From a virus, in IMG/VR virus record IMGVR_UViG_3300005529_000064, positions 1 to 41,573 of that record: 41,573 nucleotides of DNA. One strand, written 5' to 3'. Both the position numbers and the translations under genes were made by a program. The notes below the pieces were generated by a model. The model saw nothing but the letters and a program-made list of their open reading frames with translations, did not search any database and had not been told where the DNA came from. Positions within the stretch are counted from its first letter, which is position 1. Every line of letters starts with the position of its first letter. Below, one piece after another: positions 1 through 41,573 of the stretch.

Positions 1-117
1 GCGCGTGAGGAACGTCGCGTCCTCGCCGTAGCCCCAGCTGACGATCGCCCCGCCCACGCGCTCCTGCCATTCGGGCCGCGCGTAGAGAAAGCCTGCGCCC
101 TTGGGCGCGCACAGCCA
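1..117 (-). pseudogene. Host class V aminotransferase (isopenicillin-N-epimerase-like), C-terminal fragment
   Basis: Read on the minus strand from the junction, this gives KWLCAPKGAGFLYARPEW and continues through a VISWGYGED-like segment to the window edge. This is the conserved stretch after the PLP-binding lysine in isopenicillin-N-epimerase-like, class V (PLP-dependent) aminotransferases. The matching N-terminal part is at 41438-41573. Prophage insertion has split the gene right at the lysine motif, so this piece has no start of its own and is presumably inactive. The family is recognised from its motif; the true substrate of the host enzyme cannot be told. Confidence 0.85.
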
Positions 118-132
118 TTTTTGGGTGTTGCC
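114..132. other. attL, left prophage junction
   Basis: The host reading frame is intact up to about position 117 and phage sequence follows. The 19 bases here match 41449-41467 at 15 of 19 positions, but only GCCA (114-117 and 41449-41452) is identical and continuous at the point where host and phage swap. Such a minimal core fits a serine integrase. Rejoining 1-117 with 41453-41573 restores an uninterrupted NCHKWLCAPKG frame, which supports this placement. Confidence 0.8.
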
Positions 133-158
133 ATTACACCCAAGGATGCACCAACGAA

Positions 159-186
159 AAAGCCCCCGGCGCCAACCGGGGGCTTT
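159..186 (-). terminator. Rho-independent terminator of the leftward early operon
   Basis: A perfect 11-bp stem (AAAGCCCCCGG / CCGGGGGCTTT) with a 6-nt loop. On the minus strand it ends in a run of five T residues. It lies 13 bp past the last leftward gene. It would also keep leftward transcription from crossing attP into the integrase operon when the phage genome is circular. Confidence 0.85.
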
Positions 187-198
187 CGTGTAGGTGGG

Positions 199-333
199 CT
201 AGGACCGATCGCCGCGGGTCGTTACCCTCCGGGCCCGCGCGGCCTCGCGCTCCTCGCGCACGGCCCGCACAGCCTCCAGGAACGTGAGGATGCCGGCGAC
301 GGCGTAGGCGACGGTCACGATTGCCTCGCTCAC
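199..333 (-). CDS. Small membrane protein, 44 aa
   Basis: Last gene of the leftward operon. The GTG start overlaps the TGA of the upstream gene (GTGA). One hydrophobic segment (IVTVAYAVAGILTFLEAV, about residues 5-22) is followed by a strongly charged Arg/Glu tail, as in a single-pass membrane protein with a cytoplasmic tail. No family is recognised. Position at the end of an early phage operon fits an accessory role such as superinfection exclusion, but this is a guess. Confidence 0.6.
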   Translation of the reverse strand: MSEAIVTVAYAVAGILTFLEAVRAVREEREAARARRVTTRGDRS

Positions 334-485
334 CGGCCGCAGGTGTTGCAGTCGCCAGGATCGCAGCCCGGCATGCACTCGTCGCTCATCGGCGCATCGG
401 CCGCCTCGCGTGCGTCGGCCTGCGCCAAGGCGGCCTCGACCGCTCCGCGATGGGCAACCGTCGGCGTGCCATCCGTGTAGATCAT
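330..485 (-). CDS. Small Cys-rich protein, 51 aa
   Basis: ATG overlaps the stop of the upstream gene (ATGA) and its stop overlaps the next start. The C-terminus carries four cysteines (CMPGCDPGDCNTC), a spacing that could bind one zinc ion or an Fe-S cluster. The N-terminal half is Ala-rich and charged. No homologous family is recognised. The 4-bp coupling on both sides is the main support for it being real. Confidence 0.6.
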   Translation of the reverse strand: MIYTDGTPTVAHRGAVEAALAQADAREAADAPMSDECMPGCDPGDCNTCGR

Positions 486-865
486 GTGTCCTCCTTCGCT
501 ACAGCGGCCAGGGCCTCAGTGATGAGGCGCTTGGCGCGGGCTGGACTGAGGTTCTCGAGCTCGGCGATGACGTCCGCACCGTGGCCGGCCTTGAGGTAGC
601 CGGCGACACGCTCCCTGAGCGTGGGCCCACCGCCGCGCTTCGGCCGTGCCTTGGGCCGCTCGATCGCGACGCTGAGGCCGTACTCGGCCGCCGTCTCGGC
701 CACCTGCTCGGGGCCGAACTTGCGCGCGTGGCGTTCCAGGCCGGCGGCCGTGGGCCGCTCGCCCGGCAGGATCGCCCGCCGCGGAGGCACCCGCGTCAGC
801 GCGCGGGTGCACTCCAGGCAGTCGGGGCAGTTGCCGCAGATCGGCCGGGCTACCGGCTGAGCCAC
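482..865 (-). CDS. Hypothetical protein with N-terminal Cys cluster, 127 aa
   Basis: The N-terminus has three cysteines (CGNCPDC) followed by LEC, a possible zinc-binding knuckle at residues 10-19. The C-terminal half (about residues 80-120) is predicted helical, with LSPARAKRLITEALAAV. The GTG start lies inside the end of the deoxyribonucleotidase-like gene (16-bp overlap). Function unknown; the small zinc motif and basic middle part are compatible with nucleic-acid binding. Confidence 0.6.
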   Translation of the reverse strand: MAQPVARPICGNCPDCLECTRALTRVPPRRAILPGERPTAAGLERHARKFGPEQVAETAAEYGLSVAIERPKARPKRGGGPTLRERVAGYLKAGHGADVIAELENLSPARAKRLITEALAAVAKEDT

Positions 866-1422
866 GCGACGATGTCCTGCGGGTCGTCGTAGCGGATCAG
901 CGCGGGATCGTCGACGTCTGCGAGCTCAGCCTCGTTCCAAGGTCGTGCCGGCGAGAACACCTGAGCACTCGTGTTCGCCAGGAAGTCGAACACCGTGTCG
1001 GGCTTGTCGTCGATGAACACGTCCCACGTCGCCAGTCGCCTCTTCGGGAAGCTGGCGCGGAGCACGTGGACGCCGTCCCAGGGGTGGAGGCCGAAGTGCC
1101 GGCGCAGAAACTGCGCCGTGTAGACGGCCGTGTAACGCGGGTCGCGGTGCGTCACGAAGTGGACCTCGTGCACGCCGGGGCGCAGCACGTCATTGATTGC
1201 GTCGACCACTCCGAGGTAGGTGCGGTCGATCTGACCGAACGCCAGGGACTGCCCCTCGGCCGTCCAGAGCCATCGCCACTGCTCGGGGTCGATGTTCTCC
1301 TTGAGGTAGTCCCAGGAGAGCGACGGGCCCGGACGCTCGATGCCGAACTTGAGCGTGAGCGCATCGCGGGCGGCCTCGTCCCAGGGATAGAGGACGCCGT
1401 CGATGTCGACGCCGACCCTCAC
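850..1422 (-). CDS. HAD-like 5'-deoxyribonucleotidase, 190 aa
   Basis: Begins with RVGVDIDGVLYPWDEAA, the HAD motif I DxDGVL with nucleophile D6 and acid/base D8. Later come FVTHRDPRY (motif II Thr) and RRLATWDVFIDDKPDTV, containing the DD pair of motif IV. Length and layout fit the phage/bacterial 5'(3')-deoxyribonucleotidase (NT5C-like) group, which dephosphorylates deoxynucleoside monophosphates. The GTG start overlaps the stop of the dNMP kinase by 4 bp, so a kinase and a phosphatase with opposite actions on dNMPs are co-translated. This suggests control of the nucleotide pool during replication. Exact substrate not determined. Confidence 0.75.
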   Translation of the reverse strand: MRVGVDIDGVLYPWDEAARDALTLKFGIERPGPSLSWDYLKENIDPEQWRWLWTAEGQSLAFGQIDRTYLGVVDAINDVLRPGVHEVHFVTHRDPRYTAVYTAQFLRRHFGLHPWDGVHVLRASFPKRRLATWDVFIDDKPDTVFDFLANTSAQVFSPARPWNEAELADVDDPALIRYDDPQDIVAWLSR

Positions 1423-2012
1423 AGCGAGCCCCCGAGGCCGAGCCGGAGCAGTGTGTCCACCTGGCGGTCGAGCGCGCGGAAGTTGTCGTCCCGCACGTCG
1501 TTCCGGAGCACGGCGTCGATCAGTCCAGGCGAGAGCGTCGCCTCGGACGCATGGCCGTCGCCTGCCTCCTCGATCTCCGTGGGGCCGACGACGTGGACGA
1601 CGGCGCCGCCGGCACGGCGGACTGTCTCCGCCTCGTTCTTGAAGCGGACGTCCGTCACCATGACGATGCGGCCCTCGTGGGCGAGGCGCACGCATTCGAC
1701 CCAGAAGTTCTCGCCGAACACGTCGCGATGCGCCTCGGTCCCGTACCGCTGGAGGAACTCCCGGAGGGTCTGCATGCGGAATGGAACGGGGCCGCGGGGG
1801 CCGGGCACCATCACGACCACCGTGTAGCGGGGGTCGGACTTGTGTTCGCGCAGGAACTCCTCGGAGACGCCCAGCGCAGCCGCCGCGCTCCGATAGAGCA
1901 GGTCGGCGAAGCTGGCGCGCTCCACCGGCACAACGCCGCGCATGATGTGCGCCGCGCGCTCGTAGACCGTGTCCTTGCCAGCCTGCTTCTTGCCGTGCAA
2001 CCCGATCAGCAC
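1419..2012 (-). CDS. Deoxynucleoside monophosphate kinase, 197 aa
   Basis: The N-terminus LIGLHGKKQAGKDT is a P-loop (GxxxxGKD/T, residues 7-15) of the phage dNMP kinase type, and VMVTDVRFKNEAETVRRAG is the conserved DVRF.NEA segment of this family. It would phosphorylate dNMPs to dNDPs for DNA synthesis. GTG start chosen because GGAGGAG lies about 8 bp upstream. An upstream in-frame extension has no ribosome site. Its end overlaps the deoxyribonucleotidase start. Regulated with the rest of the left-end operon. Confidence 0.85.
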   Translation of the reverse strand: MLIGLHGKKQAGKDTVYERAAHIMRGVVPVERASFADLLYRSAAAALGVSEEFLREHKSDPRYTVVVMVPGPRGPVPFRMQTLREFLQRYGTEAHRDVFGENFWVECVRLAHEGRIVMVTDVRFKNEAETVRRAGGAVVHVVGPTEIEEAGDGHASEATLSPGLIDAVLRNDVRDDNFRALDRQVDTLLRLGLGGSL

Positions 2013-2215
2013 GTGAACTCCTCCATCACAAGCGAACCGCGCTGAATCCGGATGACCCAGCACTCGACGCCCTGCGCGATCTGCTCCTCGCGCGTTGCGA
2101 TGGCGTCGCTCTCCGTGTCGTGCTCGCCGCCGTAGACCTCGCCGTCGTGGTCGACGACGAGGTAGGCGACGTTGATGTCGCGTGCCGTCCAGGCGGCTTC
2201 GCCCCAGGCGCTCAT
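2006..2215 (-). CDS. Hypothetical protein, 69 aa
   Basis: Contains an acidic beta-rich part (VAYLVVDHDGEVYGGEHDTESDA would be its core, residues about 16-38) that looks like a small repeat or cystatin-like beta sheet; no family is recognised. ATG at 2215 overlaps the stop of the preceding micro-protein (ATGA). Its 3' end contains the ribosome-binding site of the dNMP kinase gene. Confidence 0.65.
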   Translation of the reverse strand: MSAWGEAAWTARDINVAYLVVDHDGEVYGGEHDTESDAIATREEQIAQGVECWVIRIQRGSLVMEEFTC

Positions 2216-2295
2216 ACGTGCCACCCGGTAGCGAGGACCACCTGGACGGCGATCCATACGAGGACGGTCGCGACCGTGCCAGGGCGCAGCCTCAT
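2212..2295 (-). CDS. Membrane micro-protein, 27 aa
   Basis: Only 27 residues, with a basic start (MRLRPG) and one hydrophobic stretch (TVATVLVWIAVQVVLATG) spanning most of the protein, so a single-pass membrane peptide. The start overlaps the stop of the metallopeptidase-like gene and the stop overlaps the next start, both ATGA. One of five such tiny membrane proteins in this arm. Confidence 0.55.
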   Translation of the reverse strand: MRLRPGTVATVLVWIAVQVVLATGWHV

Positions 2296-2747
2296 GCCTC
2301 GCTCCGGAGGGGAGGCAGCTGATACGCCGGCGCGGCGCCGCGGTGCATTGCGATGAGCGCCGCCGCTAGGCGGTCGACCATGCCCTCGACTTCGTGCGTG
2401 TAGCGGGCAGTGACGAGGCGCGATGCGCGGCCCGAAAGCTCGTCGAACCCGGCGTAGGCCGCCAGGTCGACGTCGCGCATGGCGATGTGCAGGAGCTCGT
2501 GGACGATCGTCCACTCGGCCCACTCGACGGTCCACGTGGCCCACTCCGAGGAGACTTGGAGCCGCGCCGTGTCGTAGTCGTCCGCTGGTGAGATGCGCGC
2601 GGCCTCGCCTTCCGGCGTGAATGCGTTCCAGTCCACCGTGACCTGCCAGTGGCCGAGCCCGAGCCGGGGGAGCCACTCGGCGACGAGGCCTTCGACGAAC
2701 GCCTGGGGCCCTTCGCCGAAATGGCGTGTGTCGTATACCGTCGTCAC
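2292..2747 (-). CDS. HExxH metallopeptidase-like protein, 151 aa
   Basis: Contains IVHELLHIAM, a zincin HExxH motif at about residues 80-84, followed some 30 residues later by HEVEGMVDRLAAAL, where a Glu could be the third zinc ligand. The N-terminal part (FVEGLVAEWLPRLGLGHWQV) resembles the small phage metallopeptidases related in layout to ImmA/IrrE. ImmA proteins cleave phage repressors, so a role in lysogeny control is possible but not shown. GTG start by GTGA overlap with the upstream gene. Confidence 0.65.
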   Translation of the reverse strand: MTTVYDTRHFGEGPQAFVEGLVAEWLPRLGLGHWQVTVDWNAFTPEGEAARISPADDYDTARLQVSSEWATWTVEWAEWTIVHELLHIAMRDVDLAAYAGFDELSGRASRLVTARYTHEVEGMVDRLAAALIAMHRGAAPAYQLPPLRSEA

Positions 2748-2992
2748 GCCTCGGCCCTCGCGCGGCGCTTCTCTTCCTCGTAGTACGAGCACCACGTCAC
2801 CCGCTGGAGGCGACGGTCGCGGGCCTGGATGCGCTTGCGCTTCGCGGTGCGGATGCGACCGGCGCGGCCCTTGCGCTCGGCACGGCCGCACGGCCGCGCG
2901 TTGTACTTCTCCTGCGCCTGGCGGAGCGTGTAGGCCGTGAAGGCCAGAAGCTCCAGAAGCTGGCGCGGCGTCGCCTTGTCGAGCGGGCTCAT
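2744..2992 (-). CDS. Basic hypothetical protein, 82 aa
   Basis: The N-terminal half is a helical acidic segment (ATPRQLLELLAFTAYTLRQA), the C-terminal half is strongly basic (RKGRAGRIRTAKRKRIQA) and ends in a charged helix. It could bind nucleic acid. The ATG overlaps the stop of the preceding HTH-like gene by 4 bp. No family recognised. Confidence 0.65.
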   Translation of the reverse strand: MSPLDKATPRQLLELLAFTAYTLRQAQEKYNARPCGRAERKGRAGRIRTAKRKRIQARDRRLQRVTWCSYYEEEKRRARAEA

Positions 2993-3189
2993 GCTGGCAC
3001 CGCCTCGGACTTGGCGGCTTTCTTGGCGCGCTTCTCTTCGAGCACGTCCGTCCGGCGGGCGCGCTTGAGGCAGCGGTCGATCGTGGCCTCGTCGAGGCCC
3101 GTCTGGCGAGCGATGAACCGGAGCGCGGCGTGGTGGCCGCGCTTACTGCCGGCACGTGCCGCCAGGTACAACTTCTGGAGGTCCGTCAC
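2989..3189 (-). CDS. Small helix-turn-helix-like protein, 66 aa
   Basis: Residues about 22-46 read as a helix-turn-helix (ALRFIARQTGLDEATIDRCL followed by KRARR), with a basic C-terminal tail. The same pattern (TGL, two residues, S/A-T, I/L-DR, L, RAR) closes the 173-aa protein at 16232-16753, which heads the other main leftward operon. GTG start has AAGGAG upstream; the further upstream ATG in frame lacks one. A DNA-binding regulator is plausible, not proven. Confidence 0.6.
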   Translation of the reverse strand: MTDLQKLYLAARAGSKRGHHAALRFIARQTGLDEATIDRCLKRARRTDVLEEKRAKKAAKSEAVPA

Positions 3190-3431
3190 AGGAGCTCCTT
3201 CCTCCGACGCACCTGCGCGGCTACGCGGCATGAAGGCCCGGCCGGCGTGTCGACCGTCACGTAGACGGGACTCCACGACGCGGTGCCTGTCACTGTCGCG
3301 ACGCCCCCGGCAACCGGGAACGCGAAGCCGAGCAGGTCGGCGTTCAGATCGGGGGTGAGCATTGGCGGGTTAGGGGCGGCGCGGCCCCACTTCCCGGGCA
3401 CGAAGCCCACCGGGCGGCGCTCATCGCTCAC
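3186..3431 (-). CDS. First gene of left-end operon, 81 aa (or 58 aa)
   Basis: Two starts compete. GTG at 3431 has a strong AAGGAGGG site and gives 81 aa, but then the conserved 28-bp element at 3367-3394 lies inside the gene. ATG at 3362 follows that element directly (CCCTAACCCGCCAATG), exactly as the start at 16753 follows its own copy, and would give a 58-aa protein from a leaderless transcript. The protein is beta-rich (GFAFPVAGGVATVTGTASWS) with a basic end and belongs to no family I recognise. Confidence 0.6.
   Translation of the reverse strand: MSDERRPVGFVPGKWGRAAPNPPMLTPDLNADLLGFAFPVAGGVATVTGTASWSPVYVTVDTPAGPSCRVAAQVRRRKELL
3367..3394 (-). promoter_or_regulatory. 28-bp element A, putative leftward promoter/operator
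   Basis: On the minus strand: GGAAGTGGGGCCGC, five variable bases, CCCTAACCC. Identical halves occur at 16758-16785 and near-identical halves at 18849-18876 (minus) and 19098-19125 (plus). The variable spacer is 5 nt in all four. Here an ATG lies immediately downstream. Confidence 0.6.
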
Positions 3432-3437
3432 CGCTCA
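3417..3437. repeat. Three tandem NCGCTCA heptads
   Basis: GCGCTCA, TCGCTCA and CCGCTCA stand head to tail, just upstream of element A in the direction of transcription. The same heptad is repeated in the 18.9-19.0 kb control region. They also encode the first residues of the 81-aa reading frame, so chance from coding cannot be excluded here. Confidence 0.45.
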
Positions 3438-3527
3438 GCCCTCCTTAGGCGTCCTTGGAGCGCGTTTGCGCCACTCCCGAGCAAGGGGTCGGGCGGGCAA
3501 ACCTGCTCAAATCTTCACCGGGTATTT

Positions 3528-3549
3528 GCAGGGGTTTTGTCGCCCCTGC
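3528..3549 (-). terminator. Hairpin after DNA polymerase gene
   Basis: GCAGGGG / CCCCTGC, a 7-bp stem with an 8-nt loop, about 80 bp beyond the polymerase stop. No T run follows on the minus strand, so it may be a weak or Rho-assisted terminator. The rest of 3432-3625 shows no gene. Confidence 0.4.
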
Positions 3550-3625
3550 GCCGGCAGGCGTCCTTACACGTCCTCGAGTGGCCCCAGGACGGCGCGTTGC
3601 CGCCCCGGGGCCGTAGGTGCCGAGC

Positions 3626-5578
3626 TCAGGCCGCGGCGGCCTCGAGCACGTCGCCCAGGTGGGCGTAGGCGCCGGCCTGGACCTGGCCAGCCGAGCCGCC
3701 CTTGGCAGCCCAGCTCTGGCAGACCTTCGCCTCGAACGTCAGCGGCACTTCGAGTGCGAAGCCGTGGCCCGTCTCGCAGACACGGACCAACGCGGAGAAC
3801 GCGTCGGGGCTCCAGTCCGCGCCGGTCTCCCAGAGGATCTCGTCGTGGACCTGGAGGATGATGCAGGCGACCGCGGGGTCGACCTGCTCGCGCGCCCTCA
3901 GCATGACGCGCCGCACGACATCGGCGGCGCTGCCCTGGACCTTCGAGTTGACGGCCTGGCGCTCAGCCTTGGCCATCTTCTTCCACTCGGCGCTGCCGAT
4001 GTCGGGCAGGTGCCGCTTCCGCCCGGCAAGCGTCGTGACGTAGCCGAGCGACCGCGCCTCCGCGATCACTTCCTCGCGCCACTCGAACAGGCGCGGGACA
4101 GTGAACTGAAGGTCGCGGAGCATGGCGTCGGCCTTGCGCGCCGTGTAGCCGCGCATGCCGGCGACCGCCATCGTGTTCGCCAGCGTCTCGCCCTGGGCGC
4201 CGTACTGCGAGCTCAGCCAGATCACCTTCATGAGGCCGCGGGCCTCGTTCTCCTTGGTGGGCGGGCCGCCCCATGCCTCGGCGGCCAGCACGCCGTAGAG
4301 GTCCTTGCCCTCCCGGAAGATGTCGAGCATGACCGGGTCGCCCGAGAAGTGCGCCGCCAGCCGCGCCTCCAGGCCAGCGAAGTCGCCGACGATGAGATGG
4401 CCCGCCTCAGGCTGGAGGCGGAACAGGTCACGCACATCGCCCGTGCTCGACACCTGTTGGAGGTTCGGCTCGCGCCCGGAAAGGCGCCCGGTGATCGTGC
4501 CCGACTGGTCGAACCGGCCGTGCAGACGCCCTTCGTGCACGCGCTCCTGCCAGTCGCGCAGGTAGCCCTCCAGCTTCGTGTGTTTCTTCCACTGGACGTA
4601 CTCGGCCACCCATGGGTCGCCGCCGTGCAGCACGTTCAGCTGCTTCGCGCTCACGGTGGGGCGCGCGTCGGGGTTCTGCTCCCTCTTCCACTTCGGCGGC
4701 TTAGGCGGCGCGAGGCCGCGTCCGTCCAGGATGAGCTCGCCGTAGGCGTAGTCGCGCCCGACCTTCTTGACGCGCACGCCGCGCGGTGCAATCGACTCGA
4801 CGGCCGCCAGCTTGCGCTCGGCGGTCATGCCGGTGAGCCGGGGGATCTCGAACTTGACCGGGTGCGTCCAGACTTCCTCGTAAAGGAACCGGGCCACCTG
4901 ATCGCCACTGCCCGGGTTGAAGTCCGGCGCGCCCGTGGCCTCGATCAGCCGCGCCTTGATGGCGGCGCTCTGTCGCTCGGTCGCCGTGAGCATCGCGCCG
5001 CCGGCCTCCGCGTCGTAAGGCAGCCCGGCTACCTCCATCTCGACGAGCAGCCGCGAGAACGGCGCCTCCTCCTCGATGAAGTGCTCCCAGAGCCCTTGCT
5101 CCATGAGCATCGCGCGCAGGCACTCGTAGAGCTCGCCTTCGGTCCTGATGTCCGAGTAGTTGTAGGCCGCGACCTCGTCCCACGGCGCCTCGGTGATCGG
5201 AACGATGCTGCCGTCCGCACACGCGAAGCAGACGACGCCTTGGCGCATGCGAATCTGCTTGGGTGGCACGTAACCGAGGTAGCGCGCGGCCAGGCTCTCG
5301 AGGTCAAGCTCCTGGGTCGCGTCGAGCAGCCACGCCATGACCTTCGTGTCGTGGTAGCTGACGCCGTCCGCCAGCCTGGCGCCGTCGAGCATGAGCCACC
5401 GGAGGTCGTAGTTCGTGTGCGCGACGAGCGTTGCGCCGGGGCGTGACATGAGCATGCGCGCGTACTGCCGTCCCTTGTCGGGGCGGTGGACGTTCAGCCC
5501 GATGCCGACGCTGACGAGCTCGTGCTTCCACGGCTCCGAGCCCGTCGTCTCGATGTCGATGACGGTGTAGTCGCTCAT
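3626..5578 (-). CDS. polA: Family A DNA polymerase with 3'-5' exonuclease domain, 650 aa
   Basis: Replicative polymerase. The exonuclease domain is at residues 1-180: VIDIETTG (D8, E10), AHTNYDLRWL, and AAYNYSDI with the YxxxD-type motif. The polymerase domain has TGRLSGREPNLQQV, motif A VGDFAGLEARLA, motif B as R-x3-K-x7-YG (RGLMKVIWLSSQYGAQGE) and motif C QVHDEI. There is no 5' nuclease domain, as usual for phage enzymes. In motif B the position matching E. coli Phe762 is Leu, a state reported to be common in temperate phages. Start ATG at MSDYTVID overlaps the upstream gene by ATGA; an upstream GTG-type extension is not needed. Last gene before the break at element A. Confidence 0.95.
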   Translation of the reverse strand: MSDYTVIDIETTGSEPWKHELVSVGIGLNVHRPDKGRQYARMLMSRPGATLVAHTNYDLRWLMLDGARLADGVSYHDTKVMAWLLDATQELDLESLAARYLGYVPPKQIRMRQGVVCFACADGSIVPITEAPWDEVAAYNYSDIRTEGELYECLRAMLMEQGLWEHFIEEEAPFSRLLVEMEVAGLPYDAEAGGAMLTATERQSAAIKARLIEATGAPDFNPGSGDQVARFLYEEVWTHPVKFEIPRLTGMTAERKLAAVESIAPRGVRVKKVGRDYAYGELILDGRGLAPPKPPKWKREQNPDARPTVSAKQLNVLHGGDPWVAEYVQWKKHTKLEGYLRDWQERVHEGRLHGRFDQSGTITGRLSGREPNLQQVSSTGDVRDLFRLQPEAGHLIVGDFAGLEARLAAHFSGDPVMLDIFREGKDLYGVLAAEAWGGPPTKENEARGLMKVIWLSSQYGAQGETLANTMAVAGMRGYTARKADAMLRDLQFTVPRLFEWREEVIAEARSLGYVTTLAGRKRHLPDIGSAEWKKMAKAERQAVNSKVQGSAADVVRRVMLRAREQVDPAVACIILQVHDEILWETGADWSPDAFSALVRVCETGHGFALEVPLTFEAKVCQSWAAKGGSAGQVQAGAYAHLGDVLEAAAA

Positions 5579-5733
5579 GCGTTGTGGTCCATGGCGCACG
5601 CTGGGTCGTCACAGAACGACGAGCCGCAGAAGTAGTGCTCGTGCTCCAGTTCGCAGAGGCGGGCAGGACAAGGCCGCCAGCCTTCCTCACCCGTCTCCGC
5701 ATCGACCGCGAGGCACATGCACGTGTCGCTCAC
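5575..5733 (-). CDS. Cys/His-rich small protein, 52 aa
   Basis: Carries eight cysteines and two histidine pairs, including CMC near the N-terminus, RPCPARLCELEHEHYFCGSS in the middle and FCDDPAC near the end, so one or two zinc sites are likely. GTG start by GTGA overlap; its stop overlaps the polymerase start. Possibly a zinc-ribbon cofactor for nucleic-acid binding; no family recognised. Confidence 0.65.
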   Translation of the reverse strand: MSDTCMCLAVDAETGEEGWRPCPARLCELEHEHYFCGSSFCDDPACAMDHNA

Positions 5734-5942
5734 GGGAGTCGCCACCGCGCACTCGGGCCGGTGCCTACAAGCACGCACCCGAACTCGCGCATGACTTCGA
5801 CGCGCCACCGGCACTTGTCGCCGTTCAGGTTGCGGCCATTGCCCCAGCCGCCCAGCGTGTGCAGCGCCTTCGGTGTCGGGATGCGCCCACTACGGAGCAG
5901 GCGCCGACAGTCCTGCTTGAAGTCGGCTTCGGTGATGGTCAT
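5730..5942 (-). CDS. Hypothetical protein, 70 aa
   Basis: A helical N-terminus (ADFKQDCRRLLRSGRIPTP) leads into KALHTLGGWGNGRNLNG and a basic WRVEVMREFG segment, a layout like a small winged or HTH DNA-binding fold. ATG at 5942 overlaps the endonuclease VII stop. Function unknown. Confidence 0.65.
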   Translation of the reverse strand: MTITEADFKQDCRRLLRSGRIPTPKALHTLGGWGNGRNLNGDKCRWRVEVMREFGCVLVGTGPSARWRLP

Positions 5943-6280
5943 GCGTTCCTCCGCGCCTCGTAGGCGGCCAGGTAGTCGGTGATGCGCTGCGACTGGACCG
6001 AGCTCATGCGCGAAGGCACGTGCCAGCGGTTGTCGTAGGCGCACAGCACGCCGCGCACGTACCGCTTGCGCTCCTCCGGCGGCTTGTGCTTCCACATAGG
6101 GACGTGCTCGTGGTCAGTCACCCACTGCACGCCGCTACGCCTATGACAGACGGGACATTTCCAGTCCTGCGCTGCCATGAGCTCCAGCCATTCCTCGACC
6201 GTGAGGCCGTATCGGCGCAGCGTGGCGACACCCGGCGGCTTGACGCCGCGCCGGGTCGCCTCCCGCTCTAGGGCGGTCAC
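5939..6280 (-). CDS. Endonuclease VII-like HNH nuclease, 113 aa
   Basis: LRRYGLTVEEWLELMAAQ followed by DWKCPVCHRR and VTDHEHVP (DHxH), then RYVRGVLCAYDNRWHV, is the layout of phage recombination endonuclease VII. These enzymes cut Holliday junctions and branched DNA before packaging. The zinc site looks incomplete: the first CxxC is present, but the second pair, normally CNxCN-like, reads CAYDN with one Cys. The protein may still fold, or use another ligand. GTG start from GTGA overlap with the primase gene. Confidence 0.8.
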   Translation of the reverse strand: MTALEREATRRGVKPPGVATLRRYGLTVEEWLELMAAQDWKCPVCHRRSGVQWVTDHEHVPMWKHKPPEERKRYVRGVLCAYDNRWHVPSRMSSVQSQRITDYLAAYEARRNA

Positions 6281-7941
6281 GAGCTCGGTTCCCAGCGCGG
6301 GCGGTCGCCGAGCCAGCCAAGCTCCAGCCCGCGTATATCGCCCTTCGTGTCGCGAATCTCCCCGGTCAGATAGAACGGGTTCGCGAAGCGCGCGGCCTTA
6401 TTGTTCTTCATCGTGAACCGCGCCGGCTGCCCGGGGCGCCACTCCCCGGCCTTCTTCATGAGGATCGCTACGTCGACCTGCTGACGCTTGGCGCTCGCGT
6501 CGCGGGGCTCGTCCTCCTGCGCGTAGCCCGTGTGGTCGATCAGCACGACCGAGCAACCGACAACGTGCATCACGTAGCGCACGCGGCGAGCGAACTCGAT
6601 CGCCTTGGCGTTGCCGTCCTCGCTCCGCGAGTTGAACGCATGCGAGTACGTGTCCAGCACGATCACGTCCGTGCCGCGGCCGTCGCCCCAATCGCTCTCG
6701 CGCTTGACGAGTGCCTCCACCTGGCGCGGGTCGTTGAAGTCGATCGGCTCGTTCGTCAGTCGGAAGTTCGCTGGGTCCGGACGCCAACGGCGTAGGCGGC
6801 CCTTGTCGGTCGTCGGCGGGTTCTCCAGGCTGTAGAAGCTGGAGCGCACGCCCTTGTGACTCCCTTCGCAGAGCAGGCCGAGCCACGTCATTGACTTGGA
6901 CGCCTCGGTCGCGCCGTACACGAGCACGTAGGCGTTCTTAGGGAGCAGCGGGTGGCAGTAGAACGGGAGCTCCTCGTCCTCGCCGTTCCAGTCCATCCAG
7001 AAGCGGCCTTCGGCCTCGGCGTCGCCCGGCGTGCTGATGTCGAACGTGCCGGCGGGGCGCCCTACGCCGGCAGGCGCCGCACCCCGCTCTTCCGCTACCC
7101 GTCCGCCCTCGGGCGCCCCAAACGTCTCGATGTTCACGGCCTCGGCCTTGAGCCGGGCTTGGCGCGGCACCTGCATCCCGGCCTTCCAGCCGGACTCGAT
7201 CGTCGCGCGTGCCTCTTGGAGGTCCAGGCCGACACGCGGCGCCACTTCGGTCAGCGCCGTGAGCGCGGCCTTGCGGCTGATCTCGCCGCCTGCGCAAAGC
7301 TGCGACAGCGCGAACGCGGCGCGGTTGAGGGCGTTGTTTCGTTCGCCGGCCGGCGCTGTCGCCAGTCGCCCCATCTCCCGCTCGAGCGCGGCCATCCCGT
7401 AGGGCGTGCCTTCCTCCCATGGGAAGAACTTGGGCTCGCTCGCTTCGTCGCTGCCGTCGACGACCTCGGGCACCACGATCTCTTCGAGGAGCCACTCAGG
7501 CGCGGCGACGGGCGCCGTGTCGTTGATGATCTTGTAGCCGGCGCTCGGCGGCGCGATGACGTAGCCCTTGCCGGCCTTCTTGATGTCGACGCCGGGGCCG
7601 AGCTTCCCGCGGAGCGCGATCCCGTCAGGGACCGTGAAGTGGTAGTGGAACCCGCCCGACTTGGTCCGCACGGTGCGGGTAGGCGGGAGCTCCTTGCCGT
7701 CGTTCTTGAACAGGAGCAGGGTCTTGTCGCCGCCGTTGCGCGGGTCGACATCGAGGACGAACGTGCCCGGCGCAATGGCGGCGCCGATCATGCCGTCCCA
7801 CGTCCACGCCTTGATGGCCTCGACGTTCGTCGTGGCGTCGTGAAACCCGTTGGGTGTTCGCGGGGCCTTGTCGGCCCCGCACGGGAACACCCGGACGCCT
7901 TCCGCGGCGAGCGCGAGTGCGGCGTCCTTGAGGTCGGTCAC
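6277..7941 (-). CDS. Bifunctional primase-polymerase / replicative helicase, 554 aa
   Basis: Residues 1-160 form a prim-pol domain: FVLDVDPRNGG (D64, D66), SGGFHYHF (95-102) and VDIKKAGKGYVIAPPS. Residues about 325-540 form a RecA-like ATPase of the RepA/AAA_25 type with Walker A YGATEASKS (342-350), Walker B DVIVLD (425-430) and a later VVLIDHTG strand. It should prime and unwind phage DNA. Walker A has Ala where GKS-type loops have Gly (ASKS instead of GKS), a notable departure although the catalytic Lys-Ser remains. GTG start chosen by GTGA overlap with the exonuclease gene; an in-frame upstream extension is inside that gene. Confidence 0.88.
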   Translation of the reverse strand: MTDLKDAALALAAEGVRVFPCGADKAPRTPNGFHDATTNVEAIKAWTWDGMIGAAIAPGTFVLDVDPRNGGDKTLLLFKNDGKELPPTRTVRTKSGGFHYHFTVPDGIALRGKLGPGVDIKKAGKGYVIAPPSAGYKIINDTAPVAAPEWLLEEIVVPEVVDGSDEASEPKFFPWEEGTPYGMAALEREMGRLATAPAGERNNALNRAAFALSQLCAGGEISRKAALTALTEVAPRVGLDLQEARATIESGWKAGMQVPRQARLKAEAVNIETFGAPEGGRVAEERGAAPAGVGRPAGTFDISTPGDAEAEGRFWMDWNGEDEELPFYCHPLLPKNAYVLVYGATEASKSMTWLGLLCEGSHKGVRSSFYSLENPPTTDKGRLRRWRPDPANFRLTNEPIDFNDPRQVEALVKRESDWGDGRGTDVIVLDTYSHAFNSRSEDGNAKAIEFARRVRYVMHVVGCSVVLIDHTGYAQEDEPRDASAKRQQVDVAILMKKAGEWRPGQPARFTMKNNKAARFANPFYLTGEIRDTKGDIRGLELGWLGDRPRWEPSS

Positions 7942-8558
7942 GGCCGGTACTGCTCCGTGCTGCCGCCGCCCGCACTCCAAGGGCTCGGCGCCGCCAGCAC
8001 GCCCCGCTCGAGCATGGCTGCCCGGAGCTCCACGTGCTGGCGCACGTCACCGATGACGCGCTTCTTCGTTGCCTCGATGCCCTCGGGGAGCAGCATGTTC
8101 GCCTCCGCCCAGAGAGCCGTATTCATCGGCACCTTCGGGTGCCTCAGCTCGAACATGGCGCCGAGGTTCTCCTGCGATTTCGAGAGGCCCTGCGCCGTGA
8201 CGAGATCGTTCTTCGTGTCCTGAGCCAGGATCGTGCCGAGGAGCGGCAGACCCAGGCGCATGAGGGCACCGTTCAGGAGCGGCAGGTCGAAGCCCCTGAT
8301 GTAGTGGCCCGTCACGATGTCGGCCGCGTCGTATGCCTGGCGGAAGCGCTCCAGCATGGCGCGCTCCTCGTCGAGCACCCGCCGCGTGTCGTACGACTCG
8401 CCGATGACTGCGACCTCGACCGGCCCGCGCTCGCCTATGAACTTCCAGGCGATGGCGGTGGGCTGCTTCGTGACCCAATCGCCGCCGTACCAGGCGATAG
8501 GCCGGCACTCGCAGTCGAAGTCCAGGATGCGGACGCGCCTCGTGGTAGTGAGGCGCAT
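7938..8558 (-). CDS. DnaQ-like 3'-5' exonuclease, 206 aa
   Basis: RILDFDCECRP gives the DxE exonuclease motif (D13/D15, E17), DIVTGHYIRGFDLPLLNGAL the second acidic motif and RVIGDVRQHVELR the last. This matches RNase H-fold exonucleases of the DnaQ/predicted RuvC-like phage group. Because the polymerase has its own exonuclease domain, this enzyme more likely acts in recombination or host DNA breakdown. A perfect 7-bp hairpin (8535-8556) covers the start region. ATG at 8558 stands 2 bp after the upstream stop. Confidence 0.75.
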   Translation of the reverse strand: MRLTTTRRVRILDFDCECRPIAWYGGDWVTKQPTAIAWKFIGERGPVEVAVIGESYDTRRVLDEERAMLERFRQAYDAADIVTGHYIRGFDLPLLNGALMRLGLPLLGTILAQDTKNDLVTAQGLSKSQENLGAMFELRHPKVPMNTALWAEANMLLPEGIEATKKRVIGDVRQHVELRAAMLERGVLAAPSPWSAGGGSTEQYRP

Positions 8559-8560
8559 GC

Positions 8561-8764
8561 TCAGTCCCGGATGACGTCGTTGAGCTCGGCCACGAGCTCC
8601 TTGAGCTCGCCGCGCGCCAGCGCGTCGTCGAACTCCTCGAGCGTGTCCGGCAAGACGGCATTGATCTCTTCGTCCGCCGCCAGCGAGTGCTTCAGGCGGA
8701 TGATGGTGCGCGCCGCCTTGGTGAGCTGGGCCTTCTTGAGCTCAGCTTGCGTCTTCTTCTTCAA
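8561..8764 (-). CDS. Charged helical protein, 67 aa
   Basis: TTG start at 8764 has GGAG 8 bp upstream and lies inside the end of the upstream gene. The N-terminus is Lys-rich (KKKTQAELKKAQLTKAA), followed by acidic helices (EEFDDALARGELKELVAEL). No family is known to me. Confidence 0.6.
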   Translation of the reverse strand: MKKKTQAELKKAQLTKAARTIIRLKHSLAADEEINAVLPDTLEEFDDALARGELKELVAELNDVIRD

Positions 8765-8996
8765 GACGTAACTCCAGTTCCTCGATCTGCCGGCGCTTCG
8801 ACCGGATGCGCGCCCGTAGGGCACGCCGCGTCCGCGCGTAGTTGGCGCTGGCGGGGTCCTTGAGGTAGGCCGCCCTCCGCCGTGCCCGGCGCTTGACGGC
8901 GCACGTCCAGCGTTGACCGCTGGCGCACGTGTCCATCGGTTCGCCGTGGCACGGGCAGAGGGGCCGCCCGTGGGCGGCGGCCCCGCTGTCCGGCAT
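8742..8996 (-). CDS. Cys-containing basic protein, 84 aa
   Basis: Has a N-terminal metal-site candidate (LCPCHGEPMDTC, then RWTC) followed by a long Arg-rich helix (RRARRRAAYLKDP) and an acidic coiled end. The CPCHGEPM pattern is seen in small actinophage proteins of unknown role. ATG lies just after the upstream stop. Confidence 0.6.
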   Translation of the reverse strand: MPDSGAAAHGRPLCPCHGEPMDTCASGQRWTCAVKRRARRRAAYLKDPASANYARTRRALRARIRSKRRQIEELELRLEEEDAS

Positions 8997-8998
8997 CG

Positions 8999-9340
8999 CT
9001 ACGCCTGGCGGATCAGGATGGAGCGCCCGACCTGCTCCAGCTTGATCGTCACCGTGTCGGCGTCCTCGCGAGCGAGGTACTCGTTCAGCTGCGCGAGCAG
9101 CCTGTCGCGCGACTCCACCGTCCCGATCGGGAAGCTGATGGCGCGCTCCTCCTCGTCACCCGTCTCCGGGTTCGGAACGACGACCTGCGCCACGTAGCGC
9201 GGGCCGTACTGGTTCTGCTGATCCTCGACGACCTTGGTCACGGTCATCGGGATGCCGTTCTCCATGAGGACCTTCTTCTCCGCGGCGCCGATGAAGGTGC
9301 CGAGGCTGCCGACGTCCTCGTACTCGTCCCAGAAGCCCAA
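8999..9340 (-). CDS. Conserved phage-type protein, possible single-strand DNA binding, 113 aa
   Basis: Begins GFWDEYEDVGSLGTFIG and has a beta-rich core (GPRYVAQVVVPNPETGDEEE, then RAISFPIGTVESRD) and KLEQVGRSILIRQ at the end. The alternating strands could be an OB-like fold, which together with the replication context suggests, but does not show, ssDNA binding. TTG start chosen because AAAGGGGG lies about 6 bp upstream. The start opens a new sub-block after a 132-bp noncoding gap. Confidence 0.6.
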   Translation of the reverse strand: MGFWDEYEDVGSLGTFIGAAEKKVLMENGIPMTVTKVVEDQQNQYGPRYVAQVVVPNPETGDEEERAISFPIGTVESRDRLLAQLNEYLAREDADTVTIKLEQVGRSILIRQA

Positions 9341-9472
9341 ACGGGCCCCCTTTCGTGTTCGTGCTGGCGGGCAGCGCCCGCGGTGTTGCGACCAGGTGCA
9401 AGCGCGGGGCGGCGGGATCACTTGGCCCCTATGCGTCTCCCGCCCTTAGAGGGCCTTCGGCCCCGCGCCAGT
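9341..9472 (-). other. Noncoding gap with hairpins
   Basis: No gene seen. It holds two short hairpins: GCGGGC-AGC-GCCCGC (about 9367-9381) and GGGCC-TTC-GGCCC (about 9449-9463). The second sits just after the stop of the upstream gene and may slow transcription. One of the few breaks in the tightly overlapping operon. Confidence 0.4.
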
Positions 9473-9715
9473 TCAGGGAGTTACGTAGCCGTGCGCCCGC
9501 GTGAGCTCGCCGCGCTTGCCGGCGGCGTCCTCGCGTAGGGCATCCATGTAGCCACGGCCGTACGCGATGCGGAGCAGCGACGCGAACGCTGCCCGCGTGT
9601 CGTCGTCGTCCAGGATGGGCCCGAGTACGCTCTCGCACTCGGCGATGACGGACCATGACTCGATCAGTCGCAGGTCGATGTCCGCCGCGAGCTCGCGCAG
9701 TCGCTCTTCGGTCAC
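9473..9715 (-). CDS. Hypothetical protein, 80 aa
   Basis: An acidic helical protein (TEERLRELAADIDLRLIESW; ILDDDDTRAAFASLLRIAYG) with a more basic end. GTG start overlaps the stop of the upstream membrane micro-protein. The pattern with RIAYGRGYMDAL is typical of small helical phage proteins. No function can be assigned. Confidence 0.6.
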   Translation of the reverse strand: MTEERLRELAADIDLRLIESWSVIAECESVLGPILDDDDTRAAFASLLRIAYGRGYMDALREDAAGKRGELTRAHGYVTP

Positions 9716-9792
9716 TTCGCAGCCTCGAGGCCCAGGACGATGACGCCCAGGATCACCGCGTAGAGCCAGAGCAGTTGCGCGAGCGGGCTCAC
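9712..9792 (-). CDS. Membrane micro-protein, 26 aa
   Basis: Nearly the whole peptide is one hydrophobic helix (LAQLLWLYAVILGVIVLG). GAGGAG lies 5 bp ahead of the GTG start and the stop overlaps the next start (GTGA). An even smaller frame just upstream (9789-9818, ATGA-coupled, nine residues MTDAAEEQA) contains this ribosome site and may only pass ribosomes along. Confidence 0.5.
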   Translation of the reverse strand: MSPLAQLLWLYAVILGVIVLGLEAAK

Positions 9793-9814
9793 GCCTGCTC
9801 CTCAGCGGCATCGG

Positions 9815-10012
9815 TCATACGACCGGCCCCCCGATGAACTCCGGCCCGTTGCGCTGGATCTCGCGGACGCACTCGTCGCACCGGACGTAACTCCCGCCGA
9901 CGCCTTCGAGCGCTTTCTCTTCATCCGTCAGCGGGGACTCACACGTCGCGCACAGGCCGTGCTCACGCAGATAGTCCAGGTCCCGCTTCGGAGCGGCAGA
10001 GCGACTATCCAC
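9815..10012 (-). CDS. Small zinc-ribbon protein, 65 aa
   Basis: CATCESPL and VRCDECVREI form two CxxC knuckles 20-odd residues apart, the spacing of a zinc ribbon. GTG start lies in the end of the upstream gene (8-bp overlap). Likely binds nucleic acid or a protein partner; no named family. Confidence 0.65.
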   Translation of the reverse strand: MDSRSAAPKRDLDYLREHGLCATCESPLTDEEKALEGVGGSYVRCDECVREIQRNGPEFIGGPVV

Positions 10013-10244
10013 GCGGCACCACGCGGTCGTTGACGACCGTCTCCCACGGTTCGATGTAGCTCATCGGGATCGTGTCCGCGAACATCAGCTTGCGCTTGCC
10101 GCACCCGCGCTGACAGATCCAGGTCGTAAACGGGTGGGCGTCGAGCAGGCCCGTCTCCATGACGAAGTAGTGACCGCACCACAGACGCCTCCAGCGGCGG
10201 CGAATCCGAGCGGCATTCCGGGCTTCGCCAGGGTTAGTCGACAT
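10005..10244 (-). CDS. Cys-containing hypothetical protein, 79 aa
   Basis: A basic N-terminus (ARIRRRWRRLWCGHYFV) followed by TTWICQRGCGKRKLMF: C-x-H and C-x3-C groups that could hold zinc. Start ATG lies inside the end of the upstream gene (11-bp overlap). Function unknown. Confidence 0.6.
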   Translation of the reverse strand: MSTNPGEARNAARIRRRWRRLWCGHYFVMETGLLDAHPFTTWICQRGCGKRKLMFADTIPMSYIEPWETVVNDRVVPRG

Positions 10245-10533
10245 CGGGGGCCAGTCCTTCCGCGATCACAGTCAGGTCGTCCGGCCACGTCGGGGCGTCA
10301 TGATCGCTGTCGAGCGTCAGCGAAATCTCGCCCGCGAGAATGAGCAGCCGACGGGCTGCCTCCTTCTTCGTCATGCGACCATCGCGCGGAGGCAATGCCG
10401 GGATGCTCGCCCACGAATGCGGGCCTTCGTGATCGGGCGGATACGCGCAGGCGACCGGCTCATGCCACGACGATGAAACCGTAACCCCGCAGATCGGCGG
10501 CTCGGGCGGACGCACAGAATCGAACGGCTTCAC
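10234..10533 (-). CDS. Hypothetical protein, 99 aa
   Basis: GTG at 10533 is chosen because it overlaps the stop of the upstream zinc-ribbon gene (GTGA); an upstream in-frame start at 10560 lies within that gene. The N-terminal part has CGVTVSSSWHEPVACAYPPD followed by HEGPHSWA, a Cys/His pattern seen in small actinobacterial proteins that bind a metal. The C-terminal half is helical. No family named. Confidence 0.6.
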   Translation of the reverse strand: MKPFDSVRPPEPPICGVTVSSSWHEPVACAYPPDHEGPHSWASIPALPPRDGRMTKKEAARRLLILAGEISLTLDSDHDAPTWPDDLTVIAEGLAPDVD

Positions 10534-10622
10534 GACAGCTTCCCGCCGCAGTTCGGACACCTAATGGTTGCCGACTGAGGCCCGCAGAGCGGGCACCAAC
10601 AGGCCGTAGCGGCATCAGACAT
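10530..10622 (-). CDS. Zinc-ribbon micro-protein, 30 aa
   Basis: Two CxxC knuckles (CWCPLCGPQ and IRCPNCGGKL) within 30 residues make a minimal zinc ribbon. The start lies in the end of the upstream gene and the stop overlaps the next start (GTGA). It is too short for ordinary gene callers. Confidence 0.6.
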   Translation of the reverse strand: MSDAATACWCPLCGPQSATIRCPNCGGKLS

Positions 10623-10872
10623 TCGCGCGGCCCTCCACCGTTACGCGGGCTCGGAAGCCAGGACGGGTGACCGTGTGAACCTCGTCCACAAGATGCACGT
10701 CCCAGCAGTCGTAAGCGTCGTCCTCCGACGCCTGATCCCAGCACTCCCACGAGCACGAGCAGACGAGCTTCCACAGTTCGTCGCCATCCGCGTAGCAGAC
10801 CTCGACCTCATGCACCTGCGCGATAGCGGCAGAGTGCTCCTTAGGAACGTCAGCCTGGGTGTTTTCGTTCAT
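10615..10872 (-). CDS. Acidic Cys/Trp-rich protein, 85 aa
   Basis: ATG overlaps the stop of the nuclease gene (ATGA). The middle reads KLVCSCSWECWDQASEDDAY, with CxC and further Cys/Trp residues, then YDCWDVHLVDEVH. The pattern suits a small metal-binding or dsDNA-mimic-like acidic protein, but no family is recognised. Confidence 0.6.
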   Translation of the reverse strand: MNENTQADVPKEHSAAIAQVHEVEVCYADGDELWKLVCSCSWECWDQASEDDAYDCWDVHLVDEVHTVTRPGFRARVTVEGRANV

Positions 10873-11708
10873 GACGGTCGGCGGACGGTGTCCAGCACGT
10901 CCTTCTTCGACGCGACTGTGAGGCAGCCGAGGAACAGTTCGTAGACCTCGTCGGTCAGCGTAAACACCGCCTTCTCGTACTTGCCTGTCGGCGTGGGGCG
11001 GACGACGATGCCGTGCTCGATCGCCTCGCCGTTCGGCGTGAGCTCCGCCTCGGTGCCATCGTCCAGGCCAACGAAGTCGGCACGGGCGTAGGCGCAGAGC
11101 TGGAGTGCCGTCTCGTCGTAGATGCTCTTCGACGTCTTGACGTCGAGGATCACGTTCTTGAGCGTGCCGCCGACACGCATGCGGGCGATCAGGTCGGCCG
11201 TGCCGGCGTAGCCGTGCTGGCGCGAGTACACGGTCGACTCGCTCCAGTAGACCTCGGGCTCCTCGTCGTATAGGAACTCCATGAGGCCGGCGATCATGGC
11301 CGCCGCGCTCTTCCACATATTCAGCGGAACGCGCGCCTCTTTGAGTTGCGCCTCGATCGTCTCCTGGTCGAGCGGCTTGCCCGCCAAGTAGGCCTCGAGC
11401 GCCCCGTGGACGATGGTGCCGCGGTCGGCCTTCGTGCCGCTGTCGCGGAACCGTGCGCCCTTCACGTAGTCAATGGCGCCACGCTCGTCGCCCTTGGCCA
11501 GCATGGCCGCCACGATGTCGTGGTTATCGATCGCGGCCTGCGCCGTGACCTTGGCCGCCCAACCGATAAGGTACGGCTTGGGCATGCCGCCGCCGATTGC
11601 CGACGTCACCGAAATGACCTCGAACTCGTGCGGCGGGAGCGGGGGCCAGGCGTAGGTCCGCGGTGCGTCGTAGCCCTTGCCCTGGCGGGCCTGCGTGGGT
11701 TGCGTCAT
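10869..11708 (-). CDS. PD-(D/E)XK nuclease (RecB/Cas4-like), 279 aa
   Basis: Motifs in order: GTIVHGALEAYL (H101), YAGTADLIAR (D172), VILDVKTSKS (D189, K191) and ETALQLCAYA (Q203). This is the H-D-DxK-Q layout of RecB-family and phage exonucleases, which resect DNA ends for recombination. No Cas4 iron-sulfur cysteines are visible. It lies in the operon with endonuclease VII and the polymerase, so a role in phage recombination or replication repair is likely. Confidence 0.85.
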   Translation of the reverse strand: MTQPTQARQGKGYDAPRTYAWPPLPPHEFEVISVTSAIGGGMPKPYLIGWAAKVTAQAAIDNHDIVAAMLAKGDERGAIDYVKGARFRDSGTKADRGTIVHGALEAYLAGKPLDQETIEAQLKEARVPLNMWKSAAAMIAGLMEFLYDEEPEVYWSESTVYSRQHGYAGTADLIARMRVGGTLKNVILDVKTSKSIYDETALQLCAYARADFVGLDDGTEAELTPNGEAIEHGIVVRPTPTGKYEKAVFTLTDEVYELFLGCLTVASKKDVLDTVRRPS

Positions 11709-11881
11709 GACCGACCTCCGCGGCGCTGGCGCGCCGTCTTGCCGGGCCGGAACGTCTCCGTCTCAGCCTTCTTGCCGCGCTTGGGCTCCCAGGTGCCGGC
11801 CGAGTTGACCGTGCCCTGGCGCGCACGGGTGCCGGCGGCGTCCACGGCCCTCCGTGAACGCTCCGCTACTCCCGACCTCAC
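11705..11881 (-). CDS. Very basic small protein, 58 aa
   Basis: Rich in Arg and Lys (EPKRGKKAETETFRPGKTAR and RQRRGGRS at the end) and probably unstructured; may bind nucleic acid. GTG start overlaps the stop of the membrane micro-protein upstream, and its stop overlaps the nuclease start. Confidence 0.55.
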   Translation of the reverse strand: MRSGVAERSRRAVDAAGTRARQGTVNSAGTWEPKRGKKAETETFRPGKTARQRRGGRS

Positions 11882-11979
11882 AGATGCACGCCGAACAGCG
11901 CGCACGCGGTCAAGACGCCAAGCGCCAGACCGAAGGCGTAGATGAACGCCACGAGAAACGTTGCGACGAGATGGCTCAC
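11878..11979 (-). CDS. Membrane micro-protein, 33 aa
   Basis: After MSHLVATF it is one long hydrophobic segment (LVAFIYAFGLALGVLTACAL). GTG start overlaps the stop of the dioxygenase gene (GTGA) and the stop overlaps the next start. Located directly after the DNA-modification candidate, though no link is shown. Confidence 0.55.
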   Translation of the reverse strand: MSHLVATFLVAFIYAFGLALGVLTACALFGVHL

Positions 11980-12929
11980 GCCGTCTCCTCTCCTGAAAGG
12001 CCGAGCGCCTTGCCGGCACGCTTCTCTTGAAGCGCCACGCGGCGAGCGTTCTCTTCGGCCAACGTGCCGCACTCCACGATGTCGGTGCGGAAGTAGCTGA
12101 CGATGCTGATGCGCTCGGGCGGGTGTTCCTCGCCGAAGTCATTCATGTACGTGCAGTAGTGGCCCGGCTTCCGGAGCGTCTCGCCGCAATGCGAGCACGC
12201 CATGGGCGTATTGCCGTGCCACTCGTGCGCGTCCATGAGCAGGACGTCGCCGTCCTTCATGTCCACGGCGACGCCGTACTGCGGGAAGCTGAGCCAGCCG
12301 CCGTCGTAGGCACCGCGCCGGATGCAACCGAGCGTCGAGAAGCCGGCGTCCAGGTCGCCCTTGTCCGTGTGCAGGCCCGTCGGGTAGGTGTTGTTCACCG
12401 TGATCGTCGTGAACGGCGTGCCGGCGATGACCCAATCGGGGCTCGCGTTCTCGACCGCCACCATCTGCGCGGCGTACCGCTCGGGCACGTACTCCTCGAA
12501 CAGGCGCGCGATGCGGTCGAAGTACGGGAGCAGTCGCTCCCACTCCTGCACCTTCTGCGCGGTGAACGCGGTCAGCCGGCAATACTGCATCGCGCCGACC
12601 GCCTCGAAGCTGCCGAGGATGGAGCTCATGACCGGCACCGTCCGCGAGCGCGTCCCAGAACCGCGCGTGATGGCGCGCTCACCGCCGCTCGCGTAGCCGC
12701 GGTTGTCGGTCAGCATGCGGATCTTCGTGAACTCGGGGTAGGTCTCGTCCCCGACGTCCTTGGCAGCACCCGGCAGGTAGACGGCGAGCGGCTTGCCGTT
12801 CGGCTTGAGCACGCGCGCCGGGCCCTCGAGCTTGACGCTGATCATCTCGGGGTTCACCTGGGCGCCTTTGTACTTCTCGACCCACTCGTCGCTCCGCTTG
12901 GTGCGGGCGCGGAACTCCAGGAGCTCCAT
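11976..12929 (-). CDS. TET/JBP-like 2-oxoglutarate/Fe(II) dioxygenase, 317 aa
   Basis: Residues 176-281 contain the signature of the phage TET/JBP group: NNTYPTGLHTDKGDLDAGFS with the iron-binding HxD (H187, D189), GGWLSFPQYGVAVDMKDGDV, the distal histidine in DAHEWHGNT (H235 or H238), and RISIVSYFR with an Arg for 2-oxoglutarate. TET/JBP enzymes oxidise the methyl group of 5-methylcytosine or thymine in DNA; phage members (5mYOX) prime bases for further decoration. A Cys cluster (CSHCGETLRKPGHYC, 245-259) is inserted between the distal His and the Arg. The first 110 residues hold no known domain. ATG start is 1 bp overlapped with the upstream stop. Function is inferred from motifs; the substrate base is unknown. 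Confidence 0.8.
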   Translation of the reverse strand: MELLEFRARTKRSDEWVEKYKGAQVNPEMISVKLEGPARVLKPNGKPLAVYLPGAAKDVGDETYPEFTKIRMLTDNRGYASGGERAITRGSGTRSRTVPVMSSILGSFEAVGAMQYCRLTAFTAQKVQEWERLLPYFDRIARLFEEYVPERYAAQMVAVENASPDWVIAGTPFTTITVNNTYPTGLHTDKGDLDAGFSTLGCIRRGAYDGGWLSFPQYGVAVDMKDGDVLLMDAHEWHGNTPMACSHCGETLRKPGHYCTYMNDFGEEHPPERISIVSYFRTDIVECGTLAEENARRVALQEKRAGKALGLSGEETA

Positions 12930-13126
12930 CAGAGTGAGTAAGCCCGAAGCGCAACGTACGGATCGTTGCCCCGGTCGCACTCGATCGCCTCTCGGAACCG
13001 CGCGCCAAGCTCGACGCCCAAGCAGTGAGCGGCTGCCCACAAACGGAGCTCGCTCTCCTTGAACGTGAGCGAAACCGTCACCGTGACGTCCCGGTCGACC
13101 GGCGCTTCGTTGTGCATCGTGATCAT
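12929..13126 (-). CDS. Hypothetical protein, 65 aa
   Basis: ATG at 13126 overlaps the upstream stop (ATGA); a longer start is not needed. A beta strand pair (VDRDVTVTVSLTFKESELRL) leads to helices (WAAAHCLGVELGARFREAI). No family recognised. It lies between the glycosyltransferase-like and dioxygenase genes and could belong to their module. Confidence 0.6.
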   Translation of the reverse strand: MITMHNEAPVDRDVTVTVSLTFKESELRLWAAAHCLGVELGARFREAIECDRGNDPYVALRAYSL

Positions 13127-13326
13127 GCGTCGTCCTCCCATATGCGCAGTTCTTCGCGCGTGTCGTTGAGGGCCTCTGTGTGAAGGCCGTGCGCCGCGGC
13201 ATAGGTCTCAGCGTCTGAGATCAGTTGGCGCCAGTCGGCCGCGAAGTTGCCACTCCGGTCATCGATGACGGAGAGCTCCGCCTGAACCCAGGCGTCGAGC
13301 AACTCCTGATGCGTCTTCGGCCTCAT
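13123..13326 (-). CDS. Acidic hypothetical protein, 67 aa
   Basis: Helical and Asp/Glu-rich (TREELRIWEDDA at the end; HQELLDAWVQAELSVIDD near the start). ATG overlaps the stop of the glycosyltransferase-like gene. Unknown function. Confidence 0.6.
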   Translation of the reverse strand: MRPKTHQELLDAWVQAELSVIDDRSGNFAADWRQLISDAETYAAAHGLHTEALNDTREELRIWEDDA

Positions 13327-14033
13327 CGGTGGCGCTTCGGCGTCGTGAGCAGGACCTCGTTCTCGCGCCGCGGGTTCAGGCGGAGCATCCCCGGCCACTT
13401 GGCCATGAGGTACGCGATCGTCTCCTGCTCAAGCTGTGCCGTCCGCGACGCAACGGCGCCGCCGGCATTCGTGTAGTGGGCGAAGCTCGGCGCGATGTAG
13501 TCGCAGCGCGCCGCGCCGCCGTAGGTCATCCAGTTCTGGAGCGTGAAGTCGTAGTCCTCTTTCAGCCGCAGGTTCTCGTCGAACCGGAGATCGGTGGGGC
13601 GGACCATGATCAGGTCGCCGACGACGAACTTGCGCGTGCTGACGCCCTCCTTGGCGAAATAGAGGTTGTCGGTCGGTGAGCAGCCGCAGAGCGCGAGGCC
13701 CGTGTCGTCCAGGGCCGCGTCCATCTGCGCGAGGGCCCAGCCCAACGTTACGTCCTGCTTGGGCAGCGCCCGCAGGCGCTTGATGTCGTCGCTCAGCTGG
13801 ACGCATGCCACCGGCTCGGGCAGGTAGTTGAATGCGTGCTGGAGCGCAAGGTTCCGCGCCCCGACAAGGCTGCCCGGGTCGATCATGACGTTGGCGCCCT
13901 CGGCCTCGTACGAACCGGCATCGCTCCTCGGCACCACCCAGAACACGGGCGCGTCGACGGTCGCCAGGTGCGGAGCCAGCCGCTCCACCGAAGCGGGGCG
14001 GCCGGCGCTGATGACGTACAGGGCGTAGTTCAC
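13323..14033 (-). CDS. Glycosyltransferase-like protein, TET/JBP-associated type, 236 aa
   Basis: Starts YALYVISAGRPASVERL, the nucleotide-sugar-binding first strand of GT-A folds. It then has VGARNLALQHAF, CVQLSDDIKRL with a DD pair (D82-D83) in the place of the metal-binding DxD, and RFDENLRLKEDYDFTLQ with the acidic E/D group. This matches the glycosyltransferases (TAGT) found beside phage TET/JBP dioxygenases, which are thought to glycosylate the hydroxymethylated base. Here the dioxygenase is two small genes downstream in the same operon. GTG start by GTGA overlap. Confidence 0.72.
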   Translation of the reverse strand: MNYALYVISAGRPASVERLAPHLATVDAPVFWVVPRSDAGSYEAEGANVMIDPGSLVGARNLALQHAFNYLPEPVACVQLSDDIKRLRALPKQDVTLGWALAQMDAALDDTGLALCGCSPTDNLYFAKEGVSTRKFVVGDLIMVRPTDLRFDENLRLKEDYDFTLQNWMTYGGAARCDYIAPSFAHYTNAGGAVASRTAQLEQETIAYLMAKWPGMLRLNPRRENEVLLTTPKRHR

Positions 14034-14221
14034 TCGTCGTCCTCCAGGAGGCGACGCATTCGCGTCCCGAACATCAGCAAGATGTTCCGCTCCGCAGGCG
14101 ACTCGCGGTTGTCGTAGACGAGTGACGAGAAGATCGTGACGCCGCCAGCCTTGATGGAAGCCCACCGCTGGCCCGGCACGGACTCGGGTCCTAGCTCGAT
14201 CTCAAGCTCCAGCGCGGCCAT
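14030..14221 (-). CDS. Hypothetical protein, 63 aa
   Basis: Reads as a small beta sheet (LELEIELGPES; WASIKAGGVTIFSSLVYDN) with a basic end (GTRMRRLLEDDE). ATG overlaps the upstream stop (TGATG). No family recognised. Confidence 0.6.
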   Translation of the reverse strand: MAALELEIELGPESVPGQRWASIKAGGVTIFSSLVYDNRESPAERNILLMFGTRMRRLLEDDE

Positions 14222-14385
14222 CAGTGACCCGTGCCTTGCGTCGGCTTGTACGTCGTGGTCGTGACGCGGAACGCAATGAACTCGCGCACCTGCTTGACGT
14301 CGCCACCGTGCTCGGCCACGTGGGCCGCAGCCTTGCGGTCCACGATGGCCCGCACCTGCGGCGTCAGGTCGGCGTAGGCCGGCAT
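14221..14385 (-). CDS. Hypothetical protein, 54 aa
   Basis: A helical part (QVRAIVDRKAAAHVAEHGG) and a beta end (FIAFRVTTTTYKPTQG). The ATG overlaps the TAA of the upstream gene (TAATG). Unknown function. Confidence 0.6.
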   Translation of the reverse strand: MPAYADLTPQVRAIVDRKAAAHVAEHGGDVKQVREFIAFRVTTTTYKPTQGTGH

Positions 14386-14759
14386 TACTTCCTCACGCCC
14401 GGCCGACGCAGGATCGTGGCGCCGTCGCGGATGGAGGCAGCGACGTAGTTCTGTTCGAGGATGCCGACCTCGGCCAGGACGTTGAGCACCTTCACGTACT
14501 GCGCCCATGTCAGCCGCTTGTCGATGTACAGGTGGAAGTGACCCGGCGTGCTGGACTCGATGAGCTGACAAGGCCAGTCGATGTCCAAGGCCGGCGCGTG
14601 CATGCCACTCCCATCCGCCAGCTTCGAGCCGACGCAATTGGCCTTGACGCCAAGCACGCGCATCGCGTTCGTGACCTCGTAGTCGTCGGTCGGGTTGACC
14701 GGGACCGCCCGCGACGACGATTGGCTCAGGTCAGGCACGAAGTACGTCTGGCGCTTCAT
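14385..14759 (-). CDS. Conserved actinophage hypothetical protein, 124 aa
   Basis: Contains HFHLYIDKRLTWAQYVKVLN and GILEQNYVAASIRDGATIL followed by RRPGVRK. This arrangement (HLYID, W-x2-Y, GxxE-x2-Y, R..T.LR.P..K) is common among actinobacteriophage proteins of unknown function in the replication arm. ATG overlaps the upstream stop. Function not known. Confidence 0.7.
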   Translation of the reverse strand: MKRQTYFVPDLSQSSSRAVPVNPTDDYEVTNAMRVLGVKANCVGSKLADGSGMHAPALDIDWPCQLIESSTPGHFHLYIDKRLTWAQYVKVLNVLAEVGILEQNYVAASIRDGATILRRPGVRK

Positions 14760-14929
14760 GACTCGTTCCTCGGCGCCGTCGCCAGCATGGCCGTCTGCCA
14801 TGCGATCGTGAGCGCCATCGCCTCTTCCTCGGTGAAGCCGGTTCCGACGAGCGCCACGTAGTAGGCGCGCACGAGCTCTGCCGCCCCGGTCAGTCCGTGG
14901 GCCGCCTCGATGAGATCGAGCGGGTTCAT
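14756..14929 (-). CDS. Helical hypothetical protein, 57 aa
   Basis: NPLDLIEAAHGLTGAAELVR and TGFTEEEAMALTIAWQTAML form two or three helices. ATG overlaps the upstream stop (ATGA). Small helical proteins of this kind are frequent in actinophages; no function known. Confidence 0.62.
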   Translation of the reverse strand: MNPLDLIEAAHGLTGAAELVRAYYVALVGTGFTEEEAMALTIAWQTAMLATAPRNES

Positions 14930-15081
14930 GCGAACCCCCTCCAGACGAGAGCGGCCGTTGCGACCGCCGTTGCGACGTAGATCGCCAGCGTGATCGCGTT
15001 CAGGACTGCGACCTTGAGCCACGTGAAGTACGGGTGGCGCAGGTGTCCCGGGCTAATGAACCACGGAAAGACGCGGTCCAT
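14926..15081 (-). CDS. Small membrane protein, 51 aa
   Basis: An N-terminal part rich in aromatic residues (VFPWFISPGHLRHPYFTW) precedes one transmembrane helix (VAVLNAITLAIYVATAVATA). ATG shares a base with the ParB-like gene stop (TGATG) and the stop overlaps the next ATG. Confidence 0.6.
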   Translation of the reverse strand: MDRVFPWFISPGHLRHPYFTWLKVAVLNAITLAIYVATAVATAALVWRGFA

Positions 15082-15719
15082 CAGATGCGCTCCACTGCCT
15101 CGTCGATGGCACGCTCCACCGTGTCGACGACGGTGCTCGTGCCGTACGCCTTCTGGAGGCGCGCGACCTTCTCGCCGAACTTCTGCGCCCGGCTGACCGT
15201 CATGAGCATGACGATGTCGCGCATGGGCTCTGCCGGCGCCTTGGCCGTCTCGGCCTTCACCTTGGCCGCCTTCTCGGGCGGCGCCTGCTTGACGACCGCA
15301 CCCGTGTCCGTGTTCTCGACCGCGTTGGCGCCGAGTGCATCGCCCAGCGTCTCCACGTAGTCGATGTCGTAGCCCGTGCCGTCGAGGTCGAGCAGGCCCT
15401 CCAGACTTTCGTAGAGCTTCGCCTGGTCGTAGCTGGCGCGGTCGGACGTGCGGTTGTCGGCCAAGAGGTACGCCTCGGCCGTCTCGTCGTCCATCTCCAG
15501 GAGGACGGCCGCGATCTCGTCCCAGCCGAGGCTCTTGGCGGCTTCGCGCGTGTGATTGCCGGCGACGACGTAGCCCGTCGACTTCTGCACGAGGATCGGC
15601 TTGACCTGGCCGAACCGCGTCAGCGACTCAGCAATGGCCTCGACGTTGCCTTGGCGCGCATTCTTCGGGTGGGCTTCGACAGTGTCGATGCCGATGACTT
15701 CGACTGCGAGCTCACTCAT
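15081..15719 (-). CDS. ParB/sulfiredoxin-like domain protein, 212 aa
   Basis: Residues about 1-110 form a ParB N-terminal domain: VEAHPKNARQGNVEAIAESL, FGQVKPILVQ, VVAGNHTREAAKSLGW (the GxxR-type nucleotide-binding motif) and AEAYLLADNRTSD. There is no partner ParA and no parS seen, so partition is unlikely. ParB-like domains of this type occur next to phage DNA-modification genes, and both the glycosyltransferase-like and dioxygenase genes are downstream in this operon. ATG at 15719 chosen because GAGGAG is 8 bp upstream; the GTG at 15728 is too close to it. Confidence 0.75.
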   Translation of the reverse strand: MSELAVEVIGIDTVEAHPKNARQGNVEAIAESLTRFGQVKPILVQKSTGYVVAGNHTREAAKSLGWDEIAAVLLEMDDETAEAYLLADNRTSDRASYDQAKLYESLEGLLDLDGTGYDIDYVETLGDALGANAVENTDTGAVVKQAPPEKAAKVKAETAKAPAEPMRDIVMLMTVSRAQKFGEKVARLQKAYGTSTVVDTVERAIDEAVERI

Positions 15720-16101
15720 ACCGCTCACTCCTCGGGATCAGGTTCCAGCCCGCCAGGCCGACGAGCAGGTTGCTCTCAGCCATGACCGGGTTGCCGTCGT
15801 CGTCCTGCCAGGTGCGCCGCTTCGTCGGCGGCGTCAGGCCGTACATGGCGCCGATCGCCGTCCCGTCGTAGAGCTTCGCGTCGGCCGGTTCGGCCTCGGG
15901 GTAGGGCAGCGGGTCGTAGTCGCGGCTGCACGTTGGCGAGCAGACACAGACCGTCGCGTGCGCCGTCGGCTCGCCGTCCTCGTCGATGAACGTGTCACCG
16001 TGGACGAGGAAGTTGAGCCGGCATGCGGCCTCGCGGTTGCGCCGCTCGGCGTGCTCCTTCGCGACCGCTTCGCGCGCCTGCAATGCAGTCAGGCCGCTCA
16101 C
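15712..16101 (-). CDS. Hypothetical protein, 129 aa
   Basis: A helical start (LTALQAREAVAKEHAERR) precedes a Cys pair (CVCSPTCSRDY, about residues 51-61), followed by Pro/Glu-rich and loop regions, and ends SNLLVGLAGWNLIPRSER. GTG start by overlap with the upstream stop. No family recognised; a small metal site is possible. Confidence 0.6.
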   Translation of the reverse strand: MSGLTALQAREAVAKEHAERRNREAACRLNFLVHGDTFIDEDGEPTAHATVCVCSPTCSRDYDPLPYPEAEPADAKLYDGTAIGAMYGLTPPTKRRTWQDDDGNPVMAESNLLVGLAGWNLIPRSERYE

Positions 16102-16232
16102 TCGGCGTCCTCGGCGCGCACGTAGGCAGGTTCGGCCCACGGATCGAGGAACAGGTCGCTGTCGAGCATCTGTTCGCTCGGCGTGAACGGGTCCGCGTCG
16201 GAACCGCGGATCGCGTCGTCCTGCCAGGCCAT
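16098..16232 (-). CDS. Acidic small protein, 44 aa
   Basis: Asp/Glu-rich (SDADPFTPSEQMLDSDLF) with a PWAEPAY turn. ATG shares a base with the upstream stop (TGATG) and its stop overlaps the next GTG. Unknown. Confidence 0.55.
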   Translation of the reverse strand: MAWQDDAIRGSDADPFTPSEQMLDSDLFLDPWAEPAYVRAEDAE

Positions 16233-16753
16233 CACTGGACCTCCTCTGCTCGGGCACGAGCGAGGGCGCGGTCCAACGTGGACGGGTTCAAGCCGGTGAC
16301 ACGGCCAAACAAGTCCATGTTCGCCCCACTACGCGAAAGCGCGAGCAGCCGGGCGTCAATGCGGTCCCGGAGCTCGCGCCGTGCGGACGGGATGCGCCCG
16401 CCCGTGCTGTATACGGAATGAAGCTGTTCGAGGTCGTAGCCGAGCTCGCGCTCGACGATCGCCTCGACTACAGCGGTGTCGACGTACTCGTCCTCATGAA
16501 GCGCGCCGCGGTGGCCGGTCATGCCGGCAGCCGTGGGGTCCTTGACCCGCGCCACGGTCCACCCGGTGTTCCGGAGGTACTCGGCTGCTTGCCAGTCGGA
16601 GGCTCCGAGTGGCTCCATGAACCGGCCGTCGGTGCGGCCTGCGAACTCGGAGCGGATCTCCGCGCTGGCTCCGCTTGGCCCCTCGTGGGCGCGTCGGCCG
16701 TGGTTCGCACCACCGGCCGGCTCCTGCATCAGTTGCTCTAACCCGTCAGTCAT
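16232..16753 (-). CDS. First gene of main leftward operon, HTH-like C-terminus, 173 aa
   Basis: Starts at the ATG directly after element B (CCCTAACCCGCCAATG), so the transcript may be leaderless; there is no ribosome site. The C-terminal 30 residues (DLFGRVTGLNPSTLDRALAR) resemble the HTH-like part of the 66-aa protein at 2989-3189. A middle part has WQAAEYLRNTGWTVARVKDP. A regulatory role is plausible, since it is the first product of the operon that includes replication and DNA-modification genes. The in-frame extension upstream (to 16933) is rejected as it crosses the element. Confidence 0.65.
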   Translation of the reverse strand: MTDGLEQLMQEPAGGANHGRRAHEGPSGASAEIRSEFAGRTDGRFMEPLGASDWQAAEYLRNTGWTVARVKDPTAAGMTGHRGALHEDEYVDTAVVEAIVERELGYDLEQLHSVYSTGGRIPSARRELRDRIDARLLALSRSGANMDLFGRVTGLNPSTLDRALARARAEEVQ

Positions 16754-16757
16754 TGGC

Positions 16758-16785
16758 GGGTTAGGGCGAGAGCGGCCCCACTTCC
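16758..16785 (-). promoter_or_regulatory. 28-bp element B, putative leftward promoter/operator
   Basis: Minus strand GGAAGTGGGGCCGC, five bases (TCTCG), CCCTAACCC, then GCCAATG. Both halves are identical to element A, including the distance to the ATG. Confidence 0.65.
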
Positions 16786-16805
16786 GGGCCGTCGCGTTTA
16801 GATCA

Positions 16806-17370
16806 CGTTGCGCCGGGGCATCGACCTTTGTGGCAGCCGATCGCCGGAGTAGGGTTAGGCGGCCAGGGCTCGGAGGTCCCTGGGGTCGGTTCTGGACCGC
16901 GGTTGCGCCCGCGGGGGCTGTCGACGGAGACACCCGTCGGCTCCCTTCTGGTCCCGCCTTGCCGGGCGGGCTCCTGATTCAGGGACCAGGGGCCTCCCTC
17001 GCGCCCCGTGCGCGTCCCTAAGGGTGGGTAGGTTCCGGGTGCCTGCGGGTTGCCGCCCGCGTCATGGCACCTGGGATCGGGAGCGCGCCGGCTAGTTGAC
17101 GCCTAGCGGACGCGGCCTATGCGTGATCAGCCGACGCCGTTGCGCCCGTGGCCGCCGAGCACCCGCCAACGGGAGCGTTTCGGGAGTGATGACCCGAAGG
17201 CGCAACCGCCCGCAGCCCAAAAGGTCCGCGGTTGTAGGAGAGAGTGCCTGGCCGCTTGCCGACTCACGGCGGCCCAAGATATTTGCCCTTTGGAACCGAT
17301 GCCATGCCTCGAAAGGGGCACCTTGTTTGGGGGATGCATTGTTGCCCTCCAGTCGTGACCCAGAACGACT
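16806..17370 (-). ncRNA. Hairpin-rich noncoding stretch, possible structured RNA
   Basis: About 565 bp without a convincing gene on either strand, in a genome otherwise packed with overlapping genes. It holds many strong inverted repeats: CGACGG/CCGTCG (16922-16939), CTGGTCC/GGACCAG with an inner GC helix (16948-16989), a two-helix hairpin GGTGCC/GGCACC enclosing GCGGG/CCCGC (17038-17071), and CCGTTG/CAACGG (17137-17172). Large noncoding RNAs (GOLLD, ROOL) are known in phages near tRNA genes, but I cannot match it to any of them. Direction assumed to follow neighbours. Confidence 0.35.
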
Positions 17371-17376
17371 CCGGAC

Positions 17377-17395
17377 GGGGCCCGCGTAGGGCCCC
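17377..17395 (-). terminator. Hairpin after the 17409-18413 gene
   Basis: GGGGCCC / GGGCCCC, a 7-bp all-GC stem with a 5-nt loop, starting 14 bp past the stop. There is no T run, so it may be a weak terminator or the 5' end of the structured stretch. Confidence 0.4.
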
Positions 17396-17408
17396 ACCCG
17401 CAGGCGTA

Positions 17409-18413
17409 CTAGCCGACCTGCTTGGCGACCCACTCCAGGAGGGAGCGGGCGCCCTTGGCGTTCCGGGCGGTGACGTGCATCGTCGCGCGGTTGCCCTTGT
17501 GCTCGAGCGCCTTCTGGAAGCGCGCGGGCGCATCCTCGACGATGCCGGCGGCGAAGTCGAGCAGGACGCCGTCCTTGCGGTTCGAGCAGTAGGCGAGCGT
17601 CTTGCCCTTGACCTGGAGCCGCGAGTACGGCGCCTTGTCGGGGCTCGTCGCCTGCCCGAGTCCGGCCATCAGGGACTCGGCGGTCGGGTTGGTCGTCTCG
17701 GTGGCCACTTGGGCCTCCTCTCTGGCGGCCTCGCCGCCGTCGTGGGTGAACAGGGCCTCGGCGGCCCGCTTGGCACGCGCCAACGTGGCCGCGTATCCGA
17801 CGACGCTGCGCCTCCAGGGCGTCATCGTCTTGTGAACATCTCCGTAGGCGAAGCCGCTGGCCTCGCGGCGGACGAACACGAGCTCCCCGTTCGGGCCAAG
17901 CCCACTCCAGCCGCCGCCCGTGTCCTCGCTGACCTTGCGCCACGTGACCTTGATCTCGGCGGCGCGCTCAGCGTCGCGCTTCGCGCGGAACTCGGCGAAC
18001 GCCTCGGTATGGCTCTGCTCGGGGTGGTCGAGCGCGTGGAGCATCGTGAATGCCTCCAGTTCGTCCACCGCCTTGCCGCTGGAGACGAGCACGTCGACCC
18101 GTTCGGCGTCGGTCGTCGGGACATCGCTCATCGGCTCGGGCGTGGCCATGTCAGGCTCACGCTCTTCGTCGCGCGGCTGCTCGGCGATGTAGCTGCACTC
18201 CTCGCACCACTCGGCAGGCGCTGCCAGGAAGTACCGTGCCAGAGCCAACGTCGAGTGTGAGCAGATCGCGCCATGTTCCTCGCAGACGGTTTGCCACCGG
18301 CCGGCGTCCGTGTCCATGCCGGCGGCCTCGCCGTCGTAGACGCTGACGAGCGTTCCGGTCTGGCGGTTGGACCGCTGCTCGCGCAGGCCCAGGATGCCGT
18401 TCAGATCGCTCAT
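17409..18413 (-). CDS. Large hypothetical protein, 334 aa
   Basis: The N-terminal part has a His/Cys-rich region (VCEEHGAICSHSTLALARYF followed by EWCEECSYIAEQ) at about residues 43-78, likely a zinc site. The C-terminal half has SRLQVKGKTLAYCSNRKDGV and LLDFAAGIVEDAP, ending in helices (ARSLLEWVAKQVG). No family is recognised. It is the main product of the operon started near element C, placed in the immediate-early position next to the control region, so a regulatory or host-takeover function is a reasonable guess. ATG overlaps the upstream stop. Confidence 0.7.
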   Translation of the reverse strand: MSDLNGILGLREQRSNRQTGTLVSVYDGEAAGMDTDAGRWQTVCEEHGAICSHSTLALARYFLAAPAEWCEECSYIAEQPRDEEREPDMATPEPMSDVPTTDAERVDVLVSSGKAVDELEAFTMLHALDHPEQSHTEAFAEFRAKRDAERAAEIKVTWRKVSEDTGGGWSGLGPNGELVFVRREASGFAYGDVHKTMTPWRRSVVGYAATLARAKRAAEALFTHDGGEAAREEAQVATETTNPTAESLMAGLGQATSPDKAPYSRLQVKGKTLAYCSNRKDGVLLDFAAGIVEDAPARFQKALEHKGNRATMHVTARNAKGARSLLEWVAKQVG

Positions 18414-18631
18414 GACCGCGCCCGGTTCATGCCGTTGATCGCGACCTCGATGCAGTCGAGGCCGGTCAGGAACGCCTCGACCTGGGACGTGCTCCACACG
18501 CGCTCGGTGAACGCGACGCCTTCGACGACCCAGCGCGTGCCGTGGTCGCCAGAGCCGGCGTACCAAGAGCGGATGAGCCCTTGCTCCTCAGCCCAGCGCA
18601 GGCCGCGGTGGATCCGCGCCCGGCGGCTCAC
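18410..18631 (-). CDS. Winged-helix-like small protein, 73 aa
   Basis: SRRARIHRGLRWAEEQGLIR, then SWYAGSGDHGTRWVVEGVAF, reads as a recognition helix followed by a beta wing, as in wHTH regulators. GTG start by GTGA overlap. As an early gene near the operators it could be a regulator; it has no clear repressor signature. Confidence 0.6.
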   Translation of the reverse strand: MSRRARIHRGLRWAEEQGLIRSWYAGSGDHGTRWVVEGVAFTERVWSTSQVEAFLTGLDCIEVAINGMNRARS

Positions 18632-18708
18632 AGCACGACCCCGTGCCGGCGCGCCAGCTCGACCAAGCGGTACGCGAGCCAGTGGCGCGCCTTGGTGCGG
18701 TTGGTCAT
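18628..18708 (-). CDS. Micro-protein, 26 aa, first gene of leftward operon at 18.7 kb
   Basis: A perfect GGGAGGAG ribosome site precedes ATG at 18708 and the stop overlaps the next GTG. The peptide is a basic amphipathic helix (RTKARHWLAYRLVELARRHG). It may serve as a leader peptide or small DNA-binding helix. Confidence 0.5.
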   Translation of the reverse strand: MTNRTKARHWLAYRLVELARRHGVVL

Positions 18709-18725
18709 TGCTCCTCCCGCGTTAG

Positions 18726-18816
18726 TTGACCGCTCAACCTTCACGGGTCGAACGATGCACGAACACTCGTTCGCACGAAAGCCCTTGAGCGCTCAAATAG
18801 TTCGCACTTTGCGAAC
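18726..18816. promoter_or_regulatory. Palindromic operator-like sites upstream of leftward genes
   Basis: TTGACCGCTCAA (18726-18737) and the perfect palindrome TTGAGCGCTCAA (18785-18796) are two versions of one site. GTTCGCA-CTT-TGCGAAC (18800-18816) is a separate perfect 7-bp inverted repeat, and its half GTTCGCAC recurs at 18769-18776. They lie between element C and the first leftward gene, where a repressor would act. Confidence 0.5.
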
Positions 18817-18848
18817 GAAACGCGCGGAGCCGCCTCTTCGCTCTCTGC

Positions 18849-18876
18849 GGGTTACGGGAACGGCGGCCCCACTTCC
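18849..18876 (-). promoter_or_regulatory. 28-bp element C, putative leftward promoter/operator
   Basis: Minus strand GGAAGTGGGGCCGC, five bases, CCGTAACCC: one base differs from elements A and B in the second half. It lies 140 bp upstream of the first leftward gene, with operator-like palindromes in between. Confidence 0.55.
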
Positions 18877-18911
18877 TACACAAGTGGCATCGACATGGCA
18901 CGCGCCACGTG

Positions 18912-19028
18912 TCGCTCATCGCTCGCCACCGCAACACTCAATACGAGCTTTTGAGCGAGGCTCTTGTAGCCCAATGCCGTCGCTCATACAGGTGCCGGCG
19001 TCGCTTGTCGCTCATCGCTCATCGGTCG
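18912..19028. repeat. NCGCTCA heptad array between divergent elements
   Basis: Copies stand at 18912-18918 with a TCGCTCG variant attached, 18980-18986, and four in tandem at 19001-19028 (TCGCTTG, TCGCTCA, TCGCTCA, TCGGTCG). An inverted copy (TTGAGCGAG) is at 18951-18959. The array lies between element C (leftward) and element D (rightward). It would suit cooperative binding of a regulator. No convincing gene is present in 18709-19341. Confidence 0.5.
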
Positions 19029-19097
19029 TCGCGGCTCCAGCTAGGCGATGTCCAAGACTGGCTCGCAGAGAGGCCCGCTGGAAGAGGCCGGACGCGC

Positions 19098-19125
19098 GGA
19101 AGTGGGGCCGCGTTTGCCCTAACAC
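19098..19125 (+). promoter_or_regulatory. 28-bp element D, putative rightward promoter/operator
   Basis: Plus strand GGAAGTGGGGCCGC, five bases (GTTTG), CCCTAACAC. It is the only plus-strand copy and points to the tRNA and late genes. No start codon follows directly. A partial copy (CCGGAAGTGG at about 19304-19313) lies closer to the tRNA. Confidence 0.55.
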
Positions 19126-19341
19126 GCAGGGATCAACAAAACGCGCCCGCGCGTAAGCGCGCAAAGCCGGATGCACAGCGCCGGACCAGCGTGGGCCACA
19201 ACTCGGGCGACGGTGAGACCGCGTAATGGCGTCCCGCCGCCCTTAGGAGCCACGAGAGCAGCCGGCGCTCGCTAGCGCGGAGAAGACATCGTCGTGGCAG
19301 CGAGGCCGGAAGTGGATGGGCGCCGGCCTCATCGCTGACAT

Positions 19342-19413
19342 AGCGGGATGGCGCAGTGGTAGCGCGGCGGCCTCATAAGCCCCAGGTCGCAGGTTCGATT
19401 CCTGCTCCCGCTT
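19342..19413 (+). tRNA. tRNA with CAT anticodon (tRNA-Met, or tRNA-Ile2)
   Basis: 72 nt folding into a full cloverleaf: acceptor AGCGGGA/TCCCGCT, D arm GCGC-AGTGGTA-GCGC, anticodon loop CTCATAA, T arm GCAGG-TTCGATT-CCTGC. One mismatch (C-C) lies in the anticodon stem. CCA is not encoded. The CAT anticodon may read Met, or Ile ATA codons if the C is modified to lysidine. The acceptor stem pairs fully, including the first pair, so it looks like an elongator rather than an initiator. Confidence 0.9.
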
Positions 19414-19415
19414 CT

Positions 19416-19586
19416 ATGAGCTTCTGGGAAGAGCATGCCGTCGCCGAGGCGGAGCACGCCGAGCGACACCGCGAGCCGACTGCACAGAACGCGCCGGCTA
19501 CGTGCACCGAGTGCGGTCATGAAGGGAGCGACGTCATGTTCGGAACGTGCCAAGGCTGCTTCGACGCCTGGAGCGCGACCGCATGA
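19416..19586 (+). CDS. Zinc-ribbon-like small protein, 56 aa
   Basis: ATG begins 3 bases after the tRNA discriminator. The N-terminal half is an acidic helix (EEHAVAEAEHAERH), the C-terminal half has CTECGHEGSDVMFGTCQGC, two CxxC pairs 12 residues apart, a zinc ribbon. No Shine-Dalgarno is visible because the tRNA end occupies that place. Translation may depend on processing of the tRNA transcript. Confidence 0.6.
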   Translation: MSFWEEHAVAEAEHAERHREPTAQNAPATCTECGHEGSDVMFGTCQGCFDAWSATA

Positions 19587-19774
19587 CGCCGCTCTATCAC
19601 CCGGACGCAGACGAGAAGATCGTGGCCTGGCGGACGCTCAGCTTCCTACGGCTGGGCTTTTCGACGTTGGACGCCAGCGCGCTCGCCATCCGGAAGGACA
19701 TCGACCGCGAGCATGTGCAGCGCCTTGTCCGCGAGGGCTGCTCGGCCGGCCTAATCCTCCGGATCGTTCTCTGA
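19583..19774 (+). CDS. Hypothetical protein, 63 aa
   Basis: ATG overlaps the previous stop (ATGA). RTLSFLRLGFSTLDASALAI followed by RKDIDREHVQRLVREGC looks like an HTH: a helix, a turn at LDAS and a recognition-type helix. Possibly a small DNA-binding protein. Confidence 0.6.
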   Translation: MTPLYHPDADEKIVAWRTLSFLRLGFSTLDASALAIRKDIDREHVQRLVREGCSAGLILRIVL

Positions 19775-19776
19775 CC

Positions 19777-19941
19777 ATGGCGGGCTCTGCGAAGGCACTC
19801 CACCTGATCGCGGAAGACCTTTCCGACGAAGCGATCCCAACCTGGGCAGCCGAGGGCGTGACCCACCTTGAGCGGCTGCTTGGGTCCTACGCTGCCTTCG
19901 AGCAGTACCTCAAGCAGCGCGGCAGTGAGGCAGGCCGGTAG
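19777..19941 (+). CDS. Hypothetical protein, 54 aa
   Basis: A short acidic and helical protein (ALHLIAEDLSDEAIPTWAAE, then HLERLLGSYAAFEQYLKQRG). It starts 2 bp after the upstream stop. No family recognised. Confidence 0.55.
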   Translation: MAGSAKALHLIAEDLSDEAIPTWAAEGVTHLERLLGSYAAFEQYLKQRGSEAGR

Positions 19942-20190
19942 CGCAAGCCGTTGAAGCGTGCAGCCGAGGCCGCGCTGAGCCGCGTTGCTCCCTTGCTATG
20001 TGTGCATGCACCGAAGCGATGAGCGCGACGCCGTGCGGCGCTTGGCGCGCTCGGCACGAGCAAACTGGCGAAGGGGTGGGGCATGACCACTAGAGCGCAT
20101 TCGCGCCGCCACCCCGCCAGTTTCCGTAGAACCCCCCGATCCAAAACGGGTCGCTAACGGCGTCGGGGGAGGGCCAAAGGAGGGCCAACG
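19942..20190. other. Noncoding stretch upstream of HNH/terminase genes, candidate cos region
   Basis: No gene seen. In siphophages with an HNH endonuclease next to the small terminase, cos lies just upstream, so this is the likely place. It contains the inverted repeat at 20062-20123. The exact cut site cannot be read from the sequence. Confidence 0.4.
20062..20123. repeat. Interrupted inverted repeat
   Basis: AAACTGGCG (20062-20070) pairs with CGCCAGTTT (20115-20123); after a 3-nt bulge, GGGTGG (20074-20079) pairs with CCACCC (20109-20114). The arms enclose 29 nt with TAGAGCGC. Possible terminase or HNH binding structure. Confidence 0.5.
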
Positions 20191-20448
20191 TTGGCCGGAC
20201 GCAAGGCATCGCCGGCCCTCCGCGGTTACGGCAGGGAGCACGCCAGGCTCCGCAAGCAAGTCGCGCAGGCGGTGGCGCTCGGCGCCGCAGTGTGTGCGCG
20301 CTGCGGCGGCGCCATCTTGCCCGGGGACCCCTGGGATCTGGACCACACGGACGACAGGAGCGGCTACCTTGGCCCCTCGCACTCAAGCTGCAACCGGGGC
20401 AAGCGCCCCGCAGGTCAAAAGCCCGCCCGCACGTCACGCGATTGGTGA
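20191..20448 (+). CDS. HNH endonuclease, 85 aa
   Basis: CARCGGAILPGDPWDLDHTD with CxxC, then DLDH, then SHSSCNRGKRP with the H..CN end: the compact HNH nuclease found next to terminase genes, needed for cos cleavage in several siphophages. TTG start chosen because AAAGGAGG lies 7 bp upstream. Its end overlaps the small terminase gene by 80 bp in another frame. Confidence 0.88.
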   Translation: MAGRKASPALRGYGREHARLRKQVAQAVALGAAVCARCGGAILPGDPWDLDHTDDRSGYLGPSHSSCNRGKRPAGQKPARTSRDW

Positions 20449-20761
20449 CGTCGAGGCGGAGTTCGACGCGCTCTGCGCGCGGCTCCGCGAGGCCGGCGCC
20501 GGCCTGGTCGAGTCGGCCACGCTCCTAGAGCTCATGGCGCTCGGCGTGGATTGGCGCTGCGACGCGCTGGCGGCCGTGGCGTTGGAGATGGCCCGCCAGC
20601 TCGACGGCCGCAACTCGGCGACCGCCAAATCGATGTGTGCCGGCCGGCTCCAAGAGGCGTTGGACCGCCTCCGGGAACTGCACCCGCTCAAGCAGGAGGA
20701 CTCACCCCTTGACGAGATCCGCGCACGGCGGGATCAAAGGATCGCAGCGGCCCAGAGTTGA
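20369..20761 (+). CDS. Terminase small subunit, 130 aa (probable)
   Basis: Helical protein (FDALCARLREAGAGLVESAT; LLELMALGVDWRCDALAAVA; GRLQEALDRLRELHPLK) placed between HNH and large terminase, the usual place of the DNA-recognition subunit. The TTG at 20369 is chosen because AGGAG lies 8 bp upstream; the earlier in-frame start yields an unlikely N-terminus. The 80-bp overlap with HNH and 53-bp overlap with the large subunit are unusually long. Assigned mainly by position. Confidence 0.7.
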   Translation: MAPRTQAATGASAPQVKSPPARHAIGDVEAEFDALCARLREAGAGLVESATLLELMALGVDWRCDALAAVALEMARQLDGRNSATAKSMCAGRLQEALDRLRELHPLKQEDSPLDEIRARRDQRIAAAQS

Positions 20762-22163
20762 GTCGGTAGCGCCCGGTCGGGACCATCCCGACGCAGACGC
20801 GGCGCTCGAACTCTGCGACTCGATCGGCTTCGTCCTCGACCCGTGGCAGCAGTACGCCCTCCGCAAGTCGCTCCAGCGCAAGCACGACGCCGACCGCTGG
20901 GCCGCCTTCGAGATCGGGCTCGTCCTGCCTCGCCAGAACGGCAAGAACGCCGTGCTCGAGGCCCGGCAGCTTGCCGGCCTCTTCCTGCTCGGTGAGCGCC
21001 TCCAGGTGCACTCGGCGCATCAGTTCGACACGAGCCTCGAAGCATTCAGGCGCGTAGCCGGCTGGGTCGAGAACTTCGATTGGCTGCGCACCCAGGTCAA
21101 GCGCATGCCCCGCGCGCACGGCGAAGAGGGCATCGAGCTCAAGAACGGGCAGCGCCTTCGCTTCCGAACGCGGACCAAGGGCGGCGGTCGTGGATTCACG
21201 AGCGACACGCTCTACCTCGACGAGGCGATGTTCCTCGCTACGACGGCGCACGGTTCACTTCTGCCGACGCTGAGCGCCCGACCCGACCCGCAGGTCTGGT
21301 ACACGGGCTCGCCGGTCGACCGTCTCATTCACGACGACGGGATGGTGCTGGCTCGCATTCGTGCGCGTGCGCTCAGGGGCGGAGATCCCGGGCTCACGTA
21401 CATGGAGTGGTCGCTCCCGTACGACGACCCCGATGCTGTCCCGCCGCACGTTGCGGCTGACCCGGAAGCCTGGGCGATCTCCAACCCTGGGCTCGGCATC
21501 CGGCTAGACGTCGACTACATCGCGACTGAGCAGCGCGCCCTCGGCGCCCGCGAGTTCGCGGTGGAACGGCTCGGCGTCGGTGATTGGCCCGCCGAGGACG
21601 AGGAGACCGTGGTCGACCTCGACCTCTGGGACTCGCTCTGTGACGCGAACTCCACGATCAGTAGCGCCCCGACGTTCGCGTTCGACGTGTCGCCCGATCG
21701 TTCCCGCGGGAGCATCGTGGCGTCAGGCCGGCGCCCCGATGGGATGCGCCACGTGGAGGTAGCGGCGCAGGACCGCGGCACCGGATGGATCACCGGATGG
21801 CTGCCTGAGCGCGTGCAGCGCCACGGCGCTGCGAAGGTGGTCTGCGACGCACGCGGCCCTGCGAGCTCGCTCATCCCGGAGCTTGAGCGGCGCGGCGTCA
21901 CGGTTACGACGGTCGACGCGGACGAGTACGCCAAGGCGTGCGGCGACTTCGTAGACATCGTGACCGAAGCGCGCTTGCGTCACATGGGCCAAGCGCCGCT
22001 ACGCGCCGCCTTGCGCGGCGCCGGCACGCGCCCGCTCGGCGACCGCTGGGCCTGGTCGCGCCGCGGTTCGGGCGTCGACATCACGCCGCTCGTTGCGGCC
22101 ACTCTCGCCACCTGGGGCGCCGCCGAGGAGCGGAAGGTCTACAGGGGCGGCGGGTTCGCGTAG
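20709..22163 (+). CDS. terL: Terminase large subunit, 484 aa
   Basis: Packaging motor. Walker A-like LPRQNGKNAVLEARQL (the PRQNGK form common in siphophages), Walker B TLYLDEAMFL, then a coupling-type PTLSARPDPQVWYTGSP segment. The nuclease domain starts near TFAFDVSPDRSRGSIVASG, with acidic D in FAFDVS and later CDARGPASSL and ADEYAKACGDFVDIV. TTG start at 20709 has AGGAGGA upstream and gives the normal length; the annotated upstream ATG region is out of family. It lies after the small subunit with an overlap. Confidence 0.92.
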   Translation: MTRSAHGGIKGSQRPRVESVAPGRDHPDADAALELCDSIGFVLDPWQQYALRKSLQRKHDADRWAAFEIGLVLPRQNGKNAVLEARQLAGLFLLGERLQVHSAHQFDTSLEAFRRVAGWVENFDWLRTQVKRMPRAHGEEGIELKNGQRLRFRTRTKGGGRGFTSDTLYLDEAMFLATTAHGSLLPTLSARPDPQVWYTGSPVDRLIHDDGMVLARIRARALRGGDPGLTYMEWSLPYDDPDAVPPHVAADPEAWAISNPGLGIRLDVDYIATEQRALGAREFAVERLGVGDWPAEDEETVVDLDLWDSLCDANSTISSAPTFAFDVSPDRSRGSIVASGRRPDGMRHVEVAAQDRGTGWITGWLPERVQRHGAAKVVCDARGPASSLIPELERRGVTVTTVDADEYAKACGDFVDIVTEARLRHMGQAPLRAALRGAGTRPLGDRWAWSRRGSGVDITPLVAATLATWGAAEERKVYRGGGFA

Positions 22164-22197
22164 CCGGACCGCCAAACGACTGACGGAGGAAGGCGCC

Positions 22198-23646
22198 TTG
22201 GCGCAAGTGGACACGACCCCCGGCTCGCCGTGGTGGTGGCTCGACGTGCTCGAGCGCCGCCAGATGATGCGCCGCGCCGACCTCCAGCGCATGGAGCGGT
22301 TCTACCGCGGCGACCACCCGATGCCGTTCCTCACGGACGCGCATCGCGGCAAGATGCGCGACCAGTTCAAGCAGTTGCTCAACGAGTCGCAGTCGAACTT
22401 CATGCGGCTCGTCGTCGACGTCGTGGAAGAGCGGTTGGCGGTCGACGGGTTCAGTACCGGCGACGATGCGGCCGACGCCAAGGCGGACGACATCTGGACC
22501 GCCAACGACATGGAGTCGGCGTCGCAGGTGGCATTCTTGGAGGCGCTCGTCAAGGGCGTGTCCTACCTCTCGGTCTGGCCCGACCAGGACGGCGACGGTC
22601 AGCCCGACATCAGGATCGAGGACCCCCTCGAGACGATCATCGCGTACGCGCCGGGCACCGCGATGCGCCAGCGCGATGCCGCTGCGAAGTTCTGGCTCGA
22701 CGACCTCACGGGCGACGCTCGCGCGAACGTCTACCTGCCGGATCGCATCGTGCGCTTCCGCGGCGCCGGTTCCATCCTGGCGCCAAGCACCACGGTCACG
22801 GCCGCGAACGCCCTTGACATGGAGGCCAGCTCCACACGCTGGGAGATGCTCCAGGAGGACGGCGAGGTCCACAACCCGGCCGGCGTCGTGCCGATCGTGC
22901 CGCTGCGCAACCGCCCGCGGCTCCTTCTCGAAGGTGAGTCGGAGCTCGCGGACGTCTGGAAGATCCAGCAACAGATCAACGGCTTCCTGTTCCTGCTCGC
23001 GCTTGCCGGTTACTTCGGCGCGCACAAGCAGCGGTGGGCTGTCGGCCTGACGCTGCACGAGGACGCCAACGGCAAGCCGATGGAGCCGTTCGACGTTGCG
23101 ATCGACCGCCTGATCTACAGCGAGAACCCGAACTCGAAGTTCGGTGAGTTCAAGGAGACCGATCTCGAGGGCTACATCAAGGCCATCGAGCAGAAGGTGC
23201 TCCACATCGCTGTGACGACGCGCACCCCGCGCCACTACTTGATTCAGCAGGGGCAGTCGCCTTCCGGCGATGCGATCCGTTCGGCCGAATCCGGCCTCGT
23301 CAAGAAGGTGCTCCGGAAGCAGCGCACGTTTGGCCAGGGCCTCGAAGAGGTCATGCGCCTGGCGCGCGTGCTTGCCGGCGAGAAGAAGCCGCCGCGCTCC
23401 GAGGTCATGTGGGCGCGCCCGCAGACCGACGTCGAGTCGGCGCTGACCGACGCGGTGCTCAAGCAGTTCGGCGCGAATCTGATCGACCAGCACACGGCCT
23501 TGACCAAGCTGGGCTACACGAAGTCTGAGGCGGCGGCCATCATCACCGCCACCGCCGATTCGTCCACCACCACGCCCGAGGCTCCCGAGTCACCGGGCGA
23601 GGAGGGTGGCGAGACACCGCCGCAGGGCGGGACGCCCGCGCAGTAG
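22198..23646 (+). CDS. Portal protein, 482 aa
   Basis: Matches the SPP1 gp6-like portal family: WWWLDVLERRQMMRRADLQR at the start with FYRGDHPMPF, then LNESQSNFMRLVVDVVEERL, a long middle beta part and a C-terminal tail rich in Pro/Glu. It forms the dodecameric ring through which DNA enters. TTG start has GGAGGAAGG 7 bp upstream. Length is normal for the family. Confidence 0.9.
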   Translation: MAQVDTTPGSPWWWLDVLERRQMMRRADLQRMERFYRGDHPMPFLTDAHRGKMRDQFKQLLNESQSNFMRLVVDVVEERLAVDGFSTGDDAADAKADDIWTANDMESASQVAFLEALVKGVSYLSVWPDQDGDGQPDIRIEDPLETIIAYAPGTAMRQRDAAAKFWLDDLTGDARANVYLPDRIVRFRGAGSILAPSTTVTAANALDMEASSTRWEMLQEDGEVHNPAGVVPIVPLRNRPRLLLEGESELADVWKIQQQINGFLFLLALAGYFGAHKQRWAVGLTLHEDANGKPMEPFDVAIDRLIYSENPNSKFGEFKETDLEGYIKAIEQKVLHIAVTTRTPRHYLIQQGQSPSGDAIRSAESGLVKKVLRKQRTFGQGLEEVMRLARVLAGEKKPPRSEVMWARPQTDVESALTDAVLKQFGANLIDQHTALTKLGYTKSEAAAIITATADSSTTTPEAPESPGEEGGETPPQGGTPAQ

Positions 23647-23680
23647 CGCGCGGCCCACTCCGTAAGGAGGCACCAACGTC

Positions 23681-24307
23681 GTGAGACGGGATAGCTGGGT
23701 CCACTTCGCACCGGACGGTGGCGAGGGTGGAGGAGAAGGCGGCACGGGAGAGGGCGCCGGCACCGAGGGTGCAGGCACCGAGGGCACCACGTTCTCGCAG
23801 GCCGACGTCGATCGCATCGTCAGGGAGCGCCTCGCGCGCCAGAAGGCGCAGTACGCGGATTACGACGAGCTCAAGACGGCGGCCGAGCGGCTGGCCGAGA
23901 TCGAGGCGGCGAACAAGTCCGAGCTCGAGAAGGCGCAGGAGCGCGCGGCCAAGGCCGAGGCGGCAGCCACCGAGGCGGCGGAGCGCGTCAAGCGCACGCT
24001 CACCGAGGCGGCGATCAGCACGGCCGCGGCCGGCAAGCTGGCCGACCCGACCGACGCGGTTGCTCTCATCGACCGCGGCGCCATCGAGTATGGCGAGGAT
24101 GGCGCGCCCACGAACGTCGCGGCGCTCGTCGATGCGCTGATCGAGGCGAAGCCGCACCTGGCGGCGGCAGGCGTGACCACCGCGAAGCCCATCGATCAGG
24201 GCGCACGCGGCGGTGACACGCCGGTCGGCGACCTGATGGGCCTCAGCGACGCCGAGTTCATGAAGGCGCTGAGCGACCCCAATCAGGTGCGGGCGCTCGC
24301 CAGCTAG
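23681..24307 (+). CDS. Scaffolding-like protein, 208 aa
   Basis: A Gly-rich start (GGEGGTGEGAGTEGAGTEG) is followed by a coiled coil (ERLAEIEAANKSELEKAQER; AAKAEAAATEAAERVKRTLT) and a helical C-terminus, the layout of phage scaffolding proteins between portal and capsid. GTG start with AAGGAGG. No protease domain is visible here or nearby, so scaffold removal may not use a phage protease. Confidence 0.75.
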   Translation: MRRDSWVHFAPDGGEGGGEGGTGEGAGTEGAGTEGTTFSQADVDRIVRERLARQKAQYADYDELKTAAERLAEIEAANKSELEKAQERAAKAEAAATEAAERVKRTLTEAAISTAAAGKLADPTDAVALIDRGAIEYGEDGAPTNVAALVDALIEAKPHLAAAGVTTAKPIDQGARGGDTPVGDLMGLSDAEFMKALSDPNQVRALAS

Positions 24308-24456
24308 CCCCGCGGGGCGGCACCACCCGAGGCACGGCTCAGGCCGTTCGCGCAACGCCCGCGCGCCTCTAAGGGCGGGCTCACCACGCGCCATCCGGCG
24401 CGGCTCAGACGACGCGCCCGCTCGGGCGCAGAGCAACCGAACCGAAAAGGAGTGTC
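24308..24456 (+). other. Capsid gene leader
   Basis: 149 bp with no gene. It holds the perfect hairpin GCGCCCG-CT-CGGGCGC (24414-24429) just upstream of the capsid ribosome site AAAAGGAG, and several GCGGCTCAGACG-like repeats. May stabilise the capsid mRNA or hold a promoter; nothing more can be read. Confidence 0.4.
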
Positions 24457-25287
24457 GTGGCTATCACGAACTTCAAGCCGGAGATCTGGTCGCGGGCGAT
24501 CCTGCTCACCCTCCGGAACAAGCTCGTCTACGGGAACCTGTGCAACAGGGACTACGAAGGCGACATCAGCCAGGCCGGCGACACGGTGCACATCACGTCG
24601 TTCGCCGACCCGACGATCAGCGACTACGCGGCGTACGGATCGCTGACGTGGCAGCAGCTGACCGACTCGGACCTGACGCTCATCATCGACGCCTCGAAGT
24701 CGTTCAGCTTCATGGTGGACGACATCGACCGCAAGCAGGCGCTCCCGGGCTTCATCGAGACCGCCTCGACGTACGCGGCCTACGGGCTGGCGGCGGCGAT
24801 GGACACCTACGTGTCCGGGCTCATGGCGGCGGGCGTCGATTCGGGCAACGAGCTCGGCGCGACGTCGGTCAACTCGGCCGACACGGCGTACCAGCTTCTG
24901 CTCGACCTTCGGGCGAAGCTGTCGAAGGCGGCCTGCCCGTCCGATGGCCGGTGGGTCACGCTTCCGACCGACGTCTACTCGTACCTGCTCCAGGACGACC
25001 GCTTCGTCCGCAGCGATGCGGCCCCGGGCCAGACGGTCCAGACGGGCCTCGTCGGTCGGGCGCTCGGCATGGACGTCTTCGAGTCGCAGACGGTGCCCGA
25101 GTCCGACGGTGTCTACACGGTGATCGCGGGCCACGGCATCGCGACCACGCTCGCGGAGCAGATCGTCGAGACCGAGGCCATCCGGCTCCAGGACTCCTTC
25201 GCGGATGGCGTGCGCGGTCTGCACGTGTACGGCGCGAAGGTCGTCCGCCCGAAGGCGCTCGCGACCGCGGCGGTCACGGTCTCCTAA
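24457..25287 (+). CDS. Major capsid protein, 276 aa
   Basis: Short HK97-fold capsid of the P22 coat-like group: FKPEIWSRAILLTLRNKLVY, then CNRDYEGDISQAGDTVHI, a long E-loop/P-domain middle and the typical end RLQDSFADGVRGLHVYGAKV and VRPKALA. GTG start with AAAAGGAG upstream. A hairpin (25306-25328) follows the gene, suiting a heavily expressed product. Confidence 0.9.
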   Translation: MAITNFKPEIWSRAILLTLRNKLVYGNLCNRDYEGDISQAGDTVHITSFADPTISDYAAYGSLTWQQLTDSDLTLIIDASKSFSFMVDDIDRKQALPGFIETASTYAAYGLAAAMDTYVSGLMAAGVDSGNELGATSVNSADTAYQLLLDLRAKLSKAACPSDGRWVTLPTDVYSYLLQDDRFVRSDAAPGQTVQTGLVGRALGMDVFESQTVPESDGVYTVIAGHGIATTLAEQIVETEAIRLQDSFADGVRGLHVYGAKVVRPKALATAAVTVS

Positions 25288-25305
25288 GACCACCGCACGG
25301 CTGAG

Positions 25306-25328
25306 GCCCCGGCGTAACCCGCCGGGGC
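25306..25328 (+). terminator. Hairpin after capsid gene
   Basis: Perfect 9-bp stem GCCCCGGCG / CGCCGGGGC with a TAACC loop, 19 bp past the capsid stop. Few Ts follow, so it may be a partial terminator or mRNA 3' protector. Confidence 0.6.
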
Positions 25329-25360
25329 TTCGCCGCGGCCCCTGAGGAGGGAGCAAACGC

Positions 25361-25780
25361 ATGGCGAAGTTCAGCGCCCGTGACATCAGTGTCACGGTCA
25401 ACGATGTCGACCTCTCGGACCACGTCAAGTCGGTCAACATCGACGAGAAGTGGGACGACCAGGACGTGACCGGCATGGGGGCGGGGGCCAAGGAGCACCT
25501 TCTCGGCATCCCGGATGCCTCCATGACCATCGAGTTCTTCCAGGACTTCGAGGCCGCCTCGGTCGAGGCGACTCTCGCGCCCCTGAAGGGCTCGAACACG
25601 CCGTTCCCGATCGTGGTCAAGCCGACCTCGGCCGCGGTCTCGACGGACAACCCGTCCTACACGATGCAGGCTCTGCTTCCGGAGTACACGACTCTGGACG
25701 CGAGCGTCGGCGCCGCGAGCACCATCAAGGTGCAGTTCGTGAACGGCGATCCGAGCGGCATCGTGAAGGCGACGAGCTAA
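25361..25780 (+). CDS. Probable tail tube (major tail) protein, 139 aa
   Basis: VTVNDVDLSDHVKSVNIDEK, LGIPDASMTIEFFQDFEAAS, then SVEATLAPLKG and QALLPEYTTLDASVGA form the beta-sandwich pattern of actinophage tail tube proteins, with the usual length. The start is an ATG with GAGGAGGGAGC upstream. Its place directly after the capsid and before the connector genes is unusual; tail tube genes are normally downstream of connectors. A capsid decoration protein is the main alternative. Confidence 0.55.
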   Translation: MAKFSARDISVTVNDVDLSDHVKSVNIDEKWDDQDVTGMGAGAKEHLLGIPDASMTIEFFQDFEAASVEATLAPLKGSNTPFPIVVKPTSAAVSTDNPSYTMQALLPEYTTLDASVGAASTIKVQFVNGDPSGIVKATS

Positions 25781-25800
25781 CCCTCGGCGCCGAGGGCCCC

Positions 25801-25834
25801 GCGGGCCGAGCCCTAATCGGCCCGCTTCATCTTT
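25801..25834 (+). terminator. Terminator after tail tube gene
   Basis: Stem GCGGGCCGA / TCGGCCCGC (perfect, 9 bp) followed by TTCATCTTT. Just upstream is a 16-bp perfect palindrome (CCCTCGGC/GCCGAGGG, 25781-25796). A likely partial terminator that lowers expression of the connector genes. Confidence 0.7.
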
Positions 25835-25853
25835 CTAGCGAGGAGCCGCCCAC

Positions 25854-26489
25854 GTGGCGAACGAGTACATCACAAGCGACGAGCTCAAGGCCACGCTCCA
25901 GATCAAGGGTCCCGGCATGGACGACGACGTCGAGCGCGCCATCACGGCTGCCTCGCGCGCCATCGAGAAGGCATGCAGCCGGCGCGGGCTGAGGCGCTTC
26001 TGGGCCGACACGGACTACGTGCAGCGCGTCTACACGGCCGGCGACCCTGACCTGCTCGAGATCTACGACGCATTCGACATCCAGCTCGTGGAGTCGGATG
26101 ACGATGGCGACGGGGAGTACGAGCGTCAGTGGGACGCCAGCGAGTGGATTCCTGTGCCGCTGAACGCGACGCTCGACGAAGAGCCCTACACGGGCATCCA
26201 GTGGCGAGGAACCCGCAGCGGTTCCCACCGTGGTTTCCCGACCGACGTCACGGCCGGCGTGCGCGTCACTGCGAAATACGGCTGGGAGACGGTGCCGGCA
26301 TTCGTGCCTCAGGCGACGCTCCTGGTCGCGTCACGGCTGACCAAGCGGTCGCGCGAGGCGCCCTTCGCTGTCGTCGGGTTCGCCGACGCGGGCGCGGCCC
26401 TCCACATCGCACGCAACGATCCGGACGTGAGCGCCCTGCTTCACGACTACGTGCGTGACGCGTCGGCTCGCACGATCCAACTCGGATGA
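25854..26489 (+). CDS. Head-tail connector (adaptor) protein, 211 aa
   Basis: N-terminal helices (SDELKATLQIKGPGMDDDVE followed by RAITAASRAIEKACSRR) are typical of gp6/gp15-like adaptors, followed by a beta domain with GWETVPAFVPQATLLVASRL. It joins the portal to the tail. GTG start has GAGGAGCC upstream; the end overlaps the next gene (ATGA). Confidence 0.8.
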   Translation: MANEYITSDELKATLQIKGPGMDDDVERAITAASRAIEKACSRRGLRRFWADTDYVQRVYTAGDPDLLEIYDAFDIQLVESDDDGDGEYERQWDASEWIPVPLNATLDEEPYTGIQWRGTRSGSHRGFPTDVTAGVRVTAKYGWETVPAFVPQATLLVASRLTKRSREAPFAVVGFADAGAALHIARNDPDVSALLHDYVRDASARTIQLG

Positions 26490-26917
26490 GCGACTACGAC
26501 ATCAAAGCGATCCGCGCCGGCCTGGCGAACGCACTCCAGCCCCTCGTCGACAGTGGAGAGCTCACGACGAGCTCGCCCTACGGCCTGGCAAGCCCGAACG
26601 CGCCCTGCGCGATGGTGACTGTCGGAGCTACGAAGTTCGATGAGGGCGTCCAGACGGACGTGCTGACCATGACTGTCGCGGTCTTGGTCGGCGCCGCATC
26701 CGAGGAGAGCGCCCAGGTTACGCTCGACTGTTTCCTCGGGCGTGGTCCGGATTCGGTCAAGGCGCTCATCGAGGCTGACCCGACGCTCGGCGGCGTGTGC
26801 GACGAGGCGAACGTGACGGCCGCATCGGGCCAGCGCATCTATGCGGTGGACACCGCATCCGGCACGTCGACGCCGCCCATGCTCGGCGCCGAATGGACCG
26901 TCGAGGTACTGACCTGA
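26486..26917 (+). CDS. Tail terminator-like/minor head-tail protein, 143 aa
   Basis: Mixed alpha-beta protein: AIRAGLANALQPLVDSG, a strand CAMVTVGATKFDEGVQTD and MTVAVLVGAASEESAQVTLD. Such layout (N-terminal helix, beta sheet in the middle) is that of tail terminator or neck proteins placed after the adaptor. Named by position and fold impression. Overlaps the adaptor by ATGA. Confidence 0.6.
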   Translation: MSDYDIKAIRAGLANALQPLVDSGELTTSSPYGLASPNAPCAMVTVGATKFDEGVQTDVLTMTVAVLVGAASEESAQVTLDCFLGRGPDSVKALIEADPTLGGVCDEANVTAASGQRIYAVDTASGTSTPPMLGAEWTVEVLT

Positions 26918-26964
26918 GCGGACGCCATCCGTGGCCGCCGCCGAGCAAGCGAAAGGGGAGCGCG

Positions 26965-27120
26965 ATGCCGCGTTACCGCGTTGCCTCGAAGCACCGCGTC
27001 CTCGGCCACGAGCCGGGCGAGGAGTTCGAGGCAGAGATCGACAGCGTGCAGGAGGCTCGGCTTCTGGCCGGCGGCCACCTGGAGCCCGTGTCGGACGACA
27101 CGCCCGCCGACGAGGAGTAA
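26965..27120 (+). CDS. Small phage structural-region protein, 51 aa
   Basis: Reads RYRVASKHRVLGHEPGEEFE and ends in acidic residues. Small genes with this SH3-like phrase (hVhG..PGe.f) occur between connectors in actinophages. ATG has AAAGGGGAG upstream. Role unknown. Confidence 0.6.
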   Translation: MPRYRVASKHRVLGHEPGEEFEAEIDSVQEARLLAGGHLEPVSDDTPADEE

Positions 27121-27123
27121 CGC

Positions 27124-27498
27124 ATGTACGGCGGCGTGCAGGTCGAAGGACTCCGTGAGCTCCAACGATCGTTTGCGCTCATCTCGGACGGACTTCGCAA
27201 AGACCTGCGCGCCAAGTTGGCCGAGGCCGCCAGTCCTGTCGCCGCGCGAGCGACCGAGATGGCGCTGAGCAACATCAGGAACATCGGCGGGCGTTGGTCG
27301 CGTATGCGAATCGGCGTCACGACGACTGCCGTGTACGTTGCGCCGGCTTCGCGGCGAGGGCGTGGTTCACCACGGCCCAACCTGGGGCCTCTCCTCATGG
27401 ACGAGTCCCTCCTGCCCGCGGCCGAAGAGACGCTCCCGGCGGTGCGCACCCGGCTCGAAGGCTGGCTCGATGAGCTAGGCGACGAGGCCGGCTTCTAG
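27124..27498 (+). CDS. HK97 gp10-like neck protein, 124 aa
   Basis: VQVEGLRELQRSFALISDGL followed by RKDLRAKLAEAASPVAARAT matches the long helix of gp10/minor tail proteins, then AVYVAPASRRGRGSPRPNLG and LLMDESLLPAAEETLPAVR. It probably sits at the head-tail joint. Starts 3 bp after the previous stop. Confidence 0.75.
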   Translation: MYGGVQVEGLRELQRSFALISDGLRKDLRAKLAEAASPVAARATEMALSNIRNIGGRWSRMRIGVTTTAVYVAPASRRGRGSPRPNLGPLLMDESLLPAAEETLPAVRTRLEGWLDELGDEAGF

Positions 27499-27513
27499 AC
27501 GAAAGGACCCCAC

Positions 27514-27831
27514 GTGTCCCTACTGACGTTCACGCTCAACGGCGCGGGCGAACTCGACGGCGAGTACGTCATCGAGACCTTCCCGACGACGCGCGAGCTC
27601 GTTGCGTTCCGCAAGGACGCCGGCCTCTCATCGGGCGAGCTCCAGGAAGTCTTCGAGGAGGGCGGGTTCGAGCAGCTTCCGCTCTTCGCCTGGGTTGTGC
27701 ACTACCGCAACGGTCGCAAGGACCTGGCGCGCAAGGTGCTCGACCTGCCGTACGACCAGTGGGCCGGCATCAAGACCGAGGAGCCCGAGGGCGAAGGCGA
27801 GCCCGAGGACCCTACGCTCGCGAGCGACTGA
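27514..27831 (+). CDS. Tail assembly chaperone (gpG-like), 105 aa
   Basis: GTG start; beta start (LTFTLNGAGELDGEYVIE) and helical part (TTRELVAFRKDAGLSSGELQ; YDQWAGI). Its acidic C-terminus (EEPEGEGEPEDP) runs into a second open frame. It lies directly before the tape measure gene with that frame between, the standard tail chaperone place. Confidence 0.75.
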   Translation: MSLLTFTLNGAGELDGEYVIETFPTTRELVAFRKDAGLSSGELQEVFEEGGFEQLPLFAWVVHYRNGRKDLARKVLDLPYDQWAGIKTEEPEGEGEPEDPTLASD

Positions 27832-28040
27832 GGCTCAAGGACGCCCGAGCGAACCGGGCCCTGTGGCAGGGCTTCCACGCCCGGTTCGGACCCGTTGGAC
27901 GCGAACCGGCGACGTACTGGTTCCCCGAGCTCGGTAACTCGCAATACGGCCCTGGCCTTCGCCCGGGAGACATCGGTGACCTGACGCCTCAGCAACTCGA
28001 TAGGTGCTGGGACTTCATGGAGGAGATGAGGGGCGGCTGA
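27816..28040 (+). CDS. Second tail chaperone part (gpGT-like), read by -1 frameshift
   Basis: This frame has no credible start codon or ribosome site and is -1 relative to the upstream chaperone. The protein continues LRLKDARANRALWQGFHARF, then GPATYWFPELGN-type residues and LTPQQLDRCWDFMEEMRGG, a good helical end. The gpG/gpGT arrangement of siphophages predicts a fusion. No canonical slippery heptamer is visible in the overlap (about 27760-27831), so the shift site is undetermined. The given start marks only the clearly coding part. Confidence 0.6.
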   Translation, partial: ARERLRLKDARANRALWQGFHARFGPVGREPATYWFPELGNSQYGPGLRPGDIGDLTPQQLDRCWDFMEEMRGG

Positions 28041-28056
28041 GCCCGGAGGGAGCAAG

Positions 28057-31000
28057 GTGGCGAAGGAACTTCGCGTAACGATCGTTGGCGATTCCACGGC
28101 CCTCCAGGCCGCGCTCGCGCGTGCCTCGGGCGCCACCGCCGGGTTCGGCGCCTCCATCAGCGCCGCGGGAGCGCGTGTCGCTGCCGCGGGCGCAACGCTG
28201 ACGAAGGGCGTCACCCTCCCGATCGCGGCCGTGGGCGGCATCGCAGCGCACGCGGCCATCGACTTCCAGAACGCGATGGAGCTCATCCATACGCAGGCGG
28301 GAGTCGCACAGGGCGCCATCGCGGGCCTGTCGAAGGGCGTGCTCAGCCTCGCCGGCCCGACGGCTACGGCGCCCGACGACCTGGCCGCTGGCCTCTACCA
28401 CCTGACCTCCCAGGGCCTACGGGGCGCTGACTCGCTGAACGCCCTCAAGACTGCGGCCGAGGGCGCCAAGATGGGGCAGGCGAACCTCGAGGACGTGACG
28501 AACGCCCTCGGCGCGGTGCTCGCCTCAAAGATCAGCGGCGTCCACAGCTACGGGCAGGCGATGGGCGAGCTCAACGCCACGGTTGGCGCGGGCGACATGC
28601 GCATGCAGGACCTCGCGGACGCCATGGGTACCGGCCTGCCGGCGAAGGCGGCCGTCGCCGGCGTCAGCCTCCGCGACGTCTCGGCGGCGCTCGCCGTGTT
28701 CGGCGATAACAACATTCGCGGCGCGCAGGCGGGCACGTTGCTCAACTCGACGATGCGCCTCATGGAGGGCCCGTCGAATGCCGCCGCTAAGGCGATGGCG
28801 GCGATTGGCCTCAATGCCGGCGACCTCGGGAACACCCTCCGTAACAACGGCCTCGTTGCCGCGATCGAGCTACTCAAGTCGCACCTGGACGGTCTCTCGA
28901 AGGAGGACCAGGTCCTCGCGCTGACGCGCATGTTCGGCGGCAAGCAGTCGGGCGGCGTGCAGATCCTCATCGACCAGCTGGGAAGGCTCAAGTCGAAGGA
29001 GGACGAGGTACAGGCGGGCGGCGCCAACTTCGCTAAGGACTGGGACGCTTACACCCAGACGGCGGCGTACCACCTGTCGAGCCTCGGTGCGCAGATGCAG
29101 GCGTCCGGTGTGACCATCGGGACGATCCTGCTCCCCGTCGTCTCGGAGCTCACGAACAAGATCTCCGACGTGGTGCAGCGGTTCGACGGTCTATCTGCCA
29201 GCACCAAGAAGTTCATCCTGATCGGCGCCGGCATCGCGGCGGCGCTCGGCCCGGCGCTCACGGTCGTGGGCAAGGCGACTCAGCTGATCGGTGCGCTCAC
29301 GACGACGATCGAGTTCCTGGCGGCGAACCCGCTCGTGCTCGCCATCGCCGGGATCGTTGCGCTTGGGGCGGCCGTCGCTGCCGCGGTGCTGTGGCCGCAG
29401 AAGTTCCAGGACGTGCTCGAGAAGATGGGCCTGTCGGCGCAGCACGCTGGAGAGGTCATCCAGTTCCTCCAGACGGTGTTTCAGGACGTGAAGGACGTCA
29501 TCTCCACCGTCGTGAGCGTCGCCGAGGCCATCTGGGCGAAGTTCGGCGACCTGATCCTCGACCAAACGCGCACCTACTGGAACGCGATCAAGTCCGAGAT
29601 CCAGGGCGCGCTCGAGGTCATCCGCGGCATCATCAACATCGTCACAGGGCTGATCCACGGCGACTGGTCGCAGGTCTGGGAAGGCATCAAGCAGGTCGTC
29701 GACGGCATCTGGACGATCATCGTCGCTGATGTCCGGGCGTACCTTGAGACGCTGCGGAACGTGGTGGTCGCTGCACTTCGTCTCCTCTCGTCCGCGGTGT
29801 CGGTCGTGTGGAACGACATCAAGTCGGCGGCCGTGAGCATCTGGAACACGATCACGAGCGCAGTGTCGTCGGCGGTGACGTCGTTGGTGAGCAAGGTGGT
29901 GGCGCTCTTCAAGGCGCTCCCCGGCAAGATCAAGGCTGCACTCGGCGACCTGAGCAGCCTCTTGGTCAGCGCCGGCAAGGACGTTGTCCTAGGCCTGATC
30001 CAAGGTATCGAGAGCGAGGCCGGCGGCCTGTTTGCTAAGGCGAAGTCGCTGGCCGGCGGCGTGAAGAGCGCGTTCAAGAGTGCGCTGAGCATCCTGTCGC
30101 CTTCTCGCGTGATGAACGTGGAGGTCGGTCAGCCGATCGTCCAGGGCATCGCGCAGGGAATGCAGGCGGCGACTCCGTTGACGACGGCCCAGGCCGGCTC
30201 GACGGTCCGGCAGACGGTGCAGGCCGCGGTCACGGCGGTCAACGACGCGAAGTCCAGCTTCGTGAGCGCGTTCGCAGACCTGGCGAACCAGGCGCTCAGC
30301 GCGTTTGACCAAAAGGTGCAGGCGTGGGTGAGCCCTGCGCAGAAGCTGCTCGACAAGATGCAGGCGCAGGACCAAGTCACGGCCGCCGCGCAGGCCGTAA
30401 CCCAGGCCCAGGAGCAACTCACCCAGGCCCAGGACGCGCTCAACGCGGCGAACGACCCTGCGGCTCAGCAGCTTGCGACGCTGGCGAACAACGCGACGAG
30501 CGCACAGATCGCCCTCGAGAACCTCAAGGCGTCTGGCACGGCGTCCAAGCAGGCGATCGCGTCTGCACAGACGGCCTATGACCAGGCGGCGGCGGCGCTC
30601 AAGGCGTTCCAGCTGGCGAACCCGAACGTCTCGTCGAACACGGACACCCAACAGCTGATCCAGAACGTCACCGACGCGCAAGCCCAGGTGAACGCGGCGC
30701 TGCGGGCGCAGCGGGAGCAGCAACTCCAGGTCCAGGCGCAGGAGCAGGAGAAGAACTACGAAAAGCGGATGGCCGTCGAGCGGGACCAACTCGCGAAGCG
30801 ACTCGTCCAGCTTCAGCAGGCACTCCAGAAGGACCCCGCCGAGTGGAACAAGACGGCGGCCAAGGTCGAGGCCATCCTCAAGCAGTTCGGCGTCAAGATG
30901 GTGCCGTCCGGAGAGCAGTGGGCCTCGATGTTCGCCGATGGCATTCGGCAGGGCATCCCGAAGGTGGAGGCCGCCGCGAAGGCGATGGCCGACGCCGTGG

Positions 31001-31281
31001 ACAAGTACATGCCGCACTCGCCGGCTAAGACTGGCCCGCTGTCCTACGACGCTGCCGATTCGGGGCGGGCGTGGGCCGAGCGCTTCGCAGAGGGGTTCGC
31101 GGGCGCGTTCCCGGACGTGAACGGCATGACGGCCGACACGATGATGCGGCTCGCCGCTGGCGGTGCCGCTGGCAACGGCGCCGCAGGAGGGCCGCTCGTG
31201 AACGTGGAGCACATGGAGGTCCGCGACAGCACCGACGTCCGGCTCGTCGCGGCGCAACTGGCGGCAAGGCTGGGGGCATGA
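28057..31281 (+). CDS. Tail tape measure protein, 1074 aa
   Basis: Longest gene, in its standard place. The N-terminus has VTIVGDSTALQAALARAS. Then follows the TP901-type TMP core (DFQNAMELIHTQAGVAQG), two hydrophobic stretches (FILIGAGIAAALGPALTVVG; LVLAIAGIVALGAAVAAAVL), repeated W/I helices (VWEGIKQVVDGIWTIIVADV) and a coiled coil at about 770-930 (QAVTQAQEQLTQAQDALNAA). It sets tail length; 1074 residues predict a tail of about 160 nm by the usual 0.15 nm per residue. GTG start with GGAGGGAGC upstream. Confidence 0.93.
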   Translation: MAKELRVTIVGDSTALQAALARASGATAGFGASISAAGARVAAAGATLTKGVTLPIAAVGGIAAHAAIDFQNAMELIHTQAGVAQGAIAGLSKGVLSLAGPTATAPDDLAAGLYHLTSQGLRGADSLNALKTAAEGAKMGQANLEDVTNALGAVLASKISGVHSYGQAMGELNATVGAGDMRMQDLADAMGTGLPAKAAVAGVSLRDVSAALAVFGDNNIRGAQAGTLLNSTMRLMEGPSNAAAKAMAAIGLNAGDLGNTLRNNGLVAAIELLKSHLDGLSKEDQVLALTRMFGGKQSGGVQILIDQLGRLKSKEDEVQAGGANFAKDWDAYTQTAAYHLSSLGAQMQASGVTIGTILLPVVSELTNKISDVVQRFDGLSASTKKFILIGAGIAAALGPALTVVGKATQLIGALTTTIEFLAANPLVLAIAGIVALGAAVAAAVLWPQKFQDVLEKMGLSAQHAGEVIQFLQTVFQDVKDVISTVVSVAEAIWAKFGDLILDQTRTYWNAIKSEIQGALEVIRGIINIVTGLIHGDWSQVWEGIKQVVDGIWTIIVADVRAYLETLRNVVVAALRLLSSAVSVVWNDIKSAAVSIWNTITSAVSSAVTSLVSKVVALFKALPGKIKAALGDLSSLLVSAGKDVVLGLIQGIESEAGGLFAKAKSLAGGVKSAFKSALSILSPSRVMNVEVGQPIVQGIAQGMQAATPLTTAQAGSTVRQTVQAAVTAVNDAKSSFVSAFADLANQALSAFDQKVQAWVSPAQKLLDKMQAQDQVTAAAQAVTQAQEQLTQAQDALNAANDPAAQQLATLANNATSAQIALENLKASGTASKQAIASAQTAYDQAAAALKAFQLANPNVSSNTDTQQLIQNVTDAQAQVNAALRAQREQQLQVQAQEQEKNYEKRMAVERDQLAKRLVQLQQALQKDPAEWNKTAAKVEAILKQFGVKMVPSGEQWASMFADGIRQGIPKVEAAAKAMADAVDKYMPHSPAKTGPLSYDAADSGRAWAERFAEGFAGAFPDVNGMTADTMMRLAAGGAAGNGAAGGPLVNVEHMEVRDSTDVRLVAAQLAARLGA

Positions 31282-32138
31282 GCGCCCCGGCCTTGCTCCA
31301 GAGCCTCGCCATCGACGACTACGAAGTCTCGACGGCGATGCTCAGGACGGTGCAAGGACTGGCGGGCTCGCCGCCGCCGCGTCAGGAGCTCTACGACCAC
31401 GCGCAGCGTCACGGCTCGCTTGACTACACGGAGTTCTACGAGCCGCGCATCATCCAGGTGTACGACTCATGCCTGGCGAGCGGCGACCCGGCCGAGGTCT
31501 GGGCCACACTCGACGCCCTCAAGGCGTCCATGGCGCTCGGCTCTGACCACACGCTGAAGTTCCAGCGCGCCGGACTTCCGTACGAGGAGCAGGTGACGGC
31601 CCGTGTGGCCACCGAGCTCGTGGCGGACATCGTCTACAACCAGATCTACTGGATCAAGTGGCAGGTGTCTTTCACGTGCGCCGACCCGCGCATCTACAGC
31701 GCGAACCTGTCGATCGGTACGTACGAGCCGATTGAGGGAAGCCCGGGCGGCATCTCGTTTCCGCTGACCTTCCCGCTCTCGTTCGGCGCCGACCCGGACT
31801 CGGCGTTGCTACAGGCCGAGAACGGCGGCACGTTCCCGACGCCTCCCGTCTGGACGGTGACGGGCCCTGCGGTCAATCCGCAGATCGTGAACGAGACTAC
31901 CGGCGACACGATCGTCACGACCGGGCTCTCGCTCTTGACGGGCGAGACGCTGACGGTGGACGTGGCGGCGCGCGAGGTACTGATCGGTGGGACCTCGCGG
32001 CCTGACGTCATCGACGCGGCTCAGACCACCTGGGGCGACCTCGCCTCGGGCGTGAACGTGATTCGGCTCTTGGGCAGCGGGTTCGACGTTTCCGCTGGCA
32101 CCACGCTCGCCGTCGCGTTCCGCGACGCACGCATTTAG
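31278..32138 (+). CDS. Distal tail (Dit-like) protein, 286 aa
   Basis: Overlaps the tape measure stop (ATGA), the position of Dit in siphophages. Middle part IIQVYDSCLASGDPAEVWAT then WIKWQVSFTCADPRIYSANL has the sipho-tail N-terminal domain layout, followed by a beta-rich end (VTGPAVNPQIVNETTGDTIV). It forms the hexamer ring at the tail tip. Confidence 0.75.
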   Translation: MSAPALLQSLAIDDYEVSTAMLRTVQGLAGSPPPRQELYDHAQRHGSLDYTEFYEPRIIQVYDSCLASGDPAEVWATLDALKASMALGSDHTLKFQRAGLPYEEQVTARVATELVADIVYNQIYWIKWQVSFTCADPRIYSANLSIGTYEPIEGSPGGISFPLTFPLSFGADPDSALLQAENGGTFPTPPVWTVTGPAVNPQIVNETTGDTIVTTGLSLLTGETLTVDVAAREVLIGGTSRPDVIDAAQTTWGDLASGVNVIRLLGSGFDVSAGTTLAVAFRDARI

Positions 32139-32146
32139 GAGGAACC

Positions 32147-33217
32147 TTGACCGCAATCCAGCCGCCCCTCTTCATCGGGGTCGACGGCGAGATCGGGGCA
32201 GACAAGCTCGCACTCCCCTATCGCGACATCATGGGTGAGGGCGTCGTCGGCTCGGGCGACCTCGCCGTCACACAGCACGCGGCCGGCGCGAACATGAGCG
32301 TCGACGTCGCGGCCGGCGCCGCGTGGGTCAAGGGCGACGACGACGCCAACGCCCAGCCGACCTACCGTGTCCGCAACGACGCGACCGTCACGGTGGCCGT
32401 GCCCACGGCCGACGCGACCAACCCGCGAGTCGACCTGATCGTGGCGCGCGTATACGACTCGGCATTCGAAGGCACGTCGCTGACGTGGGACATCGAGGTC
32501 GTGGAGGGCACGCCCACCGCGGGCGCCACGCTCGCCAACGGCAACGGCAAGGCCGCCACGCCGAACACGGCGCACGTCCTCGCGTGGGTGCTCGTTCCGG
32601 CAGGTGCGTCGTCCATCGTGACGGCCGACATCGCCGACAAGCGCGTGCGCGCGACCGTGGGCGGCGGGAGTGCCTCGCCTGCCGCGGTTGCCCCGCAGTA
32701 CGTGACGCTCACTCAGTTCGCGGCGCTCACGGCGACCGACGGGCTGGAGGTCTACCTTGTCGTCGACGCCACGAACGGCGTCGTCTGGCACCTGCGCTAC
32801 AACGCCGGTTCCTCATCGGCGTATAAGTGGGAGTACCTCGGCGGTGCGCCCATGATCGCGCAGGGGCTCAGCGGTTCTACCACGGTGTCGACCCCGACGA
32901 GCATCGGCGGCGGCCTCGTCATCCCGCGGGCTGGCGACTACGTGTTCGACTTCGGCGGGAGCCTCACCCAGCCGTCCGGAGACTACGTGGACGCGCACGC
33001 CGACGTGTCGAACGGCACCGTGTCACCGTCGTCGATCGACGACATGCGCCAGGCGGGCGTCTCGGGCCTCACGTTCCTGACGCTCATGCGTCGGCAGCTT
33101 CTTTCAGGCGTCGCCGCAAGCAGCACGTTCAATATGCGCATCTGGAACTCGAACAATACGTCCAACGTCGTGATGTCGGGCGGTTGGTTCACGGCCGTAC
33201 CTCGGAGGATCTCATGA
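32147..33217 (+). CDS. Tail fibre/baseplate protein, 356 aa
   Basis: TTG start with AGGAGG overlapping the previous stop. N-terminal FIGVDGEIGADKLALPYRDI and VDVAAGAAWVKGDDDANAQP are typical of phage baseplate upper/appendage proteins, a repeat of beta strands (VTVAVPTADATNPRVDLIVA) follows, and the C-terminus is a beta fold (GGGLVIPRAGDYVFDFGGSL). Likely binds the host surface. Confidence 0.65.
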   Translation: MTAIQPPLFIGVDGEIGADKLALPYRDIMGEGVVGSGDLAVTQHAAGANMSVDVAAGAAWVKGDDDANAQPTYRVRNDATVTVAVPTADATNPRVDLIVARVYDSAFEGTSLTWDIEVVEGTPTAGATLANGNGKAATPNTAHVLAWVLVPAGASSIVTADIADKRVRATVGGGSASPAAVAPQYVTLTQFAALTATDGLEVYLVVDATNGVVWHLRYNAGSSSAYKWEYLGGAPMIAQGLSGSTTVSTPTSIGGGLVIPRAGDYVFDFGGSLTQPSGDYVDAHADVSNGTVSPSSIDDMRQAGVSGLTFLTLMRRQLLSGVAASSTFNMRIWNSNNTSNVVMSGGWFTAVPRRIS

Positions 33218-33546
33218 GCGCAGTTGCAGACCTGACCGCTGCCGGCTACGACGTCGAAGAGGCCTTCCAGACCGAAGACGGGGTGAGCGTCTACCACGTC
33301 TCGGGCCATGGCGCCGCCTGCTACGTGCGCGGCGACGACACCGATGCCGTTGCCCGCCTCGTGGCAAGTGCAACCGCGCCACCGCCCGATCCCGGCTCTG
33401 TGGACCTGCCGACCCCTCAGGGAGTCGCGGCGCAGATGGCACAGACCATCACGTCCGCCGTGCAGGGCGTGCCGGCTGGCGGCACGGTGTCGGATCTCCA
33501 GGCGGCCATCGTGACCGCGCTGGCGCCTTACCTGGCCGCCGGCTAA
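33214..33546 (+). CDS. Hypothetical tail-region protein, 110 aa
   Basis: Overlaps the fibre gene by ATGA. N-terminal LTAAGYDVEEAFQTEDGVSV and HVSGHGAACYVRGDD, a Pro-rich linker (TAPPPDPGS) and a helical end (AQMAQTITSAVQGVP). No family recognised; conserved place suggests a tail or chaperone role. Confidence 0.55.
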   Translation: MSAVADLTAAGYDVEEAFQTEDGVSVYHVSGHGAACYVRGDDTDAVARLVASATAPPPDPGSVDLPTPQGVAAQMAQTITSAVQGVPAGGTVSDLQAAIVTALAPYLAAG

Positions 33547-33550
33547 CGCC

Positions 33551-34681
33551 ATGCGCGACGAGCTCGCGCTCGTGGACCTGGAAGGCCGCACTAAGGCGTT
33601 CCTTGAGGCCACCGAGATCGCGCTGACGCGGCGGTGGTGCGGCGGAGCGACGCTCGACACTGTGACGCTGGACGTGCGCGACCCCAAGGTGGCCGAGCTC
33701 GGCGTTGCGAACCGCGCGTTCAAGCTCTGGCTCGACGGCGAGCTTCAGTTCCACGGCAAGCTCGGCACGGGGCAGGCTATGACGTCTGACGCGATGAACG
33801 TGGCCGCACCTGCCGCCGACCCATGGGCCGACCTCACGGCCCGCATCCTTGGGGCGGACGAGACATACACGGCGGAGGACGCGGGCGCCATTGCAATCGC
33901 GTCCCTCGCCGCCGAGAACGCGGTCGGCACCACGCGCCTCGCTGCCGGCTCGGTTGAGGCCACCGTGCAGCGCACGATCACGTTCACGGCAGGCACGAAC
34001 CGCGCCGACGTCGTGACCCAGCTATCGCAGCTCGACGGCGGGTTCGGCTTCTCGATCGACCCGGTAGACGACGTGCCCGGCACGCTCGCTGAGCTCAACA
34101 TCTACGCCGCGATGGTGCGCAACTCGCGGCCAGGCGTCAAGTTCGAGTTCGGCGCCGGCACCTTGGCCAACTGCTCGAACTTCCAAGAGCAGATCACGCC
34201 GCCGCGCAACCGCGTAATCGCGCAGGGTCAGGCGCTCGACGACGGGACGCGCCCGCAGGAAGTGGCCGAGGACCTGGCATCACAGGCCGAGTACGACATC
34301 TGGCCTTACGTGGTCAGCCTGGACACGACCGACACGTCCGTACTCCAGGCGCACGCCCAGGCCGAACTACGTCCCGAGCCGATCCCGGTCTACACGCTGA
34401 CGGCGAACCCCGACGCTCCGCTCGTCTGTCGTGACTTCGACGCGGGCGACGTCGTCCAGATCGCCATTCGGCACGGCCGCGTCGATGTAGCCGGGCCGAT
34501 GCGCGTTGATTCGGCCACGCTGCACCGCAAGGGCAGCGTGTGGTTCACCGACTCGCTGACCCTGGTCGACCAGGGCGTGCAGCGCGTGCAGCGCAACCCC
34601 GACGAGCGGTTCTACGCGCTTGTCGGTTCGTACCGCGACCGCATCGCTCTGCTCGAGCGAGCGCGCGTCGTCGGCGCCTAA
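33551..34681 (+). CDS. Minor tail protein (gp37-like tail tip), 376 aa
   Basis: Begins ELALVDLEGRTKAFLEATEI, then LDTVTLDVRDPKVAELGVAN and KLWLDGELQFHGKL, followed by QRTITFTAGTNRADVVTQLS, the pattern of the Rhodococcus phage ReqiPepy6 gp37-like tail proteins. C-terminal IAIRHGRVDVAGPMRVDS and a final helical tail. Part of the baseplate hub. Confidence 0.7.
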   Translation: MRDELALVDLEGRTKAFLEATEIALTRRWCGGATLDTVTLDVRDPKVAELGVANRAFKLWLDGELQFHGKLGTGQAMTSDAMNVAAPAADPWADLTARILGADETYTAEDAGAIAIASLAAENAVGTTRLAAGSVEATVQRTITFTAGTNRADVVTQLSQLDGGFGFSIDPVDDVPGTLAELNIYAAMVRNSRPGVKFEFGAGTLANCSNFQEQITPPRNRVIAQGQALDDGTRPQEVAEDLASQAEYDIWPYVVSLDTTDTSVLQAHAQAELRPEPIPVYTLTANPDAPLVCRDFDAGDVVQIAIRHGRVDVAGPMRVDSATLHRKGSVWFTDSLTLVDQGVQRVQRNPDERFYALVGSYRDRIALLERARVVGA

Positions 34682-34711
34682 GGCGCCTTTCACCCACGAA
34701 GGAGGACGCCC

Positions 34712-35692
34712 ATGAAGGGGCTCAAGATCGGCGCGTTCCTGCGCCGTCACAAGAAGGCCGAGGAGGAGCTCGCCATCGGCGTCGGCATCTCTGTCGGCCG
34801 GAGCGCAGTCTTGCGCCTCTTCGCGGCGGGCGTTGCCGCGGCGGCCGTCGCCGTTCCGACGATGATCGACCTGTCGAACAACAACGGCCCGGGGGCGGCC
34901 TCGGCGATCAGCGCGCCCGGCGTCAAGGCCGTGGAGGCCAAGGGCACCGAGGGCGTTGCGTTCCGTGACCCCGACTATCCCGTGTTCCGTGCGGCGGCGG
35001 CCAGGGCGCACAAGCCGTTCGGCGGCTATCTCTTCCTGCATCCGGACGAGGGTGGTGCGGCGCAGGCCGACTACTTCCTGGCGTGGGCGCGCCCCAAGCC
35101 GGGCGACCTCCAGCCGGTGGTCGACTCCGAGACAGGAAGCCCGGAGGGTGCGGCGGCACAGACGCTCAATGCCCTGAACGAGCTCAAGGCCCGCGGCTAC
35201 CGCCCGATCCTCTACGCCTCGAGCTCGTATGTGGCCGGCCTCGTGGCGGCACGGCCGGCCATCAAGGCGTTCCGTGTGTGGTACGCCGAGTACGGCCCCA
35301 CGCTGCACCGCGTCGCAGGCACGACGGCCGTCGCATGGCAGTACACCGACGCGGCAGGCGTAAAGGGCCTGCGCGTGGACGGGAGCAGGCTGCTCGTCGG
35401 CGTCGCGGCGTTGACCATCCCGAAGCCCGCGTCCAAGCAGGTGCAGCACCCCGCGCCGAAGCCGGCACCGAAGCCTGCACCAAAGCCCGTGAAGGCCGCC
35501 GCGAAGCGCACGGCCGCCTCGCTGCTCACGCGGCGCACCGGCTACTGGAGTTGGCTCTCCTGGTATCTCGGCGAAGGCGCCTGGAAGGGGTGGGGAGCTC
35601 AGGCCAAGGCGGCACGGCCGCACGTGCCGACGTCCGTCCCGAAGGCTTGGTGGCGGCGCGAGCGCACATTCCTCCGCGCGAGGCAGGCATGA
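34712..35692 (+). CDS. GH25 endolysin with membrane anchor and C-terminal domain, 326 aa
   Basis: Cuts peptidoglycan as a muramidase. GH25 motifs: IDLSNNNG (D53), AKGTEGVAFRDPDYP, GGYLFLHPDEGGAAQADYF, catalytic pair PVVDSETG (D138, E140), ILYASSSY, VWYAEYG and AVAWQYTDAAG. Before it, residues 33-49 (VLRLFAAGVAAAAVAV) are a hydrophobic segment after a basic N-terminus, so the enzyme may be exported or membrane-held by itself (signal-arrest-release type). A PAPKPAPKPAPKP linker leads to a Trp-rich C-terminal domain (GYWSWLSWYLGEGAWKGWGA) likely to bind the cell wall. ATG with GAAGGAGG upstream. Confidence 0.88.
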   Translation: MKGLKIGAFLRRHKKAEEELAIGVGISVGRSAVLRLFAAGVAAAAVAVPTMIDLSNNNGPGAASAISAPGVKAVEAKGTEGVAFRDPDYPVFRAAAARAHKPFGGYLFLHPDEGGAAQADYFLAWARPKPGDLQPVVDSETGSPEGAAAQTLNALNELKARGYRPILYASSSYVAGLVAARPAIKAFRVWYAEYGPTLHRVAGTTAVAWQYTDAAGVKGLRVDGSRLLVGVAALTIPKPASKQVQHPAPKPAPKPAPKPVKAAAKRTAASLLTRRTGYWSWLSWYLGEGAWKGWGAQAKAARPHVPTSVPKAWWRRERTFLRARQA

Positions 35693-35940
35693 GCTCGCAT
35701 CTGCAAGAGCCCATCTGGGACGGCAACGGCGGGACGCTCGATCCGCGGACGTCAACGGAGCGGGATCTCCTCGTGGCGCTCCACATCAAGATGGACAACG
35801 TCGTCATCCCGACGCTCAAGGACCACGAAGTGCGGACGCGCGGCCTCGAGAACTTCAAGGCCCGCATGCTCGGCGCCTGCGCCGTGCTCGTCGTCCTGGC
35901 GGGTCTGCTCGGGGCGCTCATCGAGGCCCACGCCCACTAG
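35689..35940 (+). CDS. Putative holin or lysis-associated membrane protein, 83 aa
   Basis: Overlaps the endolysin stop (ATGA). A soluble N-terminus (LVALHIKMDNVVIPTLKDHE) and one C-terminal transmembrane helix (ARMLGACAVLVVLAGLLGAL). One-span proteins beside endolysins are often holins or anti-holins; the topology alone does not prove it. Confidence 0.6.
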   Translation: MSSHLQEPIWDGNGGTLDPRTSTERDLLVALHIKMDNVVIPTLKDHEVRTRGLENFKARMLGACAVLVVLAGLLGALIEAHAH

Positions 35941-35976
35941 GGCGCGCCTCAACCTTTCACTACAGGAGGACTCACC

Positions 35977-36369
35977 ATGGCGACCGGACTTGCCGCCAGC
36001 ATCGCGAACGCGATCCTCGACGCCCTGACGGGCGAGGGATCCGCCTTCTCCGCTTCCGCAGGCTTCTATGCCAAGCTGCACATCGGCGACCCCGGTGCGG
36101 CCGGCACGGCCAACGCCGCGGCGAACACGACGCGCGAGGCGTGCAGCTTCTCGGCCGCGTCGGGCGGGGGCATCACCAACTCGGCCGACATCGACTGGAC
36201 CAGCGTTCCGAACGCGGAGACGTACTCGCACCTGTCCTTCTGGACGGCCGCGGCGGGCGGCTCGTTCATCTGCTCGTGTGCGCTCACCGCGTCGAAGACG
36301 ATGGGCGTCGGTGACGACTTCACCGTGCCGGCTGGCGACCTCGACATCACGCTTCCGGTGGCGGCGTAA
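35977..36369 (+). CDS. Phage tail fibre-like / decoration protein, 130 aa
   Basis: IANAILDALTGEGSAFSASA, FYAKLHIGDPGAAGTANAAA, REACSFSAASGGGITNSADI and SFWTAAAGGSFICSCALTAS correspond to a small family annotated as phage tail fibre protein in many actinophages and proteobacterial phages (N-terminal helix, then alternating strands). Exact role uncertain. GAGGAC site precedes the ATG. Confidence 0.65.
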   Translation: MATGLAASIANAILDALTGEGSAFSASAGFYAKLHIGDPGAAGTANAAANTTREACSFSAASGGGITNSADIDWTSVPNAETYSHLSFWTAAAGGSFICSCALTASKTMGVGDDFTVPAGDLDITLPVAA

Positions 36370-36378
36370 GGCGGCCCA

Positions 36379-37773
36379 ATGGCCGCCCTCGTCCAGCACA
36401 ACTCCGGACAGGAGAACAACTCGACCGACGTAGAGACGGTGTTCACCGCCGCCTCTACGACGTCGGGCAACTGCATCACCGTCGAAGTGACCGTATACGC
36501 GGCGTCCTCTACGCCGACGCTGACGGTGACGGATAACCACGGGAACACGTACACGCTCGTGGCATCCGACGAGACGAACGGCTTTGGGTTCGTCTATACG
36601 TACGTCGCCAAGAACATCACGGGGGGTTCGTCGCATTCCGTGACGGTCACGGACACGGCGCAAACCAAGGCGTACATCACGGTGGCCATCAAGGAATGGT
36701 CTGGCGTCGACACGACGACGCCCGTCGCCGCCTCGGCTCATTCGAACACTGGCTCCACGAGCTCCACGAGCTACACGACGCCGTCCATCGTCATCCCGGC
36801 CGGTGCGCCAGTCCTGGCGACGGCCTCCGAGGACACCGCCACTACCTTCACGGCGGACACTGCGCACGGGTTCGCCAAGACGGACGACGTCGCGACGGGC
36901 CAGGACCTCCATTCGCAGAGCCAGGTGTCGGCAGCGGGAGGCACGTTCGGAGCCAAGTTCGCTTGGGCAGCTTCGACCAAGGCCGCGGGCGTCATCGTGG
37001 CGCTCAACCCCGCCTCGGGCGGCACGCTCGTAAGCGGCTCGGCAACGCTGGCGCTTTCGCTGACTCGGACAGCGACCGGGCTACGGACGGCGCATGGCGC
37101 CTCGACGGCGACGTTGAACCTGACGCAGACGGCGGCAGGCAGGCGTACGGCGAAGGGCTCGGCGGCGCTCGTGCTGGGGATGGTCAGCACCGCCGCGGCT
37201 ACCCGGCGCGCCAAGGCTGCCGCCGCTCTGGCGTTGGCCCTCGGCCGCACGGCAAGCGCGCGGCGACGCGCCCATGGCGCCGCATCGCTGCCGCTGGCGC
37301 TGGCGTCCTCCGCGACGGCACGGCGCTTGGTGCGGGCTTCGGCCACGCTGCCCTTGACGCTGGCGGTCACGGCGAGCGGCCTTGTCGGCCGTGTCATCTC
37401 GGGCGCGGCCAGCATGGCACTCGCGCTCACGGCGACCGCGTCCGGACGGCGGCGTGCACGCTCCGCAGGCGCGCTCCAGGTTGCCGCCACGCTGAACGCG
37501 ACCGGGAGGCGCCGCACACGCGGGAGCGCCAGCCTGGAGCTGACTGCGGCAACCGTGGCCGCCGGCAAGCGCCAGGTGAAGGGCATCGTCTCGAGCGCGC
37601 TCGCGCTCGTGATCACTGCCCGGGGCGTGGCGACCGGCCTGCTCCAGCGCGGCAGCGTCACTTCGTCAGTCCAGGCCACCGCTGCCCTGAGCGTGACCGA
37701 GGCGACCGCCGCGGAGCTCAGCGCAACGGACGCCGCGGGCGCCACCGTCACGGCGACCGACAGCCTCGCCTAG
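36379..37773 (+). CDS. Repeat-containing tail appendage protein, 464 aa
   Basis: Residues 1-215 form a beta-rich domain (TLTVTDNHGNTYTLVASDET; VTVAIKEWSGVD-type strands) seen in actinophage tail proteins. From about residue 220 it holds ten tandem units of about 20 residues of the form G-A-L-L-L-TA-GRR (for example GSASLELTAATVAAGKRQVK). Six units end in RR-basic pairs. The end is acidic/Thr-rich. Such repeats probably stack into a rod or solenoid. Function: likely adsorption or receptor contact. Confidence 0.6.
   Translation: MAALVQHNSGQENNSTDVETVFTAASTTSGNCITVEVTVYAASSTPTLTVTDNHGNTYTLVASDETNGFGFVYTYVAKNITGGSSHSVTVTDTAQTKAYITVAIKEWSGVDTTTPVAASAHSNTGSTSSTSYTTPSIVIPAGAPVLATASEDTATTFTADTAHGFAKTDDVATGQDLHSQSQVSAAGGTFGAKFAWAASTKAAGVIVALNPASGGTLVSGSATLALSLTRTATGLRTAHGASTATLNLTQTAAGRRTAKGSAALVLGMVSTAAATRRAKAAAALALALGRTASARRRAHGAASLPLALASSATARRLVRASATLPLTLAVTASGLVGRVISGAASMALALTATASGRRRARSAGALQVAATLNATGRRRTRGSASLELTAATVAAGKRQVKGIVSSALALVITARGVATGLLQRGSVTSSVQATAALSVTEATAAELSATDAAGATVTATDSLA
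37036..37647 (+). repeat. Ten tandem 60-bp (20-aa) coding repeats
   Basis: Eight units are exactly 20 codons; two carry 22. The pattern is [G/A]-x-A-x-L-x-L-x-x-T-A-x-[G/A]-R-R-x-x. Nucleotide similarity is moderate, so the repeats are old or under selection at the protein level. Confidence 0.8.
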
Positions 37774-37782
37774 GGAGGACAC

Positions 37783-38079
37783 ATGACCATGTACGCAAAG
37801 GGTGCCGGCGTTGTCCTCACCTTCACGTTCGAGGATGCCAACGGCACTCCGACCGACCCCTCGTCGGCCTACGTGCAAGTGATGGCGCCGGATGGCACGG
37901 TCACTGAGTACACACTCAGCGAGCTCACGGCCGGCGCGACAGGCGTCTACACGCTCGAGGTAGTGCTCGATCAGACGGGCCGGTGGTTCTACCGCGCCGT
38001 CGGTGACGGCGACCTCAAGTGCGCCACGCCCGACGTGCCACTCGTCGTCACTCAGACGCACTTCACCGACCCGGCCTAA
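37783..38079 (+). CDS. Ig-like beta-sandwich protein, 98 aa
   Basis: VLTFTFEDANGTPTDPSSAY, VQVMAPDGTVTEYTLSELTA and GVYTLEVVLDQTGRWFYRAV give seven beta strands, a BppU/Ig-like domain, common in phage tail appendages. ATG preceded by GGGAGGA. Probably surface decoration. Confidence 0.65.
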   Translation: MTMYAKGAGVVLTFTFEDANGTPTDPSSAYVQVMAPDGTVTEYTLSELTAGATGVYTLEVVLDQTGRWFYRAVGDGDLKCATPDVPLVVTQTHFTDPA

Positions 38080-38185
38080 AGGGCGCGACAAGCGATGAGC
38101 GGTGCGGCGGGGCCACTTCGCGCGGGCCCCTGCCCGGCACGTGGGGCCGGAACGCATCGCTCTCCACCCTCCTCGAAGGAGAACC

Positions 38186-38527
38186 ATGGCAACCCTGAAC
38201 ACCCAGGAGATCGGCCGCGGCGGCGTCACGCCGTCCTACGCGGCGGCGACGTCGGGAGGCGATCGGTTCGCACCCGGCGCCCGCACGTTCCTGCACGTCA
38301 AGAACGGCGGCGGCTCGGCTGTCACCGTCACGGTGGCCGCCACCGAGAAGATCGACGGCGACCTCGAAGTGGCCGACGTGGCCGTCGCGGTGCCGGCGGG
38401 CACCGAGAAGATGATCGGGCCGTTCCCGCCGCAGGTGTTCGATGCGGTCGACGGCTCCGGCCTGGCCGACGTCACGTACACCGGGGTCACGTCCGTGACC
38501 GTCGCCGCGCTCGGCCTCGGCACGTAG
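38186..38527 (+). CDS. Small beta-rich structural protein, 113 aa
   Basis: LNTQEIGRGGVTPSYAAATS, FLHVKNGGGSAVTVTVAATE and ADVAVAVPAGTEKMIGPFPP match the pattern of short phage proteins placed after the tail genes (beta barrel). ATG at 38186 has GAAGGAG upstream; the 100-bp gap before it holds GGGGCC/GGCCCC hairpin (38109-38130). Confidence 0.65.
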   Translation: MATLNTQEIGRGGVTPSYAAATSGGDRFAPGARTFLHVKNGGGSAVTVTVAATEKIDGDLEVADVAVAVPAGTEKMIGPFPPQVFDAVDGSGLADVTYTGVTSVTVAALGLGT

Positions 38528-38529
38528 GC

Positions 38530-38772
38530 ATGAACGCGAGCAAGATCGTCAGCGGCGGCACGGCCGGCGCTGGCATTGGCCCGGCGGCGGTCTACGTCGC
38601 CAATCGCCTCGGGGCGCACCTGAACTCGGAGGATGGCGCGCTGATCGGCGTCGCCGCCGTTGCAGCCGGCGCGTTCGTCGTCCACAACGGCATCCGCGGC
38701 GTGTGGCGCCTCATCTGGCACGGCTCGGGAGCGACGCCCGACGCACCGCCGCCGCCCACGACGACTCCGTAA
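38530..38772 (+). CDS. Holin-like membrane protein, 80 aa
   Basis: Two hydrophobic stretches (IVSGGTAGAGIGPAAVYVAN; ALIGVAAVAAGAFVVHNGIR) and a Pro-rich tail (TPDAPPPPTTTP) make a small two-span membrane protein. It starts 2 bp after the previous stop. Class II holins have this size and topology. Confidence 0.6.
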   Translation: MNASKIVSGGTAGAGIGPAAVYVANRLGAHLNSEDGALIGVAAVAAGAFVVHNGIRGVWRLIWHGSGATPDAPPPPTTTP

Positions 38773-39074
38773 TGGGACACCTGGGCGTCGGTCTGACTCG
38801 ATCCCAGGTGATCTGGAGCTCGGTCTATTGGGGCGTGTGGGTGTTCCTCCTGTTCGCCATCCCGGAGATCCTCGGGTGGGAGCGCATCGCACCTTGGGTG
38901 ACGCTCTCTGAGGAAGTCGGCTGGGTGGAGCACGGCCACGCGCTGCTCCAGGACTTGATCTTCGCGTTCGTCCTGGGCGTTGCGGTCCATTGGCGGTTCG
39001 GAACGCCGTTCGGCCGCACCGAGGCCGCCGCTCAGGCGTGCGGCGTGCTCATGTTCCTGGCGCGCTTCCTGTAA
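38772..39074 (+). CDS. Membrane protein, holin-like, 100 aa
   Basis: Overlaps the previous stop by TAATG. Two to three membrane segments: SVYWGVWVFLLFAIPEILGW, LLQDLIFAFVLGVAVHWRFG, ACGVLMFLARFL. Last gene of the late region; a second holin or anti-holin is possible. Followed by a strong terminator. Confidence 0.6.
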   Translation: MGHLGVGLTRSQVIWSSVYWGVWVFLLFAIPEILGWERIAPWVTLSEEVGWVEHGHALLQDLIFAFVLGVAVHWRFGTPFGRTEAAAQACGVLMFLARFL

Positions 39075-39078
39075 GACG

Positions 39079-39102
39079 AAGGGCCCCCTCACGGGGCCCT
39101 TT
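39079..39102. terminator. Bidirectional terminator of late region
   Basis: Perfect 9-bp stem AAGGGCCCC / GGGGCCCTT with a CTCAC loop, 4 bp after the last late gene and 24 bp before the end of the convergent minus-strand gene. T residues on both sides let it work in both directions. Confidence 0.85.
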
Positions 39103-39126
39103 GCCGTTGTCAGTATCTATTGGTGC

Positions 39127-39444
39127 TCAGTATGGGTGGCCGAACACGTGCTTCGCCTGCTTGGCCGCGAGGCAGCTTCCCCCGGTGCATGCGTGGTAGA
39201 AGACGTGCCGGCCGTTCGTCCAGAGGTAGAGCTCGGCCGTCTCCCCTGTGACAAGGCCGACGCACCCGATCGTGCGCCCCTTGAGCTTCCAGTGGCACCG
39301 CATGCTGTCGACGTTCGGCAAGCTGTTCAGGAGCGAGGCCGCCTCTTGCGGCGCCTTGGCGTCCCTGAACCCGTGTGCCGCCTTGGCCACTGCGGCCGGG
39401 ACCACGACCAGGGCGGCGGCCAGCGCCGCGATCAGGGCTTTCAT
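39127..39444 (-). CDS. Secreted Cys-containing protein, 105 aa
   Basis: A clear signal peptide: MK, then ALIAALAAALVVVPAAVA, cleavage after AKA. The mature part has four cysteines (RCHWK, IGCVG, HACTGGSC) that could form two disulfides, and a beta-rich core (AELYLWTNGRHVFYH). ATG at 39444 has GAGGAGGAAA upstream. Lying apart from structural genes, beside the integrase, it looks like a lysogenic conversion gene (moron). Target unknown. Confidence 0.7.
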   Translation of the reverse strand: MKALIAALAAALVVVPAAVAKAAHGFRDAKAPQEAASLLNSLPNVDSMRCHWKLKGRTIGCVGLVTGETAELYLWTNGRHVFYHACTGGSCLAAKQAKHVFGHPY

Positions 39445-39514
39445 GTTTCCTCCTCGGAGTAGCAGTACGGCCCCGTTGACCCGGGGCCGCACACACGCTA
39501 CAACGGGATCCGAT

Positions 39515-39670
39515 TCACCGCCAGAGCCAGCGCCAAAAGCCGGCGCGGCCAAGCGCCCGGCCGACGACCACGTTGCGGGCGCGGCGGGTGGTGCGCCGCC
39601 GGCCTCCGGTCAGGGCGCCGACGTTGTTCGAGATGCGGGCGGCGCGATAGAGATTGCGGGTCAGGCTCAT
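39515..39670 (-). CDS. Basic micro-protein of actinophage type, 51 aa
   Basis: MSLTRNLYRAARISNNVGAL, then RRRTTRRARN and RALGRAGFWRWLWR. Small basic proteins with this start and a Trp end are found in actinobacteria and their phages. ATG has GGAGAAGCC directly upstream and overlaps the previous stop (ATGA). Confidence 0.65.
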   Translation of the reverse strand: MSLTRNLYRAARISNNVGALTGGRRRTTRRARNVVVGRALGRAGFWRWLWR

Positions 39671-39813
39671 GGCTTCTCCTTCCGCGGGGCAGTATCGACG
39701 ACGAGGTAAGAGTGCTTGCGCCCATGGACTAGACGCACCTTGGCGCCCGGCCCGGCGGCCTCCAGGCGGCGAAAGAGCTCCAGAAGCCGCTCCTGGAACG
39801 GGTGGATCTTCAC
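39667..39813 (-). CDS. Hypothetical protein, 48 aa
   Basis: KIHPFQERLLELFRRLEAAG followed by GAKVRLVHGRKHSYLVVD. GTG start overlaps the integrase stop (GTGA), so it is co-translated with the integrase. A recombination-linked role (for example a directionality factor) is possible only by position. Confidence 0.6.
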   Translation of the reverse strand: MKIHPFQERLLELFRRLEAAGPGAKVRLVHGRKHSYLVVDTAPRKEKP

Positions 39814-41225
39814 GACTCCTCCTTTGCGGGTAGCGTGACCTCGGCCTCCGCGTGGGGGCCGCGGGCCACGAGGGTGATCGGGGTGCCGCTCGGTGCCGGC
39901 CGGCCGACGCGGATGGCGCGCCAGTAGAGGGCCAGGGCGGCGCGCTTGTCGGTCTGGCTCAGGTCGTCCCAGACCTCTTCGAGGCGGAGCTCGCGCGGGC
40001 CGAGCGGACCGGCGGCCTGCCGGGCCTCGCCCAGGGCGGCGGCGGCGTTGTCGCGCTCCTGCCGCCGGGCCTTGACAGTGGCGGCCCACGTGTCGCCTAG
40101 GGCGTCCTGGGCCTCCGGGGCGAGCACTTGCTCGAGCCGGCGCTCCGCAGCGACCAGGGCGTCCTCGAGCGATCCCAGGTCGGGAGCATCCGAGCGTGTG
40201 GCGAGCTCGGCGGCGCGCAGGAATGTCACGCGCTTGACCCAGCCCTCCAGGAGGGGCGCTTTAGCATGGCCACGCGCCGCGCAGCCGCGGTTGACGCAAC
40301 GGTACGTCCGGTACTCCTTGGCGACGCCATCACGCTTCCGCCGGTACGGCCGGGACGTGTGGGGCGACAGGTTGCGCCCGCAGCCGGCGCAGACGAGCAG
40401 GCCGCTCAGGAGCCAGCCCTCGTCTGAGCGCGGCGGCCGTGCCGCGCGGGGCGCCCGCTGGGCCGCCTGCCACAGCGCCTCGTCCACGATGGCGCCGGCA
40501 TCCCACTCGCTCACAAGGTCGCCGTACTCCAGGCGCCCGGTCGCGTAGATGCGGTTGCCGATGATCTTGCGGAGCGCCTGCCGTGACCACGTGCGGCCTG
40601 TCGCCTCATCGAGCAGCGCGAGCATAGGGCCGCTCGTCTCGCCCTTGGCCCAACGCTCGAAGAGCTCACGCACAACCGGAGCCAGGGCAGGGTCGACCTC
40701 GATGCGGCGGTCCCGCTCTGAGCGCGGCCGGTAGCCCACGGGCGTCGGGCCAACCGGCATCCCGGCCAGGATGGCCCGCTCCTTGGCGCTGGCGAATCGG
40801 GCCCCGGCGGTGGCGCGGTACAGCTTGGCCACCTGGAGCAGCATCCCGAACGTGAACTCGCCGGTTGGGCTGTCGATCGCGTCGGGAATGTCGGGCGTGA
40901 GGAGGACTCCGCCGGCCTTGGTCACGCGCTTGACGAGGGCGTCGCCGTGCGCCGGCTCGCGGCTCAGGCGGTCGAGGCTGTAGGCGGCGATGCCACCGAG
41001 TTCGCCGCCCTGGATGGCCTGGAGCAGGCGGCCCATCGCCGGGCGGTCTGCCGGCGCCGTGGCGCCGCTGACGTCGATGTCCTCGAACACGGGGCCCGGC
41101 GTGTAGCCCTTGGCCACGGCCAGCGCGGCGGCGCGCTCGGCCTGCTCCTTGGGGCTGTGGAACCGCTCGTCCTCGCGGTCGCCCTTGCGGCTGACCCGGA
41201 CGTAGATGCCGATGGGGGCGCTCAT
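39810..41225 (-). CDS. int: Large serine integrase, 471 aa
   Basis: Catalyses site-specific integration. The N-terminal resolvase domain has YVRVSRKGD with nucleophile S12, DIDVSGATAPADRPAMGRLL and AYSLDRLSR. A recombinase domain follows (GYRPRSERDRRIEVDPALAP; RKIIGNRIYATGRLEYGD), then a zinc ribbon (VCAGCGRNLSPH, YRCVNRGC) and a C-terminal coiled coil. ATG start overlaps the upstream small gene by ATGA. Length is typical. att sites with a tiny core agree with this type. Confidence 0.95.
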   Translation of the reverse strand: MSAPIGIYVRVSRKGDREDERFHSPKEQAERAAALAVAKGYTPGPVFEDIDVSGATAPADRPAMGRLLQAIQGGELGGIAAYSLDRLSREPAHGDALVKRVTKAGGVLLTPDIPDAIDSPTGEFTFGMLLQVAKLYRATAGARFASAKERAILAGMPVGPTPVGYRPRSERDRRIEVDPALAPVVRELFERWAKGETSGPMLALLDEATGRTWSRQALRKIIGNRIYATGRLEYGDLVSEWDAGAIVDEALWQAAQRAPRAARPPRSDEGWLLSGLLVCAGCGRNLSPHTSRPYRRKRDGVAKEYRTYRCVNRGCAARGHAKAPLLEGWVKRVTFLRAAELATRSDAPDLGSLEDALVAAERRLEQVLAPEAQDALGDTWAATVKARRQERDNAAAALGEARQAAGPLGPRELRLEEVWDDLSQTDKRAALALYWRAIRVGRPAPSGTPITLVARGPHAEAEVTLPAKEES

Positions 41226-41410
41226 GACTGCCCCTGAACGAAGCCGTCGTAGGGCTCGGCGTGGTACTCGCCGATGGGCTCGCCGTCGATGTTGAGCTCG
41301 CGCCGGCCGTTGTAGTAGGCCAGCGTTTCCTCAACGAGCTCGGGCTTGACGGTGGCGACATGCTCGCCCTCGTCCGAGAAGATCCGATAGTGCTTAGGCG
41401 TAGTGGGCAT
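41222..41410 (-). CDS. Small protein upstream of integrase, 62 aa
   Basis: Encodes TPKHYRIFSDEGEHVATVKP, then LVEETLAYYNGRRELNIDGE and an acidic end. ATG at 41410 is preferred to GTG at 41419; neither has a clear ribosome site, so the transcript may be leaderless. It ends in the integrase start. Being between attR and the integrase, it is a candidate recombination directionality factor or regulator. No family recognised. Confidence 0.6.
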   Translation of the reverse strand: MPTTPKHYRIFSDEGEHVATVKPELVEETLAYYNGRRELNIDGEPIGEYHAEPYDGFVQGQS

Positions 41411-41437
41411 GGGCCGCACGTTACACGAACTTGGGCG

Positions 41438-41573
41438 CTAGCGCAAGTGCCACTTGTGGCAGTTGCCCGCGTAGAAGTCCGCACCGAGCGCGGCGAGGTC
41501 GAGGTCGACCTGCGCGATCGCGTGTGCGCCGTCGACGATCGTCGTCAGCCCGCGCGTGCGCGCCTCGGCGACG
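41438..41573 (-). pseudogene. Host class V aminotransferase, N-terminal part fragment
   Basis: Read on the minus strand: [20 protein letters not shown], then [11 protein letters not shown], after which phage sequence adds HLR and a TAG stop at 41438-41440. VDGAHA holds the PLP-binding Asp and HKW the PLP lysine. This joins to the fragment at 1-117. The start of the host gene lies beyond the window. Confidence 0.85.
41449..41467. other. attR, right prophage junction
   Basis: Contains GCCA and the host palindrome GCCAC-TT-GTGGC. The phage side has the imperfect inverted repeat ACTTGGGCGCTAGCGCAAGT (41429-41448), which belongs to attP and may bind the integrase. Confidence 0.8.

Follow-up and report, generated by a model that had tools for sequence, protein, structure and literature searches.

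A TET/JBP-family dioxygenase and a linked glycosyltransferase encoded by the virus IMGVR_UViG_3300005529_000064 very probably hydroxylate bases of the virus's own DNA and then attach a sugar to them. The mechanism that we consider fairly probable as a whole, from sequences and structure models, is the oxidation of thymine within DNA by a ParB-associated oxygenase followed by glycosylation, which would yield a base J-like product; the base, the sugar, and the targeting are what we infer. The window, that is, the whole stretch of 41,573 bases analyzed here, is a complete IMG/VR record with a G+C content of 68.6%. Its gene products include an SPP1-type portal, a capsid protein, a scaffold, and a long tape-measure protein, together with a lysozyme-like glycosyl hydrolase, a DNA polymerase of family A, a primase-polymerase, and a large serine recombinase. 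Judging from this gene set and from the portal, which was most similar to the portals of actinobacteriophages, the window is all or most of the genome of a temperate, actinophage-like siphovirus.

Table 1. Genes of the window discussed in the text, with predicted products.
Product	Length (aa)	Position	Strand	Basis
P0001, TET/JBP-family Fe(II)/2-oxoglutarate DNA dioxygenase	317	11976..12929	-	PF12851, fold, invariant residues
Small protein	65	12929..13126	-	TGATG overlap with oxygenase start; no family
Small protein	67	13123..13326	-	ATGA overlap with glycosyltransferase stop; no family
P0002, TAGT-type GT-A glycosyltransferase (GTG start)	236	13323..14033	-	family alignment, GT-A fold
Small protein	63	14030..14221	-	own stop overlaps glycosyltransferase start (GTGA); no family
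ParB-like protein	215	15081..15728	-	PF02195, E = 3.1e-7; PHROG 723, E = 1.7e-39

Both enzyme genes lay where the original prediction had placed them (Table 1), and its assignment of P0001 to the TET/JBP family was borne out by a profile search. P0001 matched Pfam Tet_JBP (PF12851) with an E value of 7.7e-22 and 77.7 bits (curated cut-off, 34.9) and matched no other Pfam family; neither a J-binding domain nor an SNF2 domain was detected in this search. All 45 aligned relatives matched Tet_JBP, and two of them also matched the general 2OG-FeII_Oxy_3 family weakly. The HxD, distal His, and Arg set noticed earlier was real: it consists of H187-x-D189, H238, and the 2-oxoglutarate-binding R273, all of which were invariant among the 45 aligned relatives and likewise among 74 clade members, and were conserved in the Melnitz TET clade. 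The AlphaFold model of P0001, built with its relatives, had a mean pLDDT of 92.4 and contained the TET-type double-stranded beta-helix fold. Its 26 best matches among solved structures were all TET-type DNA oxygenases (NgTET1, CcTet, TET2, and CMD1), followed by FTO, and the top match was the NgTET1-5mC DNA structure (E = 5.4e-12). NgTET1, CcTet, human TET2, and CMD1 act on base methyl groups in DNA, by oxidation or by conjugation. In addition, RISIVSYFR of P0001 (residues 273-281) aligned without gaps to RISLVFYQH of TET2 (letters confirmed in PDB 4nm6), with R273-I-S placed on the RIS of TET2. No useful match came from searching the solved structures by sequence, whether with P0001, with P0002, or with profiles of both, the proteins being too distant. 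By profile and by model, P0001 is a TET/JBP dioxygenase, and its predicted reaction class, action on the C5-methyl group of a DNA pyrimidine, is well supported.

The glycosyltransferase had been predicted to be of the type linked to TET enzymes. P0002 by itself matched the TAGT family (PF20691) weakly, with an E value of 0.0021 and 18.4 bits, below the 27.5-bit curated cut-off, but the match was firm for its family: 22 of the 31 members matched PF20691 at a threshold of E 0.01, the best with 4.7e-22. P0002 also matched PHROG 842 (E = 3.7e-5), and hhalign joined its family to the TAGT of P12024L with 98.9% probability. The model of P0002 (pLDDT 94.2) adopted a GT-A fold, GT-A enzymes were among its top structure matches, and D82 (in SDD/DDD) and D160 were invariant in the 31 family members. 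Scanning viral contigs for P0002 relatives by short patterns found none, and relatives were therefore gathered via the oxygenase scans. Because the family alignment matches PF20691 and the model has a GT-A fold, we regard the TAGT assignment as secured despite the weak match of the single protein; on this footing P0002 is a divergent TAGT relative rather than a clean PF20691 member. Its predicted activity, glycosyl transfer, is well supported; its acceptor and its sugar are putative.

The genes of the leftward operon are joined by start/stop overlaps (GTGA, ATGA, ATGA, and TGATG), in agreement with the predicted coupling of the two enzymes, with the 65-aa and 67-aa genes between them. The pN/pS values of P0001 and P0002 against two relatives were 0.27-0.57, indicating purifying selection. 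The sizes of the 65-aa and 67-aa products hold when the genes are read from the ATGA overlaps, and neither these two proteins nor the 63-aa protein matched a Pfam or PHROG family. The suggestion that the two intervening genes belong to the pathway fared poorly. The 65-aa gene was conserved only in the two closest relatives, L001 (61% identity) and L002 (46-49%), with pN/pS of 0.46-0.63, and the 67-aa gene had no homologue in any related locus compared. Both genes are coupled to their operon neighbors, yet on this comparison neither is a core part of the pathway.

The ParB-like gene upstream of the enzymes in the window had been missed by the original prediction. Scans of viral contigs and bacterial genomes yielded 23 close relatives and, more widely, some 90 loci of one clade. 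Many of the relatives' records are fragments, and 28 loci had full flanks, defined as 5.5 kb or more on the upstream side and 4.5 kb or more on the downstream side. A ParB-like homologue was found near the oxygenase in all 28. Since no other partner accompanies the oxygenase so constantly, the ParB-like protein is probably what brings this enzyme to DNA or to its sites.

The genes that would finish the modification were not constant. Sister loci carry, in place of a TAGT, a P-loop kinase (PF18751) and an amino acid:DNA transferase (PF18724), neither of which was found within approximately 10 kb of P0001 in the window. Among the 28 full-flank loci, 14 had the kinase and transferase, 13 had a TAGT, and none had both; the remaining locus, from Actinomadura (L092), had another ORF between the ParB and TET genes, with a weak match to family-4 glycosyltransferases. 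The same pattern was seen in 72 dereplicated loci, with a kinase only in 40, a TAGT only in 25, both in 4, and neither in 3, so that a TAGT was near the oxygenase in 29 and one or the other in 69. Fisher's test for mutual exclusion gave p = 4e-12, a value that serves only as a guide among related sequences. When the TAGT and kinase labels were placed on a tree of 88 oxygenases, at least 13 changes were required, and the starred branches alone forced 10 to 11. The oxygenases of L068 (TAGT) and L087 (kinase and transferase) were 89% identical and their modules differed; the window oxygenase shared 50% identity at most with the closest kinase-linked one. Because the modules swap repeatedly, even between oxygenases that are 89% identical, the simplest reading of the tree is that the oxygenase should make the same hydroxymethyl base for both. 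Within this best explanation, the oxygenase acts as a hub whose finishing modules can be exchanged.

The original prediction had left two candidate substrates, thymine and host-made 5-methylcytosine, after noting that the window lacked a cytosine-5 methyltransferase. A PF00145 search of the whole 41,573-base record confirmed this absence, and no pyrimidine hydroxymethylase was found in the record. Since thymidylate synthase/hydroxymethylase (PF00303) was absent from all 50 records searched (the window and the records of 49 relatives), the hydroxyl would not be made at the nucleotide stage via the thymidylate-synthase route, and an M6-like modified-nucleotide route is unlikely here. A C5-methyltransferase (PF00145) was found in only 1 of 71 virus records of the P0001 clade. 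In the Melnitz TET clade, which served as a control, 66 of 71 loci had a C5-methyltransferase, and such a gene is therefore detected where it exists. The prophage L091 of Haloechinothrix alba has the gene order ParB-TAGT-TET, as in the window, and the draft genome of its host gave no PF00145 match even at an E value of 10. In the sister loci, the amino acid:DNA transferase proved to be a homologue of M6 gp51 (E = 1.4e-21 with a local profile; E = 1.4e-46 for PF18724), and this type of transferase occurred in none of the 71 methyltransferase-linked Melnitz-clade loci. In phage M6, hypermodified thymidine is built from 5hmdU via a DNA kinase (PMC6449724), and the characterized 5hmU DNA kinase did not phosphorylate 5hmC (PMC6457204).

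A difference in the active site also favored thymine. The position aligned with TET2 H1904, a residue that we take to contact the base, was Arg in 74 of 74 members of the P0001 clade and Asp in 65 of 68 members of the methyltransferase-linked clade. This argument from the active-site pocket is no more than suggestive, because D192 is the same in both clades and Leu replaces Arg281 in actinophage relatives; an argument from D192 itself (the TET2 N1387 position) was dropped, as Asp is found in both clades. The kinase was likewise dropped as sole proof of thymine. The sister-locus family (PF18751) differs from that of the characterized 5-hmU DNA kinase (M6 gp54, PF18748), and a divergent kinase also matched 27 of the 71 methyltransferase-linked loci, the Melnitz copy falling below the Pfam cut-off.

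The alternative that survives best is that a host C5-methyltransferase supplies 5-methylcytosine, from which the same two enzymes would produce glycosylated 5-hydroxymethylcytosine. The phage TET genes of the other clade do adjoin C5-methyltransferase genes (the 66 of 71 loci above), and phages with this pair make glycosylated cytosine according to literature cited in PMC12730594. The characterized TAGTs of T2 and T6 act on glucosylated hydroxymethylcytosine (PMC13216743), and the Asp at D192 shared by both clades also fits this alternative. Two loci of the P0001 clade, G015 and L092, do carry a C5-methyltransferase gene, either within the record or close by, and the host of the G324 prophage has C5-methyltransferases elsewhere in its genome. 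Against this, 70 of the 71 clade records had no methyltransferase, the host of L091 lacked any PF00145 match, and the M6-type transferase of the sister loci was absent from the methyltransferase-linked ones. Moreover, host 5-methylcytosine would be restricted to a few motifs that vary by host. We therefore consider cytosine an unlikely substrate. The comparative evidence, which is indirect, favors thymine over host-made 5-methylcytosine, and thymine is the likely substrate provided that the pathway is real.

It is considerably less probable that P0002 acts off DNA, for example by modifying glycans of the host cell wall or of receptors, as happens in phage serotype conversion, which would leave the DNA base with a hydroxymethyl group only. 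The weak match of the lone protein to PF20691 would be consistent with this, as would its GT-A structure matches, which are general glycan enzymes and include the teichoic-acid enzyme TarP. However, the TAGT gene lies inside an operon with overlapping starts, its adjacency to the oxygenase gene recurs across distant phages, it exchanges with genes for DNA-acting enzymes, and the P0002 model showed no obvious membrane segment. A role of the oxygenase as a demethylase or counter-defense enzyme that strips host methyl marks, with no hypermodification step, seems more improbable still. TET enzymes can oxidize 5-methylcytosine further, as in eukaryotes (PMC12730594), but a finisher that would use the hydroxyl was near the oxygenase in 69 of the 72 relatives, which argues that hydroxymethyl is an intermediate for capping. 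Finally, although the 2OG-Fe(II) superfamily is broad and two relatives weakly matched 2OG-FeII_Oxy_3, the chance that the profile match is misleading and P0001 hydroxylates a protein or a small molecule is very small, and a protein hydroxylase was rejected, given that Tet_JBP was matched throughout the 45 relatives and the leading fold matches were TET-type DNA oxygenases.

In the pathway that we propose, P0001 would use Fe(II), oxygen, and 2-oxoglutarate to hydroxylate a pyrimidine at its C5-methyl group once that base is part of DNA; most likely this base is thymine, which would become 5-hydroxymethyluracil. P0002 would then move a sugar from a nucleotide-sugar onto the hydroxyl to form a base J-like nucleotide, with the acceptor and the sugar as predicted, and the ParB-like protein would bind DNA or select the sites of the oxygenase. 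The virus's own DNA would be modified in this way after its synthesis. In the sister loci, the kinase and the amino acid:DNA transferase would finish the same kind of oxygenase product. The benefit to the virus is probably protection, as camouflage against restriction and other DNA-targeting defenses.

The proposed pathway resembles base J synthesis in kinetoplastids, in which a thymidine hydroxylase (JBP1 or JBP2) and the glucosyltransferase JGT likewise combine a TET/JBP oxygenase acting on DNA with a separate glycosyltransferase, and thymine would be the common substrate. The kinetoplastid enzymes carry J-binding (JBP1) or SNF2 (JBP2) domains, whereas the window has a ParB-like partner in a phage operon instead. 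Base J has been reported from kinetoplastids and their relatives only (PMC11065753). The Melnitz-type phage pathway, attributed to Burke et al. 2021 in PMC12730594, also pairs a TET enzyme with a glycosyltransferase on replicated phage DNA. Unlike that pathway, the window has no C5-methyltransferase, its oxygenase belongs to a separate, ParB-partnered TET clade, and active-site residues differ (R118, H235, N240, and R281). Phages M6, ViI, and phiW-14 would share the 5-hydroxymethyluracil intermediate with the window and share the PF18724 transferase family with its sister loci. In those phages, 5hmdU enters DNA as a nucleotide, whereas here the hydroxyl would arise in DNA via the oxygenase and would be capped with a sugar.

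Two groups of phages share parts of the gene order. Rhodococcus phage Tonitrus, Gordonia phage MossRose, and Arthrobacter phage Ottawa have a ParB-like gene followed by a TET-like gene, as in the window, but their TET enzymes form a distant branch (approximately 25% identity) and the finisher is a kinase/transferase rather than a TAGT. The ParB, TET-like, and kinase cassette of Tonitrus has been annotated as a thymidine hypermodification system (PMC11955845). In Synechococcus phage S-CBWM1 and Nonlabens phage P12024L, the TET gene is directly followed by a TAGT gene, as in the window, but identity is 24-36% and no ParB homologue was found nearby; S-CBWM1 adds a glucose-1-phosphate thymidylyltransferase. 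In 2013, Iyer and colleagues reportedly predicted that the TET/JBP genes of phages form base-modifying systems together with genes for glycosyltransferases, kinases, and ParB-like proteins. Their work is cited for pathway predictions in PMC6449724. According to a 2026 paper, 288 of 753 phage genomes have solitary TAGTs, which are likely novel transferases (PMC13216743).

This kind of pathway is thus already known, and its thymine version in viruses is unproven. The phage 5-methylcytosine route, with a methyltransferase and a TET enzyme, has reportedly been shown experimentally, and we found no demonstration in the literature of a thymine-plus-sugar route in a phage. What is sharper here is the constancy of the ParB-like partner, the way in which the finishing modules exclude each other and have repeatedly been swapped, and the almost complete lack of the methyltransferase; together, these points make a base J-like product in phages a testable prediction. 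With moderate confidence, we further propose that JBP-like thymine dioxygenases form a clade that is widespread in phages, always have ParB-like proteins as partners, and serve as a hub for finishers that can be exchanged. The TAGT version of this system, which the window represents, would make base J, or a close sugar analogue, by oxidizing thymine within DNA, and would be a prokaryotic counterpart, and possibly the source, of the kinetoplastid pathway. If this is true, bacterial viruses contain base J-type DNA, and the question of where the kinetoplastid pathway came from can be put to the test. There would also be enzymes at hand for writing 5-hydroxymethyluracil and a sugar onto native DNA, and the module swap would provide a rule for predicting products from genome sequence.

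The TET/JBP dioxygenase of the window, P0001, carries a CxxC...C insertion at residues ~245-258 (ACSHCGETLRKPGHYC), in the stretch that separates the distal His from the Arg. The insertion was kept in L001 and L003 and was lost in L002 and others; it could form a small zinc site. A deoxynucleotide monophosphate kinase gene and a weak NT5C match are located at the far end of the strand that encodes P0001, and a tRNA gene was also detected (Table).

Table. Features of the window and of related TET/JBP loci
Feature	Location	Strand	Remark
Deoxynucleotide monophosphate kinase	window 1419-2063	-	PF21448, E 5e-14
Weak 5'-deoxynucleotidase-like match	window 850-1695	-	NT5C, E 0.001, under cut-off
tRNA-Met (CAT)	window 19342-19414	+	near coding-strand switch, replication arm vs structural arm
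L092 C5-methyltransferase	6134-7033		
L092 ORF between ParB and TET	8997-10001		weak family-4 glycosyltransferase match

In isolated phages HTVC112P, DLP6, Cr30, and S-CBWM1, the TET/JBP enzymes bear the label SNF2 DNA repair protein. M6 gp54 is annotated as a terminase small subunit, although its match is to the 5-hmdU DNA kinase family. Both labels are misleading (mislabelled set: loci L094, L095, L096, L099, and L175).

The surroundings of TET were exceptional in Actinomadura rayongensis (L092:5048-13000, NZ_WUTW01000008.1), where a radical SAM-like ORF, the C5-methyltransferase, ParB, and the weakly matching ORF precede TET. This locus possibly contains a third kind of finishing module, and its modification route possibly proceeds via 5mC. 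In Pelagibacter phage HTVC112P (L094, 5366-7588), the gene after ParB-TET encodes an FkbM-type methyltransferase, which may be a further finishing module. In L065, L068, L070, L075, L083, and L087, two ParB-like genes stand in tandem upstream of TET and of a TAGT or kinase.

Because glucose-1-phosphate thymidylyltransferase and phosphatase genes immediately follow TET-TAGT in S-CBWM1 (L099, 6408-7139), there is a hint that a dTDP-sugar serves as the donor in this phage. Three TAGT-like genes were present in a single locus, L063 (3323-6481), and two each in L030 and L023, suggesting that sugars are added serially.
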